Below are positions 1 to 64,000 of a stretch of DNA of 64,000 nucleotides, one piece after another. The first letter of the stretch is position 1, and every line of letters begins with the position of its first letter. Source of the stretch: Roseobacter weihaiensis (GTDB lineage Bacteria > Pseudomonadota > Alphaproteobacteria > Rhodobacterales > Rhodobacteraceae); NCBI RefSeq assembly GCF_020622345.1, contig NZ_JACNMO010000007.1:124001-188000 (forward strand), in the 5' to 3' direction. The notes under the pieces are model-generated. The model did not search any database and was not told the origin of the DNA. It saw nothing but the letters and a program-made list of their open reading frames with translations. A program made the position numbers and the translations under genes.

Positions 1-123
1 TGCCTTGTCGATGGATTCCCGCAGGATCACACGCTCAACTGCGCTATCCACGCCGTAGCCTATCGCGAACCAGATCGATGCAATTACGGCACCAAAAAAC
101 GTCACCCGACCAAAAAGTAACAT
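1..123 (-). CDS. N-terminal fragment of a membrane-anchored protein (truncated by window edge)
   Basis: Reading leftward from an ATG at 121-123, 41 codons stay open to the window edge. The peptide begins MLLFGRVTFFGAVIASIW, a hydrophobic segment typical of an uncleaved N-terminal membrane anchor, followed by an amphipathic stretch (VERVILRESIDKA) that looks like the start of a periplasmic sensor or linker region. A good ribosome binding site (GGAAGGG) lies about 5 bases upstream of the ATG. The function cannot be told from 41 residues; a membrane-bound signalling protein is only a guess. Confidence 0.6.
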   Translation of the reverse strand, partial: MLLFGRVTFFGAVIASIWFAIGYGVDSAVERVILRESIDKA

Positions 124-187
124 TGCCACCCTTCCAATCACCCCCCCATTCATCGCATCAAAAGTTTAAGAATTGCCGAATTCGTAT

Positions 188-229
188 CGGTCTGGACCCA
201 GACTTCATTTAGCGCCGGACCGGTTTTTT
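188..229 (+). terminator. Candidate hairpin plus T-run upstream of the phosphatase gene
   Basis: CGGTCTGG (188-195) can pair with CCGGACCG (215-222), with one G-U wobble, and six T residues follow at 224-229. The loop is long (19 nt) and holds its own small GTCTG/CAGAC stem. It has the form of an intrinsic terminator or attenuator on the plus strand, about 60 bp before the start codon at 289. The gene to the left runs the other way, so no upstream gene needs it. Confidence 0.3.
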
Positions 230-288
230 GCGGCAGATGAGGCATTCGCCGCCTTGCCGTTCCGGGAGAGCTCAGGCAAGTTCCCCCC

Positions 289-1080
289 ATGAGAGATACT
301 TTGGGCCTGTTGGTCTTTACGGACCTTGATGGGACGCTCATTGACCATGATACCTACCAATGGGACGCCGCGAGACCGGCGTTGGCGGCGCTTTCGGTGG
401 CGCGCGCCGGTGTTGTGCTGGCCAGCAGCAAAACATCGTCTGAAATAAAGGCCTTGCGCGGCGATCTTGATCTGCGCGACTGGCCTGCCATCGTTGAAAA
501 CGGGGCAGGGCTGCTGCCCGCGGGGGCGGCCCCCGCAAAAGACACCAATGACTACGCGGCGATCCGGGTTGCCCTGGAGGGTCTGCCACCCGGGCTGCGC
601 CGTCATTTCACAGGTTTTGGAGATTTGAGCCCCGAGGCGCTCCGTCAGATCACCGGCCTGTCGCGGGAGGCAGCCGAACTGGCCAAGGACCGGGCCTATT
701 CCGAGCCGGGCCTCTGGGCCGGAACAGCGTCTGAACTGGCCCGATTTCAGTCCCTGTTACAGGCCGAAGGGATCACCATGCGCGAGGGTGGCAGGTTTCT
801 GACGCTGTCTTTCGGGCGCAACAAGTCCGATCAGATGGCGGCGCTTGTTCAAACCTACCGGCCCCGGTACACCGTGGCTCTCGGGGATGCCCCCAATGAC
901 GTGGAAATGTTGGAAGCGGCGGACTTCGGCTTTATCGTCGCCAACCCCAAACGGTCCCCTCTGCCCAAGCTGGAGGGGGAGGCCGAGGGCCGCATTCAAC
1001 GGACGGCGCAGGCTGGTCCTTTGGGCTGGAATATGGCGATACTCGATCTGCTCGAACGACTTGATTTACAAAAGGACTGA
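289..1080 (+). CDS. HAD-family mannosyl/glucosyl-3-phosphoglycerate phosphatase
   Basis: Predicted to remove the phosphate from glucosyl- or mannosyl-3-phosphoglycerate, giving the compatible solute glucosylglycerate or mannosylglycerate. The 263 residues carry the HAD motifs in order: nucleophile motif D12-L-D14-G-T, a serine-rich motif II near S46-S47, K179 (motif III) and GDAPND at 199-204 (motif IV). The cap sits between motifs II and III as in the Cof/MPGP subfamily. It lies 5 bases before a GT81-like synthase gene, so the pair probably form one operon making the sugar-glycerate solute. The ribosome binding site is weak. The sugar cannot be decided from this protein alone; the neighbouring synthase suggests glucose. 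Confidence 0.8.
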   Translation: MRDTLGLLVFTDLDGTLIDHDTYQWDAARPALAALSVARAGVVLASSKTSSEIKALRGDLDLRDWPAIVENGAGLLPAGAAPAKDTNDYAAIRVALEGLPPGLRRHFTGFGDLSPEALRQITGLSREAAELAKDRAYSEPGLWAGTASELARFQSLLQAEGITMREGGRFLTLSFGRNKSDQMAALVQTYRPRYTVALGDAPNDVEMLEAADFGFIVANPKRSPLPKLEGEAEGRIQRTAQAGPLGWNMAILDLLERLDLQKD

Positions 1081-1085
1081 CCCAA

Positions 1086-2306
1086 ATGGCCGATTTCCAC
1101 CAGAATGGAAACATCACAACCCTGCATAATCTGCGCACCCGGTCGGTCCCGGAACTCAATGATGAGCTGATGACCTTTGCGCAAACGCGGAAGATCTCGC
1201 TGATCCTGCCCTGCCTCTATTCAGAGCTTGAAGGCGATGCGATGCCCCACATCATGTCCGAGCTGGCCAAGGTCAACTATCTGCACCGGATCATCATCGG
1301 ACTCGACAAGGCGCATGAGGCGCAGTTCCGCCATGCCAAGGAATGCTTCAAGGCGTTGAATCAGAACCACATCGTGATCTGGAATGACAGCCCGCGCATG
1401 CTGGAACTGGGGGCGCGGCTGGACGCCATGGGGCTGGCGCCGGCCGAGCAGGGCAAGGGCAAGAACGTCTGGTCCTCGATGGGTTACCTGATCGGCTGTG
1501 CCGACAGTGCGGTGATGGCGATCCATGATTGTGATATCCTGACCTATGACAACGAAATGCTGTCGCGTCTGGTCTATCCGGTGGCAAATCCGAATTTCCC
1601 CTATCAGGTCGCCAAGGGCTATTACCCGCGCATCGGCAATGACAAGTTGAACGGGCGGGTCACGCGCCTGCTGGTGAGCCCGCTGCTGATTGCGCTCAAA
1701 CGCGTGATCGGGGACCGCGACTACATCGATTATCTGCGCAGTTTCCGCTATCCGCTGTCAGGTGAATTCGCGATGCGCACGGCCATTCTGCCTGACCTGC
1801 GCATCCCGTCCGATTGGGGGCTTGAGATCGGCGTGCTGTCGGAGGCCTGGCGCAACCTCGCCCCCAAGGCCGTCTGCCAGGTGGAGATTGCCGATGCCTA
1901 TGACCATAAACATCAGGACCTGAGCTCTCAGGACGCCGATGCCGGGCTCAGCCGCATGTCGACCGATATCTGCAAAGCGATCTTCCGAAAGCTGGCCGCG
2001 GATGGCACGGTCTTTAACGCCAATGTGTTCCGCGCGCTGAAAGCGACGTATTACCGGAGCGCGCTTGATCTGCTGGAAGGGTATTACAACGACGCCAAGA
2101 TGAACGGGTTGACGCTGGACCGGCATCAGGAAGAGCGGGCCATTGAGCTTTTTGCCGAAAACATCGTACGGGCCGGGCAGATTTTCATCGAGAACCCGCA
2201 TGAGACCCCCTTTATTCCCACCTGGAACCGCGTGCACGCGGCAGACCCGAATTTCCTCGGGGACATGCGGGCGGCTGCGGCGGCCGATGAGGCGGAGTTT
2301 CAGTAA
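1086..2306 (+). CDS. Glucosyl-3-phosphoglycerate synthase-like glycosyltransferase (GT81-type)
   Basis: Predicted to transfer a sugar from an NDP donor to 3-phosphoglycerate. The 406 residues form a GT-A domain: an ILPCLYSELEGD start near 40-51, the GKGKNVW segment at 123-129 and a metal-binding D148-C-D150. The later segments RSFRYPLSGEFA, IPSDWGLEIG and YDHKHQ match the arrangement I remember for GT81 GpgS enzymes. AAGGA 9 bases before the ATG is a good ribosome binding site. The start lies 5 bases after the phosphatase stop, and a GH13_18 gene converges on it, both supporting glucosylglycerate metabolism. A mannosyl donor is the main alternative. Confidence 0.75.
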   Translation: MADFHQNGNITTLHNLRTRSVPELNDELMTFAQTRKISLILPCLYSELEGDAMPHIMSELAKVNYLHRIIIGLDKAHEAQFRHAKECFKALNQNHIVIWNDSPRMLELGARLDAMGLAPAEQGKGKNVWSSMGYLIGCADSAVMAIHDCDILTYDNEMLSRLVYPVANPNFPYQVAKGYYPRIGNDKLNGRVTRLLVSPLLIALKRVIGDRDYIDYLRSFRYPLSGEFAMRTAILPDLRIPSDWGLEIGVLSEAWRNLAPKAVCQVEIADAYDHKHQDLSSQDADAGLSRMSTDICKAIFRKLAADGTVFNANVFRALKATYYRSALDLLEGYYNDAKMNGLTLDRHQEERAIELFAENIVRAGQIFIENPHETPFIPTWNRVHAADPNFLGDMRAAAAADEAEFQ

Positions 2307-2345
2307 AGCTCCGCCGCGATGGTGTGGCAAATGCCTTGCGCCCGC

Positions 2346-4094
2346 CTAAACCCGGTTGGTGATCCAGCGGCATTGGTAGGGGGCGAGCGGGATCGTCTCT
2401 TTCGTGCTGTCGATGGCCTCACCGCTGAGCACATCCACCCAATCTTCGTCATCGATCAGGTTCATGGATACGGAGGCGACGTCAACCGCCGCGTCGCTGA
2501 CATTGTGCAGTGCAAAGATCGATTGATGCCGGTCAAGGCTTTGTCGCCAGACGCCAAACACGCGGTCGTCCAGCGCCATGGTGAACTGGGTCGCGTTCGG
2601 GTGGAAAGCCGATTGCCTGGCCCTGATCCGCAACCGCTCTGACAGGGTGTTCAGCACGCGGGACTGCGATGTCCTGGGGTCGGCCAGCAGGGCCTGCAGG
2701 CTGGGATAATCCCAGCGATGCCGGTTGATCGCCCGGTTCATGCCGCGCCTTTCGACCTGCGCATGGTCATTTGGGGTCGCCAGCATGGAATGAATATAGA
2801 AGGCCGGGATGCCCTCCAGCGACATCACGATGGTCTGTGAACAGATAAACCGCTCAAAATGCAGCACATCTTCGCCGGCGAAGGTGCGCCGGGTTGCCTC
2901 AAAGAAAGTCGTGTTCAGCTCGTAGGGAGATTCGCCCCCCCCCGGCAGGGCCCGCATGGACACAAGGCCGCCCACATCCCGCACCGTCTGGATCATCTGC
3001 GCCTGCTCCTCCGGCGGCAGCAGCCCTTCGACCGGGCGCATGCCGATGCCGTCGTGGCTGGCGGTGAAGTTCAGATAGGCACAGCCCAGTTGCGCCGGCG
3101 GCATCCCGCTTTGCCAACGCTGCAGATACCGCGCCGAGCCCGACATCATCGCATGCAGAATAAGCGGCGGCAGCGGGAAGTTATAGATTGCGTGCGCCTC
3201 GTTCCGGTTGCCGAAGTAGCTGAGGTTTTCGGCCTTGGGCACGTTGGTCTCGGTCAGCAGGATGATCGTTTCCGCCGCGTAATCGCACAGCATCCGCATC
3301 AGCTGCACGATCGCATGGGTCTGGGGCAGGTGGATCGACGGGGTGCCGATCTCCTTCCACAGGAACGCCACCGCGTCGAGCCGGATGATCTGCACGCCAT
3401 TGTCCACATGCAGCCGGATGATGCGCAGGAACTCCAGCAGCACCTCCGGGTTGCGGAAATCCAGATCAATCTGGTCGTGGCTGAAGGTACACCAGACATG
3501 GCGGGGACCATGGATGGTCTCGACCTCGCGCAAGAGCGGCGTCGTGCGGGGTCTGACGACGCAGCTCAGATCATCCTCGGGGGAGGCTTCGAAAAAGAAC
3601 CGATCATAGGGGGCCTGGCCCTGCCGGTAGGCGTTGAACCACGCGCCCTGGCTGGAGACATGGTTGAGCACCAGATCGGACATCAGGTGGAATTCCGTGC
3701 CGATGCGGTTGATGTCGGGCCAGTCGCCCAGCTGCGGGTTGACCGTGCGAAAATCCGACACCGCAAAGCCATCATCCGAGGTAAAGGGAAAGAACGGCAG
3801 GATATGCACGCCATTGACCACGCCCTTCATATAGCTCAGCAGGAAATCATGCAGCAGATCGAGCGGCTTATGGGCACCGTCCATGATCGAGTTGCCATAG
3901 GTGATGAGCAGGGCATCCCGTTCGGTCCACAGCTTGTTGCCGGGCTGGCGCCCGCGTTTGCGCGGCTTGGTGCCTTCCGGCCAGAAGGCTTCGACAATCT
4001 TGCTGGACAGGATATCGGCGTCGATATCGGGGTAAATCTGGCGGACGAGAGACGCCAGCCGCAAACTGAAAGAGGTCGTTTTAGGGGCGTGCAT
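2346..4094 (-). CDS. GH13_18 sucrose-phosphorylase-like enzyme, probably glucosylglycerate phosphorylase
   Basis: An alpha-amylase-superfamily enzyme of 582 residues. Nucleophile D240 lies in IIRLDAVAFLW, the acid/base E282 in LLTETNVP, and the third catalytic carboxylate D348 in TASHDGIG. The size and the lack of a signal peptide fit GH13_18, which holds sucrose phosphorylase and glucosylglycerate phosphorylase. Beside a glucosylglycerate synthase and phosphatase, reversible phosphorolysis of glucosylglycerate to glucose-1-phosphate and glycerate is the best guess; sucrose or glucosylglycerol are alternatives. The ATG at 4094 (MHAPKTTS) is chosen because AGGA lies 11 bases upstream; in-frame starts at 4121 or 4214 lack a convincing ribosome binding site. 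Confidence 0.75.
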   Translation of the reverse strand: MHAPKTTSFSLRLASLVRQIYPDIDADILSSKIVEAFWPEGTKPRKRGRQPGNKLWTERDALLITYGNSIMDGAHKPLDLLHDFLLSYMKGVVNGVHILPFFPFTSDDGFAVSDFRTVNPQLGDWPDINRIGTEFHLMSDLVLNHVSSQGAWFNAYRQGQAPYDRFFFEASPEDDLSCVVRPRTTPLLREVETIHGPRHVWCTFSHDQIDLDFRNPEVLLEFLRIIRLHVDNGVQIIRLDAVAFLWKEIGTPSIHLPQTHAIVQLMRMLCDYAAETIILLTETNVPKAENLSYFGNRNEAHAIYNFPLPPLILHAMMSGSARYLQRWQSGMPPAQLGCAYLNFTASHDGIGMRPVEGLLPPEEQAQMIQTVRDVGGLVSMRALPGGGESPYELNTTFFEATRRTFAGEDVLHFERFICSQTIVMSLEGIPAFYIHSMLATPNDHAQVERRGMNRAINRHRWDYPSLQALLADPRTSQSRVLNTLSERLRIRARQSAFHPNATQFTMALDDRVFGVWRQSLDRHQSIFALHNVSDAAVDVASVSMNLIDDEDWVDVLSGEAIDSTKETIPLAPYQCRWITNRV

Positions 4095-4253
4095 TGATAA
4101 GGAGCGTCCTGGGGTCTTCATTCTGTGGCCTAGAGAACATCGTTTGATCGGCTTTGCCCAGACAAAATCGTGCCAAAGCGAGGAGAAGCCTCCTGCGACC
4201 CTGCGGATGACCAAAACTTGGCCAAGCGGATCGCGCCGGGGCCGCCTTCGGTT

Positions 4254-6644
4254 TCATTCGGTCTGAGGCGTGGCTTTCCGACCCGTGAGCTTTGACAGGA
4301 AATAGAGCGCGGCGGCCCCGCTCAACCCGATCAGGTCCGATAGCAGGCCGCCTTCGATCATGAAGAGCGCGACAATCACCAGACCCAGACGAATGGGGGC
4401 CCCGGCGGATTTGCCAACCCACCAGCCCTGCACGCCGGAGGACAACAGGAACACCCCGAAAATCGCGGTCGCGGCGGAGCGCAGGATTTCGAACACCGTG
4501 CCGTCCATCAGGATGGCGCTGTTGTAAAAGAACATGAAGGGCACGATGAAGGCCGATATGCCGATCTTGAAGGACGCCACCGAGGTGCCCATCGGGTTCG
4601 ACCCCGAGATACCCGCAGCCGCATAGCTGGCCAGGGCCACGGGCGGCGTGATGGCCGAGACAACCGCGAAATAGAACACGAAGAAATGCGCGGTCAGTGT
4701 CGGGATGCCAAGCTGGATCAGACCGGGTGCCACGACAGAGGCCGCCACCGCATAGGCCGCCGTCGTGGGCATGCCCATGCCCAGCAGGATCGAGATGCAC
4801 ATGGCGAAAAACAGCGCCAGAAGCTGGTTGGCATCGGCGATGTTCAAAAGCACAGAGGAGAACCGCGCGCCCACCCCGGTGAGCGAAATGACCCCGACGA
4901 TGATACCGGCACAGGCGCAGACCGCGATGATCTGGATGGACATATAGCCCGCCATCTCGAAGGCCTTGGCGACCTTGGCCGGTCCCATGCCGGATCCCTT
5001 GTAGGCAAAGATCCAGAAGACCGCCGCCGCCAGGGCCGCGACCGCCAGAATTGTCGCGCCGAGCCCCCCTGTGAGCGCCGCGGCCAGTCCCGGCAAAGCG
5101 ACCGCGCCCATCAGCAGCGCCAGCAGCGCCACGGTGATCGCGTAGCCCAGTCGCGTCGGTTGCACCCATGACACGGCCGCCGCCGCCGCGGTGGCCAAGG
5201 TCCCCGCGCGGATCACGGAATACCCCATAAAAAGTGCTGCGATCAGGATGATGATCGGCAGGAACAGGAAGACCCGGCGCACCATGTCGCGGAACTTGGG
5301 CAGCTCGTCTTCGCGCATCCCGCGCATGCCGAGCTTTGCGGCCTCGAAATCGACCATGAAATAGACCGACACGAAGTAGAGGACCGCCGGGATGATCGCG
5401 GCAATCGCGATGTCGGTATAAGGCAGGCCGGTGATCTCGGCCATGATGAAGGCGCCCGCGCCCATGATCGGCGGCATGATCTGCCCGCCGGTGGAGGCCG
5501 CGGCCTCCACGGCCCCTGCGGTGCGGGGTTTGTAGCCCACCTTCTTCATCAGCGGGATCGTGAGCGACCCGGTGGCCACCACGTTGCCCGCCGATGTGCC
5601 GTTGATCATCCCCATCAGGCCGGAGGCGAAAATAGCCACCTTGGCCGGCCCGCCGCGCGCCCGTCCGGCGGCGGCAAAGGCGAAGTTCACAAAGTAGTCC
5701 CCGACCTTGGAGGCCTGCAGGAAGGCCGCAAAGATGATGAAGAGGATGATATAGGTCGAGGAGACCGCCGTGGTAGGTCCCAGAATACCGGCATCGGTAT
5801 AAAGCTGGCTGAAGAACCGCTGCCAGGCGATGTCGGGCGCATTGAGAAAGCCCGGCAGCTTGTCGCCCACAAAGACATAAAGCAGAAACACCCCGGCAAT
5901 GACAATCAGGGCGAGCCCGGCCACCCGGCGCGTCAGCTCCATGATGAGCAGCATGCCCGCGAGGGCGGCAAGGCTCATCCCGATGGGGGCAAAGGGTGTG
6001 CCGGTGGCATTGCGCATTAAAGTGCCAAAGATGGTAACGAGATAGAGCGCCACACCCACTGCACAGACACAGAGCACCAGGTCAGCAGGCGAGATCACCC
6101 CGCGCACTCTGGGGCGCAGCCAGCTCAGCGCGATGCCGATGCCGGTCGCGGCGATCAGCGGCACGCCGTAGTGATAGATCTCGGCGGCGCGGATCCCTTC
6201 GTCGATGCCGTTCCACATCACGCCACCCGAGATTTGCGCCGCGAAGGTCAAGGCCGTGTAGCAGGCATAAAGCGCCGGCAGCAGGGCCAGATAGGCCAGC
6301 AGATCAAGCGGGTGCCTGCCGCCCCTGTCGGTATTCGGAAAGGCGCGCGCAGAATAGAGGATAAAGCCCAGCATCAGCGCCCCGGCGATGTGCACGATGC
6401 GAAAGTTCCAGGTCTCCATCGGAAAGACGGGCAGGCCGGGGATGTCGATGCCGGTCCAGCCCCGGATCGACCAGCCGTTCAGAGCCGCCATATGGAAGAT
6501 GGCGTAGAGGCCCGAAAAGGCCGCGATGACCAGATGGGTTTTGCCGGTAAAGAGGCGCCGGTTGCTTTCCACCGGTTCGTCGTCGATGCCTTCGGCAATC
6601 ACGGGGCCGTCTGTAATGTCGTCGTTTTTAATGTCGGTGCTCAT
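4254..6644 (-). CDS. TRAP transporter permease, fused 4TM/12TM subunits
   Basis: A 796-residue, very hydrophobic inner-membrane protein. The first third carries the small DctQ-like four-helix part and the rest the large DctM-like part, as in TAXI-type TRAP systems where both permease subunits are fused. Segments such as TSAGNVVATGSLTIP and GMGMPTTAAY are typical of the large subunit. It should work with the TAXI binding protein encoded just upstream to import a carboxylate or amino-acid-like substrate with a sodium gradient. The start MSTDIKNDD at 6644 is chosen (GAGGG upstream); the frame stays open 30 codons further but that stretch reads like leader sequence. A strong intrinsic terminator separates it from the binding-protein gene. 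Confidence 0.9.
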   Translation of the reverse strand: MSTDIKNDDITDGPVIAEGIDDEPVESNRRLFTGKTHLVIAAFSGLYAIFHMAALNGWSIRGWTGIDIPGLPVFPMETWNFRIVHIAGALMLGFILYSARAFPNTDRGGRHPLDLLAYLALLPALYACYTALTFAAQISGGVMWNGIDEGIRAAEIYHYGVPLIAATGIGIALSWLRPRVRGVISPADLVLCVCAVGVALYLVTIFGTLMRNATGTPFAPIGMSLAALAGMLLIMELTRRVAGLALIVIAGVFLLYVFVGDKLPGFLNAPDIAWQRFFSQLYTDAGILGPTTAVSSTYIILFIIFAAFLQASKVGDYFVNFAFAAAGRARGGPAKVAIFASGLMGMINGTSAGNVVATGSLTIPLMKKVGYKPRTAGAVEAAASTGGQIMPPIMGAGAFIMAEITGLPYTDIAIAAIIPAVLYFVSVYFMVDFEAAKLGMRGMREDELPKFRDMVRRVFLFLPIIILIAALFMGYSVIRAGTLATAAAAAVSWVQPTRLGYAITVALLALLMGAVALPGLAAALTGGLGATILAVAALAAAVFWIFAYKGSGMGPAKVAKAFEMAGYMSIQIIAVCACAGIIVGVISLTGVGARFSSVLLNIADANQLLALFFAMCISILLGMGMPTTAAYAVAASVVAPGLIQLGIPTLTAHFFVFYFAVVSAITPPVALASYAAAGISGSNPMGTSVASFKIGISAFIVPFMFFYNSAILMDGTVFEILRSAATAIFGVFLLSSGVQGWWVGKSAGAPIRLGLVIVALFMIEGGLLSDLIGLSGAAALYFLSKLTGRKATPQTE

Positions 6645-6714
6645 GGGGTGGCCCTCGCGTTTGTCGAAACGTCCCCGGCGGCGCGCCCGACCCGCATCAT
6701 TTATGTCGAAAAGC

Positions 6715-6753
6715 AAAAAACATACCGGGGCCACCGTAAAGCGCGGCCCCGGT
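6715..6753 (-). terminator. Intrinsic terminator between TAXI binding protein and permease
   Basis: ACCGGGGCC at 6724-6732 is the exact reverse complement of GGCCCCGGT at 6745-6753, giving a 9-bp GC-rich stem with a 12-nt loop. On the minus strand the stem is followed by ATG and then a run of about six T residues at 6720-6715. It lies 12 bases after the stop of the binding-protein gene and before the permease gene. Partial termination here would make more binding protein than permease. Confidence 0.85.
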
Positions 6754-6764
6754 CAAATAAGCAT

Positions 6765-7754
6765 TTACTTGCTGAAAATCTGATCTGCCGGGATATCGGC
6801 ACCGGCATTTTCTACAAACCACGCAGCAGCACCGGGGTGCCATGGCAGGACGCCTGCGTTCTTGTCCCAGTTTTCGGGCAGCGTCGAACGTGCGGCCCGG
6901 TGAATGGTCATCATCCGCTCATTGTCGGACATGATGATATCGACAACCGCATTCACAAAACTCTCTGGCAGCTCGCAGTTTGCGATGGCAAAATTCCACA
7001 TCGAAACGGAGCGCGCGTCGCTCTCGAGCGTTGTGTAGGTATCCGCGGAAATACTGAACTCAGCGACCGGGAACGCTTCGAGGATCTGAGCCTGCTCTTC
7101 TTCGGTGAACTCAATAATGTTCACATCGGTCTGTACTTCGAGTTGGCTGACCGCAGGCACCGGCACCCCGGCGGCGAAGGCAATCACGTCCAGCAGCCCA
7201 TCCTGCAACTGACCGCCAAGGTCGGTCCAGCCGCCATTGCGCCGCTCGAAATTGACCCCGAGCTCTTCCATCATGCGCGGGAAATAGGTGTCGGAGGTCG
7301 AGCCTGCCGGGCCAAAGCCGATCCGGGCCCCGTCGGGAATTTCGGAAATGCTGGTGATCCCGGAGGATGACAGCGCTGTCACGGAGAAGGGGGTCTGATA
7401 CATCGGAAACATGGCACAGGCGTTGGTCATCTGCAGCCCGGGTGCGATCGGGCTGATCCCCGCGATGGCTTCGGCGGCAGGGCCCATGGTGGTCATGCCG
7501 AACTGCGCATCCCCGGTGTGCACCAGGGCCATGTTCTGACCCGGCCCGCCGGTGACTTCGCCGCCGCCGGTGATGCCCAGCTCTTCGGCGACAAGGTTTG
7601 CCCATCCCGACCCATAAGCGAAATAGGTCCCGCCCTGCGACGCTGTGGCCACAGTAAAGCTTTCGGGCCATCCCGTGCGATCCTGATGGCTCTCGGCAAA
7701 GGCTGCTGTCGCTGTCGCCGCTGTGGCAACGAGCACTATGGCTGCGCTTTTCAT
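6765..7754 (-). CDS. TAXI-family TRAP transporter solute-binding protein
   Basis: Periplasmic binding protein of 329 residues with a signal peptide (hydrophobic core, likely cleavage after AAFA at about residue 20). The mature start, with TVATASQGGTYFAYG, GGPGQNMALV and DAQFGMTT, is the characteristic TAXI fold entry. It delivers a substrate, glutamate-like in the few known cases but unknown here, to the fused permease encoded downstream. The strong site GGAGG lies 9 bases before the ATG. The gene is first in its operon; its promoter must lie in 7755-8075. Confidence 0.9.
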   Translation of the reverse strand: MKSAAIVLVATAATATAAFAESHQDRTGWPESFTVATASQGGTYFAYGSGWANLVAEELGITGGGEVTGGPGQNMALVHTGDAQFGMTTMGPAAEAIAGISPIAPGLQMTNACAMFPMYQTPFSVTALSSSGITSISEIPDGARIGFGPAGSTSDTYFPRMMEELGVNFERRNGGWTDLGGQLQDGLLDVIAFAAGVPVPAVSQLEVQTDVNIIEFTEEEQAQILEAFPVAEFSISADTYTTLESDARSVSMWNFAIANCELPESFVNAVVDIIMSDNERMMTIHRAARSTLPENWDKNAGVLPWHPGAAAWFVENAGADIPADQIFSK

Positions 7755-8075
7755 GTGTGATTATCCTCCACTAACTTATTTTTGTCCCCGGTTTGGACAT
7801 GTGTCGCCCAACCGGATTGTTGGCGCATCTCGCGCTGACGTATAGTTTGTTTCTAATGCGAGATAACTCAAGAGCGAAAGCCGCCGTCCGGATAAAAATT
7901 TGATGAACTGGGCGTGCGATAGCGCCATAATTGCCGGAACGCCCCGAAATCGCGGTGAAAAACCAGCGCTCTGGGGGCGGTCGGCCGTTTTTAGGTGTTG
8001 CACAGGGTTGGCCGAGGGGCAACCGTGTCTGGTGTGGGCAGATCCTGCTCCATGCCCCAGGGGTGCCGAACCGCC
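7755..8075. other. Intergenic region: promoter region of the TAXI/TRAP operon and 3' end of the ackA operon
   Basis: This 321-bp gap has no convincing coding frame. The part nearest 7755 must hold the minus-strand promoter of the TRAP operon; on that strand TATACG (7845-7840) looks like a -10 box but no good -35 hexamer stands at the usual distance. The part nearest 8075 lies downstream of ackA; a short GCCTAAGGC repeat is there, but no T-run, so no intrinsic terminator is called. Confidence 0.4.
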
Positions 8076-9254
8076 TTAGGCGTGCGCCGCGCGTTGGGGC
8101 CGGTCGGCCAAAGCCGCGTGAATGGCCCGCGCGATGACGCGTTCCTCATCCGTGGGGATCACCATGACGCGGGTGGTGCCTCCACCGATATCGCGGGCAT
8201 TGGCCTGATTTTTCGCAGGATCAATTTGGAGACCCAGGTACTCCAGCCCCTCAACGATGCGTTGCCGGATCGGCACGGCATTCTCCCCGATGCCACCACA
8301 GAACACCAAAGCGTCCAGGCCACCCAGCACTGCCGTGAGTGCCCCGATCTCGCGCCGGGCACGGAAGACGTAATAGTCAATCGCCTGTGCCGCCTCGGGC
8401 TGATCTGAGGCGAGCAGTTCGCGCATATCGCTGGTCGATCCGGACAGCCCCAAAAGCCCGCTGCGCTGATAGAGCAGCTTCATCACGTCATGCGGGTCCA
8501 TGCCTCTTTGCTCGATCAGGTAGAGCACCACTCCGGGGTCGATCTGTCCACACCGTGTGCCCATCGGCAGCCCGTCCAGCGCGGAAAATCCCATGGTCGA
8601 CCCAACGCTCTGACCGTGCCGAATGGCGCACATCGAGGCGCCATTGCCCAGATGGGCCACGATGATACGGCCCCGGTGCAGATCAGGGTAGTCCTGTTCC
8701 ACCACGCCGGTGATGTAATCATAGCTCAGACCGTGAAACCCGTAGCGCCGGATGCCTTCATCGTAGAAGGCGCGCGGCAAGGCGAAGGTGTCGTTGACCC
8801 ACGGGTGGCCCCGGTGAAAGGCGGTGTCGAAACAGCCCACCTGAATGGCCCCCGGAAAGGCCGCCTGGGCCGCCCTGACCCCCGCCAGATTGTTGGGTTG
8901 GTGCAGCGGGGCTAATGGCGAAAACTCGGCAAGGGCTGCCAGTGTCTCCGTGGTCAGCACCATCGGTTCGGCGAACGCCGGGCCGCCATGCACGATGCGG
9001 TGCCCGATGCCAGAGATTGTCAGCCCGTTGAGATGCGGGGCAAGGGCGTGCATCACGGCCTCGAGCGCCGCAGCAGGCGAGGGGGCCTTGACATGCGCCG
9101 CGGTCTTCGCGGTCTCGGTTTTAAGGATGAGTTTTGCGGTTTTCCCGATCCCGTCCACTTGCCCGTGAACCAGCATCTGTGGCTCGGGCGCGTTCCGGTA
9201 GAGCCCGAACTTCAGCGACGAGGAGCCGGTGTTCAATGTCAGCAGGCCGCTCAT
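8076..9254 (-). CDS. ackA: Acetate kinase
   Basis: Makes ATP from acetyl phosphate, or runs in reverse. The 392 residues match the usual length of about 400. The N-terminal phosphate-binding motif TLNTGSSSLK includes N8 and K15; GHRIVHGG, HLGNGASMCAI, MGTRCGQIDPG and GGIGENA follow in the order expected for the ASKHA fold. The ATG overlaps the stop of the MaoC-Pta gene by 4 bases, so translation is probably coupled. Together with the phosphotransacylase it forms the acyl-CoA to acyl-phosphate to ATP route. In this operon the natural acyl group might be larger than acetyl. Confidence 0.93.
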   Translation of the reverse strand: MSGLLTLNTGSSSLKFGLYRNAPEPQMLVHGQVDGIGKTAKLILKTETAKTAAHVKAPSPAAALEAVMHALAPHLNGLTISGIGHRIVHGGPAFAEPMVLTTETLAALAEFSPLAPLHQPNNLAGVRAAQAAFPGAIQVGCFDTAFHRGHPWVNDTFALPRAFYDEGIRRYGFHGLSYDYITGVVEQDYPDLHRGRIIVAHLGNGASMCAIRHGQSVGSTMGFSALDGLPMGTRCGQIDPGVVLYLIEQRGMDPHDVMKLLYQRSGLLGLSGSTSDMRELLASDQPEAAQAIDYYVFRARREIGALTAVLGGLDALVFCGGIGENAVPIRQRIVEGLEYLGLQIDPAKNQANARDIGGGTTRVMVIPTDEERVIARAIHAALADRPQRAAHA

Positions 9255-10660
9255 GTTGGCACCGAGTTGCAGAAGAGAACGGCAATCGCCGCAGAGGCGA
9301 TCCGGGTCCGGCTGTCGTCGGCACGGCTGGTCAGCATGATGGGCACCTGCGCGCCCAGCACGATGCCTGCCGCCTCCGCACCGGCCAGATACATCAGCTG
9401 TTTCGAGATCATATTGCCCGCTTCCAGGTCGGGGGCCACCAGAATGTCGGCCTGCCCGGCAACCGGGGAATTTATCCCCTTGATCTCGGCGGCGCGCATG
9501 GAAATCGCGTTGTCAAAGGCCAGCGGCCCGTCGAGCACGCCGCCGGTGATCTGCCCCCGGTCCGCCATTTTGCACAGGGCGGCGGCATCGACGGTGGATT
9601 GCAGGCGTGGCGTGATGGTCTCGACCGCCGACAGGATCGCGACTTTTGGCGCTTCGATGCCGGTTGCGCGCGCCAGATCAATGGCGTTCTGGACCATATC
9701 CGCCTTGGTTTGCAGATCGGGCGTGATGTTGATCGCCGCATCGGTGATGATCAGCGGTTTGGGATAGGTCGGCACATCCATCACATAGACATGGCTCATC
9801 CGGCGTTCGGTGCGCAGCCCGCCTGATTTGGCCACCACGGCGGACATGATCTCATCCGTGTGTAGTGCGCCTTTCATGATCGCGCGGGCCTTGCCATCCC
9901 GCACCAGTTCGACCGCCTTATCCGCTGAGGCATGGCTGTGCTCGGTGTCAAAGACCGGCAGATCACCGATGTCCAGATCATTTTCCCGCGCCGTTGCGCG
10001 GATGCGGTCCTCGGGCCCGACCAGCAGCGGCTGGATCAGGCCCAGGTCGCGCGTTTCGAGGGCGGCCTCCAGCGATTTGGCATCGCAGGGGTGCACAATC
10101 GCGGTGGGCAGCGGCGGCAGCGCCTGCGCCTGCGCCAGCAGCCGGTCATATGCCGCCCCGCGGCGATGCAGCAGCAGATCAGGCATGATGATCCTTGGCC
10201 GGCGGATTTTCCGGTCCGGCGCGATCACAACCGCCTTGCCGGTGATCACCGGTTTGCCGTCGCCGTTGGTGCATTGGCAATCCAGCGTCAGATGTTTCTT
10301 TTCAAGCTGCTTCTCCACCACGGTGACCCGCACGGTGACGGTGTCACCGATGCCGACGGGCTTGAGGAACTTGAGCGACTGGTCGAGATAGATCGTCCCC
10401 GGTCCCGGCAATTGCGTGCCCAGCACGTTGGAGATCAGCGCACCGCCCCACATCCCATGGGCAATCACCTTGTGAAAGATGTCGTCCTGCGCAAATTCGG
10501 CGTCCACATGGGCGGGATTCACATCGCCTGAAACGACGGCAAAGGCGTCAATGTCCTGTGGTGTCAGGGTGCGTTCCAGCTCGGCGAAATCGCCGATCTC
10601 AATCTCATCGAAGGGGCGGTTTTCGATGTATCCCATACTGTGCTCGGTGTCAGACGACAT
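9251..10660 (-). CDS. Bifunctional MaoC-like enoyl-CoA hydratase / phosphate acyltransferase (Pta) fusion
   Basis: A two-domain cytosolic enzyme of 469 residues. Residues about 12-150 form a MaoC/PhaJ hotdog domain with the (R)-hydratase signature SGDVNPAHVD (D46, H51) and FHKVIAHGMW. Residues about 160-469 are a phosphate acetyl/butyryltransferase domain that exchanges CoA for phosphate. The start at 10660 is supported by GGAGGG 4 bases upstream and gives an 11-bp overlap with fabI. The fusion joins removal or supply of (R)-3-hydroxyacyl-CoA to acyl-phosphate formation for the kinase encoded next. Acyl-chain preference is unknown. Confidence 0.88.
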   Translation of the reverse strand: MSSDTEHSMGYIENRPFDEIEIGDFAELERTLTPQDIDAFAVVSGDVNPAHVDAEFAQDDIFHKVIAHGMWGGALISNVLGTQLPGPGTIYLDQSLKFLKPVGIGDTVTVRVTVVEKQLEKKHLTLDCQCTNGDGKPVITGKAVVIAPDRKIRRPRIIMPDLLLHRRGAAYDRLLAQAQALPPLPTAIVHPCDAKSLEAALETRDLGLIQPLLVGPEDRIRATARENDLDIGDLPVFDTEHSHASADKAVELVRDGKARAIMKGALHTDEIMSAVVAKSGGLRTERRMSHVYVMDVPTYPKPLIITDAAINITPDLQTKADMVQNAIDLARATGIEAPKVAILSAVETITPRLQSTVDAAALCKMADRGQITGGVLDGPLAFDNAISMRAAEIKGINSPVAGQADILVAPDLEAGNMISKQLMYLAGAEAAGIVLGAQVPIMLTSRADDSRTRIASAAIAVLFCNSVPT

Positions 10661-11423
10661 GATGCCCTCCATCGACATAGGCGGTGTTGCCGCTGACAGA
10701 TTGCGCAAAATCCGATACCAGACAAGCCGCCATCGCGCCCACCTCCTCGATCGTGGTGAGCCGGTGCAGGGGCGCGCGGGCCTTGGCGTCTTCGATCAGC
10801 TCGTCGAAATGATCGATGCCCGAGGCCGCGCGGGTGGCCAAGGGGCCGGGCGACAGCGCGTTGACGCGGATGTTCTGATCGCCCAGCTCAACCGAAAGAT
10901 ACCGCATGGTGGCCTCAAGGGCGGCCTTGACCGGCCCCATGATGTTGTAGTGATCGACAACTTTTTCGGCCCCCTGATAGGAGACTGTGAGAATGGTGCC
11001 GCCGTCTGCCATCAGCGGTTCTGCCCGCTTGGCCATCCGGATCAGGGAATGCACCGAGATGTCCATGGCCAATCCAAACCCGGACTGAGAGCAGTCGACA
11101 ACGCGCCCGTGCAGATCGTCGCGGGGGCAGTAGGCAATCGAATGCAGCATGAAATCCAGCCGGCCCCACCGCTTTTGGATTTGCTCGAAGACGGCGTCCA
11201 TCTGGTTGGTGTCCGTCACATCGAGCGGCAGAAACAGATCAGCGCCGATCTCATCCGCAACCGGTGCGACAAATCGCTTGGCCTGTTCGTTCTGGTAGGT
11301 CAGGGCGATATCGGCGCCCGAGGCGCGAAACGCACGCGCGCAGCCTGCCGCGATCGAGTGCGCGTTCGCCACCCCGACGATGAGCCCCTTTTTGCCCTTG
11401 AGAAAGTCCGTTTGTGGCATCAT
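10650..11423 (-). CDS. fabI: Enoyl-[acyl-carrier-protein] reductase, FabI type
   Basis: NAD(P)H-dependent reduction of trans-2-enoyl-ACP, the last step of the fatty-acid elongation cycle. The 257-residue SDR-fold protein has the cofactor loop GVANAHSIA near 18-26 and the FabI catalytic set: Tyr in SYQGAE and, ten residues on, the YNIMGPVK motif (Y and K six residues apart). SPGPLATRAASGI follows as expected for the substrate loop. The GTG at 11426 also reads, but GGAG sits 6 bases before the ATG at 11423. Its place between phaC and maoC-pta suggests it may be a dedicated copy rather than the only housekeeping reductase. Confidence 0.9.
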   Translation of the reverse strand: MMPQTDFLKGKKGLIVGVANAHSIAAGCARAFRASGADIALTYQNEQAKRFVAPVADEIGADLFLPLDVTDTNQMDAVFEQIQKRWGRLDFMLHSIAYCPRDDLHGRVVDCSQSGFGLAMDISVHSLIRMAKRAEPLMADGGTILTVSYQGAEKVVDHYNIMGPVKAALEATMRYLSVELGDQNIRVNALSPGPLATRAASGIDHFDELIEDAKARAPLHRLTTIEEVGAMAACLVSDFAQSVSGNTAYVDGGHHVV

Positions 11424-11426
11424 CAC

Positions 11427-13169
11427 CTACTCCACCAATACATATGTTCCGGGGGCATCCCCGAGCGCGCGCGGCATTTTCGGCGGGGTCACCATCTGTT
11501 CAGCCGGCCCGGCCAGCCAAGCCGCCCAGGCTGGCCACCAGCTGCCCTCGTGTCGGGCCGCGGCGGCGCGCCAGTCGTCAGGCCCGAGGGCCTTGTCCTG
11601 ATCGTGGGTGGTGTGGATCGCGTAGTGGCGGTGCTTGTGGCCGGGCTCCGAAAGGACACCGGCGTTATGGCCGCCATTGGTCAGCACAAAGGTGACATCA
11701 GCATGCGTCAGCGCATGGATCTTGAAGGCCGATTGCCACGGGGCCACGTGGTCGGTCTCGGTGCCGACGGCAAAGACCGGCACGCGGATGTCTCGCAAGG
11801 ACACCGGATGACCGTCGACCCTGTAGCGTCCGGCCGCCAGATCATTGTTGAGAAACATCTGCCGCAGGTAATCTGCATGCATGCGTGCGGGCATGCGGGT
11901 GCTGTCGGCATTCCACGCCATCAGGTCCGTCATCAGAACCGCATCGTCCCCCAGAAGATAGTCGCGAATGACCCGGGACCAGATCAGATCATTGGACCGT
12001 ATCATTTGAAAGGCGCTCTCCATCTGGCTGGAATCCAGATAGCCCTGCACCTTCATCACATCTTCGAGAAAGGACACCTGACTTTCGTTGATAAAGAGCA
12101 TCAGCTCGCCCGCCTGGCTGAAATCCGTCTGGGCGGCCAGCAAAGTCATGCTCGCCAGCCTGTTATCGACTGCGCGGGCCATCGCGGCGGCCGTGATCGA
12201 CAAGAGCGTGCCCCCAAGGCAATAGCCCGCCGCATGCACCTTTTGCGCGCCTGTGGTGGTGGTGATGTGATCCAGCGCTGCCATCGGGCCCTGCTCAAGG
12301 TAGTCGGCCATGCCAAGATCGGCATCCTCGGCACCCGGATTGCGCCAGGAGATCATAAAGACGGTAAAGCCCTGCTCGGTCAGGTAGCGCACCATCGAGT
12401 TATGCGGGCTGAGATCGAGAATATAGTATTTCATGATCCATGCGGGCACGATCAGGACCGGCTCCGCATGCACTTTCTCTGTTGCGGGGCTGTATTGGAT
12501 CAGCTCCATCAGATGCGTTCGAAAAACCACCTTGCCGGGGGTGACGGCAACATCCTGCCCCACAACTTTCGTCCGCTTGGCTTTTTCACCCAAGGCCGCG
12601 GCGCGGCAGTCACGCATCAGTTTTGCAGCCCCCTGCACGATGTTCTGACCTCCCATCTCGACCGTGCGGGCGACAACCTCGGGATTGGTCGTGGGAAAGT
12701 TCGACGGGGCGACCGCATCCATCATCTGGCGCATCAGAAAGGTCATCGCCCGGTCGTGCGCGGGGGACAGGCCGGGCACGTCCGAGGTGGCGTGATCGAC
12801 GAAATCTTCGGCCAGCAAAAACGCCTGTGACATCGCTGCATAGGGCGCTTTGGCCCAGCCCTCATGGGTAAAGCGGCGGTCGTTTTTTTGCGGCGCGATC
12901 GGATGGTCGTCCGGGTCTGCGGGGCAGCCCTTGCTCACAAAGCTCAGCCAGCTCAGCCAATTGTCCTGCGCCTTTTTGACCAACGACACCTGCTTGTCAG
13001 GCGCGCTCGCCAGATGCAGGGCCCAGTCGTTCATCATCGCCAGGGTCGACACCGGTGAGGCGCCCATTGTCATTCTGGCAAGATGACCGCGCAGGGGCCG
13101 GTCTGAGCCCACAGGGCTTTGCGGCTCGGCGGGAAATTCAAGTGGGGTATTGTCCGTGGAATCTTTCAT
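11427..13169 (-). CDS. phaC: Class I-like polyhydroxyalkanoate synthase
   Basis: Polymerises (R)-3-hydroxyacyl-CoA into storage polyester at the granule surface. The 580 residues hold an N-terminal PhaC_N region (about 100-270) and an alpha/beta-hydrolase core. The lipase-like box GYCLGG places nucleophile C317; D473 in ETDHVAPW and H501 in GGHNAG complete the triad, at nearly the spacing of characterised class I enzymes. GAGG lies 6 bases before the ATG. It heads the phaC-fabI-maoC/pta-ackA operon, and inverted repeats upstream at 13207-13368 may control it. This may be a second, specialised synthase; no phaA, phaB or phasin gene is in the window. Confidence 0.9.
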   Translation of the reverse strand: MKDSTDNTPLEFPAEPQSPVGSDRPLRGHLARMTMGASPVSTLAMMNDWALHLASAPDKQVSLVKKAQDNWLSWLSFVSKGCPADPDDHPIAPQKNDRRFTHEGWAKAPYAAMSQAFLLAEDFVDHATSDVPGLSPAHDRAMTFLMRQMMDAVAPSNFPTTNPEVVARTVEMGGQNIVQGAAKLMRDCRAAALGEKAKRTKVVGQDVAVTPGKVVFRTHLMELIQYSPATEKVHAEPVLIVPAWIMKYYILDLSPHNSMVRYLTEQGFTVFMISWRNPGAEDADLGMADYLEQGPMAALDHITTTTGAQKVHAAGYCLGGTLLSITAAAMARAVDNRLASMTLLAAQTDFSQAGELMLFINESQVSFLEDVMKVQGYLDSSQMESAFQMIRSNDLIWSRVIRDYLLGDDAVLMTDLMAWNADSTRMPARMHADYLRQMFLNNDLAAGRYRVDGHPVSLRDIRVPVFAVGTETDHVAPWQSAFKIHALTHADVTFVLTNGGHNAGVLSEPGHKHRHYAIHTTHDQDKALGPDDWRAAAARHEGSWWPAWAAWLAGPAEQMVTPPKMPRALGDAPGTYVLVE

Positions 13170-13206
13170 GGGTCGCCTCGTTGCTTCTGCTCGATCCTGA
13201 GGTATC

Positions 13207-13284
13207 GTTACAGCATGACAGGATTGTAACTGTCACTTAAACATGACAGTCGCTCAGCGCAGCTGTCACAGCGTGAACACGCTG
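13207..13284. promoter_or_regulatory. Cluster of inverted repeats upstream of phaC (candidate operators)
   Basis: TGACAG (13216-13221) pairs with CTGTCA (13230-13235); GTTACA (13207-13212) and TGTAAC encloses it. A second TGACAG (13244-13249) pairs with CTGTCA (13263-13268). A perfect palindrome CAGCGTGAACACGCTG follows at 13269-13284. The phaC start codon lies about 40 bp to the left, so these lie where a repressor or activator would act. No regulator gene is adjacent, and the binding protein is unknown. Confidence 0.5.
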
Positions 13285-13357
13285 AATTTTGCTCACCTCT
13301 CAGGGTGTTGGCCTAATTTCGCGCCGCTTTTTGCCTGAAATGCCGCATCACAGCATG

Positions 13358-13368
13358 CTGCGGTGCAG
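13358..13368. promoter_or_regulatory. CTGC-N3-GCAG motif, PhaR-like operator candidate
   Basis: CTGC-GGT-GCAG at 13358-13368 fits the TGC-rich dyad described for PhaR, the PHA-responsive repressor of Paracoccus. It lies about 190 bp upstream of phaC and 109 bp upstream of the VOC gene. The motif has only eight fixed bases, so chance occurrence in a GC-rich genome is possible; the context is what makes it worth noting. Confidence 0.35.
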
Positions 13369-13476
13369 CGGGGCCAAGGCGGCTTGGTGTCCCCTGCGGG
13401 TCACGGGGAATTCTTAGAAGACAGATCGTGCGTCATGCGCTAGCCTTGCGAAGACCAAAATGCGGAGTTGAGCGCG

Positions 13477-13875
13477 ATGAAACTGGGCTACACCATTCTC
13501 TACGTCGCTGACGTGCCCGCGGCCCTGGACCACTACCGCGATGCCTTTGACTGGGAGGTTTCTTTTCTGCACGACAGCAATCTTTACGGGGAAATTGCAA
13601 CCGGGGATACCGTGCTGGGCTTTGCCGCCTATCAGATGGCGGAAATGAACGGTGTCGAGATGCGGGCAAGTGATCCGACGCAGAGCACCGGGCCGGTGAA
13701 CATCACCTTCGTCACCGAGGACGTGGCCGGGCACTACGCGCAGGCGGTCGCGAACGGCGCGGTGGCGGTCAAACCGCCGGCGACAAAACCCTGGGGGCAG
13801 GTCAGCGGTTACCTGCGCGATATTGACGGGCATCTGGTCGAGATCGCCTCCCCGATCCATGCACGCCATACATAG
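13477..13875 (+). CDS. VOC-superfamily protein (glyoxalase/bleomycin-resistance fold)
   Basis: A 132-residue protein with the paired beta-alpha-beta-beta-beta modules of the vicinal-oxygen-chelate fold: the KLGYTILYVADVPAAL opening, the DWEV and GFAAYQM strands, and the second module PVNITFVTEDVAGHYAQAV ending YLRDIDGHLVEIASP, with the usual metal-ligand glutamate. The ATG at 13477 is preceded by GGAG 9 bases upstream; an in-frame TTG at 13468 is less likely. Function within this very broad family (isomerase, dioxygenase, drug-binding) cannot be assigned. It is divergent from the phaC operon and seems to be a single-gene unit. Confidence 0.82.
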   Translation: MKLGYTILYVADVPAALDHYRDAFDWEVSFLHDSNLYGEIATGDTVLGFAAYQMAEMNGVEMRASDPTQSTGPVNITFVTEDVAGHYAQAVANGAVAVKPPATKPWGQVSGYLRDIDGHLVEIASPIHARHT

Positions 13876-13970
13876 GTTCTGAAGGTCGGCCAAGCTGCAT
13901 AGGCCATGACGCGAAGTTGCAGGGCGGCCTAGGACCGTTCTCCGGAGGCTGTGTCGCGCGCCGACGCCCC

Positions 13971-14000
13971 TGTGGATAACTGTCATCTGCCTGTCATCTG
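13971..14000 (+). promoter_or_regulatory. DnaA-box-like site and tandem CTGTCATCTG repeat
   Basis: TGTGGATAA at 13971-13979 is the reverse complement of the consensus DnaA box. It is followed at once by two copies of CTGTCATCTG (13980-13989 and 13991-14000), 11 bp apart, about one helical turn. The CTGTCA core is the same half-site found upstream of phaC. The block lies upstream of the HNH endonuclease promoter. Confidence 0.35.
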
Positions 14001-14043
14001 GGCATCCTATGCACGTTGCGACATCTTGTGGTCACGCAAGGGC

Positions 14044-14071
14044 TTGCAAGACAAAAACCACGAGATATAGT
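14044..14071 (+). promoter_or_regulatory. Sigma70-type promoter candidate for the HNH endonuclease gene
   Basis: TTGCAA at 14044-14049 and TATAGT at 14066-14071 are separated by 16 bp, a near-consensus housekeeping promoter. The start codon at 14134 would leave a leader of about 55 nt. Confidence 0.45.
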
Positions 14072-14133
14072 CAGGCCATCGGTGAGGCTGTCTCGCCGGA
14101 CCGGACGCGGAACGGCAAAGGTGCAGGGTTACT

Positions 14134-14718
14134 ATGGACGGCGATTTTAGAACGGAATTCACGCGGAACCCGGCGAGCTTGAAACACAGGCCAGCCCTCG
14201 TTCTGAATGCAGACTACAGGCCGTTGAGCTACTATCCCCTGTCGCTCTGGCCCTGGCAGGAAGCCGTCAAGGCCGCGTGGCTGGACCGGGTCGACATCGT
14301 TGCAGAATACGAAGACATCGTGCGCAGCCCTTCCACAGAGATACGCATCCCCTCCGTCGTTGTCCTGAAAGACTATGTAAAACCTCAAAAGCGCGTGGCC
14401 TTCACACGCTTTAACTTATTTCTACGCGACGAATTCCGCTGCCAGTACTGTGGCGCACGGGGGGATCTGACGTTTGACCATGTGGTGCCAAGAGCCTCCG
14501 GCGGCGTGACAAGCTGGCAGAACGTGGTTGCGGCCTGTTCGCCCTGCAACCTCAGGAAAGGCTCCAAACCGCTGCACCGCACCGGGTTGAACCTGCGCAA
14601 ACCGCCACGCCAGCCTGGCGCGGAAGAGCTGCGCAACATGGGCCGGAAATTCCCCCCCAACCACCTGCATGAAAGCTGGATGGATTTCCTCTATTGGGAT
14701 GCGGAGCTTGAGGCTTGA
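14134..14718 (+). CDS. HNH endonuclease-family protein
   Basis: A 194-residue protein with a conserved N-terminal half (ALVLNADYRPLSYYPLSLW) and a C-terminal HNH/zinc domain. C103-x2-C106 and C135-x2-C138 would bind structural zinc; D115-H116 and N130 form the HNH active site. Families with this layout are widespread single-copy genes in alphaproteobacteria, far from phages or toxin systems, and their natural role is not established. A sigma70-like promoter stands upstream. It is followed 81 bp later by the unknown 218-residue gene in the same direction. Confidence 0.85.
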   Translation: MDGDFRTEFTRNPASLKHRPALVLNADYRPLSYYPLSLWPWQEAVKAAWLDRVDIVAEYEDIVRSPSTEIRIPSVVVLKDYVKPQKRVAFTRFNLFLRDEFRCQYCGARGDLTFDHVVPRASGGVTSWQNVVAACSPCNLRKGSKPLHRTGLNLRKPPRQPGAEELRNMGRKFPPNHLHESWMDFLYWDAELEA

Positions 14719-14799
14719 GGCCATGGCGATCCCGAGGGCTGCGAAAATTCTTTATCTCTGCATTTTACTACGATAGGTTGTAAAGTGCGGAGGTAGTTC

Positions 14800-15456
14800 A
14801 TGCGACAGGGCGCTGATCCAGCAACAGCATCGACGCCGCGTGTGACCCCGGATCAGCGGGAAACGGTCGGGCGCGATGGCCTTGAGCGCGACCAGGCAGG
14901 TGTTCCGGCGGTCGCGCGGCTTGGTCAATGGCAGAAGATGGCGAACAACAGCGCAGTGGTGCATGCCGGTGCCGCCCTGCAACGCAAAGCCACCGGCGCC
15001 GTCCTGCAGCTTGGCAGAAAGAAGGGGAGGAAAAAGGCCAAGGGCAAAACAATGTCGCTGGACGCTTTCCTGGCCGAGAACGCCGTGCCCCGGGAGGAGA
15101 CCTACGACGCGCTGGCCGAGGAAGGCACCATCTCACCACGTGAGCTGCGGTTCAGTCAGAGCGGGTGTACATCGTTCTTTCAGACGCCGTTCCCGGATGA
15201 AACCGGCAGCATGATCCGCACGGTGGCCGAGATGACGGCTGCCCTGCAGAACGGAACCCTTGATCCACAGACGACACCCCCGATCACCATTACATTTTTT
15301 GAGGGTGAGATCGTCAGCGTCGACAACCGTCGACTGAAAGCCCACAAGGATGCCGACGCCGATATCAGATATGTAAAGGTTGATTTCGACCAGCTCACAG
15401 AGAACCAGCAGTCCCATTTCGACGGCGGCACGTTCGACAACCTGCACGTCCGCTGA
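14800..15456 (+). CDS. Unknown protein with ParB-like toxin-type C-terminal region
   Basis: A 218-residue protein with no signal peptide or membrane segment. Residues 1-90 are low in conserved features and include a very basic patch (KKGRKKAKGK, 74-83). Residues about 115-195 show SQSG at 119-122, the stretch NGTLDPQTTPPITITFFEGE, and VDNRRL at 174-179. This order (SQS, acid-rich loop, PPI strand, DNRR) recalls the ParB-like domains at the C-termini of polymorphic toxins, as remembered rather than searched. The start is firm: GCGGAGG stands 6 bases before the ATG. No immunity-like gene is adjacent. A nuclease or DNA-binding role is inference only. Confidence 0.6.
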   Translation: MRQGADPATASTPRVTPDQRETVGRDGLERDQAGVPAVARLGQWQKMANNSAVVHAGAALQRKATGAVLQLGRKKGRKKAKGKTMSLDAFLAENAVPREETYDALAEEGTISPRELRFSQSGCTSFFQTPFPDETGSMIRTVAEMTAALQNGTLDPQTTPPITITFFEGEIVSVDNRRLKAHKDADADIRYVKVDFDQLTENQQSHFDGGTFDNLHVR

Positions 15457-15461
15457 GCGGA

Positions 15462-16244
15462 TCAGGCGGCCAGGTCGATCCAGACCGGGACGTGATCTGA
15501 CGGCTTGTCGCGCCCGCGCACATCCTTGTCGATCTGGCAATCCGTTAGCAAATCAGCGGCCTGCGGGCTCAGCAGCAGGTGGTCGATACGGATGCCGTTG
15601 TTGCGATTCCACGCGCCCGCCTGATAATCCCAGAAACTGTAGTGGCCCGGACCCGGCGTGCGGGCGCGAAAGGCCTCCGTCAGGCCGAGGTTCAGCAGCT
15701 TGCGAAAGGCGGTCCGGCTTTCCAGCCGAAAAAGCGCATCCTCGCGCCAACTGTCGGGTTTGGCCGCGTCTTCGGCTTGCGGAATGATGTTGTAGTCCCC
15801 GGCCATCACAAAGGGCGCCTCTTGTGCCAACAGCTCTTTCGCGCGCTGGTGCAACCGCGCCATCCAGCCCAGTTTGTAGTCGTATTTGGGCCCCGGTGCG
15901 GGGTTCCCGTTGGGCAGGTAAAGCCCGCAGAGGCGCACCGCCTGCGTCTCTCCCATGACGGTCGCTTCGATATAGCGGGCCTGGTCGTCACTGTCGTCAC
16001 CGGGCAGGCCGCGCATGACATCTTCCAGTGGTCGCTTTGAGAGGATCGCCACGCCGTTGAAGCTCTTCTGGCCATGGGTCTCTACATTGTATCCCCGATC
16101 TTCGAACAGGGCGCGGGGAAAGCTCTCGTCCACCGATTTGATCTCTTGCAGCAGTGCGACATCCGGCTGTGCGTCGTCCAGCCAATCGGGCAGGGCGTTG
16201 ATCCGCGCCTTGATGCCGTTGATGTTGAATGTCGCTATCTTCAT
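15462..16244 (-). CDS. xth: Exodeoxyribonuclease III
   Basis: AP endonuclease and 3'-5' exonuclease of base-excision repair. The 260 residues carry the whole EEP-fold active site: FNINGI (N7), LLQEIK (E34), an AGDYNIIP motif with the catalytic Asp and Asn, and the closing SDHVPVWIDL with the catalytic Asp-His. The length is normal. The gene ends 5 bases from the convergent 218-residue gene and starts at the edge of the AT-rich regulatory region 16245-16600. Confidence 0.93.
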   Translation of the reverse strand: MKIATFNINGIKARINALPDWLDDAQPDVALLQEIKSVDESFPRALFEDRGYNVETHGQKSFNGVAILSKRPLEDVMRGLPGDDSDDQARYIEATVMGETQAVRLCGLYLPNGNPAPGPKYDYKLGWMARLHQRAKELLAQEAPFVMAGDYNIIPQAEDAAKPDSWREDALFRLESRTAFRKLLNLGLTEAFRARTPGPGHYSFWDYQAGAWNRNNGIRIDHLLLSPQAADLLTDCQIDKDVRGRDKPSDHVPVWIDLAA

Positions 16245-16394
16245 GGGTCTGCTCCTGTCGCCGCTCTTGCCAGCTATCGCGCAGGCCAGCGGTCAGGGCA
16301 AGGGGCAGACGGTACGCGGGCGCGATCTTTTGCGCGCCAATCGGTATCTGTGATTCTTGTTAACCTTTTGGCGATCTCAGCGCGAATTTGGTTA

Positions 16395-16500
16395 ATATCC
16401 ACAGACTTATCCTCTGTGGATAAAGAAATTTTAACGAAAGTTACCGCGTCAGATGCGAACATTGGGGTGGAAAGATACGTCCTCGGCTCTCTGTGGATAA
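16395..16500. promoter_or_regulatory. Three DnaA-box-like nonamers
   Basis: ATATCCACA (16395-16403, one mismatch) and TGTGGATAA (16415-16423, exact) face each other in an inverted repeat TATCCACAG-N9-CTGTGGATA. A second exact TGTGGATAA is at 16492-16500. The genes that usually flank alphaproteobacterial oriC (hemE, rho, parAB, gidAB) are absent from the window, so DnaA-responsive transcription is at least as likely as an origin. Confidence 0.5.
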
Positions 16501-16507
16501 GCCCTGG

Positions 16508-16522
16508 TTAAAATTTTCTTAA
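16508..16522 (+). promoter_or_regulatory. CtrA-box candidate TTAA-N7-TTAA
   Basis: TTAA (16508-16511), seven bases, then TTAA (16519-16522) matches the full CtrA consensus known from Caulobacter and used in Rhodobacterales. It lies about 80 bp upstream of the start codon at 16601. A partial TTAA-N6-TTAC lies at 16431-16444. Because the tract is AT-rich a chance match is possible, but the spacing is exact. Confidence 0.5.
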
Positions 16523-16600
16523 GATAAAAATTTCTTTTCAACTCTCTCAAGGCGGGCAAGCGTTTAAGGGCGATCAACCTGAAACTGAAAGGGATATACC

Positions 16601-16894
16601 ATGAAAACTAACGCACAGCGCTCAACTTTTACCGAAGCTGATTTGCTCGCCCCTACCGCCGACCTGCACGCCGGGGAGGCCACGGGCCTCTTTACCACTT
16701 CAATGGCACCTGCAGGCACCGATATGATGTGCGGTGACGGCACAGCTCTCTTCACCACCTCGATGGCACCCGAAGGCTGCGTCCTGGCAGGCGATGACAC
16801 CGGCCTTTACACCACAAGCATGGTGTCCGGGCGCGACGCCTTGTCGGGCGAGGCGACCGGGCTTTTCACCACGAGCATGACGCCGTCTTGCTGA
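16601..16894 (+). CDS. Small repeat protein with four TGLFTTSM-type repeats (possible multi-core peptide precursor)
   Basis: A 97-residue protein not recognised as any characterised family. Residues 1-22 look like a leader (MKTNAQRSTFTEADLLAP). Then an octamer recurs four times: TGLFTTSM 28-35, TALFTTSM 48-55, TGLYTTSM 67-74 and TGLFTTSM 86-93, with periods of 20, 19 and 19. Each is preceded by G-(E/D)-x and three are followed by a residue and Pro. Three cysteines lie between or after repeats (C44, C60, C97). There is no signal peptide or membrane segment. AAAGGG 7 bases before the ATG fixes the start. The layout resembles a ribosomal peptide precursor with repeated cores, but no known modification enzyme is adjacent; a short structural or binding protein is the alternative. 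Confidence 0.75.
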   Translation: MKTNAQRSTFTEADLLAPTADLHAGEATGLFTTSMAPAGTDMMCGDGTALFTTSMAPEGCVLAGDDTGLYTTSMVSGRDALSGEATGLFTTSMTPSC

Positions 16895-16907
16895 CCTGAC
16901 AAACGCG

Positions 16908-16935
16908 TGGACCGCGCAGGGGTACGCGTGGTCCA
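16908..16935 (+). promoter_or_regulatory. Hairpin between the repeat-protein gene and its partner
   Basis: TGGACC (16908-16913) pairs with GGTCCA (16930-16935), with one more G-U pair outside, across a 16-nt loop. ACGCGTGG is also repeated directly on both sides. It lies 14-41 bases after the stop of the repeat-protein gene and about 40 before the next start. There is no T-run, so it may act as an mRNA stability element or weak attenuator rather than an intrinsic terminator. Confidence 0.4.
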
Positions 16936-16974
16936 TCCGATCAAGATCCGCAAGAACCGATAAAGAGATCCCCC

Positions 16975-18024
16975 ATGTCCAATGTTGTTCCGATCGGTTT
17001 GCCACGCAGGCCGAATACCGCGCAGCGGCAAGCCGCTCTCATCAACAGCTTTGCCCGGCATCGACGGCAGCCTGAGGATGTCTTTTGGCTGAAGGAAAAC
17101 GCCGAAGTGCTGAATGTGCTGGCGACCGGCGGGGCCGCGCTGCCGGCGCAAAGCCTCGATGTTTTCAAGGGGTTTTACGACGGTCTGGAACAGCGGTTGC
17201 GATTTTTCCCGCAATACTACCGGTTTTTGCTGTCGATTTGCCTTGATCTCGAAGACCTCGGCTATGAGGGCGAAAAGGGCCGGGCGCTGTGTCAATGGGT
17301 GGCGCAGGCCGACCTGCCGACCTCGGAATTGTCCGATCTGCAACGCGCCGAGGCGCAACGTCTGCTGGCGCGCCGGGGGTGCGGCAGGCTGGACGGGGAT
17401 CTTGAACAGCGCCTGCGCCGTTTTATCGGCCATTCCGAAACCTTCGCGCTGCCCAACAAAAAAGCGGCCTATGAGCTGACCCACATCGTCTTTTATCTCT
17501 CTGAATACGGGAAACGTTCGCCCGGCCTGTCAGAAGCTGCGGTGGTCAGCCTCGAATTCGCGGGGCTTCTGGCCTATCTCGACCAAGACATTGATCTGCT
17601 TTCGGAAATCTGTGTCGCTTTGCGTTTTGCCGGAGAAACCCCAAGTGCTGTCTGGGAAGACTGGCTTTCGCGGGAGCTTGCCGGTTTCGTCCTGTCGGCG
17701 GCCCCCGATGGTCCTGCACCGGATGCCTATCACGAGTATTTGGTCACCAGCTGGTGGGCGGAGCTTGCCGGTCTGTCAGGGTTTCCTGGCATGCCGCAAA
17801 CGGCAGGGGTGATGGTCACACGGCATGCTACACGCAAGGGGCCGTTGCGGGCGATCTCAGAGGTCCTGTATGGGCTCGGCCCGGGGCGGACCGGCGACTG
17901 GGATCAGATGCGCGCGATCTTCGAACGAACTCTGGCCGCAGAGCATCAGCAGATCCTTGAAGGGGCTGCCCGATCCTCCACCCGGTTTGATGCGTTCTTC
18001 GCGGGATTTTCGCGCGCGATGTGA
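16975..18024 (+). CDS. Unknown 349-residue helical protein, partner of the repeat protein
   Basis: Not recognised as a characterised family. The sequence reads as mostly alpha-helical, soluble, without signal peptide or Walker, radical-SAM, ATP-grasp or protease motifs. Its most distinctive stretch is NKKAAYELTHIVFYLSEYG at 161-179, with H170; DAYHEYLVTSWW follows at 250-261 and FAGETPSAVWEDW at 218-230. The Y-x-L-T-H-x-x-F-Y pattern weakly recalls actinobacterial helical proteins of unknown function, from memory only. It starts 80 bp after the repeat-protein gene in the same direction with AAGAGA as ribosome binding site, so one operon is likely. It could be a maturation enzyme, chaperone or regulator of the repeat protein. 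Confidence 0.7.
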   Translation: MSNVVPIGLPRRPNTAQRQAALINSFARHRRQPEDVFWLKENAEVLNVLATGGAALPAQSLDVFKGFYDGLEQRLRFFPQYYRFLLSICLDLEDLGYEGEKGRALCQWVAQADLPTSELSDLQRAEAQRLLARRGCGRLDGDLEQRLRRFIGHSETFALPNKKAAYELTHIVFYLSEYGKRSPGLSEAAVVSLEFAGLLAYLDQDIDLLSEICVALRFAGETPSAVWEDWLSRELAGFVLSAAPDGPAPDAYHEYLVTSWWAELAGLSGFPGMPQTAGVMVTRHATRKGPLRAISEVLYGLGPGRTGDWDQMRAIFERTLAAEHQQILEGAARSSTRFDAFFAGFSRAM

Positions 18025-18066
18025 TGAATTTGTTATATTACAGGCGAGTAGAGGGCGTTCCTAACG

Positions 18067-18390
18067 TCACATCGAAAAGGACGTACCGCATCCGCAAGAG
18101 CTGGTCGCATTGGGGTTGTTGATGACAAACCGCGCGCCGATCAGTTCTTCGCTGAAGTCAATTATCGCATCCGCCAGAAACGGTAGGGAGACCGCGTCCA
18201 CCACGACTTTCTGACCGGCACCTTCCAGCACGAGATCATCATCGCGGGGCTCGTCCAGCTCGATCTCATAGTGAAATCCGGAACATCCGCCCCCTTCAAC
18301 GGCGACGCGCAGCGCCTTGCCTTCGCCGGAGGCACCGATCTCGGCCAGTCGTTCAAAAGCGCGTGGAGTAACTTTGGGAGGAAGTTGCAT
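18067..18390 (-). CDS. erpA: A-type iron-sulfur carrier (HesB/IscA family, ErpA-like)
   Basis: Carrier that delivers Fe-S clusters to apo-proteins. The 107 residues include the three conserved cysteines: C36 in GGGCSG and the C-terminal pair C99-G-C101 in SSCGCGTSF. Start and length are normal for the family. It converges with the unknown 349-residue gene and is divergent from dgt with 82 bp between start codons. Whether it equals ErpA, IscA or SufA cannot be settled from sequence alone; a lone copy away from isc/suf genes favours ErpA. Confidence 0.85.
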   Translation of the reverse strand: MQLPPKVTPRAFERLAEIGASGEGKALRVAVEGGGCSGFHYEIELDEPRDDDLVLEGAGQKVVVDAVSLPFLADAIIDFSEELIGARFVINNPNATSSCGCGTSFSM

Positions 18391-18472
18391 TGCCGTGCTC
18401 CGTCAAGCGGTTTCATTAACGCGATGCATGCAATATACGAAGTCGAAGGACAGGCGACAAGGACCCTCGGCA

Positions 18473-19624
18473 ATGACAGTTTCTTTTGCCTCTGATCCGG
18501 CACAGGCCCGTGGACGGCGCATGCCCGAGGAAGAGAGTAGATTCCGGTCCTGTTTTCAACGGGATCGCGACCGGATCATCCATGCCAGCGCGTTCCGGCG
18601 GCTCAAGCACAAGACTCAGGTCTTTATCGAGCATGAGGGAGATTACTATCGCACCCGGCTGACCCATTCCATTGAGGTCGCCCAGGTCGCGCGCACGATT
18701 GCAGGTGCGTTGGGGCTGAACCCTGAACTGACGGAGGCGGTGGCTCTGGCGCATGATCTGGGCCACACCCCCTTTGGTCACACCGGCGAGGATGCGCTGT
18801 CGGCCATGATGGCCCCCTATGGGGGGTTCGATCACAATGCGCAGGCGATCCGCATCGTCACAAATCTGGAGCGGCATTATGCGGATTTCGACGGGCTCAA
18901 CCTCACCTGGGAGACGCTGGAGGGGCTGGCCAAGCACAACGGCCCGGTGCTGGGCGAGGTGCCCTGGGCGCTGCGGGCCTATAATGACCAGCACGATCTG
19001 GAGTTGCACACCTTCGCCAGCGCCGAGGCGCAGGTGGCCGCGATCGCGGATGACGTGGCCTATAATCACCACGATCTGCATGACGGTCTGCGGGCCGAGC
19101 TGTTTTCGACGGACGAACTGGCGATGCTGCCCATTCTTGACAGGTGTTTTGCACAGGTGGATGCGCTCTATCCCGGGCTGAACTATTACCGTCGGCGGCA
19201 TGAGGCGCTGCGGCGGTTTTTTGGCGTGCTGGTCGAGGATGTGATTACGCTGGCGCAGGGCCGTCTGGCCGCGCTGCAACCGCAGTCGGTGCATGACATC
19301 CGGGCTGCCGGTCACACCATCATCCGGTTTTCCGACGCGGTCTTTGCCGATCTCAAGGTGATCCGCGCGTTTCTCTTTGACCGGATGTACCGCGCGCCCA
19401 GCGTGATCGGGATGCGCGCAAAGGTCACCACGGTGGTCGAGGAGCTTTTCCCCTATTTCATGGCGCATCCCGATCAACTGCCCAAACAGTGGCGCAAGGA
19501 CGTGGAAGAGACGCAATCCGAGACCGATCTGGCGCGGATCGTGTCCGACTACATTGCAGGCATGACGGACCGCTTTGCCCTGCAGGAACACGCCCGTCTG
19601 ATTGCAAAGGATTCCGAGGCCTGA
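18473..19624 (+). CDS. dgt: Deoxyguanosinetriphosphate triphosphohydrolase-like HD protein
   Basis: Hydrolyses dNTPs to deoxynucleoside and triphosphate, trimming the dNTP pool. The 383 residues open with RFRSCFQRDRDRIIHASAFRRL and carry the HD metal site: H65 in RLTHSIEVAQ, H94-D95 in AHDLGHTPFGH, and a later Asp. The ATG at 18473 is chosen since AAGGA lies 9 bases upstream and the protein then starts just before the conserved region; the frame is open 52 codons further. It belongs to the shorter bacterial class, whose preferred dNTP varies. Confidence 0.88.
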   Translation: MTVSFASDPAQARGRRMPEEESRFRSCFQRDRDRIIHASAFRRLKHKTQVFIEHEGDYYRTRLTHSIEVAQVARTIAGALGLNPELTEAVALAHDLGHTPFGHTGEDALSAMMAPYGGFDHNAQAIRIVTNLERHYADFDGLNLTWETLEGLAKHNGPVLGEVPWALRAYNDQHDLELHTFASAEAQVAAIADDVAYNHHDLHDGLRAELFSTDELAMLPILDRCFAQVDALYPGLNYYRRRHEALRRFFGVLVEDVITLAQGRLAALQPQSVHDIRAAGHTIIRFSDAVFADLKVIRAFLFDRMYRAPSVIGMRAKVTTVVEELFPYFMAHPDQLPKQWRKDVEETQSETDLARIVSDYIAGMTDRFALQEHARLIAKDSEA

Positions 19625-19699
19625 AGACGGGGCGTGCAGCGGTTGACCCGGCAAGCGGGCGTGATAAACCGCGCCCAAGCTCTCTGATGGGAAAACGCG

Positions 19700-21442
19700 A
19701 TGAACCTTTTTGCCGATATCCGTGCGCATGTGCTGACGTGTCTGGACCAGATGGTCACTGCCGGGCAGTTGCCGCAAGGCCTGAGCATGACAAATGTGAC
19801 GGTCGAGCCGCCGCGCGATGCCGCCCATGGCGACATGGCCACCAATGCGGCGATGGTGCTGGCCAAGCCCGCAGGCCAAAAGCCGCGGGATATCGCTGAA
19901 GCGCTGGCCGAAAAGCTGCGCGAGGACCCGCGGATCACCGAGGCGCAGGTGGCGGGCCCCGGCTTTCTGAACCTGCGGTTGGCCCCCGAGGCCTGGCGCG
20001 ACGTGCTGGGGGCGGTTCTGGCACAGGGCACCGATTTTGGCCGCGCCAGTCTGGGGGCCGGGCAACGGGTGAATGTGGAATATGTCTCCGCCAACCCCAC
20101 GGGACCCCTGCACGTGGGGCACACGCGGGGGGCGGTCTTTGGTGATGCGCTGGCCTCGCTGCTGGATTTTGCGGGTTTTGACGTCACGCGGGAATACTAC
20201 ATCAACGATGGCGGGGCGCAGGTCGATGTGCTGGCCCGGTCGGTCTATCTGCGGTATCTGGAAGCGCACGGTCAGGACGTGGCCTTTCCCGACGGCACAT
20301 ACCCCGGCGACTACCTCATCGCGGTGGGGCAACAGCTCAAGGAAAAAGTGGGCGATGCCTTCGTGGGCAAGGGAGAGCAGTTCTGGCTGGAAGAGGTCCG
20401 GGACTTCTCGACCGAGGCGATGATGGACCTGATCCGGGCCGATCTGAAGGCACTGGGCGTGGAAATGGATGTCTTTTACTCCGAGAAGTCGCTTTACGGG
20501 ACGGGTCGGATCGAGGCGGCGATTGACGATCTCAAGGAAAAGGGTCTGATCTACGAAGGTGTGCTGGAGCCGCCCAAGGGCAAAAAGCCCGAGGATTGGG
20601 AGCCACGCGAGCAGACCCTGTTCAAATCGACCGAACATGGGGACGACGTGGATCGTCCGGTGATGAAATCGGATGGCTCCTGGACCTACTTCGCGCCCGA
20701 TATCGCTTATCATTATGACAAGGTGAGCCGCGGGTTCGACGCGCTGATCGATGTGTTCGGCGCGGATCACGGCGGCTATGTCAAGCGGATGAAGGCGGCG
20801 GTCTCGGCGCTGTCCGAGGGAAAGGTGTCGCTGGACATCAAGCTGACGCAGTTGGTGAAGCTCTACAAGAACGGTGAGCCCTTCAAGATGTCCAAGCGGG
20901 CAGGGACCTTTGTCACCCTGCGCGATGTGGTCGACCAGGTCGGCCCGGATGTCACCCGCTTTGTGATGCTGACGCGCAAGAACGATGCGATGCTGGATTT
21001 TGATTTCGACAAGGTGATGGAGCAGAGCCGCGAGAACCCGGTGTTTTATGTGCAATATGCGCATGCGCGGGTGGCCTCGGTGCTGCGTCGGGCGCAGGAG
21101 GCGGGCGTGGCGGTGGATGACGCGACCCTCGCTGCCGCCGATCTGACGCTGATTGACCATGCCGCGGAGCTTGGCCTGATCGCCAAGCTGGCCGAATGGC
21201 CGCGCTTGGTGGAAACCGCCGCGCGCAGCAACGAGCCGCACCGGGTGGCCTTTTACCTCTACGAGCTGGCGGGCGTCTTTCATGCGCTGTGGAACAAGGG
21301 CAATGAGCTGCCTGATTTGCGGTTTGTGCAGGATGACCCAAAAGTCACACAAGCGAAAATCGCGCTTGCGCGCGCCACGAGCGTTGTAATTGCGTCCGGT
21401 CTTGGTATTCTTGGTGTCACACCGGCGCAGGAAATGCGATAG
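19700..21442 (+). CDS. argS: Arginyl-tRNA synthetase
   Basis: Charges tRNA-Arg in the cytoplasm. The 580 residues hold the N-terminal Arg_tRNA_synt_N tRNA-binding domain, the class I catalytic core with the HIGH variant in [13 protein letters not shown], the KMSKS counterpart in [11 protein letters not shown], and the C-terminal DALR anticodon-binding domain ending near [10 protein letters not shown]. The length is usual. It lies 75 bp after dgt and 81 bp before the SPOR-protein gene, all in one direction, consistent with a housekeeping operon. Confidence 0.95.
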
Positions 21443-21523
21443 CAAAAAACGCAGCCCGCGCCCGAGCAGCAACTCTCTAGACAGACCCTGTGGGCAATGT
21501 ACCCAAAGGGCAGTGAGGCACTG

Positions 21524-22525
21524 ATGGCGGATGTGGAATTCTCCCATGGCATGGGGGCTTATGGGCGGCATGCCGATGGGCAGCCCCCTCAGAATGCGAC
21601 ACCTAACTCTTTGGTTACCCTGACGAATATCGCGGGCGCTGCGGTGTCGCTGGCACTGATCACAGGCGTGGCGGTCTGGGGATATAAACTGATGGTGCGC
21701 GATGTGAGCGGTATTCCGGTGGTTCGGGCCGCAGAGGGAGAGATGCGGGTGCGCCCCGAAGATCCCGGCGGGCAGCTGGCCCGGCACCAGGGGTTGGCGG
21801 TCAACGAGATTGCAGCCCAGGGGGTTGCCTCCGGTCCGGTCGACCGTGTCGTGCTGGCCCCCGCCGATGTGGCACTGTCTGAGGAAGATCAGCCGATTGT
21901 TGCCGCCGACGCCGCCCCTGTGGTGCCCCCCGCGCCGCTGGCACCGGCGGCAGCTTCCTTTGGGGAAACGCCGCAAGACCTCTCCGCCCGGCTACAGCAA
22001 GGGGCGATTGATGAGGTGGTCGCCGCGTTGACCGCAAATGTCACACCCCTTTCCGGCTCGGATGGTCCCAAGACGGTGCAGGCTCGCCCCTCAGCAGACC
22101 CCGCAGCGCCGCAACCGGCTGTCCTGACAACCACCGCAGCCCCCATAGATGCCCCCGGCGTGCGTGTCTCCGTCCGGCCTCAGTTGCGCCCCGCCAACGC
22201 GCCCGCTCTGGGGCAGCAGGCCTCTTATTCTGAACCAGCACCTGTGGCTGAGATTGACGCCGATGCGATCCCGGCCGGCACGCGTCTGGTGCAGCTTGGG
22301 GCGTTTGACACCGCAGAGGTGGCCCGCGCGGAATGGGCCCGCCTGCAGGCGCGCTTTGGCGATGTGCTGCAGGACAAGTCCCGCGTCGTGCAGCAGGCGC
22401 AATCGGGTGGACGGAACTTTTACCGGTTGCGGGCGATGGGGTTTTTGGACCTCAACGACACGCGCCGGTTCTGCTCTGCCTTCAAGGCCGAAGGGGTCGA
22501 TTGTATTCCGGTTCAGGTCAAGTAA
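21524..22525 (+). CDS. SPOR-domain protein, single-pass membrane
   Basis: A 333-residue bitopic protein. After a cytoplasmic N-terminus of about 35 residues, one membrane helix (about 37-58, GAAVSLALITGVAVWGY) leads into a long proline/alanine-rich periplasmic linker and a C-terminal SPOR domain (about 255-333: LVQLGAFDTAEVARAEWARL and FYRLRAMGF). SPOR domains bind denuded peptidoglycan at division sites. The start at 21524 has GAGG 5 bases upstream; an in-frame ATG at 21497 is weaker. It precedes nagZ by 3 bases, tying it to cell-wall remodelling and recycling. Confidence 0.85.
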   Translation: MADVEFSHGMGAYGRHADGQPPQNATPNSLVTLTNIAGAAVSLALITGVAVWGYKLMVRDVSGIPVVRAAEGEMRVRPEDPGGQLARHQGLAVNEIAAQGVASGPVDRVVLAPADVALSEEDQPIVAADAAPVVPPAPLAPAAASFGETPQDLSARLQQGAIDEVVAALTANVTPLSGSDGPKTVQARPSADPAAPQPAVLTTTAAPIDAPGVRVSVRPQLRPANAPALGQQASYSEPAPVAEIDADAIPAGTRLVQLGAFDTAEVARAEWARLQARFGDVLQDKSRVVQQAQSGGRNFYRLRAMGFLDLNDTRRFCSAFKAEGVDCIPVQVK

Positions 22526-22528
22526 CCC

Positions 22529-23527
22529 ATGGCACGGTTCGGGGCGACAATCCTTGACGCGGACGGGCTGCGGCTCTCTGCCGAGGAAAAGTCGTTTTTT
22601 CGCGCCGCCAATCCTTATGGTTTTATCCTCTTTGCCCGCAACATAGACACAGAAGATCAGGTACGCGCGCTCTGTGCCGAGATGCGCGACTGCGTGGGGC
22701 GCGAGGCTCCCATCACCATCGATCAGGAAGGCGGTCGCGTGCAGCGCCTGCGCGCGCCGCTCTGGACCGAATGGCAGCCGCCGCTCGATTTCGTGGGGGC
22801 TGCCGGGGCGAAGGCCGAAGAGGCGATGTATCTGCGCTACCGCCTGATCGCGGCGGAACTGCATGCACTTGGCATCGACAGCAACTGCGCGCCGATGGTC
22901 GATGTTGCCGGGCCTCAGACCCATGATTTCCTGCGCAACCGCTGCTATGGCACGGCCCCCGATGCCGTGGCCCGGCTGGGCCGCGCGGCGGCAGACGGTT
23001 TGCTGGCGGGTGGCGTGATCCCGGTGCTCAAGCACATTCCCGGCCATGGCCGGGCGACACAGGACAGCCACTTTGATCTGCCCACCGTCGAAGCGTCGCA
23101 CGGCGATCTCAGCGCCCATGATTTTGCCCCCTTCAAGGCCTTGAATGATCTGCCGATGGGGATGACGGCGCATCTGGTCTATGCCGCTCTCGACAGCAAG
23201 CCCGCGACCCTGTCGTCCAAGGTCATGACCCTGATCCGTGACGAGATCGGGTTCGACAATCTTATCATGACCGACGATATCTCGATGAAGGCGCTGCAAG
23301 GCTCGTTGACCCAGATCACCTGCGCCGCGCTTGCGGCGGGCTGCGATGTGATCCTGCACTGCAATGGCACGCTGGCGGCCCGGCAAGAGGTCGCTGAGGC
23401 CGCAGGCGAGATGTCCTTTGCGGCACAGACCCGCGCCCTGCGCGCCCTGAATGCCCGCACCCAACCGGACGATGTTGACATTCCCGCCGCGCGCGCCCAG
23501 CTTGAGACGCTGTTGAACGGGGCGTGA
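22529..23527 (+). CDS. nagZ: Beta-N-acetylhexosaminidase
   Basis: Cytosolic GH3 enzyme that removes N-acetylglucosamine from recycled anhydro-muropeptides. The 332 residues contain TIDQEGGRVQRL near the start and the NagZ loop signature KHIPGHGRATQDSHFDLP, which supplies the His-Asp general acid/base; MTDDISMKAL holds the nucleophile Asp. It sits between the SPOR-protein gene (3 bp) and scpA. The anmK gene of the same recycling pathway is 16 kb away in this window. Confidence 0.92.
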   Translation: MARFGATILDADGLRLSAEEKSFFRAANPYGFILFARNIDTEDQVRALCAEMRDCVGREAPITIDQEGGRVQRLRAPLWTEWQPPLDFVGAAGAKAEEAMYLRYRLIAAELHALGIDSNCAPMVDVAGPQTHDFLRNRCYGTAPDAVARLGRAAADGLLAGGVIPVLKHIPGHGRATQDSHFDLPTVEASHGDLSAHDFAPFKALNDLPMGMTAHLVYAALDSKPATLSSKVMTLIRDEIGFDNLIMTDDISMKALQGSLTQITCAALAAGCDVILHCNGTLAARQEVAEAAGEMSFAAQTRALRALNARTQPDDVDIPAARAQLETLLNGA

Positions 23528-23542
23528 AAGTCGATATGGGGC

Positions 23543-24334
23543 ATGGCTGAGATACCATTCGAAGAAGACACGATGTCCGTGGCCGACCGCATGGCGGCCG
23601 AAGCGCTGATCGTGGATGTGGACGGGTTCGAGGGGCCGCTTGATGTGCTTTTGACGCTCAGTCGTACGCAAAAGGTCGATCTGCGTAAAATTTCGGTGCT
23701 GGACCTGGCCAAACAATACCTCGCCTTTGTCGAACGGGCCAAGGCGCTGCGTCTGGAACTCGCCGCGGACTACCTGGTCATGGCCGCCTGGCTTGCGTTT
23801 TTGAAATCGCGCCTGCTGCTGCCGCCCGATCCGACCGAGGACGGCCCCAGCGGCGAGGAACTGGCCGCCCATCTGGCCTTTCAGCTCGAACGCCTGCAAG
23901 CCATGCGCGATGCCGCCGCCCGGCTGATGGGGCGCGACCGGCTGGGGCGGGATTTCTTTGCGCGCGGCCAGACCCATGAGGTGACCCGCACGCGCAAGAT
24001 CCAGTACACCGCCACACTGCTGGACCTGATGCAGGGCTATGCCCGCATTCGCACCCGCGATGATTTCCGCCCCTTCGTCATGGACCGGGATGCGGTGTTC
24101 ACGATGGAGCAGGCGCTTGAGCGTATGCGCGGCCTGATGGGATATGCGGGCGAGTGGACCGATATCGCCAGCTACCTGCCCGAAGGCTGGGAGCTGGACC
24201 CGGTGCGGCGGCGCTCTGCCACGGCAGCGACCTTTGCGGCCTCGCTTGAGCTTGTCAAAGAGGGTCATCTGGAGATACGGCAGTCCGAGACATTCGCGCC
24301 CATCCAGCTGCGCAAAAAGGACCGCCATTCGTGA
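23543..24334 (+). CDS. scpA: Segregation and condensation protein A
   Basis: Kleisin subunit that bridges the heads of the SMC dimer in chromosome condensation. The 263 residues open with the kleisin signature FEGPLDVLLTLSRTQKVDL and end with the winged-helix tail region EGHLEIRQSETFAPIQLR. Its last bases overlap the GTG start of scpB, the usual coupled arrangement. The ribosome binding site at 23543 is weak; an internal ATG at 23573 also exists but would remove little. Confidence 0.92.
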   Translation: MAEIPFEEDTMSVADRMAAEALIVDVDGFEGPLDVLLTLSRTQKVDLRKISVLDLAKQYLAFVERAKALRLELAADYLVMAAWLAFLKSRLLLPPDPTEDGPSGEELAAHLAFQLERLQAMRDAAARLMGRDRLGRDFFARGQTHEVTRTRKIQYTATLLDLMQGYARIRTRDDFRPFVMDRDAVFTMEQALERMRGLMGYAGEWTDIASYLPEGWELDPVRRRSATAATFAASLELVKEGHLEIRQSETFAPIQLRKKDRHS

Positions 24335-24999
24335 GCGAAGACGAGACCAACAGCCCCTCCCCCGAGGCCGACAGCCTGTTTGAGGCGCCCCCTATGGGCG
24401 AGCAGGAACGCATGGTGGAGGCGATCCTCTTTGCCAGCGCCGAGCCGGTCAGCGTCAAGGAGCTGACCGAGCGCATGCCCCATGGCGCAGACCCCGCCGA
24501 GGCGCTGGTGCATCTGCGCAAACGCTACGAGGGGCGGGGGGTGAACCTGTGCCGGATCGGCGATGCCTGGGCGATGCGCACGGCCACGGACCTCGGCTTC
24601 CTGATGCAGCGCGAAACGGTCGAGACCCGCAAGCTGAGCCGGGCCGCCATCGAGACATTGGCCATCATCGCCTATCACCAGCCGGTCACCCGCGCCGAGA
24701 TCGAGGAGATCCGCGGCGTCTCTGTCTCACGCGGCACTGTGGACCAGCTGCTGGAAATGGAGTGGATCCGCTTCGGGCGGCGCAAGATGACCCCCGGACG
24801 GCCCGTGACCTTTGTGGTGACCAGCGAATTCCTCGACCATTTCGGTCTCGAGAATGCCCGCGATCTGCCCGGGCTGAAGGAATTGCGGGCCGCCGGGCTG
24901 CTGGAAAACCGCCCGCCCCCCGGAGCGCTCGATCTGGTATCGGAAGAGAACGACGGCGACGCGGCGGTCGAAGGCCAGAGCGAACTTTTCGAAGATTAG
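24331..24999 (+). CDS. scpB: Segregation and condensation protein B
   Basis: Partner of ScpA in the SMC complex. The 222 residues form two winged-helix domains; the segments MVEAILFASAEPVSVKEL, ALETLAIIAYHQPVTRAEIE-like (here AIETLAIIAYHQPVTRAEIE) and VDQLLEMEWI are diagnostic. The start is a GTG that overlaps the scpA stop by 4 bases (GTGA). A GAAGAT/ATCTTC hairpin covers the stop codon at 24991-25009 but has no T-run. Confidence 0.92.
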   Translation: MSEDETNSPSPEADSLFEAPPMGEQERMVEAILFASAEPVSVKELTERMPHGADPAEALVHLRKRYEGRGVNLCRIGDAWAMRTATDLGFLMQRETVETRKLSRAAIETLAIIAYHQPVTRAEIEEIRGVSVSRGTVDQLLEMEWIRFGRRKMTPGRPVTFVVTSEFLDHFGLENARDLPGLKELRAAGLLENRPPPGALDLVSEENDGDAAVEGQSELFED

Positions 25000-25069
25000 A
25001 ATTATCTTCCTGAAAAAGCGGGTTTTGCGTCTATATTGCACCCGGAGCAGGCAACATGAGGGCCAGGCG

Positions 25070-25249
25070 ATGAACAGAATTATCTCTATGGTGCTGCGGC
25101 AGGTGATCCGACAGCTGGTCAATCGGGGCATCAACGCGGGCGTCGGGAATGCCTCGGCCAGGGCGGCGAACCGCGCCCCTCAAGACAAGGACGCCGCAGG
25201 GCGCCTCAAGCAAACGGCGAAGGTCACGCGGCGGATCAATCGCCTCTAG
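25070..25249 (+). CDS. Small conserved-type hypothetical protein
   Basis: A 59-residue basic protein starting MNRIISMVLRQVIRQLVNRG. The N-terminal half is an amphipathic or weakly hydrophobic helix; the C-terminal half is rich in Ala, Arg and Lys. GAGGG lies 8 bases before the ATG at 25070, favouring this start over the longer frame beginning at 25025. It follows scpB by 70 bp in the same direction. No function is recognised. Confidence 0.6.
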   Translation: MNRIISMVLRQVIRQLVNRGINAGVGNASARAANRAPQDKDAAGRLKQTAKVTRRINRL

Positions 25250-25289
25250 GCAAAGGCCGCGGGGTCGCCAACAGAGCGAACTGCGCCCC

Positions 25290-26366
25290 TCAGGGCATCT
25301 TGAAATGCTTGCTCAGCTTCAGGCCCTGGCCCTGATAATTCGACGCAATGCCCGCCCCGTAGAGCTGCGTGGGAGAGGCTGCCATCCGCTCATAGACCAG
25401 CCGCCCGACGATCTGGCCATGCTCCAGCACGAAGGGGGCTTCGTGACAGCGGACCTCGAGCACGCCGCGAGAGCCGGCGCCTCCCGCCGCGGCATGGCCG
25501 AAACCGGGATCAAAAAAGCCCGCGTAATGCACCCGAAACTCGCCCACCATGGCGAGGTAGGGGGCCATTTCCGCCGCATAGCCCGGCGGGATCGTCACCG
25601 CCTCGCGGCTCACCAGAATATAGAAGGCACCGGGATCGAGGATAATCTGGCCATTGCTTGAATGCACCTCTTCCCAGTAGTCGGCGGCGGCGTAGGTGCC
25701 GATCTGGTCAAGGTCGATGACACCGGTGTGGGGTTTGGCGCGGTAGCCGACAAGGGTCGTCTCCGGCAGGCGCAGATCAACGGAAAACCCCAGGCCCTCG
25801 TCGATCACGGCCGCGCCGTCGACCAGCGGGGTTTGCGCATGCAGCGCCTGCAATGCCGCATCATCCAGGATCGCCTGCCCGGCCCGAAACCTGATCTGGT
25901 TGAGCCGCATGCCCGGACGCACCAGAACGGAAAACGACCGCGGGCAGATTTCTGCGTAAAGCGGGCCGAAGTAGCCGGGCGCGACCCTGTCGAATTCTGT
26001 CCCCCCGTCGGTGATCGTACGGGTCAGCAGATCCAGCCGTCCGGTCGAGCTTTTGGCATTCGCGACCGCCTGAATGTCCGCCGGCAGGGCCAGCGATTCC
26101 ATCAGCGGGACCACATAGACGCAACCCTTTTCCAGCACGGCACCCTCGCTCAGATCGACGCGGTGCATCTCGAACTCGCGCAGCCGGTCCATGACCCGTG
26201 CGCCCTGTCCGGCCAGAAACGAGGCGCGGACCCGGTAGGCGGTCGTGCCCAGCCGCAGATCAAGGCTCGCGGGCTGGACCTGGGCGGCGGCGATGGTGCG
26301 GGTGGCGGCGATCTGGTTCTCCGCGATCATCTGCTCAATGGATTGGTTTGGCAGCACACCGCTCAT
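25290..26366 (-). CDS. dcd: 2'-deoxycytidine 5'-triphosphate deaminase (long, two-domain form)
   Basis: Makes dUTP (or dUMP) from dCTP for thymidylate synthesis. At 358 residues it is about twice the size of E. coli Dcd and has two dUTPase/Dcd-type beta-barrel halves, as in the alphaproteobacterial long form: NAKSSTGRLDLLTRTITDGG in the first half carries the SSxGR-type motif, and PGFGHAAAGG-like glycine-rich sequence lies in the second. AAGGAG is 7 bases before the ATG. A terminator-like hairpin ends only about 20 bp upstream, which leaves no room for a separate promoter in between. Confidence 0.87.
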   Translation of the reverse strand: MSGVLPNQSIEQMIAENQIAATRTIAAAQVQPASLDLRLGTTAYRVRASFLAGQGARVMDRLREFEMHRVDLSEGAVLEKGCVYVVPLMESLALPADIQAVANAKSSTGRLDLLTRTITDGGTEFDRVAPGYFGPLYAEICPRSFSVLVRPGMRLNQIRFRAGQAILDDAALQALHAQTPLVDGAAVIDEGLGFSVDLRLPETTLVGYRAKPHTGVIDLDQIGTYAAADYWEEVHSSNGQIILDPGAFYILVSREAVTIPPGYAAEMAPYLAMVGEFRVHYAGFFDPGFGHAAAGGAGSRGVLEVRCHEAPFVLEHGQIVGRLVYERMAASPTQLYGAGIASNYQGQGLKLSKHFKMP

Positions 26367-26386
26367 GATCCGGCTCCTTAAACAGC

Positions 26387-26418
26387 AAAGGCCCGTGCAG
26401 AAATCGCACAGGGCCTTT
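26387..26418 (-). terminator. Intrinsic terminator after tRNA-Pro
   Basis: AAAGGCCC (26387-26394) and GGGCCTTT (26411-26418) are perfect reverse complements; an inner GTGC/GCAC pair extends the stem. Read on the minus strand it comes 15 bases after the CCA end of tRNA-Pro and ends in TTT then GCTGTTTAA. It would close the rpmF-plsX-fabH-ihfA-merR-tRNA-Pro transcript. Confidence 0.75.
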
Positions 26419-26433
26419 GTGTGTGGTGAAAAA

Positions 26434-26510
26434 TGGTCGGGCTAGCAGGACTCGAACCTGCGACCTTCCGTCCCCCAGACGGACGCGCTACCAGGCTGCG
26501 CCATAGCCCG
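26434..26510 (-). tRNA. tRNA-Pro (GGG)
   Basis: On the minus strand a 77-nt cloverleaf can be folded: acceptor CGGGCTA/TAGCCCG, D arm GGCGC-AGCCTGGTA-GCGC, anticodon stem TCCGT/ACGGA with loop CTGGGGG (anticodon GGG), T arm with GGTTCGAGTCC, discriminator A, and an encoded CCA at 26436-26434. It is 57 bp downstream of merR in the same direction and is followed by an intrinsic terminator. Confidence 0.95.
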
Positions 26511-26567
26511 CCACACCGCGCTTCATACCCGATCTGGGCGTCGTGGCAAGAGAGAACTGTCACATCG

Positions 26568-27743
26568 CTAGTCTTTGCGAATTTCTTTGCGCGGACTGGC
26601 CATGCTGGCTCGCAAGCGCGTCAGCCGCGCGAGCAACGGCTTGATTTCATGGGCTTGCTCTGGCGTCAGGCGCTTGATCTTTGCCAGGGCCGAGAGGGCC
26701 GAGGGGTTGACCGAAATCTCTGTGGCGTCGGGCACCGGCGGGATGTCCACCACATTGGGTTTCGGGGGCTCTTGCGGGGCCGGGTCTGGCATCTCGACCG
26801 CCAAGGCGGGCTCATCGACAGGGTTCTGCCCGTCAGGGGCCGCCGCCGCGGCGCCGGTATCCTCCTGCTGCGGCGCGGCGTGCTCTTGCGGGGACAGCAG
26901 CGGGGCCTCTTCGGCAACCGGGGTTTCCGGTCGAGCCTCTGCCGGCGTTTCGTTTTCAGCGACCGGTGCCGCGTCGGCGGGCACCTCATGTTCAGGGTCA
27001 GGTGTACGGGGCCGCGCCCGAAAGCTCGGCATCGCGTCTGCCTCTTCGATCTCCGGCGGGTCTTCGGTGGCGGGGGTATCCTCCTGCACCTCAAGAGGGG
27101 CGGGGGTCGTAGCGGGTGCCTCGGAAGGTGGTTCAGCCGCCTCGAGAAGGTCGGGCTGACGTTCTGCCGTGTCGTCGCGGGGGGCCTCACCGGGTTCGTC
27201 ACTCTCCGCGTGCAGGTCCTCGGACAGCTCTTCTTGCCCGGCGGGCAGGGGCGCGTGCAGATCGGATGTCGTGAGAACCTCCTCCGGCGTGTCTGGGGCA
27301 GGCAGGTCTGGCGCAGTGTCTTCAACTTCGGTGGTTTCTTCGACGGCGGAGACCTGCTCGACCGCATCTCCCTTACTGACAGGGGTCCCGGCATCCGGCT
27401 GTGCCACCTGGGGTGTCTCTTGTTTGGCGTCGTCGATATTGCCTTCGATGACCGCCATGGTGAGATCATCCAGCGGTTGCGACATATCCGATACAAACGC
27501 CACGCCGTTTTCACGCAGCAGTTTCTGCGCGCCTTTGATGGTCAGACCATCGTCATGCAACAGTTTTTTGATGCCCCCCAGAAGCAGCATGTCGGTCGGG
27601 CGGTAGTAGCGCCGCCCACCGGCCCGTTTGATCGGTTTGACCTGGGCAAATTTGCTTTCCCAGAACCGCAGCACGTGCGCCTGCACGCCCAACCAGTCGG
27701 CGACTTCCGAGATGGTGCGGAAAGCATCGGGAGATTTGGACAT
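26568..27743 (-). CDS. MerR-family regulator with long acidic tail
   Basis: A 391-residue protein. Residues about 8-77 are a MerR winged helix-turn-helix ([20 protein letters not shown], then [19 protein letters not shown]). The remaining 300 residues are an acidic, Pro/Ala/Glu-rich, probably disordered tail, except for a short helical end at [21 protein letters not shown]. There is no ligand-binding cysteine pattern. Genes of this kind follow ihfA in many Rhodobacteraceae, and the target is not known. It starts 4 bases after the ihfA stop, so co-translation is likely. Confidence 0.85.
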
Positions 27744-27747
27744 CAGT

Positions 27748-28050
27748 TCAGGACTTGTTGCCGTCGGCCACGCGGTCTTTCATCAGGTGAGACGGGCGAA
27801 ACGTCAGCACGCGGCGCGGGTTGATAGGCACTTCTTCCCCGGTCTTTGGATTGCGCCCAACGCGGGCGGATTTGTCCCGGACGGAAAAAGTCCCGAAGGA
27901 GGAAATCTTGACCTGCTCGCCGCGCACAAGGGCGTCTGACAGATGCTCAAGTACGGATTCGACAAGTTGTGCACTTTCGTTGCGGGAGAGCCCCACTTCA
28001 CGAAATACGGCTTCGCTGAGATCCATTCGTGTCAACGTCTTGTCTGTCAT
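27748..28050 (-). CDS. ihfA: Integration host factor subunit alpha
   Basis: DNA-bending nucleoid protein that works as a heterodimer with IhfB. The 100 residues match the family ([21 protein letters not shown], then [17 protein letters not shown], and the beta-arm [17 protein letters not shown] with the intercalating proline). The ATG at 28050 has AAGGGG 6 bases upstream; another in-frame ATG at 28056 would add MD. A 7-bp hairpin (28059-28082) reaches into the ribosome binding site. Confidence 0.93.
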
Positions 28051-28058
28051 GTCCATCC

Positions 28059-28082
28059 CCTTATTTTTCAACGACAATAAGG
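28059..28082 (-). promoter_or_regulatory. Hairpin overlapping the ihfA ribosome binding site
   Basis: CCTTATT (28059-28065) and AATAAGG (28076-28082) are perfect reverse complements around a 10-nt loop. On the minus-strand mRNA the 3' arm contains the AAGG of the AAGGGG site that serves ihfA. This could lower or regulate ihfA translation relative to fabH upstream. The stem is AT-rich, so its stability is moderate. Confidence 0.35.
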
Positions 28083-28147
28083 CGAGCGGTTTTTCCGAGT
28101 CAATATCAATGGCTTGGCGCAGGGGCTTTGAGCGGAAATAACCTGCG

Positions 28148-29119
28148 TTACCAGCGCAGAACCACCGCGCCCCAGGCCAATCCGCCGCCAATGGCCTCTG
28201 TCACGAGCAGATCGCCCTCTTTGATCTGCCCGCGGGCATGTCCAACCGAGAGGGCGAGGGGAATCGATGCCGCTGAGGTATTGCCATGGTCCTGGACCGT
28301 CACAACCACATTTTCCATCGGCAGACCCAGCTTTTTGGCAGTACCCTGGATGATCCTTATATTGGCCTGATGCGGCACCACCCAATCGACATCCTTGGCC
28401 GTTACCCCGGCGCGCTCAAGGGCGGTGGTCGCGGTGGCGGCCAGTTTTTCAACCGCATGGCGAAAGACCTGGTTGCCCTGCATCCTCAGGTAACCAGTGG
28501 TGCCCGTCGAGACGCCCCCGTCGACATAGAGCAGATCCTTGTGGCGCCCGTCGGAGTTGAGATCGGTCGAGAGGATGCCGCGGTCGTCCGAGGTGCCGTG
28601 GCCCTCCTGCGCTTCGAGCAGCACCGCGCCCGCACCATCGCCAAAGAGCACGCAGGTCGACCGGTCCGTCCAGTCCATGATGCGGCTGAAGGTTTCCGCC
28701 CCGATCACCATCACCCGTTTGGCCTGGCCCGACAGGATCATCGCGTTGGCATTGCTCAGGGCAAAAACAAACCCCGCACAGACCGCCTGGACGTCAAAAG
28801 CAAAGCCGTGCGTCATGCCAAGCTCTGCCTGCACCATCGTGGCGGCAGAGGGAAAGGTCAGATCGGCGGTTGAGGTGGCGACAATGATGGCGTCGAGGTC
28901 GTCGACCGCAAGACCGGCCTGCGTCAGGGCCGCCTGCGCGGCGGCGGTCGCCATGTAGGAGGTCGTCTCGCCCTCGGCGGCGAAATGACGGCGTTCAATG
29001 CCGGAGCGGGCGCGGATCCATTCGTCATTGGTATCAAGCGTCTTTTCGAACTCTGCGTTCGGCACCACCCGTTCGGGCAGATAGTGGCCCACCCCTTTTA
29101 CCACGGCGCGCAGGGTCAT
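28148..29119 (-). CDS. fabH: 3-oxoacyl-ACP synthase III
   Basis: Starts fatty-acid synthesis by condensing acetyl-CoA with malonyl-ACP. The 323 residues carry the triad: C114 in [11 protein letters not shown], His in [11 protein letters not shown] and Asn in [10 protein letters not shown]. Its ATG overlaps the plsX stop by 4 bases, the common rpmF-plsX-fabH order in alphaproteobacteria. The ihfA gene follows about 100 bp downstream. Length and motifs are normal. Confidence 0.95.
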
Positions 29120-30189
29120 TGGGTCGTCTCCTCTGCGGGCAGGGCGGCCACGCGCGCGGCCAGCTTGTCGGTGAACTGGATCTGCGCCAGTTGTGCTGCA
29201 AGCCGGATGGCGGAGGTTACACCGGTTGCATCCGCTGCACCATGGGATTTCACCACCGTGCCATTGAGGCCCAGAAATACGCCACCATTGACCCGGCGCG
29301 GATCGATCTTCTTTTTCAGGCGGCGCAGCGACGGGTAGGCCAACAGCGACGCCAGCCGCGACAGCGGTGTGAACTTGAAGGCCTCGCGCAGGCGCGCGCC
29401 CACCAGATTGGCGGTGCCTTCGCCGGTCTTGATGGCCACATTGCCGGTAAAACCGTCGGTCACGATGACATCGCAGATGTTGCCCGAGATATCACCGCCT
29501 TCGACAAAGCCCACAAACTCAAACCCGCCGCCTTCCTGCTGGTCGCGGATCAGCTCAAAGGCTTCTTTGAGCTCGACCCTTCCCTTGTGCTCCTCGGTCC
29601 CGACATTGAGCAGACCCACCCGGGGCGTGGGCAGATCCAGCCCATTGCGCGCGTAGGACATCCCCATCAGGGCAAAGCGCAGCAGATCGTCGGCGTCGGC
29701 TTTCACATCCGCGCCCACATCCAGCAGAACGTTGAACCCTTGCTGGTTGGAGGAGGGATAGAGCACCGCGATGGCGGGCCGGTTCACGCCGGGCAGCTTG
29801 CGCAGGCGGATCATCGAGAGCGCCATCAGCGCGCCGGTATTGCCGCAGGACACCGCAACCGACGCGCTGCCGTCGCGCACGGCTTCGATGGCCGACCACA
29901 TGGAGGTGCCTTTGCCGTTGCGCACGACCTGGCTTGGTTTGTCGTCCATGGTGACAACGTCTGAGGTGCCGCGAATCTCGCACCGTCCGGCCAAGGCCTT
30001 GCGCCGCGCGACAAGGCTGGAAAGCTCCGCCTCGGGGCCATGCAGGATAAAGGAGATGTCGGGGTTTTTCCGCGCAGAGACATCACAGCCCGCGATCACG
30101 GTGGCGGGGCCTTCGTCCCCCCCCATCGCATCTACCGAAATCACGATGCGCTCGGCCTCTGTCGTTGCGTGATCGGTCTGTGCCGTCAT
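29116..30189 (-). CDS. plsX: Phosphate acyltransferase
   Basis: Converts acyl-ACP to acyl-phosphate for PlsY in phospholipid synthesis; a peripheral membrane enzyme. The 357 residues start with ISVDAMGGDEGPATVIAG and include VAVSCGNTGALMALS and DGFTGNVAIKTGEG, all diagnostic of PlsX. It lies 48 bp after rpmF and overlaps fabH by 4 bases, linking ribosome production to membrane synthesis as in other bacteria. Confidence 0.95.
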   Translation of the reverse strand: MTAQTDHATTEAERIVISVDAMGGDEGPATVIAGCDVSARKNPDISFILHGPEAELSSLVARRKALAGRCEIRGTSDVVTMDDKPSQVVRNGKGTSMWSAIEAVRDGSASVAVSCGNTGALMALSMIRLRKLPGVNRPAIAVLYPSSNQQGFNVLLDVGADVKADADDLLRFALMGMSYARNGLDLPTPRVGLLNVGTEEHKGRVELKEAFELIRDQQEGGGFEFVGFVEGGDISGNICDVIVTDGFTGNVAIKTGEGTANLVGARLREAFKFTPLSRLASLLAYPSLRRLKKKIDPRRVNGGVFLGLNGTVVKSHGAADATGVTSAIRLAAQLAQIQFTDKLAARVAALPAEETTQ

Positions 30190-30237
30190 AAAGCGACTGC
30201 CCCCAAACCCTGCTGCCCTTATTGTTTAGGCAAAGGT

Positions 30238-30444
30238 TTAGGCTGCGTCGTCTTCCAGATCAATCTCTTCTGTCAGTGCCACGACTTCTTTATCGTCGTA
30301 GTGACCACAGGCGGCACAGACATGGTGGGGGCGTTTCAGCTCGCCACAGTTGGTGCATTCGTTCGGGTTCGCGGCAACCAGCGCGTCATGCGCGCGACGA
30401 TTGTTGCGGCGCGATTTGGAGACTTTGTTCTGTTGAACAGCCAT
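30238..30444 (-). CDS. rpmF: 50S ribosomal protein L32
   Basis: A 68-residue ribosomal protein with the zinc-ribbon cysteines CTNCGEL and CAACGHY. The start [13 protein letters not shown] at 30444 is the family's conserved N-terminus; the longer frame to 30483 is not used. It sits between yceD and plsX, the conserved order. Confidence 0.97.
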
Positions 30445-30590
30445 TGTCTTGGGCCTTTTGTCGTTCGGGGCCCTGCGCAGCACGTCCTAGCCTGCGGGCC
30501 GAGTTTCATAAATCTTGTCCCAATACCGGGTGTGACGTGCGTTTAGGCCGATGCCACCGCTTTGTCCAACCCTATTTGGATGAGCCGCGC

Positions 30591-30618
30591 AAAATACTGT
30601 GATTGCGGTTTTGTGCAA
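30591..30618 (-). promoter_or_regulatory. Sigma70-type promoter candidate for rpmF
   Basis: Read on the minus strand, TTGCAC (30618-30613) and TATTTT (30596-30591) are separated by 16 bp. Transcription would begin near 30584, giving a leader of about 140 nt before rpmF. It would let rpmF-plsX-fabH be expressed apart from yceD. Confidence 0.4.
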
Positions 30619-30688
30619 CCCCTTTTTCGCAGCCTTCGCGGCCCTGGACAGCGGGTTGTTGCGCTATCCGGTCGCCGGGGCGGGGGGG

Positions 30689-31255
30689 TCAGTCCGTGTC
30701 GCTGGTGTCGTCCTTGCCCGCCAGTTGGTCTTTCAGCGCGGCGAGCCCCGCAAAGGGGCGCGCATCCTCGTCGCGCATGGGGGTCACGCCGGGTTCGGTC
30801 ACCACCAGACTGCCCAGTTCCGCCCCCGGCGCGCGCGGATAGAGCGGCAGATGCAGGGCCAGTGCTTCGATCATGATCTCACCGGGGTCAATCCAGGCGG
30901 TCAGCGGCTCTACCGTGTCATCCTCGGGCATTTCCGCTTCCGGGGCGTCGATCTCGGTAAAGTCGCGCAGAAAGAGCCTGCGGACCGGCACATCGATTCG
31001 CGTGGTCACGGGGTCAAGCGTCACGGCGCAGGGCTGGATCACCGTGGCCCCGAGCGTGCCGGTCAACAGCCAGTCCGCGGCACCCTGCGCGGTTATGGTG
31101 CCTTCAAAGGACAGTTTGCGCAGGCCCGACAGGTTCAATTCGGCCGCGATCCGGGTCAGCGTTTCCAGCGCGGGCCGGATATGAAAGGGGGTGTCAGCGT
31201 TCTGCGCCAGGCTGGCCACGCGCAAAGCGGTCGGGGTGGGCGGCGTTTGCTTCAT
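30689..31255 (-). CDS. yceD: DUF177/YceD-family protein
   Basis: A 188-residue soluble protein with the DUF177 pattern (NLSGLRKLSFEGTI, then LTGTLGATVIQPCAVTLDPV, and the RPFAGLAALKDQL end). YceD proteins are almost always next to rpmF and are implicated in 23S rRNA and large-subunit biogenesis; the exact action is not established. The start at 31255 (MKQTPPTP) is chosen from family length, with 31282 as an alternative; neither has a strong ribosome binding site. It is divergent from bamE. Confidence 0.85.
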   Translation of the reverse strand: MKQTPPTPTALRVASLAQNADTPFHIRPALETLTRIAAELNLSGLRKLSFEGTITAQGAADWLLTGTLGATVIQPCAVTLDPVTTRIDVPVRRLFLRDFTEIDAPEAEMPEDDTVEPLTAWIDPGEIMIEALALHLPLYPRAPGAELGSLVVTEPGVTPMRDEDARPFAGLAALKDQLAGKDDTSDTD

Positions 31256-31343
31256 TCTGAGCACTTTCGTTTCTTGAACCATGCCGCATGCATGGTGTAA
31301 GCGAGATAGAAGCCAGGACGCACAAGGGCAAGAGGGCACGAGA

Positions 31344-31820
31344 ATGAGCAGCAAGACACCGGCCAGTAGGGGCAGACCCAAAGCTGCACGGCTTTTTTGT
31401 GTTGGCGCGTTGGTCCTTGCACTCAGCGCCTGTAGCGGCACCTACCGCAATCATGGATATGTTCCGCCGCAGGAGGATCTGGAACAGATCGTCGTCGGCA
31501 TCGATACCCGCTCCAGCGTGGAAGAGACGCTGGGCACAGCGGGGTCCACCTCGGTTCTGGAAGATGACGCTCTCTACTTCGTGCGCAGTCGCATCCGGAC
31601 CTTTGGAATGTTCCAGCCCGAGGTCGTGGACCGCAACGTGGTCGCGGTCAGCTTTGATGACGATGGTATCGTCGCCAATGTGGAGACCTTCGGGTTGGAG
31701 CGGGGGCAGGTGATCCAGCTGACCCGGCGGGTGACCGATTCCAGTGTTGCGAATAAAACCTTCCTGCGGCAGTTGCTGGGGAATATCGGACAATTCGGGC
31801 CGGCGAACTTTGGCAGCTAG
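31344..31820 (+). CDS. bamE: Outer membrane assembly factor BamE (SmpA/OmlA) lipoprotein
   Basis: Lipoprotein of the Bam complex that inserts beta-barrel proteins in the outer membrane. The 158 residues have a type II signal peptide with lipobox LALSAC, then the SmpA/OmlA fold: GIDTRSSVEETLGTAGS, ALYFVRSRIRTFGM and VVAVSFDDDGIVANVETF. AGAGGG sits before the ATG at 31344. It is divergent from yceD, the usual arrangement. It works with SurA and LptD encoded elsewhere in this window. Confidence 0.9.
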   Translation: MSSKTPASRGRPKAARLFCVGALVLALSACSGTYRNHGYVPPQEDLEQIVVGIDTRSSVEETLGTAGSTSVLEDDALYFVRSRIRTFGMFQPEVVDRNVVAVSFDDDGIVANVETFGLERGQVIQLTRRVTDSSVANKTFLRQLLGNIGQFGPANFGS

Positions 31821-31888
31821 GCGACCCTGCGCCCCGCTCAGACCCCGCGCCCGGCGCGGCGGCCGTATGCGGGCCAGAGGTTCGGTTG

Positions 31889-32671
31889 ATGCAGCGGATT
31901 GAAAAAGGACGATATGTGGCATTCGTTGCGCAGTCAGACGCGCAGATCGCCGCCGCGCAGGCGCTTCGCGCACTGACATTCGGGGGGGGCGTCAAGGGCG
32001 ACAAGGACCGGTTTGACGGGCATTGCCTGCATTTTCTGATCGAAGATCGTGAAAACCGCAGCCTGGTGTGCTGCTTTCGGGTGCTGACGTTCGGGGGCCC
32101 GGACGTTGTCGAAAGCTATTCAGCCCAGCATTATGACCTTTCGGCATTGGCGGTTTTCAAGGGACCGATGGCCGAGATAGGTCGGTTTTGTGTTGATCCC
32201 AGCCGCCGCGATCCTGACATCCTGCGGTTGGCCTGGGCTGTGATGACAGATTATGTCGACCGGCGCGGTGTGCAGCTGCTTTTTGGATGTTCGTCCTTCG
32301 ACGGCACGGAAACGGCCCCCTACCAAGACGCCTTTGCCGTGCTCAGCGCGCGCCATACGGCCCCGGCCCGCTGGTGTCCGGGGATCAAATCGCCCGAAGT
32401 TTTCCTCTTTGACCGCGGCGGGACGCAGCCCTGTGACCTCAAGAAAGCCAACAAATCCCTGCCGCCCTTGCTGCGGAGTTACCTGTCGATGGGGGCCTGG
32501 GTCAGCGATCATGCGGTGGTGGACCGGGCCCTGAACACGCTGCATGTCTTTACCGCCCTTGAGGTGACGACGATCCAGCCTGCGCGCAAGCGCCTGCTGC
32601 GGGCGCTCCTGCAACCTGCCTCCGGGGGCTCAGGATCGGATATTTCAGGGCCAAATGCTTTGGGACATTGA
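31889..32671 (+). CDS. olsB: OlsB-like L-ornithine N-alpha-acyltransferase (GNAT)
   Basis: A 260-residue protein with a GNAT fold of the hemolysin/OlsB type: QIAAAQALRALTF near the start, then EIGRFCVDPSRRDPDILRLAW, LLFGCSSFDGT and GIKSPEVFLFDRGG. OlsB moves a 3-hydroxyacyl group from ACP to ornithine, the first step to ornithine lipids, which are common phosphorus-free membrane lipids of marine roseobacters. No olsA gene was seen beside it. The ATG at 31889 has AGAGG upstream. Related acyltransferases for other amino-lipids cannot be excluded. Confidence 0.8.
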   Translation: MQRIEKGRYVAFVAQSDAQIAAAQALRALTFGGGVKGDKDRFDGHCLHFLIEDRENRSLVCCFRVLTFGGPDVVESYSAQHYDLSALAVFKGPMAEIGRFCVDPSRRDPDILRLAWAVMTDYVDRRGVQLLFGCSSFDGTETAPYQDAFAVLSARHTAPARWCPGIKSPEVFLFDRGGTQPCDLKKANKSLPPLLRSYLSMGAWVSDHAVVDRALNTLHVFTALEVTTIQPARKRLLRALLQPASGGSGSDISGPNALGH

Positions 32672-32702
32672 CGCCACGGCGCAGGCGGCATAGCTGCGCG
32701 GT

Positions 32703-34511
32703 ATGGCCCGCGTTCCGCTTTTGCAACTCAATGATATTTCGCTGACCTTTGGCGGCGATCCCGTGCTTGACGGGCTCAGCCTTGTGGTCCAGCCCGGTGA
32801 CCGGGTAGCACTGGTGGGGCGCAACGGATCGGGTAAATCCACCCTGATGAAGGTGATGGCGGGGCTCGTTGAGCCGGACCGGGGCGATGTCATTCCCGGC
32901 CCCGGCATCTCGGTCGGCTATATGGAGCAGGACCCCGACCTGACCGGCTTTGCCACTTTGGGGGATTTTGCCGCCCATGCGCTTGACCCTGCAGAGATGT
33001 ACAAGGTCGAACGGGCCGGCGCAGGGCTGAAATTCGACCCCGCGCGCCCGGTGGAAACCGCCAGCGGTGGCGAGAGGCGGCGCGCGGCCCTGGCGCGCCT
33101 GATGGCGGATGAGCCGGATCTGATGTTGCTGGATGAGCCGACCAACCATCTCGACATCGAAGCCATTGCCTGGCTCGAGGGTGAACTCAGGCAAAGCCGC
33201 AAGGGCTATGTCATCATCAGCCACGACCGCGCCTTTCTGCGCGCGCTCACACGGGCCACGCTGTGGATCGACCGCGGTGTCGTGCGGCGGCGCGAACAGG
33301 GGTTTGAGACCTTCGAGGCCTGGCGCGACACGGTCTGGGAGGAGGAAGACACCCAGCGCCACAAGCTCAACCGCAAGATCAAGGCCGAGGCCCGCTGGGC
33401 GGTCGAGGGCATCTCGGCCCGGCGCAAGCGCAATCAGGGCCGGGTGCGCGCCTTGCAGGAGCTGCGCGCCGAACGCTCTGCCCAGATCAAGCGGCAGGGC
33501 ACCGCGGCCATGGCGCTGGAGGCCGGGCCCAAATCGGGCCGCAAGGTCATCGAGGCGCAGCAGATCACCAAGGCTTACGGCGACAAGACCATTCTGCGCC
33601 CGTTTTCGCTGACCGTGCAGCGCGGCGACCGCATCGCTTTTGTCGGTCCGAACGGCGTGGGCAAGACGACATTGCTGAATATGCTGATCGGGCAGGACAG
33701 CCCCGATACCGGCACGGTGACCCTTGGCACCAACCTTGAGATTGCGCTCTTCGATCAGGCCCGCGATCAGCTTGACGGTGACATGAGCCTCTGGGACAGC
33801 CTGACCGGGGACCCGGAGATGCGCGTCTCCGGCAAGGCCGATCAGGTCATGGTGCGCGGGGTGCCCAAGCATGTGGTGGGCTATCTCAAGGAGTTCCTCT
33901 TTGACGAGGCGCAGGCACGCGCGCCGATACGCTCGCTCTCGGGGGGCGAAAAGGCCCGGCTGCTGCTGGCCAGGATCATGGCGCGGCCCAGCAACCTGCT
34001 GGTGCTCGACGAGCCCACCAATGATCTGGATGTCGAAACACTCGACCTGTTGCAGGAGCTCTTGGAAACCTATGACGGCACCGTGCTGCTGGTCAGCCAC
34101 GACCGCGATTTCCTTGATCGGGTGGCCGCGACCACCATCGCCATGGAAGGAGACGGGCGCGCCACGGTCTATGCCGGCGGGTGGAGCGATTATCTGCGCC
34201 AGCGCGGACAGGATGATTTTGCAGGCTCCGTCGCACCGGCCAAAAAGACCGCCGCCCCGGAGAAGCCGAAAGCCGCGTCCAAACCGGGGCTGAGCTTTAC
34301 CGAAAAGCACCGGTTGGACTCCCTGCCCGCCGAGATCGCACGGCTGGAGGCGGAGATCGGCAAGCTCGAAGACCTGCTGGGCGACCCCGCGCTCTTTACC
34401 GACAACCCCGTCAAGTTCCAGAAGGCCACCGATGCGCTGGTTGAACGGCACGAAAAGCTTGCAGCGGCGGAAGAGGAATGGCTGCTGCTGGAAGAGAAAG
34501 CGGAAAGCTAG
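32703..34511 (+). CDS. uup: ABC-F ATPase, Uup type
   Basis: A 602-residue soluble protein with two ATP-binding cassettes and no membrane part. Cassette 1 has Walker A GRNGSGKST (about 39-47), signature SGGERRRA and Walker B LMLLDEPTNHLD; cassette 2 has GPNGVGKTT, LSGGEKAR and LLVLDEPTNDLD. A linker of charged helices joins them and the C-terminal 80 residues look like the Uup coiled coil (EIARLEAEIGKLEDLLGD). ABC-F proteins act on ribosomes; Uup also affects transposon excision. Its end overlaps the convergent 202-residue gene by 4 bp. Confidence 0.92.
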   Translation: MARVPLLQLNDISLTFGGDPVLDGLSLVVQPGDRVALVGRNGSGKSTLMKVMAGLVEPDRGDVIPGPGISVGYMEQDPDLTGFATLGDFAAHALDPAEMYKVERAGAGLKFDPARPVETASGGERRRAALARLMADEPDLMLLDEPTNHLDIEAIAWLEGELRQSRKGYVIISHDRAFLRALTRATLWIDRGVVRRREQGFETFEAWRDTVWEEEDTQRHKLNRKIKAEARWAVEGISARRKRNQGRVRALQELRAERSAQIKRQGTAAMALEAGPKSGRKVIEAQQITKAYGDKTILRPFSLTVQRGDRIAFVGPNGVGKTTLLNMLIGQDSPDTGTVTLGTNLEIALFDQARDQLDGDMSLWDSLTGDPEMRVSGKADQVMVRGVPKHVVGYLKEFLFDEAQARAPIRSLSGGEKARLLLARIMARPSNLLVLDEPTNDLDVETLDLLQELLETYDGTVLLVSHDRDFLDRVAATTIAMEGDGRATVYAGGWSDYLRQRGQDDFAGSVAPAKKTAAPEKPKAASKPGLSFTEKHRLDSLPAEIARLEAEIGKLEDLLGDPALFTDNPVKFQKATDALVERHEKLAAAEEEWLLLEEKAES

Positions 34512-35116
34512 ACCTGCGGCGTCAGCGCCGTCTGAAGGGTGTATCCGCCCCGCAACGCCGCAACCAGCGGGGCAGGGGTCAGCACGGTGACCTCCATGCC
34601 TTTCGGTCTGATGCGGGCCGCACCGTAGCCCTCGGGCGCAAAGGGCCAGAGCGCGTCGTGACAGATCAGCGCGGGCGCACCGTGCTCGTCCAGCACAAAG
34701 GCCCCGTCGGGCAGATCGTCGATCTGTGCTCGCATGCGCCGCTGCCGCAGGGGCCGTGTCTGCACCCGGTGGAGATGAAGGTCGGCGTCAAAGAGTTTGA
34801 TACTGCTGGTGATTTCTGCGGCGATGCGAAAGCGGTTGTAGTCCGCACGCCGACACTCGCCACAGGGTCGGTGACCGGCGGCAAAGGCGACGGCCTCATC
34901 GAGAAAGAACAGTTCGGTATAGCGGTGCGGGGTCATCAGGCGGCGCTTGCGGCCCTTGAAGGACAGAACGCAAGTGACCCAGGCCTTGTGCCGCCAGCGG
35001 GCGCGGCCCAGCGTTTGCGTGTCGTCATGCAGAATGCCGCGATTGCCCATGAACCGCCCGCGCGCGGGGTGGGTGATGATCTCTCCTGTGGGCTGGACGC
35101 GGTTCTGCAGCGGCAT
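34508..35116 (-). CDS. Conserved-type hypothetical protein with CGECRR motif
   Basis: A 202-residue soluble protein of unknown function. Around residue 85-100 it has HRPCGECRRADYNRF, which resembles the short Cys/Arg motif of Ada-type metal-binding domains, though a second cysteine pair is not evident. Other features include SFKGRKRRLMTPHRYTELFF and LHLHRVQTR. The start ATG shares one base with the stop of the upstream SDR gene (TGATG), so the two are probably translated together. Confidence 0.65.
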   Translation of the reverse strand: MPLQNRVQPTGEIITHPARGRFMGNRGILHDDTQTLGRARWRHKAWVTCVLSFKGRKRRLMTPHRYTELFFLDEAVAFAAGHRPCGECRRADYNRFRIAAEITSSIKLFDADLHLHRVQTRPLRQRRMRAQIDDLPDGAFVLDEHGAPALICHDALWPFAPEGYGAARIRPKGMEVTVLTPAPLVAALRGGYTLQTALTPQV

Positions 35117-35871
35117 CAGCGCATCCGCAGCGCGCCGTCGATGCGGATCACCTCCCCGTTCAGATAGCCGGCCTCGACGATGAACCCGGCCAGCCTTGCA
35201 AATTCCGCCGGATCGCCCAGACGCGGCGGGCAGGGCACGTCGGCGGCCAGTTGCGCCTGCACCTCTTCGCCCAGGCCCGCCAGCATCGGCGTCATGAAGA
35301 TCCCCGGCGCGATGGTCATCACGCGGATGCCATGGCGCGCCAGATCCCGTGCCATGGGCAGGCAGAGCCCGACCACACCGCCCTTGGAGGCGGCGTAGGC
35401 CGTCTGGCCGCGCTGCCCGTCATAGGCGGCAATCGAGGCGGTATTGATGAGAACGCCGCGCGCCCCATCGGGGCCGGGCGGGTTGGTCTGCATGACCGCG
35501 GCGGCCAGACGGCAGAGGTTAAAGGTGCCGATGAGGTTAATGTCGATGGTGCGCTGAAACGCTTCCAGCGGATGCGGCCCGTCGCGGCCCACGGTGCTGA
35601 TCCCGAGGGCAATCCCGGCGCAGTTCACGGCGGCGGAAATCCGGCCCATTTTCTGCTGTGCCGTGGTCAGCGCGGCCTGAACGGAGGCTTCGCAGGTCAC
35701 ATCTGTTTCAACGAAATGCGCCCCGATCTCTGTCGCCACTGCCGCGCCGCGCGCCGCATCGCGGTCAAGCAATGTGACCTCTGCGCCGCTGGCCGCGAAA
35801 AACCGGGCCGTAGCCTCGCCGAGGCCGGAGGCGGCCCCTGTGATCACGGCGGCTGTTTCTGATAGCTTCAT
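35116..35871 (-). CDS. SDR-family 3-hydroxyacyl-CoA dehydrogenase type II-like
   Basis: A 251-residue short-chain dehydrogenase of the HSD10 type. The NAD-binding motif TGAASGLGEA is at about 11-20, and the catalytic set is S146, Y159 and K163 (YAASK). The segment GIRVMTIAPGIFMTPMLAGL matches 3-hydroxy-2-methylbutyryl-CoA dehydrogenases, so oxidation of short (branched) 3-hydroxyacyl-CoA is likely. The start MKLSE at 35871 is preferred to an upstream in-frame ATG at 35880. It is followed by the CGECRR protein with a one-base overlap. Confidence 0.85.
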   Translation of the reverse strand: MKLSETAAVITGAASGLGEATARFFAASGAEVTLLDRDAARGAAVATEIGAHFVETDVTCEASVQAALTTAQQKMGRISAAVNCAGIALGISTVGRDGPHPLEAFQRTIDINLIGTFNLCRLAAAVMQTNPPGPDGARGVLINTASIAAYDGQRGQTAYAASKGGVVGLCLPMARDLARHGIRVMTIAPGIFMTPMLAGLGEEVQAQLAADVPCPPRLGDPAEFARLAGFIVEAGYLNGEVIRIDGALRMR

Positions 35872-35910
35872 CTGCTGCACTCATCTCGTTTTGCGGGGCA
35901 GAGAAACACT

Positions 35911-36810
35911 TTACCCCACGCCTGTCGAGCCGCTTTGCATGAGCTTGCGGTCCATCGATGCGAGGGGGCGCAGCATTCGCGTCATCGGAGGCCACCAGAT
36001 CCAGGTGCCCCCGAGACGGCGGGCCCGCGCCCCGGTGCCCAGTTTGAAGCGTGCGATCCCCGGGGCGTCTTCGGTGTCAATCAGACCCAGATCCAGCACA
36101 GAGCCGCCTTTCCGTTTGAGCCAGCGCATGGCCTCCCACAACAGAAGTGTCTGCGCAGAGGTCTCACGGCCCAGTGGCGTGGCGTGGCCGATATGATAGG
36201 TCGCGCCCGGACCATGCCGCAGGATCAGGATCGCAGCCACCGCATGGCCCCCCTGGAATGCGGTGAAGAGTTTGGCCGCACCGGGATTTCTGGCCGCGTA
36301 GGCCCGCGTCAGTGCCACCGGCCAGCTTCTGTAGCCGCGGGATTGCTGGCGCTGCAGGTCCGCGTGCAGAAGCCAGTGCGCCGGGTCATCCGGCATGTTC
36401 TGGCGTGTCACGCGCAGGTCCTGTCCGCGCGCGTGGCGCAGCCTGTTGCGCCATTTTTGATGCAGCCGGGCTTCGAGCCTGTCCTCCTCCAATGTCAGGT
36501 CAAGCTCCGCCACGACGGCAGGGCCAACAAGCGGCAGCGCGCCGACGCTTTCCAGGGCAGCGGGATGATCCGGCGAAAAGATCACCGGGCCCCGGTATCC
36601 GGTCTGTTTGAGATCCGCGCAGGTCTGCTTAGGGACCGGCATGATTGCTCGGGGCAGCATTGTCACTCTCAATCCGGCCCAGGCGCGCCGCAGCGTCAGG
36701 GCCCCGCAAGGCAGGCGTCCGGGTTCCTGGCCGACAGCTTTGAGGGTCCGGGCAAACTCCGGGCTTTGCTGGAGCGATGGGGCGGGGGCATCCGGTATCG
36801 CATCATACAT
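35911..36810 (-). CDS. FemAB/GNAT-like acyltransferase
   Basis: A 299-residue protein with the double-GNAT layout of FemAB-like and peptidoglycan-bridge proteins: a weak N-terminal half and a C-terminal GNAT domain (LFTAFQGGHAVAAILILRHG, then TYHIGHATPLGRETSAQTLLLWEAMRW and LDLGLIDTEDAPGIARFKLG). The conserved final segment G-x-x-RFK-x-G is typical. The substrate is unknown; such proteins in Gram-negatives often act in polysaccharide or lipid modification. Confidence 0.75.
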   Translation of the reverse strand: MYDAIPDAPAPSLQQSPEFARTLKAVGQEPGRLPCGALTLRRAWAGLRVTMLPRAIMPVPKQTCADLKQTGYRGPVIFSPDHPAALESVGALPLVGPAVVAELDLTLEEDRLEARLHQKWRNRLRHARGQDLRVTRQNMPDDPAHWLLHADLQRQQSRGYRSWPVALTRAYAARNPGAAKLFTAFQGGHAVAAILILRHGPGATYHIGHATPLGRETSAQTLLLWEAMRWLKRKGGSVLDLGLIDTEDAPGIARFKLGTGARARRLGGTWIWWPPMTRMLRPLASMDRKLMQSGSTGVG

Positions 36811-36840
36811 GCCGTGATTAACGGTATGGAAACCTAAAAC

Positions 36841-36993
36841 ATGGTTAAAAAGGGAATGAAAAAGGCCAACTCTGTCCTGGGTGTGACCGCCCCGTCGCCG
36901 CGTCTTACCAAAACGGCCGCCTTTCTGGTGGCGGCCGCGCTGTCTATCCCCGTGTTTCTCGTGCTGACGCTGGTTGAGCTGATCTGGCTTTAG
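36841..36993 (+). CDS. Small single-pass membrane protein (50 residues)
   Basis: An ATG at 36841 opens a 50-codon frame. The first 25 residues are basic ([11 protein letters not shown]), the rest a clear membrane helix ([20 protein letters not shown]) ending VELIWL. GGAA lies about 10 bases upstream; the alternative ATG at 36856 is too close to its AAGGGA. It is divergent from the FemAB-like gene and overlaps the tyrS stop by 3 bases tail to tail. The hydrophobic pattern supports a real gene; no function is recognised. Confidence 0.55.
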
Positions 36994-38291
36994 CTCAGCT
37001 GCACCAGCGCGTGCCGCTTCTTGCCCGCGCTGAGCTTGAGTGGCTCGGCAAAGTCATTTGGCTCAAACTGAGTGGTAATGTCTGTGATTACTGTATCGTT
37101 TATTCGTGCGCCCTGTTCCGCGAACAGGCGTTTAGCCTCTTTGCCAGACTTGACGAGCCCTGCACGTAAGAAAAGTGAGTGCGCTGCAATTCGTCTCGTT
37201 CTAGGCGTGTTAGGGTCGCTTGGGTCCGAGTCGAGGGGAGTCTCCTCAGAGAAGTCATTTAATGAAAGAGTTACGGTCGGCAGATCCTCCCCGATGCCGC
37301 CTTTCTCAAAAACGTCGCGGGCGGTGGCTTCGGCCGCCTGGGCGGCCTCGGCCCCGTGCAGGAGCGTTGTGACCTCATTTGCCAAGCGGATCTTGGCCGC
37401 GTTGATCTCGGATCCCGCCAGCGCGCCAAGCCGGTCACATTCCGCCACGGGCAAGTCGGTAAAGAGCTTGAGAAACCGGCCGACGTCCGGGTCCGCCACA
37501 TTGCGCCACCACTGCCAGAAGTCGTAGGGCGACATCATGTCTTCATTGAGCCAGACCGCCCCTTCGGCTGATTTGCCCATCTTCTTGCCATCCGCGCGGG
37601 TCACCAGCGGTGTCGTCAGACCATAAGCATCCGCCTGATCGACCCGCCGGATCAAATCGGCGCCCGAGACGATATTGCCCCACTGATCCGAGCCCCCCAT
37701 CTGCAGGCTGCACCCAAAGCGCCGGTTCAGCTCCAAAAAGTCATAGGACTGCAAAAGCATGTAGTTGAATTCGATAAACGAAAGCGGCTGTTCCCGGTCG
37801 AGCCGGGATTTGACGCTCTCAAACGCAAGCAGGCGGTTGATGGTAAAATGCTGGCCGATATCGCGCAGGAAATCGATGTATTTCAACTGGTCCAGCCACT
37901 CGGCATTGTTGACCAGCGGCGAATCCAGCGGCCCGTCACCATAAGAAATGTAGCGCGAGAAAACCTTGCGGATGCCGCCTGCATTCTCGTTGATCTGCGC
38001 CACCGTCAGGATTTTGCGCATCTCATCCTTGCCCGACGGATCACCCACCTTTGTCGTGCCGCCGCCCATCAGGGTGATCGGCCGATGCCCGGTCTTTTGC
38101 AGCCATCGCAGCAGCATGATCTGAACGAGGTTCCCGATATGCAGGCTGGTCGCTGTCAGGTCGAAACCGATGTAGCCCGTGACAACCCCGGAGATCAGCT
38201 TTTCGTCCAGCTCCTGCAGATTTGTGCAATCCGCGATAAAGCCGCGGGTGCTCAATTCATGCAGAAACTCGGATTTGGGATGGTAGGTCAT
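36990..38291 (-). CDS. tyrS: Tyrosyl-tRNA synthetase
   Basis: Charges tRNA-Tyr. The 433 residues carry the class I signatures HIGN (51-54) and KMGKS (237-241), [13 protein letters not shown] for tyrosine binding, and a C-terminal S4-like domain ([18 protein letters not shown]). The stretch encoding about residues 342-405 (37075-37265) has much lower GC (near 53 percent) and weaker codon bias than the rest, with an acidic insert rich in Asp, Ser and Pro, suggesting recombination in this part. The frame is intact. Confidence 0.93.
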
Positions 38292-38356
38292 GGGTCTTGC
38301 TCTCAGGCTGGCATTCTGCGCACTCTATAGGCGCAGAGCAGGCAAAGGAAAAGGCT

Positions 38357-39484
38357 TTGGCAAGGGCCATCTCAAAAACGGGCAGCCTCACCGCCTTGGG
38401 CGCGATGAGCGGCACCTCGCTGGACGGGGTGGATGCGGCCGTCGTCGTGACCGACGGTCACCGGATCGAAGGGTTTGGCCCGACGTTCTACCGGCCCTAT
38501 GAACCCTCCGAACAGCAGGTGCTGGCGCGGGCGCTGGGTCAGTGGCGCGGGCAGGCGGTCGATGCCGCCACGGATGTGGTGGAGCAGGCGCATCTGGCGG
38601 CCCTTGAAGACTTCGAAGACGTTGATCTGGTGGGCTTTCATGGCCAGACTCTGGCCCATGCCCCGCGGACGCAAGGCACCTTGCAGGTGGGCGATGGCGC
38701 ATGGCTTGCCACCGCGCTGGACCTGCCGGTGGTTTGGGATTTCCGCAGTGCGGATGTGGAGCTTGGCGGCGAGGGCGCACCCCTCGCGCCCTTCTTTCAT
38801 TTCGCCTGCGCCCACTACATCGGGGCCTCCGCGCCGCTTGCCTTTCTGAACCTCGGCGGCGTGGGCAACCTGACCTATGTGGATCCTTCCTTTTCGCGCC
38901 CCGAGATGGCCGGCGCGCTGCTGGCCTTTGATACGGGGCCGGCGAATGCGCCGATCAACGATCTGCTGCGCGCGCGCCTTGATCTGCCCTACGACAAAGA
39001 CGGTCGCATCGCGCGGCAGGGCCGGGTCGAACAGGGCGCGCTTGAGCTGTTTCTGGCAGAACCCTACTTTGCACGCATGCCGCCGAAGTCACTGGATAGA
39101 AACGATTTTTCCGAGATGATCGCGCTGGTAAGCGAGCTGAAGGATGCCGATGCGGCCGCCACGCTGACGGGTATGTCGGCGGCCGGTGTTCTGGAGGGGC
39201 TGCGCCACTGCCCGTCGCCCCCGGTGCAGATGCTGGTGACGGGGGGCGGGCGGCGTAACCCGGTGTTGATGGAGATGCTGTCGGTCGCGCTGGATTGTCC
39301 GGTGAAACCTGTCGAAGAGGTCGGCCTCGACGGGGATATGCTCGAGGCGCAGGCCTTTGCCTATCTGGCGGTTCGGGTGGCGCGGGGCTTGCCCACATCC
39401 TGCCCCGGCACCACCGGGGTGCGCGCCGCCGTGGGCGGCGGGACGGTCAGCTATCCCGCCGTGGCACAGCAGGTGGCCCATTAG
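38357..39484 (+). CDS. anmK: Anhydro-N-acetylmuramic acid kinase
   Basis: Converts anhydro-MurNAc from cell-wall recycling to MurNAc-6-phosphate. Diagnostic segments are [14 protein letters not shown] near the start, [44 protein letters not shown] and [15 protein letters not shown]. The start is uncertain because the only nearby ATG is inside the first motif. A TTG at 38357 with AAGGAAAAGG a few bases upstream gives 375 residues, close to the family length; a TTG at 38297 is the longer option. It is divergent from tyrS. Confidence 0.88.
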
Positions 39485-39900
39485 TGTCGGGGAATGTCAA
39501 ACCCCGGCGGCGCAAGCGTGAACCCGTCAAAGCTGAAGCCGGGGGAGACCGTGCAGCTGACCAGCGTATACCCTCCGGTGCTGCGCGCCGCCTGCCAATG
39601 GTCTTTGGGCACAATGATCTGTGGCCGTGAAACAGTCAGATCGGGCCCCAGCAGATGATCCTGCGCCGGGCCACGCTCTGACGCGCTGAGCGACAGCATC
39701 AGCGGGGCCCCCGCGTGATAAAGCCAGATTTCCGTCGCATCGACCCGGTGCCAATGGCTCCGTTCCCCCACGGCCAGCAGAAAATAGATACAGGTCCCGC
39801 TGGGTCTGCCGTCATTCTCCGCGACCCAGGTCTGGCGATAATGCCCGCCTTCGGGGTGGGGGCTGAGACGGAGGGTTTCGATGATCTCTTGTGCTGTCAT
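39481..39900 (-). CDS. Cupin-fold protein, DUF985 family
   Basis: A 139-residue single-domain cupin. The family pattern is clear: [20 protein letters not shown] at the start, [27 protein letters not shown] in the middle (the likely metal or sugar site) and [32 protein letters not shown] at the end. Known members bind small sugars but their reaction is unclear. It overlaps the anmK end by 4 bp tail to tail. The frame is open further upstream, but that stretch lies in the GNAT gene. Confidence 0.85.
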
Positions 39901-40006
39901 AGAGGTCAGGCTAGCCGGGCGCGCAGGCCGCGCTGCGGTGTGGTGCTGCGGCCTCGCAGGCCGCAGGCTGAAAGCGTGCTCAGGGCCGTTTGCAGGCACG
40001 CGTCTG

Positions 40007-40518
40007 TCACAGCACGAACTCGTAGAACACCAATGACTCTTCGGTGCCGGGAGGCAGATCCGAATAGGGGCCGCGCGCTTGAAACCCGAGTTTTTCATAA
40101 AGCTTCTGCGCATGCGTAAACTGCGCCGCGGTGTCCAGCAAAACCCGTTTGAACCCATCCGCGCGGGCCTGATCCACCAGCGCCTGCGACAGGCGTGCGC
40201 CTGCGCCGGTCCCGCGCGCCGCGTCGCGGACAAAGACCCGCTTGACCTCCGCGTCGCGGGCGTTGAGCGGGTGGGTCATGCCACAGCCCACCGGCGCGCC
40301 GTCAATTTCAGCCAGCAGGATCACTCCACGGGGCCGCGCATGTTTGCCCGGTAACGCCGCCATCAGCGCGGCATAAGCGTCCTGGGGGTAAAACGTCTCC
40401 ATCATGGGCCGTATCGCGGCGCTGAAGTTCAGCAGATAGTCGCGATATTCCCAACAGAGCTGTCGCACCGTCTCGATGTCGGCGGATGTTTCCGCCCGGC
40501 GGATCACTACCTCCGGCA

Positions 40519-40519
<1 letters not shown>
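40007..40519 (-). CDS. GNAT-family N-acetyltransferase
   Basis: A 170-residue acetyltransferase with the acetyl-CoA loop RDAARGTGAGARLSQALVDQA and a preceding beta-strand VKRVFVRD. The C-terminal part YEKLGFQARGPY is typical. The start codon shares one base with the eno stop (TGATG). The substrate is unknown. Confidence 0.82.
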
Positions 40520-41853
<1,334 letters not shown>

Positions 41854-42726
41854 CTAGGCGGGGCCGGGCTGCACCCTTCTTTCGCGCCAGAGCGTGTAGA
41901 GCCCCGACGCCACGATGATCGCGGCTCCCAGCAGGGTAAGGGCGTCGGGGTCTTCGTCAAAAACGCCAATGCCGATGACGAGGGCAAAAAGGATGCGCGA
42001 ATACCGAAACGGGGTGACAAAGCTGATCTCGCCCAGACGCATGGCGGCGATGATCGCATAATAGGCGAAGATGCCGATGACAAGCGAGCTCAGCAGATAG
42101 ACCCAGGTCAGCCCCGAGAGCGGTGCGAGGGGCGACGCATTGAGCCAGAGCATCAGGGCCGCGGCCGGGATCAGCACCAGAAAACCCAGAAAGCTGAGTT
42201 GCAGCGAGGAGGTTTCGCGCGGGATGCGCCGGGTGGCGAGGTCCCGGATGCCCAGCCCGATGACCCCCTGCACGGCAAAAAGGGATTGCCAGTCAAAGCC
42301 TTCCATGCCGGGCCGGATGATCAGCAAGACACCCAAAAAACCCACCAGGACCGCCGTCCAGCGCCGCCAGCCGACGGTTTCCTGCAAAAAGAGTGCCGCG
42401 CCAAGTGTCACGAAAAGCGGGGTCGCCTGCAGGATTGCCGAGGCGGTGGAAAGCGGGGTGAGGGCGATGGCCGTCACAAACCCGATGGTGCCCACCAGGT
42501 CGCCCGCGGCGCGCAGCAGGATCGCCGGGCTCAGCATCCGGCGGGTGAACAGCGCCTGACCCTGCAGCCGCAGCACAGCCGCCAGCAGCAGCGCGCTGCC
42601 CAGACCGATCATGCCCAAAATCTGCCCGATGGGCAGACTGGCGGCCATGAATTTGATCAGCATGTCCTCGATCGCAAAGAGCAGCATCGCGCCGACCATC
42701 AGGCCAGCACCGCGCAGGTTGTCCAT
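41854..42726 (-). CDS. EamA-family (DMT) transporter
   Basis: A 290-residue inner-membrane protein with ten predicted helices in two EamA repeats (first LMVGAMLLFAIEDMLIKFM, second beginning near WLNASPLAPLSGLTWVYLL). Such carriers export metabolites such as amino acids; the substrate cannot be told. It is 60 bp from eno in the same direction. A second DMT transporter gene is at 45.6 kb. Confidence 0.85.
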   Translation of the reverse strand: MDNLRGAGLMVGAMLLFAIEDMLIKFMAASLPIGQILGMIGLGSALLLAAVLRLQGQALFTRRMLSPAILLRAAGDLVGTIGFVTAIALTPLSTASAILQATPLFVTLGAALFLQETVGWRRWTAVLVGFLGVLLIIRPGMEGFDWQSLFAVQGVIGLGIRDLATRRIPRETSSLQLSFLGFLVLIPAAALMLWLNASPLAPLSGLTWVYLLSSLVIGIFAYYAIIAAMRLGEISFVTPFRYSRILFALVIGIGVFDEDPDALTLLGAAIIVASGLYTLWRERRVQPGPA

Positions 42727-42782
42727 GATGTGTCCTGTCCGGAAGGTCCTGCTGTCGGTCTAGGCTCTGCGATGCGGGATGT

Positions 42783-43502
42783 CTAGCGCGGCGGTTTCCT
42801 GGAGCGGATCAAAATGGTATTGCCCGCGCTTTTCGTTTCAATCTTGTCCGAAAGCGCTTTGACCAGCCCACTGAATTTCGCATGCCCATAGCTGCGCTGA
42901 TCGAAATCGGAATGCGATGCCGTAATGGCGTTTTTGATCTGCCCGAGGCTGTACCAGTCGTCGTCCTGCTCAATGCTGTTCATGGCGTTGCGGATGCGCT
43001 GGTAGGCGTGGTTGAGCGGGAGCGCCGATTTGGATTTGTCCGCCGGGGCTTCATCGTCCTGAATGCCGGGCAGGTTTTCGATCAGAATGAACCGATTGCA
43101 GACGTTGCGCAAAGCTTCGGGCGCCTTGGTCTCGCCAATCCCGATGACCATGAGCCCGTCTTCGCGCAGGCGGTTTGCAAGGGCAGTGAAATCACTGTCG
43201 GACGAGACGATCACGAACCCGTCAAAACGCCCGCCATGCAGGATGTCCATTGCGTCAATCACCAGCCCGATGTCAGAGGCGTTCTTGCCCGTGGTGTTGG
43301 CGGTGTCCTGATGGGCGACCAGACCGAGGCTGAGGATCTGCTCGGACCATTTGTTCAGCTTCCCGCTGGACCAGTCGCCATAGACCCGGCGCAGGGCGGG
43401 CTCCCCGATCCGGTTGACCTCGTCCAGAAGGGCGCTGGCGTATTTTGCCGGGACGTTGTCTGCATCAATCAGCACAGCCAACAGGGGGCGGTCTCTTGCC
43501 AT
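42783..43502 (-). CDS. NYN-domain ribonuclease-like protein with C-terminal LOTUS/OST-HTH domain
   Basis: A 239-residue protein. Residues about 5-150 are a PIN-like NYN domain with metal-binding acids at D13 and D15 (LIDADN), D77 (KNASD) and D102/D104 (SSDSDF). Residues about 170-235 match an OST-HTH/LOTUS domain (NAMNSIEQDDDWYSLGQIKNAI, then SYGHAKFSGLVKAL), which binds RNA. A nuclease role is inferred. The start MARDRP at 43502 has GGAAAG upstream; an ATG at 43535 overlaps the fur stop by ATGA and is nearly as likely. The gene is coupled to fur. Confidence 0.83.
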   Translation of the reverse strand: MARDRPLLAVLIDADNVPAKYASALLDEVNRIGEPALRRVYGDWSSGKLNKWSEQILSLGLVAHQDTANTTGKNASDIGLVIDAMDILHGGRFDGFVIVSSDSDFTALANRLREDGLMVIGIGETKAPEALRNVCNRFILIENLPGIQDDEAPADKSKSALPLNHAYQRIRNAMNSIEQDDDWYSLGQIKNAITASHSDFDQRSYGHAKFSGLVKALSDKIETKSAGNTILIRSRKPPR

Positions 43503-43531
43503 TCTCAATCGCTTTCCGGTTTGGGAGTTTA

Positions 43532-43945
43532 TCATTTCTTTTTCGACGGGACGCCGTAGAGTTCCAACCGGTGACCGCGAAGTTCGTAGCCCAGTTTTTG
43601 CGCGATGCGTTCCTGCAGCGCCTCGATCTCGGCATCGACGAATTCGATCACCTCGCCCGAATTCATGTCGATCAGATGGTCGTGGTGGTCCCGTTCGGCG
43701 TCTTCGTAGCGGGCGCGGCCGTCGCCGAATTCGAGCTTGTCGAGGATCCCCGCTTCTTCGAACAGCTTGACCGTGCGGTACACCGTGGCGATGGAAATGC
43801 CACTGTCGATTGCGGAGGCGCGGGCATAGAGGTCTTCGACGTCGGGGTGATCGTCGCTGTCTTCCAGAACCTGCGCAATGATGCGCCGCTGTCCGGTCAT
43901 GCGCAGGCCCATAGCCTCGCAACGTATCAAAATCGGTTTGCTCAT
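43532..43945 (-). CDS. Fur-family metalloregulator
   Basis: A 137-residue repressor with the Fur winged helix (TGQRRIIAQVLEDSDDHPDVEDLYARA, then SIATVYRTVKLFEEAGIL) and a metal-binding C-terminal domain with the histidine cluster RDHHDHLIDMNSGEVIEF. Its only cysteine is C9; the structural CxxC pairs of E. coli Fur are missing, which is usual for alphaproteobacterial Fur/Mur. Whether it senses iron or manganese cannot be told. It is followed directly by the NYN gene. A 7-bp hairpin lies in its upstream region. Confidence 0.88.
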   Translation of the reverse strand: MSKPILIRCEAMGLRMTGQRRIIAQVLEDSDDHPDVEDLYARASAIDSGISIATVYRTVKLFEEAGILDKLEFGDGRARYEDAERDHHDHLIDMNSGEVIEFVDAEIEALQERIAQKLGYELRGHRLELYGVPSKKK

Positions 43946-44281
43946 CGGGCCCGTTCCTGTCGCGTGGTGGCAAGGTTTACCCCTCTTTATGCAGAGGGGC
44001 TAGCCAAGTTTTGGTCTTTTGGTTGACTTATGTCTGCAAAACACCCAAGTGAAGCCTAGGCGATGCCTTCTGCCGCGTGAGCAGTGCCAGACAAGGATCC
44101 GTTTGTGATCGACTGTCTGCCCAGAGAGGTCCGCCGACGTTCCCAAAATCACGCGTGGGGCCGACCGCGATAGACAGGTACAGAGCGCAGGCCTCGTACC
44201 GATGGTCTGCTTTGCCTGCCTAAATGTCGCCCTTACCGGCGGCCCAAATGCGCGGCAGCGTGCGGCGCAGGAAAGACTGAG
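43946..44281. other. Divergent intergenic region between fur and the DEAD-box helicase gene
   Basis: A 336-bp gap without a coding frame. CCCCTCT (43980-43986) and AGAGGGG (43993-43999) form a perfect 7-bp inverted repeat 35 bp upstream of fur, which could be an operator or a leader hairpin. Nearer the helicase gene only its ribosome binding site AGGAAAG before 44282 stands out. No clear sigma70 pair was found for either gene. Confidence 0.4.
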
Positions 44282-45577
44282 ATGAGTGATTTTGACATGA
44301 TGAGTTTACCACCGAAACTGGTGGCGCGGCTGGCGGCCATGGGCATGAAAGACCCCACGCCGATCCAGAAACAGGCCATTCCATACGCGTTGAACGGGCG
44401 CGATGTGATGGGACTGGCGCAGACCGGCACCGGCAAGACGGCGGCCTTCGGGGTGCCGCTGGTGGCGCAGATGCTGGAGTTGGAGGGGCGTCCCGCGCCC
44501 CGGTCCGTGCGCGGTCTGGTGCTGGCCCCCACGCGGGAGCTGGCGACCCAGATCAGCGTGAACCTGCGCGCCTTTGCCGAGACCACACCGATCAAGGTGG
44601 CGATGGTTGTGGGCGGGCAATCGATCAACAACCAGATCAAACGGCTGGAGCGGGGGGTCGATCTACTGGTGGCCACGCCGGGCCGGCTGCTCGATCTGAT
44701 GGATCGCCGGGCCGTGCGCCTGGATGAGGCGGTGTTTCTGGTGCTGGATGAGGCAGACCAGATGCTGGACATGGGCTTCATCCATGATCTGCGGAAGATC
44801 GCAAATGTGATCCCGAAAGAGCGCCAGACGATGCTGTTTTCCGCCACGATGCCAAAGCAGATGAACGAGCTGGCGCAAAGCTATCTGCGCAGCCCGATCC
44901 GGGTGGAGGTCTCGCCCCCCGGCAAGGCCGCCGACAAGGTCACCCAAGAGGTGCATTTCATCGCCAAGGCGGAAAAATCGAACCTGCTGATCGAATTGCT
45001 GGACAAGCACCGCGAAGAGCGGGCGCTGGTTTTCGGGCGTACCAAGCACGGCTCCGAAAAGCTGATGAAGTCGCTGGTCAAGGCGGGCTATGCGGCTGGA
45101 TCCATTCACGGCAACAAAAGCCAGGGTCAGCGGGACCGCGCCATCGCCGCCTTCAAATCGGGGGAGATCAAGGTGCTGGTGGCCACGGATGTGGCGGCGC
45201 GGGGTCTGGATATTCCGGATGTGAAACACGTCTACAACTACGATTTGCCGAATGTGCCGGACAACTATGTGCACCGAATCGGGCGAACCGCGCGGGCGGG
45301 CAAGGACGGGGCCGCGATTGCCTTTTGTGCGCCCGATGAAATGGGCGAGCTGAAAGCGATCCAGAAGACCATGGGGGTCAGCATTCCCATAGGCTCTGGC
45401 AGGCCTTGGGAGGGGGCGGATATTCCGGCCGGCGAAACGCCCAAGGGGCGCGGACGGGGCCGGCGGCCCGCCAATACCGGCGGGCGTCCCGGCACCCCCG
45501 CCGGGCAGCCCAAGAAACCCGGCAGCCGTCGGCGGCGGCGCAGGGGCGGCAAACCGGGGGGCGCTGCGGCCTCCTGA
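44282..45577 (+). CDS. rhlE: DEAD-box RNA helicase, RhlE-like
   Basis: ATP-dependent RNA helicase of 431 residues with all superfamily 2 motifs in order: PTPIQKQAIP (Q motif), AQTGTGKTAAF (Walker A), PTRELA, VLDEADQM (DEAD), FSATMP, then ATDVAARGLDIPDV and HRIGRTARAG. The tail (about 380-431) is rich in Gly, Arg and Lys and ends RRRRRGGKPGG, an unstructured RNA-binding tail seen in RhlE proteins. Alphaproteobacteria often hold several paralogues, so the precise role (ribosome or degradosome) is open. Confidence 0.9.
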   Translation: MSDFDMMSLPPKLVARLAAMGMKDPTPIQKQAIPYALNGRDVMGLAQTGTGKTAAFGVPLVAQMLELEGRPAPRSVRGLVLAPTRELATQISVNLRAFAETTPIKVAMVVGGQSINNQIKRLERGVDLLVATPGRLLDLMDRRAVRLDEAVFLVLDEADQMLDMGFIHDLRKIANVIPKERQTMLFSATMPKQMNELAQSYLRSPIRVEVSPPGKAADKVTQEVHFIAKAEKSNLLIELLDKHREERALVFGRTKHGSEKLMKSLVKAGYAAGSIHGNKSQGQRDRAIAAFKSGEIKVLVATDVAARGLDIPDVKHVYNYDLPNVPDNYVHRIGRTARAGKDGAAIAFCAPDEMGELKAIQKTMGVSIPIGSGRPWEGADIPAGETPKGRGRGRRPANTGGRPGTPAGQPKKPGSRRRRRRGGKPGGAAAS

Positions 45578-45650
45578 AAGCGGCATAGGGGCGGCACGTC
45601 GGCGTGAGAGGGGCAATTGACATCCGCGCGCACGCGTCTTTGATGCAGCC

Positions 45651-46538
45651 ATGGACCGCAAATCGCACATGGACACCTTCGGGGCTGTCGTACTGATCGC
45701 CTTTGCGCTGCATCTGGCGTTCAATCAGGTGGTCATCAAGGTCACCAATGGGGGGTTCGGGCCGATTTTCGCCGCCGGGCTGCGCTCTGCCGGGGCGGTG
45801 GCTGTGCTGCTCCTGTGGATGCGGCTGCGGGGGATTCCGCTCTGGGTGCCGCGCGCGGCTGTCCCCGCCGGAATTCTCGCGGGGTTGCTCTTTGCGCTCG
45901 AGTTCATGGTACTGTTTTCCGCGCTGGATTTCACCACGGTCAGCCGCGCCTCGGTGATCTTTTACTCCATGCCGGTCTGGCTCGCGATTGCGAGCCATTT
46001 TCTGATCCCCGGCGACGCGATGACGCGGCTCAAGGGGCTGGGGCTGGTAATGGCCATGGCCGGTGTGGCGCTTGCCCTTCTGGACCGCAGTGATGTCAGC
46101 GCCAGCCTTGCGGGAGACCTGATGGCGCTGACCTCGGCCCTGTGCTGGGCTGCCATCGCGCTCTGCGTCAAGATCACACCGCTGAGCACCGTGCCGCCGG
46201 CGCAGCAGCTGATGTTTCAGGTTGTGATCTCCGCGCCTGTGCTGCTTTTCGCGGCCCTGCTCACGGGCGATCTGATGCGCGACCCGCAGCCGATCCATTA
46301 TGCCGGCATCGCCTTTCAGATCATCGCTGTCGCGAGCCTGGGGTTTCTGGCGTGGTTCTGGCTGCTGACGATCTACCCTGCGTCCTCGGTCGCCTCTTTC
46401 AGCTTTCTGTCGCCGATTTTTGCGGTGATCCTGGGCTGGCTTTTGCTGGATGAGCAAGTCGGGCCGCAGGTCTGGGGGGCGCTCGGGCTGGTGTCGGGCG
46501 GCATTTATCTTATCAACCGCCGATCCCGCAGGGTTTAA
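45651..46538 (+). CDS. EamA-family (DMT) transporter
   Basis: A 295-residue membrane protein with ten predicted helices in two EamA repeats, opening [22 protein letters not shown] and ending [19 protein letters not shown]. Substrate unknown. It is not closely similar to the DMT protein at 41.9 kb. Its end overlaps the convergent selO gene by 4 bp. The start ATG is at 45651; another ATG six codons on could also serve. Confidence 0.85.
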
Positions 46539-47947
46539 GTGCCGCAGAAGGTGGCGGCGACGCGTTCGTCCTTGGTGGGCGCGCGCATCAAACCTGTATC
46601 CTGCGTGTCAAAGGGATCCGTCAGGGCCGCCATCAGGCGGTGAAAAGGCGCGTAGTCCGCGGCGACGGCGGCCTGGATCATTTCTTCGATCCGGTGGTTG
46701 CGCGGGATCACGCGGGGCGAGGCCGCCTGCATGGTAGCTTGCGGGTCTTGCTCCGTTGCGAGCCGGGCGCGCCATCCTTCGGCCCAGGCGTCAAAGGCAT
46801 CCCGGTCCACGAACTGGTCTCTCGCGTCTGACCGGGCCAGCGCGTCAAAGGTATTGGTGAAATCCGCCCCCTGGTCCTGCATCAGGGTCAAAAGCCCCTC
46901 GATCAGCGGCACGTCCTCGGGCGTGGGGCCCGTCAGACCGATCTTGGCCCCCATCCGGCGCAGCCACGCCGCCTCTGTCTGGCCCGGCATGGCATGCACG
47001 ATCTGCGTGGCTTCCGCCACGGCGGCCTGTGGATCGTCGAGCTGTTGCAACAGGGACGTGGCCAGCTGTGCCATGTTCCACACCGCGATATGCGGCTGGT
47101 TGGAATAGGCATAGCGCCCGGCCCGGTCGATGGAGCTGAACACCGTATCGGCGTGATAGTCGTCGATAAACGCGCAAGGCCCGTAATCGATGGTCTCGCC
47201 CGAGATGGCGCTGTTATCGGTGTTCATCACCCCGTGGATGAAGCCCACCGACATCCATCCGGCGATCAGCTCGGCCTGTGCGGCACAAACCGCGCGCAGC
47301 AGGCCCAGCGGGCCGTCCGCCTGCGGATAGTGCCGCGCGATGGCGTAATCGGTCAGTTGGCGCAGCTCGTCGATCTGGCGGCGGTGGGCAAAGACCTGGA
47401 ACGTGCCCACGCGCAGGTGGCTGGCGGCCACGCGCGTCAGCACCGCACCGGGCAGCACGGTTTCGCGGATAACGTCTTCTCCGGTCAGCGTGGCGGCCAG
47501 CGCCCGCGTTGTGGGAATTCCCAGCGCATGCATCGCCTCGGAGACGACATATTCGCGCAGCACCGGCCCAAGCCAGGCGCGCCCATCGCCCATCCGCGAA
47601 TAAGGCGTGGGGCCGGAGCCCTTGAGCTGAATGTCATAGCGGCGACCGTCGCTGCCGATCACCTCGCCCAGCAGCAGCGCCCGCCCGTCCCCAAGCTGCG
47701 GGTTGTAACTGCCAAACTGATGACCGGCGTAAAGCTGCGCCAGCGGGGCGGCCCCCTCGGGCAGGTCCACGCCTGAAAAGACGGCGGCGCGCTCGGCCTC
47801 TGTGGCGGCGGACAGACCCAACAGCGCGCCGAGGCTTTCGTTATAGGCAATCAACTGCGGCGCGCGCACCGGAACCGGGTTCTGGCGGGTGTAAAAGCTG
47901 CGCGGCAGACGGGCGTAGCTGTTGTCAAAAGGGGCGGTAATGCTCAT
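46535..47947 (-). CDS. selO: SelO-type protein adenylyltransferase (UPF0061)
   Basis: Pseudokinase-fold enzyme that transfers AMP to Ser/Thr/Tyr of target proteins. The 470 residues contain [20 protein letters not shown], the [20 protein letters not shown] nucleotide site, [11 protein letters not shown] and the metal-binding [25 protein letters not shown], all hallmark segments. As expected for bacterial forms there is no C-terminal selenocysteine; the protein ends AATFCGT. Length matches the family. Confidence 0.93.
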
Positions 47948-47992
47948 GGCACCAATATAGGGCGCGGGCGGAGCCGCCGCTACCCGCCGGTC

Positions 47993-48442
47993 TCAGAAGG
48001 TTTTGGTCATCAGCATGTAATCCGCCCGCGGCGTGAACCCGGCACGGGCGTAGAGGCGCTGGGTCGCCTCTGCGGTGCGGTTCACCTCAAGGTGCAGGGC
48101 TTTCAGACCGGCCCCGGCCAGTGCGCGCGGCAAGGCCTGCAGCGTCTCTGTCGCAATGCCGCGGCCGCGCACACCGGGCCGCACGTAGATCTCGTCGATG
48201 AAACCGTCAAGGCCGCCGAATTCCAGGGACCAGCCGAAGGTGACGACAAGATACCCGATGGGCGCGCGCGGCGGCCCGATCAGGTAGGCGGCCCCATGCG
48301 GGATCCCCTCCAGCAGCGGCTGCAGCCCCTTGCGACGCTGGTCGGCGGGCAGGGTAATGCCCTCTTCGGCGTGGAAGGCCCCCACCAGCGCGTCGAGCTT
48401 TTCAAGGTGATCGGGCCGGGCAAGGGTCAGGGCGGCACTCAT
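47993..48442 (-). CDS. GNAT-family N-acetyltransferase
   Basis: A 149-residue acetyltransferase with the acetyl-CoA-binding segment VRPGVRGRGIATETLQALPRAL (RxxGxGI type) and the C-terminal NRTAEATQRLYARAGFTPRADY. Its ATG overlaps the stop of the nucleoside hydrolase gene by 4 bases, so they are co-translated. The substrate is unknown. Confidence 0.82.
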   Translation of the reverse strand: MSAALTLARPDHLEKLDALVGAFHAEEGITLPADQRRKGLQPLLEGIPHGAAYLIGPPRAPIGYLVVTFGWSLEFGGLDGFIDEIYVRPGVRGRGIATETLQALPRALAGAGLKALHLEVNRTAEATQRLYARAGFTPRADYMLMTKTF

Positions 48443-49380
48443 AACCGGGCCAGCCGCTCTGTCAGCAGGTCAAAGAAGCCATCCGCGTCCAGATCACCGA
48501 TGAAATACGCATTCTTTTGGCGGTCCGTGACGCCCCACCAATCGGCAACGGTCATGCCGAGGGTCAGCTCCGAGCGGGTTTCGATTTCGACATTGACGTG
48601 CCGCCCGGTGAAGAGGGCCGGTTTGATCAGATAAGCGGTGACGCAGGGGTCATGCAGGGGCGCCCCCGCAGAGCCGTATTTTTCCTTGTCGAACCGTTCG
48701 AAGAAATCGGTCATTTCGGCCACCGCGATGCCGACGGGGGTGCCGAGGGCGCGAAAGGCGTCATTGCGCGGCGCGGTGACCAGCGCCTTATGCGTAACGT
48801 CCAGCGGCATCACCACAGTGGGAGCGCCGGATTTGAACACGATATCAGCGGCTTCCGGGTCGACGTAAATGTTGAATTCTGCGGTTGGCGTGATGTTGCC
48901 CACCTCGAAATAGGCCCCGCCCATCAGCACGATCTCTTGCACCTTCTGCACGATATCGGGGGCTTTTCGGAACGCGGTGGCGATGTTGGTCAGCGGGCCC
49001 AGCGGGCAGAGCGTGACCGTGCCGGAGGGGGCCGCGCGCAGGGTCTCGATGATGAAGTCCACACCATGCATCTGCTGCAGAGGCATTTGCGGGTCCGGCA
49101 GGTCCGGGCCGTCGAGCCCGGTTTTGCCATGCACATGTTCTGCCGTCACAAGGGCGCGCGCCAGAGGACGATCACACCCCGCATAGACCGGGACATCGGT
49201 TTTGCCCGCCAGTTCACAGATGATCCGCGCATTCTTGGCCGTGAGGTCCAGCGGCACGTTCCCGGCAACACAGGTGAGGCCCAAAACGTCCAGTTCCTGC
49301 GGGCTGGCGAAGGCCAGAAGGATGGCGACTGCGTCGTCCTGACCGGGGTCCGTATCGATGATGATCTTGCGAAGTGTCAT
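48439..49380 (-). CDS. Inosine/uridine-preferring nucleoside hydrolase
   Basis: Cleaves ribonucleosides to base and ribose. The 313 residues start with the calcium-binding IIIDTDPGQDDAVAILLAF (D-x-D-x3-DD) and include GAYFEVGNITPTAEFNIYVDPEAA and the catalytic His in HDPCVTAYLI. There is no signal peptide, so it is a cytosolic salvage enzyme. The start at 49380 is the conserved one; the longer frame to 49443 overlaps the divergent gene's upstream region. Base preference is not visible. Confidence 0.9.
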   Translation of the reverse strand: MTLRKIIIDTDPGQDDAVAILLAFASPQELDVLGLTCVAGNVPLDLTAKNARIICELAGKTDVPVYAGCDRPLARALVTAEHVHGKTGLDGPDLPDPQMPLQQMHGVDFIIETLRAAPSGTVTLCPLGPLTNIATAFRKAPDIVQKVQEIVLMGGAYFEVGNITPTAEFNIYVDPEAADIVFKSGAPTVVMPLDVTHKALVTAPRNDAFRALGTPVGIAVAEMTDFFERFDKEKYGSAGAPLHDPCVTAYLIKPALFTGRHVNVEIETRSELTLGMTVADWWGVTDRQKNAYFIGDLDADGFFDLLTERLARL

Positions 49381-49466
49381 GCGCTCTCTTTGCCGACCGG
49401 GCGGGAAAGAGTCCAGCGGCCATGCACGCCAAATCCGCGCCACATTGCATCGCTAGACCTGACCGG

Positions 49467-49877
49467 GTGGAAGAGATTTACGCATATCGGCTGCCAGAAA
49501 GGCGGCCTTTTACTTGGTTTGCGATGATTGTGTTTTTGGTGCTCTTTGCGCTGGGGCTGTATCACGACGCGCCCGGCCCGTTCTACCTGCCATTGGTCGC
49601 GGGCGGCGCTATGGCATTCTACATATTGATAAAAAACCACAGCAACGGGCTGAAACTGACGCAAGAGCATCTGATCCTTCCTGCCGGGGTGTCCCCGCGC
49701 AAGGTCCCTCTGGCGGAGATTGCCAAACTGGACTGCGTCACGCGGAGCCACAGGACGGATATGACGGTATATCTGATTTCAGGCGCGGTGCTGCACGTGT
49801 TTTCGAGCGATATCCCGCCAAGGCGGTTCTTTGTGCGGGCCTTGCGGCGGGCCGGGGTGCCGGTGGTTGAACGCTAG
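49467..49877 (+). CDS. Small two-helix membrane protein of unknown function
   Basis: A protein of about 136 residues. Two adjacent membrane helices (TWFAMIVFLVLFALGLY and FYLPLVAGGAMAFYILI) are followed by a soluble, basic C-terminal domain (LKLTQEHLILPAGVSPRKVPLAEI, then RRFFVRALRRAG) that reads like a PH-like domain. The start is uncertain: a GTG at 49467 leaves room for the promoter between divergent genes, an ATG at 49422 adds 15 residues. Neither has a clear ribosome binding site. It ends 3 bp overlapping the mazG stop. Confidence 0.6.
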   Translation: MEEIYAYRLPERRPFTWFAMIVFLVLFALGLYHDAPGPFYLPLVAGGAMAFYILIKNHSNGLKLTQEHLILPAGVSPRKVPLAEIAKLDCVTRSHRTDMTVYLISGAVLHVFSSDIPPRRFFVRALRRAGVPVVER

Positions 49878-50689
49878 CGCTTGCGGGTCTCTGCCTTGAC
49901 CGCCTCCCAAAGCGCATCCATCTCTGCCAGATCGCTGTCGGCCGGGGTTTTGCCCCGTGCCGCAAGCCTGGCCTCGACCCCTTCGAAACGACGGGTGAAT
50001 TTCGCATTCGCCGCGCGCAGGGCAGCTTCCGGATCGAGCCCGAGGTGGCGGCCAAGATTGGCCATGACAAAGAGCAGATCGCCGAACTCCTCCTCGATCT
50101 CCGCCTGGGTCAGGCTGTCGCGCGCCTCGACAAGCTCTGCGGCCTCCTCGGTGATCTTGTCGAGCACCTCATCGGTCGAGGGCCAGTCAAACCCCACCCG
50201 GGCGGCCCGTTTTTGCAGCTTCAGCGCCCGCAGCAGCGCCGGCAGCCCGATTGCCACCCCGTCAAGCGTGCCCTGTTGTGCTTTCCCGGCACGCTCGGCG
50301 GCCTTGATCTTTTCCCAGTCCGCAGTTTGCTGGTCGGCGGATTTATCGCGGGCCTCATCGCCGAAAACATGCGGGTGCCGGGCCACCATCTTGTCGCTGA
50401 TCGCGCGGACCACGGACTGGAAGGTGAAATGGCCGGCCTCTTCGCCCATGGCGGTGTGATAGACGGTCTGCAACAGCAGATCGCCCAGCTCGCCCTCCAG
50501 CTCGGGCCAGTCGCGGCGTTCTATTGCATCGGCCACCTCATAGGCTTCTTCGATCGTGTAGGGGGCGATGCTGTTGAAATCCTGCTCAATATCCCACGGG
50601 CAGCCGGTTTCGGGATCCCGCAGGCGGCGCATAATCTCCAGCAGGCGGTCAATTCCGGCGTTGGGATCGTGGATCAGATCATCTGCCAT
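49874..50689 (-). CDS. mazG: Nucleoside triphosphate pyrophosphohydrolase
   Basis: Hydrolyses (d)NTPs to monophosphate and pyrophosphate, cleaning the nucleotide pool. The 271 residues have two MazG domains: the first with RDPETGCPWDIEQDFNSIAPYTIEEAYEVADAI-type sequence and ELEGELGDLLLQTVYH, the second with KITEEAAELVEA and EIEEEFGDLLFVMANL. The acidic E-x-x-E and E-x-x-D metal ligands are present in both. The start at 50689 is the conserved MADDLIHDP; the same frame stays open far upstream through antisense sequence but that is not coding. Confidence 0.93.
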   Translation of the reverse strand: MADDLIHDPNAGIDRLLEIMRRLRDPETGCPWDIEQDFNSIAPYTIEEAYEVADAIERRDWPELEGELGDLLLQTVYHTAMGEEAGHFTFQSVVRAISDKMVARHPHVFGDEARDKSADQQTADWEKIKAAERAGKAQQGTLDGVAIGLPALLRALKLQKRAARVGFDWPSTDEVLDKITEEAAELVEARDSLTQAEIEEEFGDLLFVMANLGRHLGLDPEAALRAANAKFTRRFEGVEARLAARGKTPADSDLAEMDALWEAVKAETRKR

Positions 50690-50752
50690 TGCAGCTTGTG
50701 CCTCTTCGGTGTCAGATGCAGATGACAGAACATTCTCCAAGGAGTCCAGACC

Positions 50753-51922
50753 ATGCCCGTTGTTAACCGGATTGCCGACATGAGCGATGACATGACCGCG
50801 TGGCGGCGGCACCTGCATACCATCCCGGAACTGGGGCTGGAGTGTCACCAGACGGCGGCCTTCGTGGCCGCGCGACTGCGCGACTTTGGCGTCGATGAAC
50901 TGCATGAGGGGATCGCCAAGACCGGCATCGTGGCGATCATCAACGGGCAGGGGCCGGGGCCCACGATTGGCTTGCGCGCGGATATGGACGCGTTGCCGAT
51001 CGAGGAGGAAACCGGGCTGGACTATGCCTCGACCCATCCGGGCAGGATGCACGCCTGCGGCCATGACGGGCATACCGCGATGCTGCTGGGTGCGGCGAAA
51101 TACCTGGCGGAGACGCGCAATTTTTCCGGTCGTGTGGCGCTGATCTTTCAGCCCGCCGAGGAATTTGGCGGCGGCGGCGAGGTGATGGTGCAGGAAGGTA
51201 TCATGGACAGCTTTGAGATCGGTCAGGTTTACGCCATTCACAACGCGCCGGGCAAGGACTTTGGCAGCTTCAACACGCGGCCAGGGCCGATCATGGCGGC
51301 CGCCGACACGTTTCACATCCACATCACCGGCAAGGGCGGCCATGCGGCCCGGCCCCATGATGCCGTCGATCCGGTGGTGGCGGCCTGTGCCATCGTGCAG
51401 GCGCTTCAGACCATCGTCAGCCGCAACCGCAACCCGCGCGACTCGCTGGTGATCTCCGCCACGCAGATCCACACCGGCACCACCGACAACGTGATCCCCG
51501 AGACCTGTTATATCAACGGCACCGTGCGCACCTTCGACAAAGCGGTGCAGGCGCTCGTGGTGCGCCGGATGGAGGAGATCATCGCGGGCCAGGCCGCCAG
51601 TTTCGGGCTTGAGGCGCGGCTGGAGTTCGAGTTCGGCTATCCACCCACGGTCAATGATGCGGCGAAGGCGGCGTTTGCCGCCGAGGTGGCGCGCGAGGTC
51701 GCGGGCGAGGCGGGCGTCAACCCGGAGGTGGAGCCTGTCATGGGGGCCGAGGATTTCTCCTACATGCTGGAGAAGCGGCCGGGTGCCTACCTGATGCTGG
51801 GCCAGGGCGACACCGCAGGCGTGCACCATCCAAAGTACAATTTCAACGATGAGATCGCCCCCATAGGGGCCTCGTTCTTTGCGCGCATGGTGGAGCGCGC
51901 CCAGCCCGCGACCGGAGCCTGA
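50753..51922 (+). CDS. M20-family amidohydrolase (hippurate/N-acyl amino acid hydrolase-like)
   Basis: A 389-residue zinc-type aminoacylase. Conserved segments: MHACGHDGHTAMLLGAAKYL, IFQPAEEFGGGGEVMVQEG, HNAPG and PVMGAEDFSYMLEKRPGAYL, giving the metal ligands of the M20D group. It hydrolyses N-acyl or related amides; substrate unknown. The gene is divergent from mazG and is followed 3 bp later by two ureohydrolase genes, so the three may degrade an acylated or guanidino amine together. Confidence 0.88.
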   Translation: MPVVNRIADMSDDMTAWRRHLHTIPELGLECHQTAAFVAARLRDFGVDELHEGIAKTGIVAIINGQGPGPTIGLRADMDALPIEEETGLDYASTHPGRMHACGHDGHTAMLLGAAKYLAETRNFSGRVALIFQPAEEFGGGGEVMVQEGIMDSFEIGQVYAIHNAPGKDFGSFNTRPGPIMAAADTFHIHITGKGGHAARPHDAVDPVVAACAIVQALQTIVSRNRNPRDSLVISATQIHTGTTDNVIPETCYINGTVRTFDKAVQALVVRRMEEIIAGQAASFGLEARLEFEFGYPPTVNDAAKAAFAAEVAREVAGEAGVNPEVEPVMGAEDFSYMLEKRPGAYLMLGQGDTAGVHHPKYNFNDEIAPIGASFFARMVERAQPATGA

Positions 51923-51925
51923 TGG

Positions 51926-52894
51926 ATGGCGCTGGAAGACGCAAAGACCCAGATGGATCACGCCTTCACGCGCGACGACCCCAAAGGCCCGAGCTTTGAG
52001 CTGACCTTTGGCGGCGCGCTGTCGTTTCTGCGGCGCAAGTATACCAAGGATCTGACGGGTGTGGACATTGCGGTGACCGGGGTGCCGTTCGATCAGGCGG
52101 TGACCAACCGGCCCGGCACAAGGCTGGGGCCGCGCGCGATCCGCGAGGCCTCCAGCCTGCAGGCACCCGATGCGCCCTACGGTTGGCCCTTTGATGTGCT
52201 CAGCGAGCGGGTGGTCGTGGATTACGGGGACCTGGCCTTTGACTATGCCAATGTGCCGGCCTTTCCCGAGGCGCTGACCGCGCATATTCGCGGGATTCTT
52301 GACGCCGGTGCGGCCAGTGTCGTGCTGGGGGGCGATCACTATATCAGCTTTCCGATCCTCAAGGCCTATGCGGAGAAATACGGCCCGCTCAGCCTGTTGC
52401 AGTTCGATGCGCATACCGACACATGGGCGGACGAGGACCTGTCCCGCGTGGACCACGGCACGATGTTCTACAAGGCGGTGAAATCGGGGATCGTCGACCC
52501 GGCCACGTCGGTACAGGTCGGCATTCGGACCACCAACGCCGATACGCTGGGTGTGAACATCATCGACGCACGTGAGGTCCACGGGAGCGATCCCGCCGCG
52601 GTGGTGACCAAGATCAAGTCCATTCTCGGCGACCGCCCCTGTTATCTGAGCTTTGACATTGACGCGCTCGACCCGGCCTATGCGCCGGGCACGGGCACCC
52701 CGGTCTGGGGCGGGCTGACCAGCGCGCAGGCGGCGGCAATGCTGCGCGAGCTGGCGGGGATCAACATCGTCGGTGGCGATATTGTGGAGGTCTCGCCGCC
52801 CTTTGATACCACCGGCGCGACCGCGATTGCAGGCGCGCATGTGGCCACCGAAATACTCAGCCTGCTGGGCTGGCGGATGCGTGAAGAGACATAA
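51926..52894 (+). CDS. speB: Agmatinase-family ureohydrolase (copy 1)
   Basis: Mn-dependent hydrolase that removes urea from a guanidino group. The 322 residues carry the metal ligands in GGDHYISFP, QFDAHTDTW and LSFDIDALDPAYAPGTGTPVWGG. The start lies 3 bases after the M20 gene stop and the next ureohydrolase begins 2 bases after its stop. Agmatine is the default substrate of the family, but guanidinobutyrate, guanidinopropionate and similar amines use close relatives. The two copies differ clearly, so they are not a recent duplication. Confidence 0.85.
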   Translation: MALEDAKTQMDHAFTRDDPKGPSFELTFGGALSFLRRKYTKDLTGVDIAVTGVPFDQAVTNRPGTRLGPRAIREASSLQAPDAPYGWPFDVLSERVVVDYGDLAFDYANVPAFPEALTAHIRGILDAGAASVVLGGDHYISFPILKAYAEKYGPLSLLQFDAHTDTWADEDLSRVDHGTMFYKAVKSGIVDPATSVQVGIRTTNADTLGVNIIDAREVHGSDPAAVVTKIKSILGDRPCYLSFDIDALDPAYAPGTGTPVWGGLTSAQAAAMLRELAGINIVGGDIVEVSPPFDTTGATAIAGAHVATEILSLLGWRMREET

Positions 52895-52896
52895 GC

Positions 52897-53847
52897 ATGA
52901 GTACCAAGAACCAACCTATCAGCGGCAATGATCTGGCGCGCTTTTCCGGGCCGGGCAGTTTTATGCGGCTGCCGATGGTCAATGACCTCAAAGGGCTCGA
53001 CGTGGCCTTTCTGGGGGTGCCCATCGACATCGGCACCTCCTGGCGCTCGGGCACGCGGTTCGGCCCCAAGGAGGTGCGGTCGCAAAGTGCGATGATCCGG
53101 CCCTATCACATGGGCACTGGCGCGGCCCCCTTCGACAGCCTGCAGGTGGCCGATATCGGCGATCTGGCGATCAACACCTTTTCGCTGGCCCAGAGCCTGA
53201 AGATCATCGAGGAAAGCTACAACGCCATTCTGGACTATGACGCCATGCCCATCGCCATCGGGGGCGATCATTCGATCACCCTGCCGATCCTGCGGGCGAT
53301 GCACAAACGCCACGGGCCGGTGGCACTGGTGCATGTGGATGCCCATGCGGATGTGAACAACGATATGTTCGGTGAGCGTGAAACCCATGGCACGGTCTTT
53401 CGCCGCGCCCACGAGGAAGGGTTGATCCTGCCTGAAAAGACCTATCAGATCGGTCTGCGCGGCACCGGCTACACGGCCGAGGATTTCGCCGAGGCGCAGG
53501 GCTGGGGGTTTCAGCAATTCCCGGCGCAAGAGCTCTGGCATCGCAGCCTGTCCGGCCTGGGCGGCGAGATCCGGCGCGACATCGGGCCCGAGACGCCGGT
53601 CTATGTCACCTACGATATCGACAGTCTCGATCCGGCGTTTGCGCCGGGCACCGGCACGCCCGAGATCGGCGGGCTGACCACCCCGCAGGCGATGGAACTG
53701 ATCCGCGCGCTCAAAGGGCTTAATATCGTCGGCTGTGATCTTGTAGAAGTCTCGCCCCCTTACGATATATCAGGAAACACGGCGCTTGTCGGGGCAAACA
53801 TCCTCTTTGAGCTGCTGTGCGTTCTGCCGGGGGTCCGGTACCGCTAG
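52897..53847 (+). CDS. Agmatinase/guanidinobutyrase-like ureohydrolase (copy 2)
   Basis: A 316-residue ureohydrolase with the metal-binding segments GGDHSITLP, HVDAHADVNNDM and VTYDIDSLDPAFAPGTGTPEIGG. Its long N-terminus (about 25 residues, with FMRLP) and the SWRSGTRFGPKEVRSQS loop recall guanidinobutyrase- and guanidinopropionase-type members more than strict agmatinases. It is the last gene of the M20-ureohydrolase-ureohydrolase set. Substrate is inferred only. Confidence 0.83.
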   Translation: MSTKNQPISGNDLARFSGPGSFMRLPMVNDLKGLDVAFLGVPIDIGTSWRSGTRFGPKEVRSQSAMIRPYHMGTGAAPFDSLQVADIGDLAINTFSLAQSLKIIEESYNAILDYDAMPIAIGGDHSITLPILRAMHKRHGPVALVHVDAHADVNNDMFGERETHGTVFRRAHEEGLILPEKTYQIGLRGTGYTAEDFAEAQGWGFQQFPAQELWHRSLSGLGGEIRRDIGPETPVYVTYDIDSLDPAFAPGTGTPEIGGLTTPQAMELIRALKGLNIVGCDLVEVSPPYDISGNTALVGANILFELLCVLPGVRYR

Positions 53848-53887
53848 GCAGGGTTCTGGCGGAAGGTCATGAAAGGGGTCTTGAAAC

Positions 53888-54292
53888 ATGCGCTTTGTGC
53901 TGCTGATTTTGATTTTGCTGGTTGTCGCCGGGCTGGGGTACATCCGTCTGGCCCCGAGTGATGCGGCGCGCTGGCACGTGCCGGTCGAGGAGACGGAGAG
54001 CGCCGATTTCGACGGCGGTGCCGTGCGGGTGGTTGAAGCCTCGCCAGAGGATTTCGCCGCCGCGGCGGCCTTCATGGAGGCGCTGCCGCGCACGCAGGTT
54101 CTTGCCGGCAGCACGGACGCAGGCCGGGTGACATACATCACACGCTCCGCAGCCTTCGGATTTCCCGACTACACCACGCTGGAGTATGCGGACGGCACGC
54201 TCAAGGCCCATGCCCGGCTGCGGTTTGGCCGGTCAGATATGGGCGTCAATCGCGAACGACTCGAAGGGTTGCTCGCCGCGCTCCAGGGATGA
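53888..54292 (+). CDS. DUF1499 protein, membrane-anchored
   Basis: A 134-residue protein with an N-terminal membrane helix (MRFVLLILILLVVAGLGYI) followed by a DUF1499 domain (EASPEDFAAAAAFMEALPRTQVLAG, then YITRSAAFGFPDYTTLEYA, with the [11 protein letters not shown] end). DUF1499 proteins are of unknown function. AAAGGGG lies 9 bases before the ATG. The last 60 bp overlap the 3' end of the opposite secreted-protein gene. Confidence 0.8.
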   Translation: MRFVLLILILLVVAGLGYIRLAPSDAARWHVPVEETESADFDGGAVRVVEASPEDFAAAAAFMEALPRTQVLAGSTDAGRVTYITRSAAFGFPDYTTLEYADGTLKAHARLRFGRSDMGVNRERLEGLLAALQG

Positions 54293-54520
54293 GGACAGGC
54301 AGCCCTGCTGGACCTCGCGCCACATCGGCACATTCAGCGACATCTGGCACTGCGCCATGAACATACGCCCGTCGACGTTCAGGCAAATCGTCTCGCCCAG
54401 TTCAATGCGGCCGCCGGATCGGTCGGTGCAATAACACTCGACGGTTTTCCCGCTGGGGTAGGTCACGTCTGCGGCGGCAGGCAGGGCCGCGAAAAAAAAT
54501 ATGAAAGCAAGTCGTTTCAT
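54233..54520 (-). CDS. Small secreted cysteine-containing protein
   Basis: A 95-residue protein with a signal peptide ([17 protein letters not shown]) and four cysteines in the mature part ([38 protein letters not shown]), likely two disulfides in the periplasm. Function unknown. Its C-terminal 20 codons lie within the DUF1499 gene on the other strand, an unusual overlap, but the signal peptide and cysteines support it. It is divergent from prfA. Confidence 0.68.
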
Positions 54521-54582
54521 GGGGTAATGCTAGCATGGAATGTGCCCTTGACCAAAGGCTTTCAATATCGGATTGCAGGGGC

Positions 54583-55638
54583 ATGATCCCACGCTCAAGA
54601 CTTAAGCAGATTACCGATCGTTTTCAGTATCTGGAGGCGGCGATGGCGGCCGGAGACGGGGCGGCCGATATCGCCGCACTGGCCAAGGAGTATTCCGATC
54701 TGCGCCCGGTGGTGGAGCAGATCAGTGCCTACGAGCAGTTGCTGAACGACCTGGCCGAGGCGCAGGAGATGCTGGCGGACCCTGACATGGCGCCGCTGGC
54801 CGAAGAGGAACTGCCGCGCCTCAAGGCGGCGCTGCCCGAGGCCGAGACCGCCTTGCAACTGGCGCTGTTGCCCCGCGACAAGGCCGATGCCAAACCGGCG
54901 ATGCTGGAAATCCGCCCCGGCACCGGCGGGGATGAGGCTGCCCTGTTTGCCGGGGATCTTTTGCGCATGTACCAGCGCTATGCGGAGGCGCGTGGCTGGA
55001 AGATGGAGATCATAGAGCTGCAGGAGACCGAGCTTGGCGGCATCAAGGAGGTCGTTGCCCACGTCAAGGGCGAGAATGTCTTTGCCCGGCTCAAGTTCGA
55101 AAGCGGCGTGCACCGGGTGCAGCGGGTGCCCGCGACCGAAAGCGGCGGGCGGATTCATACCTCGGCGGCGACCGTTGCGGTGCTGCCCGAGGCCGAAGAC
55201 GTCGATATCCAGATCGCGCCCAACGATCTGCGGATTGATACGATGCGCGCCTCCGGGGCCGGGGGGCAGCACGTCAATACCACCGACTCCGCGGTGCGGA
55301 TCACCCATGTGCCCTCGGGCATCGTCGTGACCAGCTCCGAGAAATCGCAGCACCGCAACCGCGAGATCGCGATGCAGGTGCTCAAGGCCCGCCTCTATGA
55401 TCTGGAGCGGAGCCGGGCGGACAGCGAACGCTCCGCCGACCGGGCCGCCCAGGTGGGCTCCGGCGACCGCTCGGAACGCATCCGCACCTATAACTTTCCG
55501 CAAGGCCGCATGACCGATCACCGCATCAATCTGACACTCTACCGGCTCGATGCGATCCTGCAGGGCGATCTGGATGAGATCGTGGATGCGCTGACGGCAG
55601 ATGCGCAGGCCCGGCAGATGGCGGAGATGGGGCAGTGA
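54583..55638 (+). CDS. prfA: Peptide chain release factor 1
   Basis: Releases the peptide at UAA and UAG codons. The 351 residues contain the PAT stop-codon tripeptide in [12 protein letters not shown] and the GGQ motif in [16 protein letters not shown]. The start [10 protein letters not shown] at 54583 is the family's conserved start; the frame is open 16 codons further. Its last bases overlap the GTG of prmC, which methylates this very GGQ glutamine. Confidence 0.96.
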
Positions 55639-56468
55639 CCGCTGCCGAAGCGATGGTGGCGGCCATGGCGCGGCTGCGCGCGGCAGGCGTGCCGGACCCC
55701 GCGCGCGACGCGCGGGTGCTTCTGGCCCATGCCGCCCGGGTCGATGCCGCGCGGGTCACCCTGATCGCGCCCGAGGACATCGCACCGGACATTGCCGAGC
55801 GCTACGACCACCTTGTGGCCCTGCGCGCGGTGCGGGTGCCGGTCTCCCAGCTCATCGGCTCGCGCGAGTTCTACGGGCGGCGGTTCGATATCTCCAGCGA
55901 GGTGCTCGACCCGCGCCCGGAGACGGAGACCCTTGTGGAAACCGCCCTTTGTGGTCCCTTTGACCGGGTGCTGGACCTTGGTGTCGGGTCGGGCTGCATC
56001 TTGGTCACGCTGCTGGCAGAGCGGCCGGAGGCCTCCGGCGTGGGGGTTGATATCAGCGAGGTGGCCTGCCTTCAGGCCAGCGCCAATGCGGTGCTGCATG
56101 CGGTGGCGGACCGGGCCATGCTGCAGCAGTCCGACTGGTTTGACAGGGTAGAGGACCGGTTCGATCTGATCGTCTCCAATCCGCCTTATCTGGCGGCCAG
56201 TGAAATGCAGCACGTCCAGCCCGAACTGCGCGATCATGAGCCGCGCGCGGCACTGACGGATGAGGCGGACGGGCTGAGCGCTTACCGGGTCATTGCCGCG
56301 GAGGCGCAGGGGTACCTGAGTGCCACGGGTCGCGTCCTGGTTGAAATTGGCTGGCGGCAGGCCCCCGACGTCCAACAGATATTCCAGGAGCAGGGCTGGG
56401 GAGAGATAGCGATTCTCCCTGATCTGGGAGGTCGGGACAGGGTGCTCTGCGCGTCCAAGCCCGGCTGA
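55635..56468 (+). CDS. prmC: Release factor glutamine methyltransferase
   Basis: SAM-dependent enzyme that N5-methylates the GGQ glutamine of RF1 and RF2. The 277 residues hold an N-terminal substrate domain, the SAM loop [12 protein letters not shown] and the catalytic NPPY in [13 protein letters not shown]. The GTG start overlaps prfA by 4 bases (GTGA). A terminator-like hairpin follows the gene. Confidence 0.95.
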
Positions 56469-56497
56469 AACCCACCGGAATTTCAGGAAATTTAACC

Positions 56498-56521
56498 AAA
56501 ACCGTGCCAAACTGCGGTTTT
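56498..56521 (+). terminator. Intrinsic terminator candidate after prmC
   Basis: AAAACCG (56498-56504) and CGGTTTT (56515-56521) are perfect reverse complements, extended by two G-U pairs inside, with T residues continuing as TCCTCTTG. It begins 29 bases after the prmC stop. The stem is short, so the call is moderate. Confidence 0.45.
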
Positions 56522-56690
56522 CCTCTTGCAGCGATGCGCCTGCCATGCATATTCAAGGATGTTGCAGCGGTGGATACTTCTCTGATGTGGTCCCGCGCGG
56601 CATTATGCCCAACATATCGAAAGCCGGAGAATATGCTGCACGAGGCGCATCCGGTTCCACGATCAACAGCACGAAGGCTGAGCAAGCTTC

Positions 56691-57236
56691 ATGAAATCAT
56701 CGCGATCCCGGTCCCGCTCAAAGGGCAACCGCAACAGGTCCAATAATCAAGGCGGTAACGTTGTAAACCGCGTCTTTGACAGCTCGGGTCCCGAGGGGAA
56801 AGTGCGCGGGACACCGCAGCAGATCATTGAAAAGTATAACCAACTGGCGCGTGACGCGCAGCTGAGCAATGACCGTGTCGCCGCTGAGAACTTTCAGCAG
56901 CACGCCGAACATTACACGCGCCTGCTCAGCGAGGCGCAGCGCGAAATCGACCAGCGCCGCGAGGAGCAGGAACGCCAGAACCGCGAGCGCCAGGCAGAGC
57001 GGGACCGCGAACGCGCCGAACGCCAGGAACGCGAAGCGGCGCAGGCCGCCGAGGAACACCCCATCGCCCCGGCGCCGGTTCAGGAGGGGGACAGCGGGCT
57101 TGTCGAGACACCCGAAAGCCAGCCCAAGCCCAAACGGACACCGCGCCGCAAGCCACGCCCCAAGCCCGCACCCGCAGCAGAGGCGGAGACATCGTCGGAC
57201 GGCGGTGGAGATGACGCTCCGAAGGCGGCTGAGTAA
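56691..57236 (+). CDS. DUF4167 protein
   Basis: A 181-residue, highly charged protein. Residues about 20-85 form the DUF4167 core (RVFDSSGPEGKVRGTPQQIIEKYNQLARDAQLSNDRVAAENFQQHAEHY-type sequence), followed by an Arg/Glu-rich coiled-coil stretch (about 85-120) and a Pro/Lys/Ala tail. The N-terminus is Arg/Ser rich (KSSRSRSRSKGNRNR). It is usual downstream of prmC in alphaproteobacteria; the role is unknown, RNA binding is a guess. Confidence 0.87.
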   Translation: MKSSRSRSRSKGNRNRSNNQGGNVVNRVFDSSGPEGKVRGTPQQIIEKYNQLARDAQLSNDRVAAENFQQHAEHYTRLLSEAQREIDQRREEQERQNRERQAERDRERAERQEREAAQAAEEHPIAPAPVQEGDSGLVETPESQPKPKRTPRRKPRPKPAPAAEAETSSDGGGDDAPKAAE

Positions 57237-57264
57237 AATCCGCGGCGCGCTACCGGGGGGTCTT

Positions 57265-58107
57265 TTAGGAGGCGGCGATCTCACGGGCCAGCGCACAGAA
57301 CCCCTCAACAGAGATCTGTTCGGCGCGATCCGTGGGCTTCAGCCCCGCTGCCCGCAGCCTGTCTTCGACATCCGGTGCCAGACCCTTGAGCGCTGCGCGG
57401 AGCATCTTGCGCCGCTGATTGAAAGCCATTGCAACCACCCGGCTGAGGATCGCGGGATCAGCGGGATACCGGGGGCAGGGGAGCGCTGTCAGGTGGACCA
57501 CACTGCTTGAAACTTTCGGCGGCGGGGTGAAAGCCTCGGGGGGCAGTTGCATCACGATCTGCGCATCCGCCCGCCATTGCGCGAGGATCGCGAGCCTGCC
57601 GTAAGCCTTGCTGCCCGGCTGCGCCACGATCCGTTCCGCGACTTCGCGCTGAAACATCAGCGTCAGGCTTTGCCAGAACGGGGGCCAGACCTGCGGCGTC
57701 AGCCAGCGCACCAGGAGTTCAGTGCCGACGTTGTAGGGCAGGTTGGCCGCCACGCGGATGGGGGGCGTCAGCGACGCCAGCGGATCGATCTCCAGCGCGT
57801 CGCCTTCCAGCACCGTCAGGCGGTCGGGATAGGCAGCGGACACCTCCGCCAGCGCGGGCAGACAGCGTGCATCCTTTTCGATCGCCAGCACGTGTCGCGC
57901 GCCCTCCGCCAGAAGCCCCCGTGTCAGCCCACCCGGACCGGGCCCGATTTCGAGCACGTCACAGGCGGTCAGATCTCCGGCCTGCCGGGCGATCTTGGCC
58001 GTCAGGTTCAGGTCCAGCAGAAAGTTCTGGCCCATGGATTTGCGCGCCTGCAGATGGTGGCTGCGGATGACCTCCCTGAGCGGGGGCAGGGCGTCAATCG
58101 CGCTCAT
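57265..58107 (-). CDS. rsmA: 16S rRNA dimethyladenosine transferase
   Basis: Dimethylates two adjacent adenosines near the 3' end of 16S rRNA (KsgA). The 280 residues have [17 protein letters not shown], the SAM loop [14 protein letters not shown] and the catalytic NLPYNVG. The start [13 protein letters not shown] at 58107 is the conserved one and has AAGG 8 bases upstream; a GTG at 58128 overlapping the pdxA stop is the alternative. It is the last gene of the lptF-lptG-lptD-surA-pdxA-rsmA unit. Confidence 0.94.
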
Positions 58108-58124
58108 CGGGGATACCTTGCGTT

Positions 58125-59105
58125 TCACCCACGGGAGGCTGCCATCGCCGCGGCCAGTTTGAGGGCCTGCGTCATGCTTGTCGAACTGGCGATGCCCTTG
58201 CCCGCGATGTCAAAGGCTGTGCCATGATCGGGCGAGGTGCGGATGAAGGGCAGGCCGAGCGTGACGTTCACCCCCAGATCAAAGTCGAGCGTCTTGATCG
58301 GGATCAGCGCCTGATCGTGATACATCGCCACAGCCGCGTCATACCCGGCGCGGGCGCGGGCGTGAAACATCGTGTCGGCGGGCAAAGGCCCCCGGAGGTC
58401 CAGCCCTTCGGCGGCCAGTTCGGCAATCAGCGGTGCGATCCACTGTATTTCCTGCCTGCCCATGGCCCCGCTTTCGCCGGCATGGGGGTTCAGCCCGGCG
58501 ACGGCGATCCGCGGGGCGTCGATGCCGAACTGATGGCGCAACGCGTCATGGGTAATGCGGATGGTGTCGCGCAACACCTCCGGGGTGAGGTGGCGGGGCA
58601 CGTCCTCCAGCGCGATGTGGATGGTCGCAGGCACCACCCGCAGGGCATCCGAGGCCAGCATCATGACCGCCCGCGTGTCACCCCCTGCAAGGGCCTGCAG
58701 ATACTCCGTGTGTCCCGGATAGGCAAAATCCGCCCCGTCGATCAACGCCTTTTTGTGAATGGGGCTCGTGCAAAGCGCGCTGGCAGCCCCGCGCTGCACA
58801 AGGTCCACGCAGGCGGCGATGACGTCGATCACGCCCCTGGCGTTGGCCGGATCAGGGTGTCCGGGTCTGTTGTCGCACGCAAAGTCATGTCGCAGGACCG
58901 GCAGCGCCTGGCCCCCCAGCGCAGCGGCCTCGCCGATGTCGTCGATGATCTCGAAGGGCGTCCCTTCCGGCAGATGGCGCGGATCGCCCATCCAGGCCAT
59001 CACAATCTCCGATTTCAGGTGTTGCCAGGCGCCCAGGGTGATCTCAGGGCCGATCCCGGCTGGTTCGCCACAACTGATGACGATCGGCGCCAGCGCGGAG
59101 GTCAT
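58125..59105 (-). CDS. pdxA: 4-hydroxythreonine-4-phosphate dehydrogenase
   Basis: Oxidises 4-phosphohydroxy-threonine in vitamin B6 synthesis. The 326 residues include [17 protein letters not shown] at the start, the metal ligands in [12 protein letters not shown] and [22 protein letters not shown], and the [23 protein letters not shown] end. The ATG overlaps the surA stop by 4 bases. The surA-pdxA-rsmA order is conserved in proteobacteria. Confidence 0.95.
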
Positions 59106-60322
59106 TGGAAGGTGATACGGGCGTCCGCGCGAAGCCGCTCAAGAAAGCTGTCGGCCAGCGCGTTCAGGCGGCTGGTCCGCAGGGAGGCAACCACATCCTC
59201 CCGCGCGACATCTTCGTTTGCCGCGGCTGTCCGGCCACACAGCATCAGGAACATCAATGTCTGGCCATTTGACCGGGTCAGGGCGACTGAGCTTTCCCCG
59301 GCATCAAGTTTGCTCAGTTCGAGCGCGACATCGGTTGGGATCTCGGACGGTGGCTTGCTGCCGCGCTCCAGGGTTTCGGGGGGCTGGCCCTGCGCGACCC
59401 CGTAGAGATCATCGCAGACATCAACCCTTGCCCGCACCTCTTCGGCAGCGGCGAGCCCTGCGGGCGTGCGACCGCCGGGGATGTAGTATGCGGCGTAATC
59501 GATCGCGGCGTATTCGCGGGTCGGTGCGCCGGTTTCTTCGATGCCGCGCAGTTGAAACAAGGCCACCGCGTTGGGGATGTTCAAGGGGTCGGTGACCTCA
59601 CCTGGTGCGAGACCCAGCAGCAGGGGGCGCAGAACCGGCGGCAGATTGCTGAGCGATTGCCAGGGCAGGCGGCCTCCTTCGTCGCGGGTTGCAGTCGCGG
59701 AATACTCGCGCGCATAGTCGGAGAATTCGGCCTCGGAGGTGGTCGTGGCGATCTGTCGGGCGATGTCCTCGACTTCCTGCGCCCTGTCTTCGGGGGCCGG
59801 GATGATGATTTCCGAGACCAGAACGCGGATCGTGGTGTCCGCACTGGTAGTGCCGAGCGCCTGATCGACCTCATCTTCATTGACCTGTACCCGTCCGCCA
59901 AAGCGTGCCGAGACATAGTCACGCCAGGCAACGCCCACGCTGACAAAGCTTTCAAACGTCTCGGGGGCGATGCCGTTTTCCGCCAGCAGGGTCTTGAACT
60001 CTTCGACTTCAAGGTTCACCCGCGCGGCAAATTCGGACATGCCGGCGTCGAGGGATTCCTGGGTCAGCTCGAGCCCCGCTTCGGCGATTGCCTGCTCGCG
60101 CAGCCGTTCATCGATCAGCGTCTCGATCACCGATTGGCGCCCCGATCCCGGTGCGTTGAACAGGGACAGAAACCGCTGTCGCTGCGCAATCTCAAACTCT
60201 GTTATCACCCCCTCGTTCACTAGGATGGAAGGGCTGAACTGGCTTTGGGCAAAAGACGGCACGCCGATGGTTGCCGCTGCCCACAGCAGGATCGCAGCGC
60301 AAAGGTTTTTCAGGTTGGTCAT
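59102..60322 (-). CDS. surA: SurA-like periplasmic chaperone and peptidylprolyl isomerase
   Basis: Escorts unfolded outer-membrane proteins to the Bam complex. The 406 residues have a signal peptide (about 1-25, ending PSFA), a SurA_N chaperone region (about 30-165) and one parvulin-type domain (about 180-275: VLVSEIIIPAPEDRAQEVEDIA, GGRLPWQSLSNLPPVL). E. coli SurA has two parvulin domains; the second is absent or degenerate here, common in alphaproteobacteria. It follows lptD by 7 bp. Confidence 0.88.
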   Translation of the reverse strand: MTNLKNLCAAILLWAAATIGVPSFAQSQFSPSILVNEGVITEFEIAQRQRFLSLFNAPGSGRQSVIETLIDERLREQAIAEAGLELTQESLDAGMSEFAARVNLEVEEFKTLLAENGIAPETFESFVSVGVAWRDYVSARFGGRVQVNEDEVDQALGTTSADTTIRVLVSEIIIPAPEDRAQEVEDIARQIATTTSEAEFSDYAREYSATATRDEGGRLPWQSLSNLPPVLRPLLLGLAPGEVTDPLNIPNAVALFQLRGIEETGAPTREYAAIDYAAYYIPGGRTPAGLAAAEEVRARVDVCDDLYGVAQGQPPETLERGSKPPSEIPTDVALELSKLDAGESSVALTRSNGQTLMFLMLCGRTAAANEDVAREDVVASLRTSRLNALADSFLERLRADARITFQ

Positions 60323-60329
60323 CTATCCA

Positions 60330-62447
60330 TCATCCGCAAGTTCTGGAGTACGTGTTTGACCCGCTCAGGGCGGAGAACCCCCGCAACCCGATGCTTAAGC
60401 CGAAACGGGTCGTGGGCTCAAGGCTTGAAGAGGAGGTATATCTGCGCTGGACCGAAAAACCGATCTCCACACATTCGTTGAAGTAGGTCATCCCCAGGCT
60501 GGCGGTCGAGGCGCGGTTCTCGATCAGATCATAGCGCCAGTCCGCATTGGCTGCCCAGTTTTTATCAACGTTGAACAATCCGTTCAGGTAGACTTCCGAG
60601 GTGTCGAGCAGGCGGTCCTCGCTGGGGTCCTCCACCAGCCACAGATAACTGCCCGAGACGCGTCCGCGCCGGTGGTCATAAGAGCCGCGCACCTCCGCCT
60701 TGGTGAAATCAAAGCTGTCGTCGAAAAGGGTGCGGGCGGTCAGGGCCCAGCCGTTTTCGGTCTTCAGCTGCCCCGCGACAAGGTAGTCAGAGCTGAGGCC
60801 AGAAAGCCCGCTGGCTTCGGTGAAACTGTCATCCGACTGGTTTCGGACAACCTGTCCCAGCGTCAGGTTTCCCTGCCACCCGGTCGGGGCAAAGCGCGCC
60901 CAGTTTACGCCATAGGCCCCGACCGTCCCGCGCTCGCGGCGGTCCGGGGCGGGAAAGCGCGACAGCGCCAGGAGGTTGCCTTCGTCGAAGTCGACCAATG
61001 TGCTTTCCTCGTTGGGAATGTCGAGCTGCGAAGATCCGGTCCAGGCCAGCTGCGCAATCGGTTCGAGAAACTGCGTGGCCCCGGTGCTGTCCACGCGGGT
61101 CATCGGGTAGCGCAGGGCCACGGTTGTATAGGGGGTGAACTGTGTCTGGTTCTGGTTGGTGGTGCTGTCTTGGGTGATGTTGAAAATGTCACCGGCCAGG
61201 CCGATCGTGGTCTCTGCGCGTGCGCCGCCCGGAATGGTCCAGCCGCGCAGCCATTCTGCCTGGGTGTTGAACCGGCTGACATCGCGACCATCGATATCCC
61301 TTTCGGAATACCGGATGTGGTTGTGTGCATTGGAACTAAAGCGCAATTCGCCCCCGATGGCCGCCGGGAAGAAGCGCCGTTCATAGTAGAGATCCCCGAC
61401 GATGGAAGGGCTGGTGGAGCCGCCTTCGCCGTCGCGCAGAGAGTTGAAATTTACAAGGCTGCCAAAGATCAACTCGTCACGTCGGTAGCGGCTTATCGCA
61501 ACCTGGCTGTCGAGGCGGTCCTTGCCGGAATAGCCGTAGTCCTGCAGGTAGTCGTCGTCAGACGTCAGCTCCACATCGAAAACCAGCCTGAAGTCGTTCC
61601 TGAGCGCAAAATTACCTTGGCCAAAGACATAGCCGCGGGTCTTGCCCTCCATCAGGTCATCACGGGAGACGGCACCGTTGAAGATGATATCACCATTGGT
61701 GAAGGCCTGGCGGTAGCGCAACTCCACCGTTCTTGTCCGGCTTGACAGGTAGGGTGTCACGGTAAGATCGCGGTCATCGCCCAGCGTGATAAAATAGGGA
61801 ATCTTGATGCCAAAACCCAGATCCGAGGTGCTTTCGTAGGTGGGGAACAGGAAGCCTGTCGCGCGCTCAACCGTCGGGTCCGGCAGCCGCAGGCGGGGTA
61901 AGTAGAACACCGGGACATTGCGGATGCGAAACTGCGCCTGGTCGAAATAGAGCTGCCTTTCCTCCCGGTCATGGATCACGCGGCGGGCGCGGATCTGCCA
62001 GAGCGGCGGTTTGCCGTCATCGCAAACCTCGCAGGAGGTGACGGCGGTTCTGCTGAGCTGGCTGTAGCGGTCGTTGACCCGCTGCATCTGGGCCGCCGAA
62101 AGCTGCAACTGCTGGTTCATCACCACCCGCGCCCCGGTCAGGATACCGCTGCGCAGGTCCGGCTCAAGCTCGGCGGCGCTGGCCAGCACGGTGATGCTGT
62201 CGCCGTCCTGCATCCGGATCGGTCCTTGGATGACCAGCGCGCCGCTCACCCGGTCATACCGGATTTCCTCCGCCTCCAGCCGCACGCCGTCCTGAAAAAC
62301 CTCTACGTTGCCGCGGGCCACCAGCTCTCTGTCTGCTGCGATAAAGACGTCATCGGCCACCAGCACCGCTGCTGGTGCGGCATCTTCCTGGCTCAGAGCG
62401 ATCACGGGCCAAAGCGTCAGGGCGAGCAGAACGACAGCACGGATCAC
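60330..62447 (-). CDS. lptD: LPS-assembly protein LptD
   Basis: Outer-membrane beta-barrel that inserts LPS in the outer leaflet. The 705 residues have a signal peptide (about 1-19), a beta-jellyroll (DDVFIAADRELVARGNVEVF, about 32-130) and a barrel with alternating strands to the end. Cysteines C139 and C142 (SCEVC) and C659 and C704 suit the two disulfides required by LptD. The start is a GTG immediately after the lptG TAG, with GGAGG 8 bases upstream inside lptG. SurA, its chaperone, is encoded next. Confidence 0.93.
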   Translation of the reverse strand: MIRAVVLLALTLWPVIALSQEDAAPAAVLVADDVFIAADRELVARGNVEVFQDGVRLEAEEIRYDRVSGALVIQGPIRMQDGDSITVLASAAELEPDLRSGILTGARVVMNQQLQLSAAQMQRVNDRYSQLSRTAVTSCEVCDDGKPPLWQIRARRVIHDREERQLYFDQAQFRIRNVPVFYLPRLRLPDPTVERATGFLFPTYESTSDLGFGIKIPYFITLGDDRDLTVTPYLSSRTRTVELRYRQAFTNGDIIFNGAVSRDDLMEGKTRGYVFGQGNFALRNDFRLVFDVELTSDDDYLQDYGYSGKDRLDSQVAISRYRRDELIFGSLVNFNSLRDGEGGSTSPSIVGDLYYERRFFPAAIGGELRFSSNAHNHIRYSERDIDGRDVSRFNTQAEWLRGWTIPGGARAETTIGLAGDIFNITQDSTTNQNQTQFTPYTTVALRYPMTRVDSTGATQFLEPIAQLAWTGSSQLDIPNEESTLVDFDEGNLLALSRFPAPDRRERGTVGAYGVNWARFAPTGWQGNLTLGQVVRNQSDDSFTEASGLSGLSSDYLVAGQLKTENGWALTARTLFDDSFDFTKAEVRGSYDHRRGRVSGSYLWLVEDPSEDRLLDTSEVYLNGLFNVDKNWAANADWRYDLIENRASTASLGMTYFNECVEIGFSVQRRYTSSSSLEPTTRFGLSIGLRGFSALSGSNTYSRTCG

Positions 62448-63545
62448 CTAGCCGTCCTCCGCATGCAACAAGGGGCCGAACGCGAGCAGAACCGAGGCGA
62501 CGGGCGGGGCCCAGGCGGCCAGATAAACCGGAAGCTGCCCGTTTTCCCCTAAAATCATTGCAAAACTTCGAACGAAATACAACGCAAACCCCAAAAGTAC
62601 CGCTGCAAGCACGGAAAGCCCGGTGCCGCCAAAACGGGTATGGCGCATGGTAAAGGCGCTCGCAACCAGAACCATCGCCACCAGAAACAGCGGCCGGGCA
62701 ATTTCTGACTGAAACCAGACCCGATGCTGCAGCGAGGAGAACCCCGCCTGATCCAGTTGCCGGATGAAATCGGGCAGGTCCCAGATCGAGATCGTGTTGG
62801 GGCGGCCAAAGCTTTCGCGGATGTGCTCCACGGTCAGCGTCGACGGGATGGCCAGCCGGTCGTGCAGGGTCGCGTTGCCCTCGGCATTGGTGCCGCGGGC
62901 CAGCGGCCATTCCTTGGCGTTGCGCAACAGCCATTCGCCCGCCTGCAATTCGGCGCTGTCTGCCCGGATGCGTCGGAAAGGTGTCCCGGTTTCCTCGTAT
63001 TCAAGGAAGGTCACATCATAAAGCACCGAGGCATCCGGGTTGGACCGCAGGGCACCGATCACCATTTGACCCTCTTCGGTGCTTTGGCGCAGCCAGAGCC
63101 CTTCGGTTGAGATCGAAAAGGTCGACGCACCGCCCGTGCGGTACCCCTGGGCCAGTTCGCTGTATTTTTTCGAGGTCCCGGCCACGATCGGGTTGAGCAT
63201 GGTGGTGGCCAGCGTGCCGAGCACCAGCACCACCCCGACCGGCGCCACAAGCGCCCCCAGCGCGGAGCGCCCCACCGCGCGGGTGGCCACCAGTTCGGAC
63301 GAGCGCGCAAGGCTGGTGAAAAAGGCGACTGTCGCAATCAGGACAATCAGCGGCAGGATCTGGTTCACCGTCTCCGGCGTGTTGAGGATGACCAGTTCGA
63401 AAATCCCGCCCGCGCTGACCCCCCGGTCCGCAAAGCGGCGGGTCTGATCGACCAGATCGACCAGCGCAATCAGCGCAAAAAGACCAACAAAGACGATGCC
63501 AAACCAGTTTGCAAAACGTCGCGCGAAATAAAGATGCAGGATCAT
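62448..63545 (-). CDS. lptG: LPS export permease LptG
   Basis: Inner-membrane subunit of the LptB2FG transporter. The 365 residues contain membrane helices at about 12-35, 50-80, 95-125 and three near the C-terminus (RPLFLVAMVLVASAFTMRH and after) with a periplasmic jellyroll between. The ATG overlaps the lptF stop by 4 bases. The larger frame continuing upstream to 63815 is antisense-type read of lptF and not coding. Confidence 0.93.
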   Translation of the reverse strand: MILHLYFARRFANWFGIVFVGLFALIALVDLVDQTRRFADRGVSAGGIFELVILNTPETVNQILPLIVLIATVAFFTSLARSSELVATRAVGRSALGALVAPVGVVLVLGTLATTMLNPIVAGTSKKYSELAQGYRTGGASTFSISTEGLWLRQSTEEGQMVIGALRSNPDASVLYDVTFLEYEETGTPFRRIRADSAELQAGEWLLRNAKEWPLARGTNAEGNATLHDRLAIPSTLTVEHIRESFGRPNTISIWDLPDFIRQLDQAGFSSLQHRVWFQSEIARPLFLVAMVLVASAFTMRHTRFGGTGLSVLAAVLLGFALYFVRSFAMILGENGQLPVYLAAWAPPVASVLLAFGPLLHAEDG

Positions 63546-64000
63546 CCGGCTCTCCGCATCAGGCGCAGCAGCACGCCGCGCGGCTTGGCCGCAAACCACA
63601 GCATGGTCACCACAAGGCAGGCCCCGAAGGCAGAGGGCAGATAGAGCAACGGCCACAGTTGCGGATCGCTGCGGACCGGGCTTTGCAAGGTGCTGCGGAC
63701 CCCGTCGATGGCCACCAACAGCGCAAAGGCCAGTGCAACCTCGCGCCAGACGCCAAAGCGCGAATAGCCGCCGATCATCAGCGTGGAGAACCCGATCAAA
63801 GCAGCCACCACACAAAAGAGCGGGTCGGCAAAGCGCGCATGGAAGCTCACGGCGATCTTTCCGATCGTCTCCCCGGTTGTGCGCGACAGCGCGTCCCAGG
63901 GTTGCAGCAGCTTTACCGTGGTCATTCTGTCGGGGTCCAGTCGCTGGCTGGCGTCATTCTGCACCAGAGCCGAGATATCAAAGGAAAAGTCGCGGAAATT
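63542..64000 (-). CDS. lptF: LPS export permease LptF (5' part beyond window)
   Basis: The C-terminal 152 residues of the second permease subunit: the end of the periplasmic jellyroll (FRDFSFDISALVQNDASQR, TTVKLLQPWDALSR) and three membrane helices (FADPLFCVVAALIGFSTLMIGG, WREVALAFALLVAIDGV, FGACLVVTMLWFAAKPRG). It pairs with LptG, encoded next with an ATGA overlap. The start codon lies beyond base 64000. Confidence 0.9.
   Translation of the reverse strand, partial: NFRDFSFDISALVQNDASQRLDPDRMTTVKLLQPWDALSRTTGETIGKIAVSFHARFADPLFCVVAALIGFSTLMIGGYSRFGVWREVALAFALLVAIDGVRSTLQSPVRSDPQLWPLLYLPSAFGACLVVTMLWFAAKPRGVLLRLMRRAG

Follow-up and report, generated by a model that had tools for sequence, protein, structure and literature searches.

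The analyzed stretch of DNA (64,000 nucleotides, here termed the window) contains two adjoining genes on the plus strand, a repeat precursor gene encoding 97 amino acids with four cores (16601..16894), whose orthologues adjoin DUF6902 genes, and a partner gene encoding 349 amino acids (16975..18024). A preliminary description of the window had reported four T-(G/A)-L-(F/Y)-T-T-S-M octamers at periods of 19-20 residues in the 97-residue protein and a spacing of 80 bp to the 349-residue protein on the same strand, and both were confirmed from the open reading frames (ORFs 16601-16894 and 16975-18024). The leader-like N-terminus comprises residues 1-24 (16601..16672, plus strand) and lies ahead of the first G-x5-F unit, as delimited in an alignment of 45 precursors, in which the stretch ahead of the cores measures about 20-30 residues. 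The start pattern M-x-A-[LQIVR]-[RLHQK] fits 44 of 74 precursors and does not fit that of the window (MKTNA).

The four core units on the plus strand were read from the ORF and its codons as TGLFTTSM (residues 28-35, 16682..16705), TALFTTSM (residues 48-55, 16742..16765), TGLYTTSM (residues 67-74, 16799..16822) and again TGLFTTSM (residues 86-93, 16856..16879), the last of which is followed by the four-residue tail TPSC. The octamer starts at residues 28, 48, 67 and 86 give periods of 20, 19 and 19, and two or more TTSM were obtained in 18 of 200000 shuffles of the 97-residue protein. The codons of the last five core residues are TTT ACC ACT TCA ATG in unit 1, TTC ACC ACC TCG ATG in unit 2, TAC ACC ACA AGC ATG in unit 3 and TTC ACC ACG AGC ATG in unit 4, with the same serine encoded by TCA, TCG or AGC. 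Since the cores differ in synonymous codons, it is the amino acids that have been conserved, and the cores do not stem from a recent duplication of DNA. The three cysteines listed in the preliminary description are present (residues 44, 60 and 97), but they are located in the linkers and the C-terminal tail, outside the cores, and are absent from the conserved columns of the 45 precursors; as a defining trait they were rejected. A scan for promoters and terminators gave nothing convincing for the pair; the two promoter-like sites and the single terminator-like site that it yielded belong to the minus strand.

The partner is classed by its sequence as a member of DUF6902 (PF21843) within a DUF6895-like superfamily (PF21836), and is proposed, from Pfam, model and alignment, to be a peptide-modifying enzyme. 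It matched the Pfam family DUF6902 with 473.1 bits (cut-off 27) over residues 1-348, that is, over the full length, and DUF6895 with 82.2 bits (cut-off 23.8), and no other family was found in the Pfam scan, in which domains of the ATP-grasp, radical SAM, YcaO and LanM types were absent at E up to 1. In the hhalign comparison of DUF6902 with nine DUF6895 proteins a probability of 97.1% was obtained (E 5.5e-11, columns 79-236) at 17% identity in the aligned stretch. Neither Pfam nor NCBIfam contained a family matching the repeat protein above cut-off, PHROGs and PADLOC gave no match, and for all 45 precursors, that of the window included, Pfam was without a match at E up to 0.01. The earlier designation of the system as unrecognised therefore holds for the repeat protein, which has no family in these four libraries, but not for its partner.

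In the AlphaFold2 model (mean pLDDT 93.6, pTM 0.91) the partner is nearly all-helical, as had been described. A structural match to a known non-peptide system had been named as an outcome that would speak against a peptide-type system; in a Foldseek search with the model of the partner alone, no PDB entry was matched at E up to 0.001 (best E 0.033). The sequence profiles of DUF6902 and DUF6895 gave one match at E 0.5 and none, respectively, against PDB sequences. In PADLOC, 0 families matched the repeat protein and its partner at E up to 0.01, which gives no indication of membership in anti-phage defence.

Within the window the pair (plus strand) is located between xthA (minus strand) and, in this order, an iron-sulfur assembly gene (minus strand), dgt (plus strand) and argS (plus strand). 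The neighbours were assigned by NCBIfam as exonuclease III, iron-sulfur assembly protein, dGTPase and arginine-tRNA ligase, and an HNH-type neighbour gave a sub-cut-off match only. A search of genome contigs confirmed 302 DUF6902 loci, of which the best 80 were used, and the named organisms of these 80 belong, as far as titles tell, to Rhodobacteraceae or roseobacter genera. Within 2.5 kb, xthA was present in 74/80, the iron-sulfur gene in 73/80 and dgt in 72/80 of these best loci. No peptidase was seen in the conserved neighbourhood or between the flanking genes.

A gene for an EamA-like transporter follows next on the same strand in 51/80 loci (best 80 of 302, including L027, whose contig ends after DUF6902), and the EamA match starts 6-145 bases beyond the nominal end of DUF6902. 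EamA was confirmed by Pfam in four examples from other genomes, in all of which the mechanically assigned EamA start codon overlaps the DUF6902 stop codon. The same three-gene order occurs in a gammaproteobacterium (L148), there with GTELFGCYT-type cores. At the window locus no EamA transporter follows DUF6902. When the window genome was searched with one EamA query, seven matches and no close copy were found, and at 32% identity for the best match a relocated copy is not claimed. The enzyme tree requires 8 changes in the presence of EamA and is silent on gain versus loss. As the three-gene state is commoner and is also present in the distant L148, we infer that the pair of the window is a reduced three-gene unit, and that the window lineage once had the transporter and has lost it.

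Co-occurrence of the two genes and concerted change of the cores

Co-occurrence was analyzed in 198 genomes of the family to which the window belongs, one per genus. DUF6902 was found in 55/198 and the precursor profile in 51/198 genomes, all 51 of which lie inside the 55, while the 143 family genomes without DUF6902 gave 0 profile matches. Among the four DUF6902 genomes without a profile match, two carry two-core precursors recognised by eye (G041 and G099, with the cores YIAGL in locus L114 and MMCCS in locus L119), one has a partial enzyme gene where its contig ends (G139), and the fourth is G039, which is considered below. A short repeat ORF was detected by script directly upstream of DUF6902 in 79/81 loci (window and best 80 of 302), the median distance between the two being 65 bases. 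One of the two loci missed by the script (L018) lies on a contig that starts 85 bases upstream, the visible end reading LFTTSC-stop, and the other (L067) has three unlike cores. In the script set (best 80 of 302 and window) the precursors have between 2 and 15 repeats, and the number reaches 20 in L083. The pair therefore co-occurs, adjoins and varies in repeat number in the manner that had been expected if the repeat protein is the multi-core precursor of a peptide-type system. A short precursor gene that adjoins an enzyme gene and co-occurs with it, as is required of ribosomally synthesized and post-translationally modified peptides (RiPPs), is present, and modification of the precursor by the neighbouring gene product would be in line with this arrangement.

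Core types are nearly uniform within each protein (FTTSM, FSSGS, FTSSL, FTSWS and others), and linkers and codons vary. The repeat-count script needs only two equal tetramers; it picked an off-register word in L038, L043, L044 and L048 and counted one near-match too many in some precursors, e.g. L007, L031 and L032. Because of these faults in the picking of words, units were anchored on G-x5-[FY] for the comparison of cores and linkers, with the letters of the core being ignored. This yielded 467 units from the 74/79 precursors with at least three units, the other 5/79, with fewer than three, dropping out of the anchored set. Among the anchored units, tetramer identity was 94.6% within a protein versus 43.5% between proteins, and linker identity was 28% versus 15%. 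All tetramers were the same in 62/74 precursors, whereas 2000 permutations gave 0.19 such precursors on average and never more than 2. The 12/74 non-uniform precursors include true mixtures (L013, L038, L050, L071, L072 and L048), in three of which (L038, L050, L071) FSSGS is mixed with FSTSC, as well as three calls that are misreadings of the anchor (L026, L044, L075).

Pairs of cores with the same residue within a precursor use different codons in 2877/5398 cases (53%). In L010 and L017, whose enzymes are 96% identical and whose linkers are similar, each FSSGS of one corresponds to FTSGS in the other, and the changed serine is encoded in L010 by four different codons. On the DUF6902 tree (69 rows, 22 types) the core type changes 27 times, as compared to at least 45 times in 300 shuffles. 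The core is the selected part of the precursor, and its copies change together between species. The precursor terminates exactly on a core in at least 62/79 cases (window and best 80 of 302 loci), the tail of the window precursor being an exception of four residues, and this suggests that the product would have the last core residue at its C-terminus. Ser, Thr and Gly are frequent in most cores; the core YIAGL of L114 is free of Ser, Thr and Cys.

Invariant residues of DUF6902 and the DUF6895 relatives

In a joint alignment of 71 DUF6902 and 12 DUF6895 proteins, four residues of putative catalytic character are invariant, His170 (17482..17484), Asp207 (17593..17595), Glu211 (17605..17607) and His253 (17731..17733, all on the plus strand), and Gly179 is likewise identical in 71/71 and 12/12 proteins. 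Many further residues are fixed inside DUF6902 and are not common to DUF6895. His253 falls outside the stretch aligned by hhalign, and its correspondence is taken from the MAFFT alignment and the YH motif. The 71 DUF6902 sequences (alignment A1) were drawn from 81 (window and best 80 of 302 loci); those omitted are L058 with an internal stop, L027 with a contig-cut copy, and L003, L019, L030, L041, L042, L047, L054 and L076 as near copies or owing to list length. An overly strict regular expression for the three motifs found all of them in 65/71 sequences of A1, 33/36 other DUF6902 ORFs and 11/12 DUF6895 proteins, and by its search word no ORF in 11 loci, and the aligned columns were used instead for the 71 and 12 proteins.

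One genus (G039 and three relatives) served as a natural control. At its usual locus it carries a divergent DUF6902 ORF of 108-189 bits, in which the columns of His170, Asp207, Glu211 and His253 read Q, L, R and T in G039 and in which the TH and YH motifs, read by eye, are absent from the three relatives. In the four genomes of this genus none of the forward frames between xthA and the divergent DUF6902 ORF contained a repeat ORF, a scan of 7.0-11.0 kb around each of the four loci gave no ORF that repeats a tetramer three times, and no transporter lies between the divergent ORF and the next gene. Since the joint absence is confined to one genus, it probably reflects one evolutionary event. Joint absence of His170, His253 and the repeat gene, as seen here, is what an enzyme and its substrate would predict. 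The divergent ORF is intact in 4/4 genomes, and a DUF6902 protein without these residues may therefore have some role, which leaves room for a non-catalytic one.

DUF6895 is rare. Matches were found in 13/398 genomes of the phylum (DUF6902 genes included), in 9/321 genomes of the class of G379, where L148 and L149 are DUF6902-like, in 4/289 genomes of the class of G303, and in six plasmid records. A small precursor-like ORF is located upstream in 10/17 DUF6895-type loci, in Pseudomonadota, Actinomycetota and Bacillota, which indicates that such an ORF is common in the superfamily and not peculiar to roseobacters. It adjoins the DUF6895 enzyme gene in seven loci (L135, L136, L137, L144, L145, L146 and L156), where the leader resembles L-x-x-[SA]-[GN]-[IL]-[ILV]-[DN] in six and has I first in L156. 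The cores of these seven ORFs are W/Y-rich and single or double, e.g. GYVLAWDKYVLVV or DWTFVSPNYVYKGS, with P0003 of L145 as a loose fit. Three Streptomyces/Kitasatospora loci have one intervening gene, and their small ORF belongs to another type, which carries LLLSP close to its end. The precursor-like ORF of L132 is doubtful, and no upstream same-strand ORF of at least 40 amino acids was found within about 1.5 kb in L150-L155 (36-52 bits, above cut-off). DUF6895 and DUF6902 are alike in the homologous enzyme with its invariant H/D/E/H set and in the small upstream ORF; they differ in the precursors, which have one or two W/Y-rich cores in DUF6895 and 2-20 short aromatic-x-x-x-x cores in DUF6902.

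A DUF6895 protein is named as a lasso-peptide epimerase in the title of one publication (ACS Catal. 2026, doi 10.1021/acscatal.5c08590, via PMC13352647). The epimerase assignment rests on this one title about one DUF6895 member, DUF6902 being a separate Pfam family. In the literature search no mention of DUF6902 was found, DUF6895 was named once, nothing was found for DUF6749, and no description of a RiPP precursor peptide in Rhodobacteraceae was found.

Proposed function of the pair and alternative explanations

The pair is quite likely a multi-core precursor together with its modifying enzyme. The whole statement, i.e. a multi-core RiPP-type precursor and a modifying enzyme with epimerisation as the leading guess for the chemistry, is held with a probability of about 0.6. 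Epimerisation as the reaction of DUF6902 is by itself a tentative proposal, drawn by analogy and standing at somewhat less than even odds. The 97-residue protein would consist of a short leader followed by four x-x-[FY]-T-T-S-M cores in variable linkers, and DUF6902 would be a dedicated modifying enzyme that recognises each core, with His170, Asp207, Glu211 and His253 as the residues putatively acting on it. By relation to DUF6895, the reaction would most likely be an inversion at the alpha-carbon (L to D), maybe at or near the C-terminal residue of the core, where most precursors end. A peptidase encoded elsewhere could then free several identical short peptides, and EamA, where present (51/80; best 80 of 302) and hence not at the window locus, might export them. 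The core YIAGL argues for the guess of epimerisation, since chemistry tied to Ser, Thr or Cys side chains would not be general, whereas alpha-carbon inversion would be.

Several known systems were compared with the pair. Graspetides and cyanobactins are RiPPs with multi-core precursors, in which near-identical cores follow one leader and the enzyme gene adjoins. The pair resembles them in having several near-identical cores and an enzyme gene beside the precursor; it differs in that domains of the ATP-grasp, radical SAM, YcaO and LanM types are missing from DUF6902, in the core tetramer, which in precursors of the window type is nearly uniform per precursor, and in the fixed locus among housekeeping genes in most of the best 80 of 302 loci. 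Neither the B peptidase nor the C macrolactam synthetase of a lasso pathway was found among the window's neighbours by NCBIfam, and the same non-lasso flanks occur in most of the best 80 of 302 DUF6902 loci. MslH has a fold of another kind, and its substrate precursor has a single core. In the MS-271 pathway MslH is described as a metal-dependent lasso-peptide epimerase that acts on a ribosomal peptide at its C-terminal residue (PMC10406935). DUF6902 would, by analogy, catalyze the same kind of reaction, i.e. C-terminal epimerisation.

The cores might serve as a species-specific pheromone in short-peptide signalling, whatever their modification, which concerns the role of the product and is not a rival to the mechanism. 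The near-uniformity of the cores within a precursor, their switching in concert between close relatives, the many copies per precursor and the transporter adjoining in 51/80 loci (best 80 of 302) are consistent with such a role; it is nevertheless possible rather than probable. The stretch between the flanking genes showed neither a receptor nor a regulator, the neighbours tested by name being xthA, the iron-sulfur gene, dgt, argS, the HNH gene and EamA. An enlarged version of the main reading takes DUF6902 and DUF6895 as an all-helical peptide-epimerase superfamily, either cofactor-free or metal-using, of at least three phyla with its own small precursors. Its Rhodobacterales branch would make, at a fixed chromosomal site, a very short, multi-copy, species-specific D-residue signal that most lineages export by EamA and whose cores shift in concert as species diverge, and would thus be an undescribed RiPP class; in this full extent it is speculative and rather unlikely to hold.

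It is rather unlikely that the same precursor-enzyme pair carries out another reaction, such as Ser/Thr dehydration, backbone cyclisation, oxidation or cleavage, which might depend on a metal. Two histidines and two carboxylates that are invariant would fit a metal site no less than acid/base catalysis, and most cores offer Ser, Thr and Gly. No side chain is universal to the cores, however, and with YIAGL in L114 and MMCCS in L119 Ser/Thr chemistry is not general; moreover, the only function reported for a relative is, by the above title, that of an epimerase.

The preliminary description had left it equally open whether the partner matures, holds or exports the repeat protein or whether the two are a structural repeat protein and its chaperone. 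A structural or storage repeat protein, of which DUF6902 would bind the cores without chemical change, is improbable, even though the partner is all-helical without a recognised enzyme fold, the precursor presents multiple identical binding sites, the core type tracks the enzyme tree and an intact DUF6902 ORF exists without His170 and His253 in one genus. Maturation is favoured over it by the His/Asp/Glu/His set, which is among the residues invariant over 83 distant proteins and is common to DUF6895 with its one named epimerase, and by the genus whose DUF6902 is without His170 and His253 and in which the repeat gene is also missing. Furthermore, the DUF6895 relatives pair with quite different small ORFs, some of them single-core, and a transporter gene adjoining in 51/80 loci (best 80 of 302) suits a small product. 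The preliminary inference, that of a peptide-type system in which the partner matures the repeat protein, is supported, with the chemistry being conditional on the relation to DUF6895. Although repeat ORFs can arise in GC-rich genomes, some antisense ones having been seen, a chance low-complexity ORF beside an unrelated conserved gene is refuted to near certainty by its presence in 51/55 genomes with versus 0/143 without DUF6902, by cores conserved against variable linkers and by synonymous codon change.

If the reading as precursor and modifying enzyme is right, about a quarter of the sampled genera in the family of the window (55/198) carry a peptide pathway of which no description was found, and an enzyme family without a known fold match drives it. 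Rhodobacteraceae are abundant in the sea. The pair points to a novel route to identical short modified peptides and, if true, would provide a compact enzyme that places D-residues, or another modification, in genetically encoded peptides. It is easily tested, as it comprises two small genes with four built-in substrate copies per precursor, and the concerted change of the cores would represent a natural record of enzyme-substrate co-evolution.

Small ORFs adjoining DUF6895 genes

In loci from hosts of the Actinomycetota, Bacillota and Pseudomonadota, seven small ORFs were found to adjoin genes for DUF6895, the relative of the proposed peptide-modifying enzyme DUF6902 (L144:6708-6905, L146:6467-6685, L145:6398-6658, L135:5506-5703, L136:6437-6868, L137:5269-5685 and L156:2349-2585; positions within each locus). 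A leader like [LI]xx[SA][GN][IL][ILV][DN] is common to all seven and most of them contain a W/Y-rich core. Judged by these sequence features, they are a putative second, distinct precursor type for the same enzyme superfamily. Two genes ahead of the small ORF in L135, a C39-like/C70 papain-type peptidase is encoded (L135:3771-4406), which is a possible processing protease for the DUF6895 branch.

Gene order and fold of the DUF6895 branch

Plasmid clusters of Streptomyces/Kitasatospora (L147:4833-8688, L187:4987-9025 and L188:4914-7909) share the order small peptide, 231-248 aa protein, one or two DUF6895 genes and serine hydrolase, the last label being taken from the annotation of L147 and L188, as the L187 record has no gene table. 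The small peptide carries LLLSP close to its end, and no Pfam match was obtained for the 231-248 aa protein in the two of three clusters scanned. For the DUF6895 relatives L150, L151, L152, L153, L154 and L155, from the class of genome G379, no precursor-like ORF of at least 40 aa was present on the same strand within approximately 1.5 kb upstream. An alpha-alpha toroid origin of the DUF6895 fold is hinted at by L150, since it gave a sub-threshold match to the C-terminus of squalene-hopene cyclase (18 bits, cut-off 26).

Aberrant DUF6902 copies and further neighbouring genes

The DUF6902 copy at L058:8001-9050 adjoins a precursor ORF with FTSSM cores and has an internal stop codon, reflecting either a pseudogene or a sequencing error. 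Four loci of one genus, L112 and the 7.0-7.5 kb loci L201, L202 and L203, have a DUF6902 ORF that is intact and lacks His170/His253. It is flanked by xthA and the Fe-S gene, and no precursor is present beside it.

In the window, a 218-aa ORF (14800-15456) without a match in the Pfam scan contains a short AALQRKATGAVLQL stretch, which may resemble proteins carried by contractile injection systems. In L124, L129, L131 and L148, the DUF6902 stop codon is overlapped by the mechanical start codon of an EamA transporter gene, whose products are candidate exporters of very short peptides.
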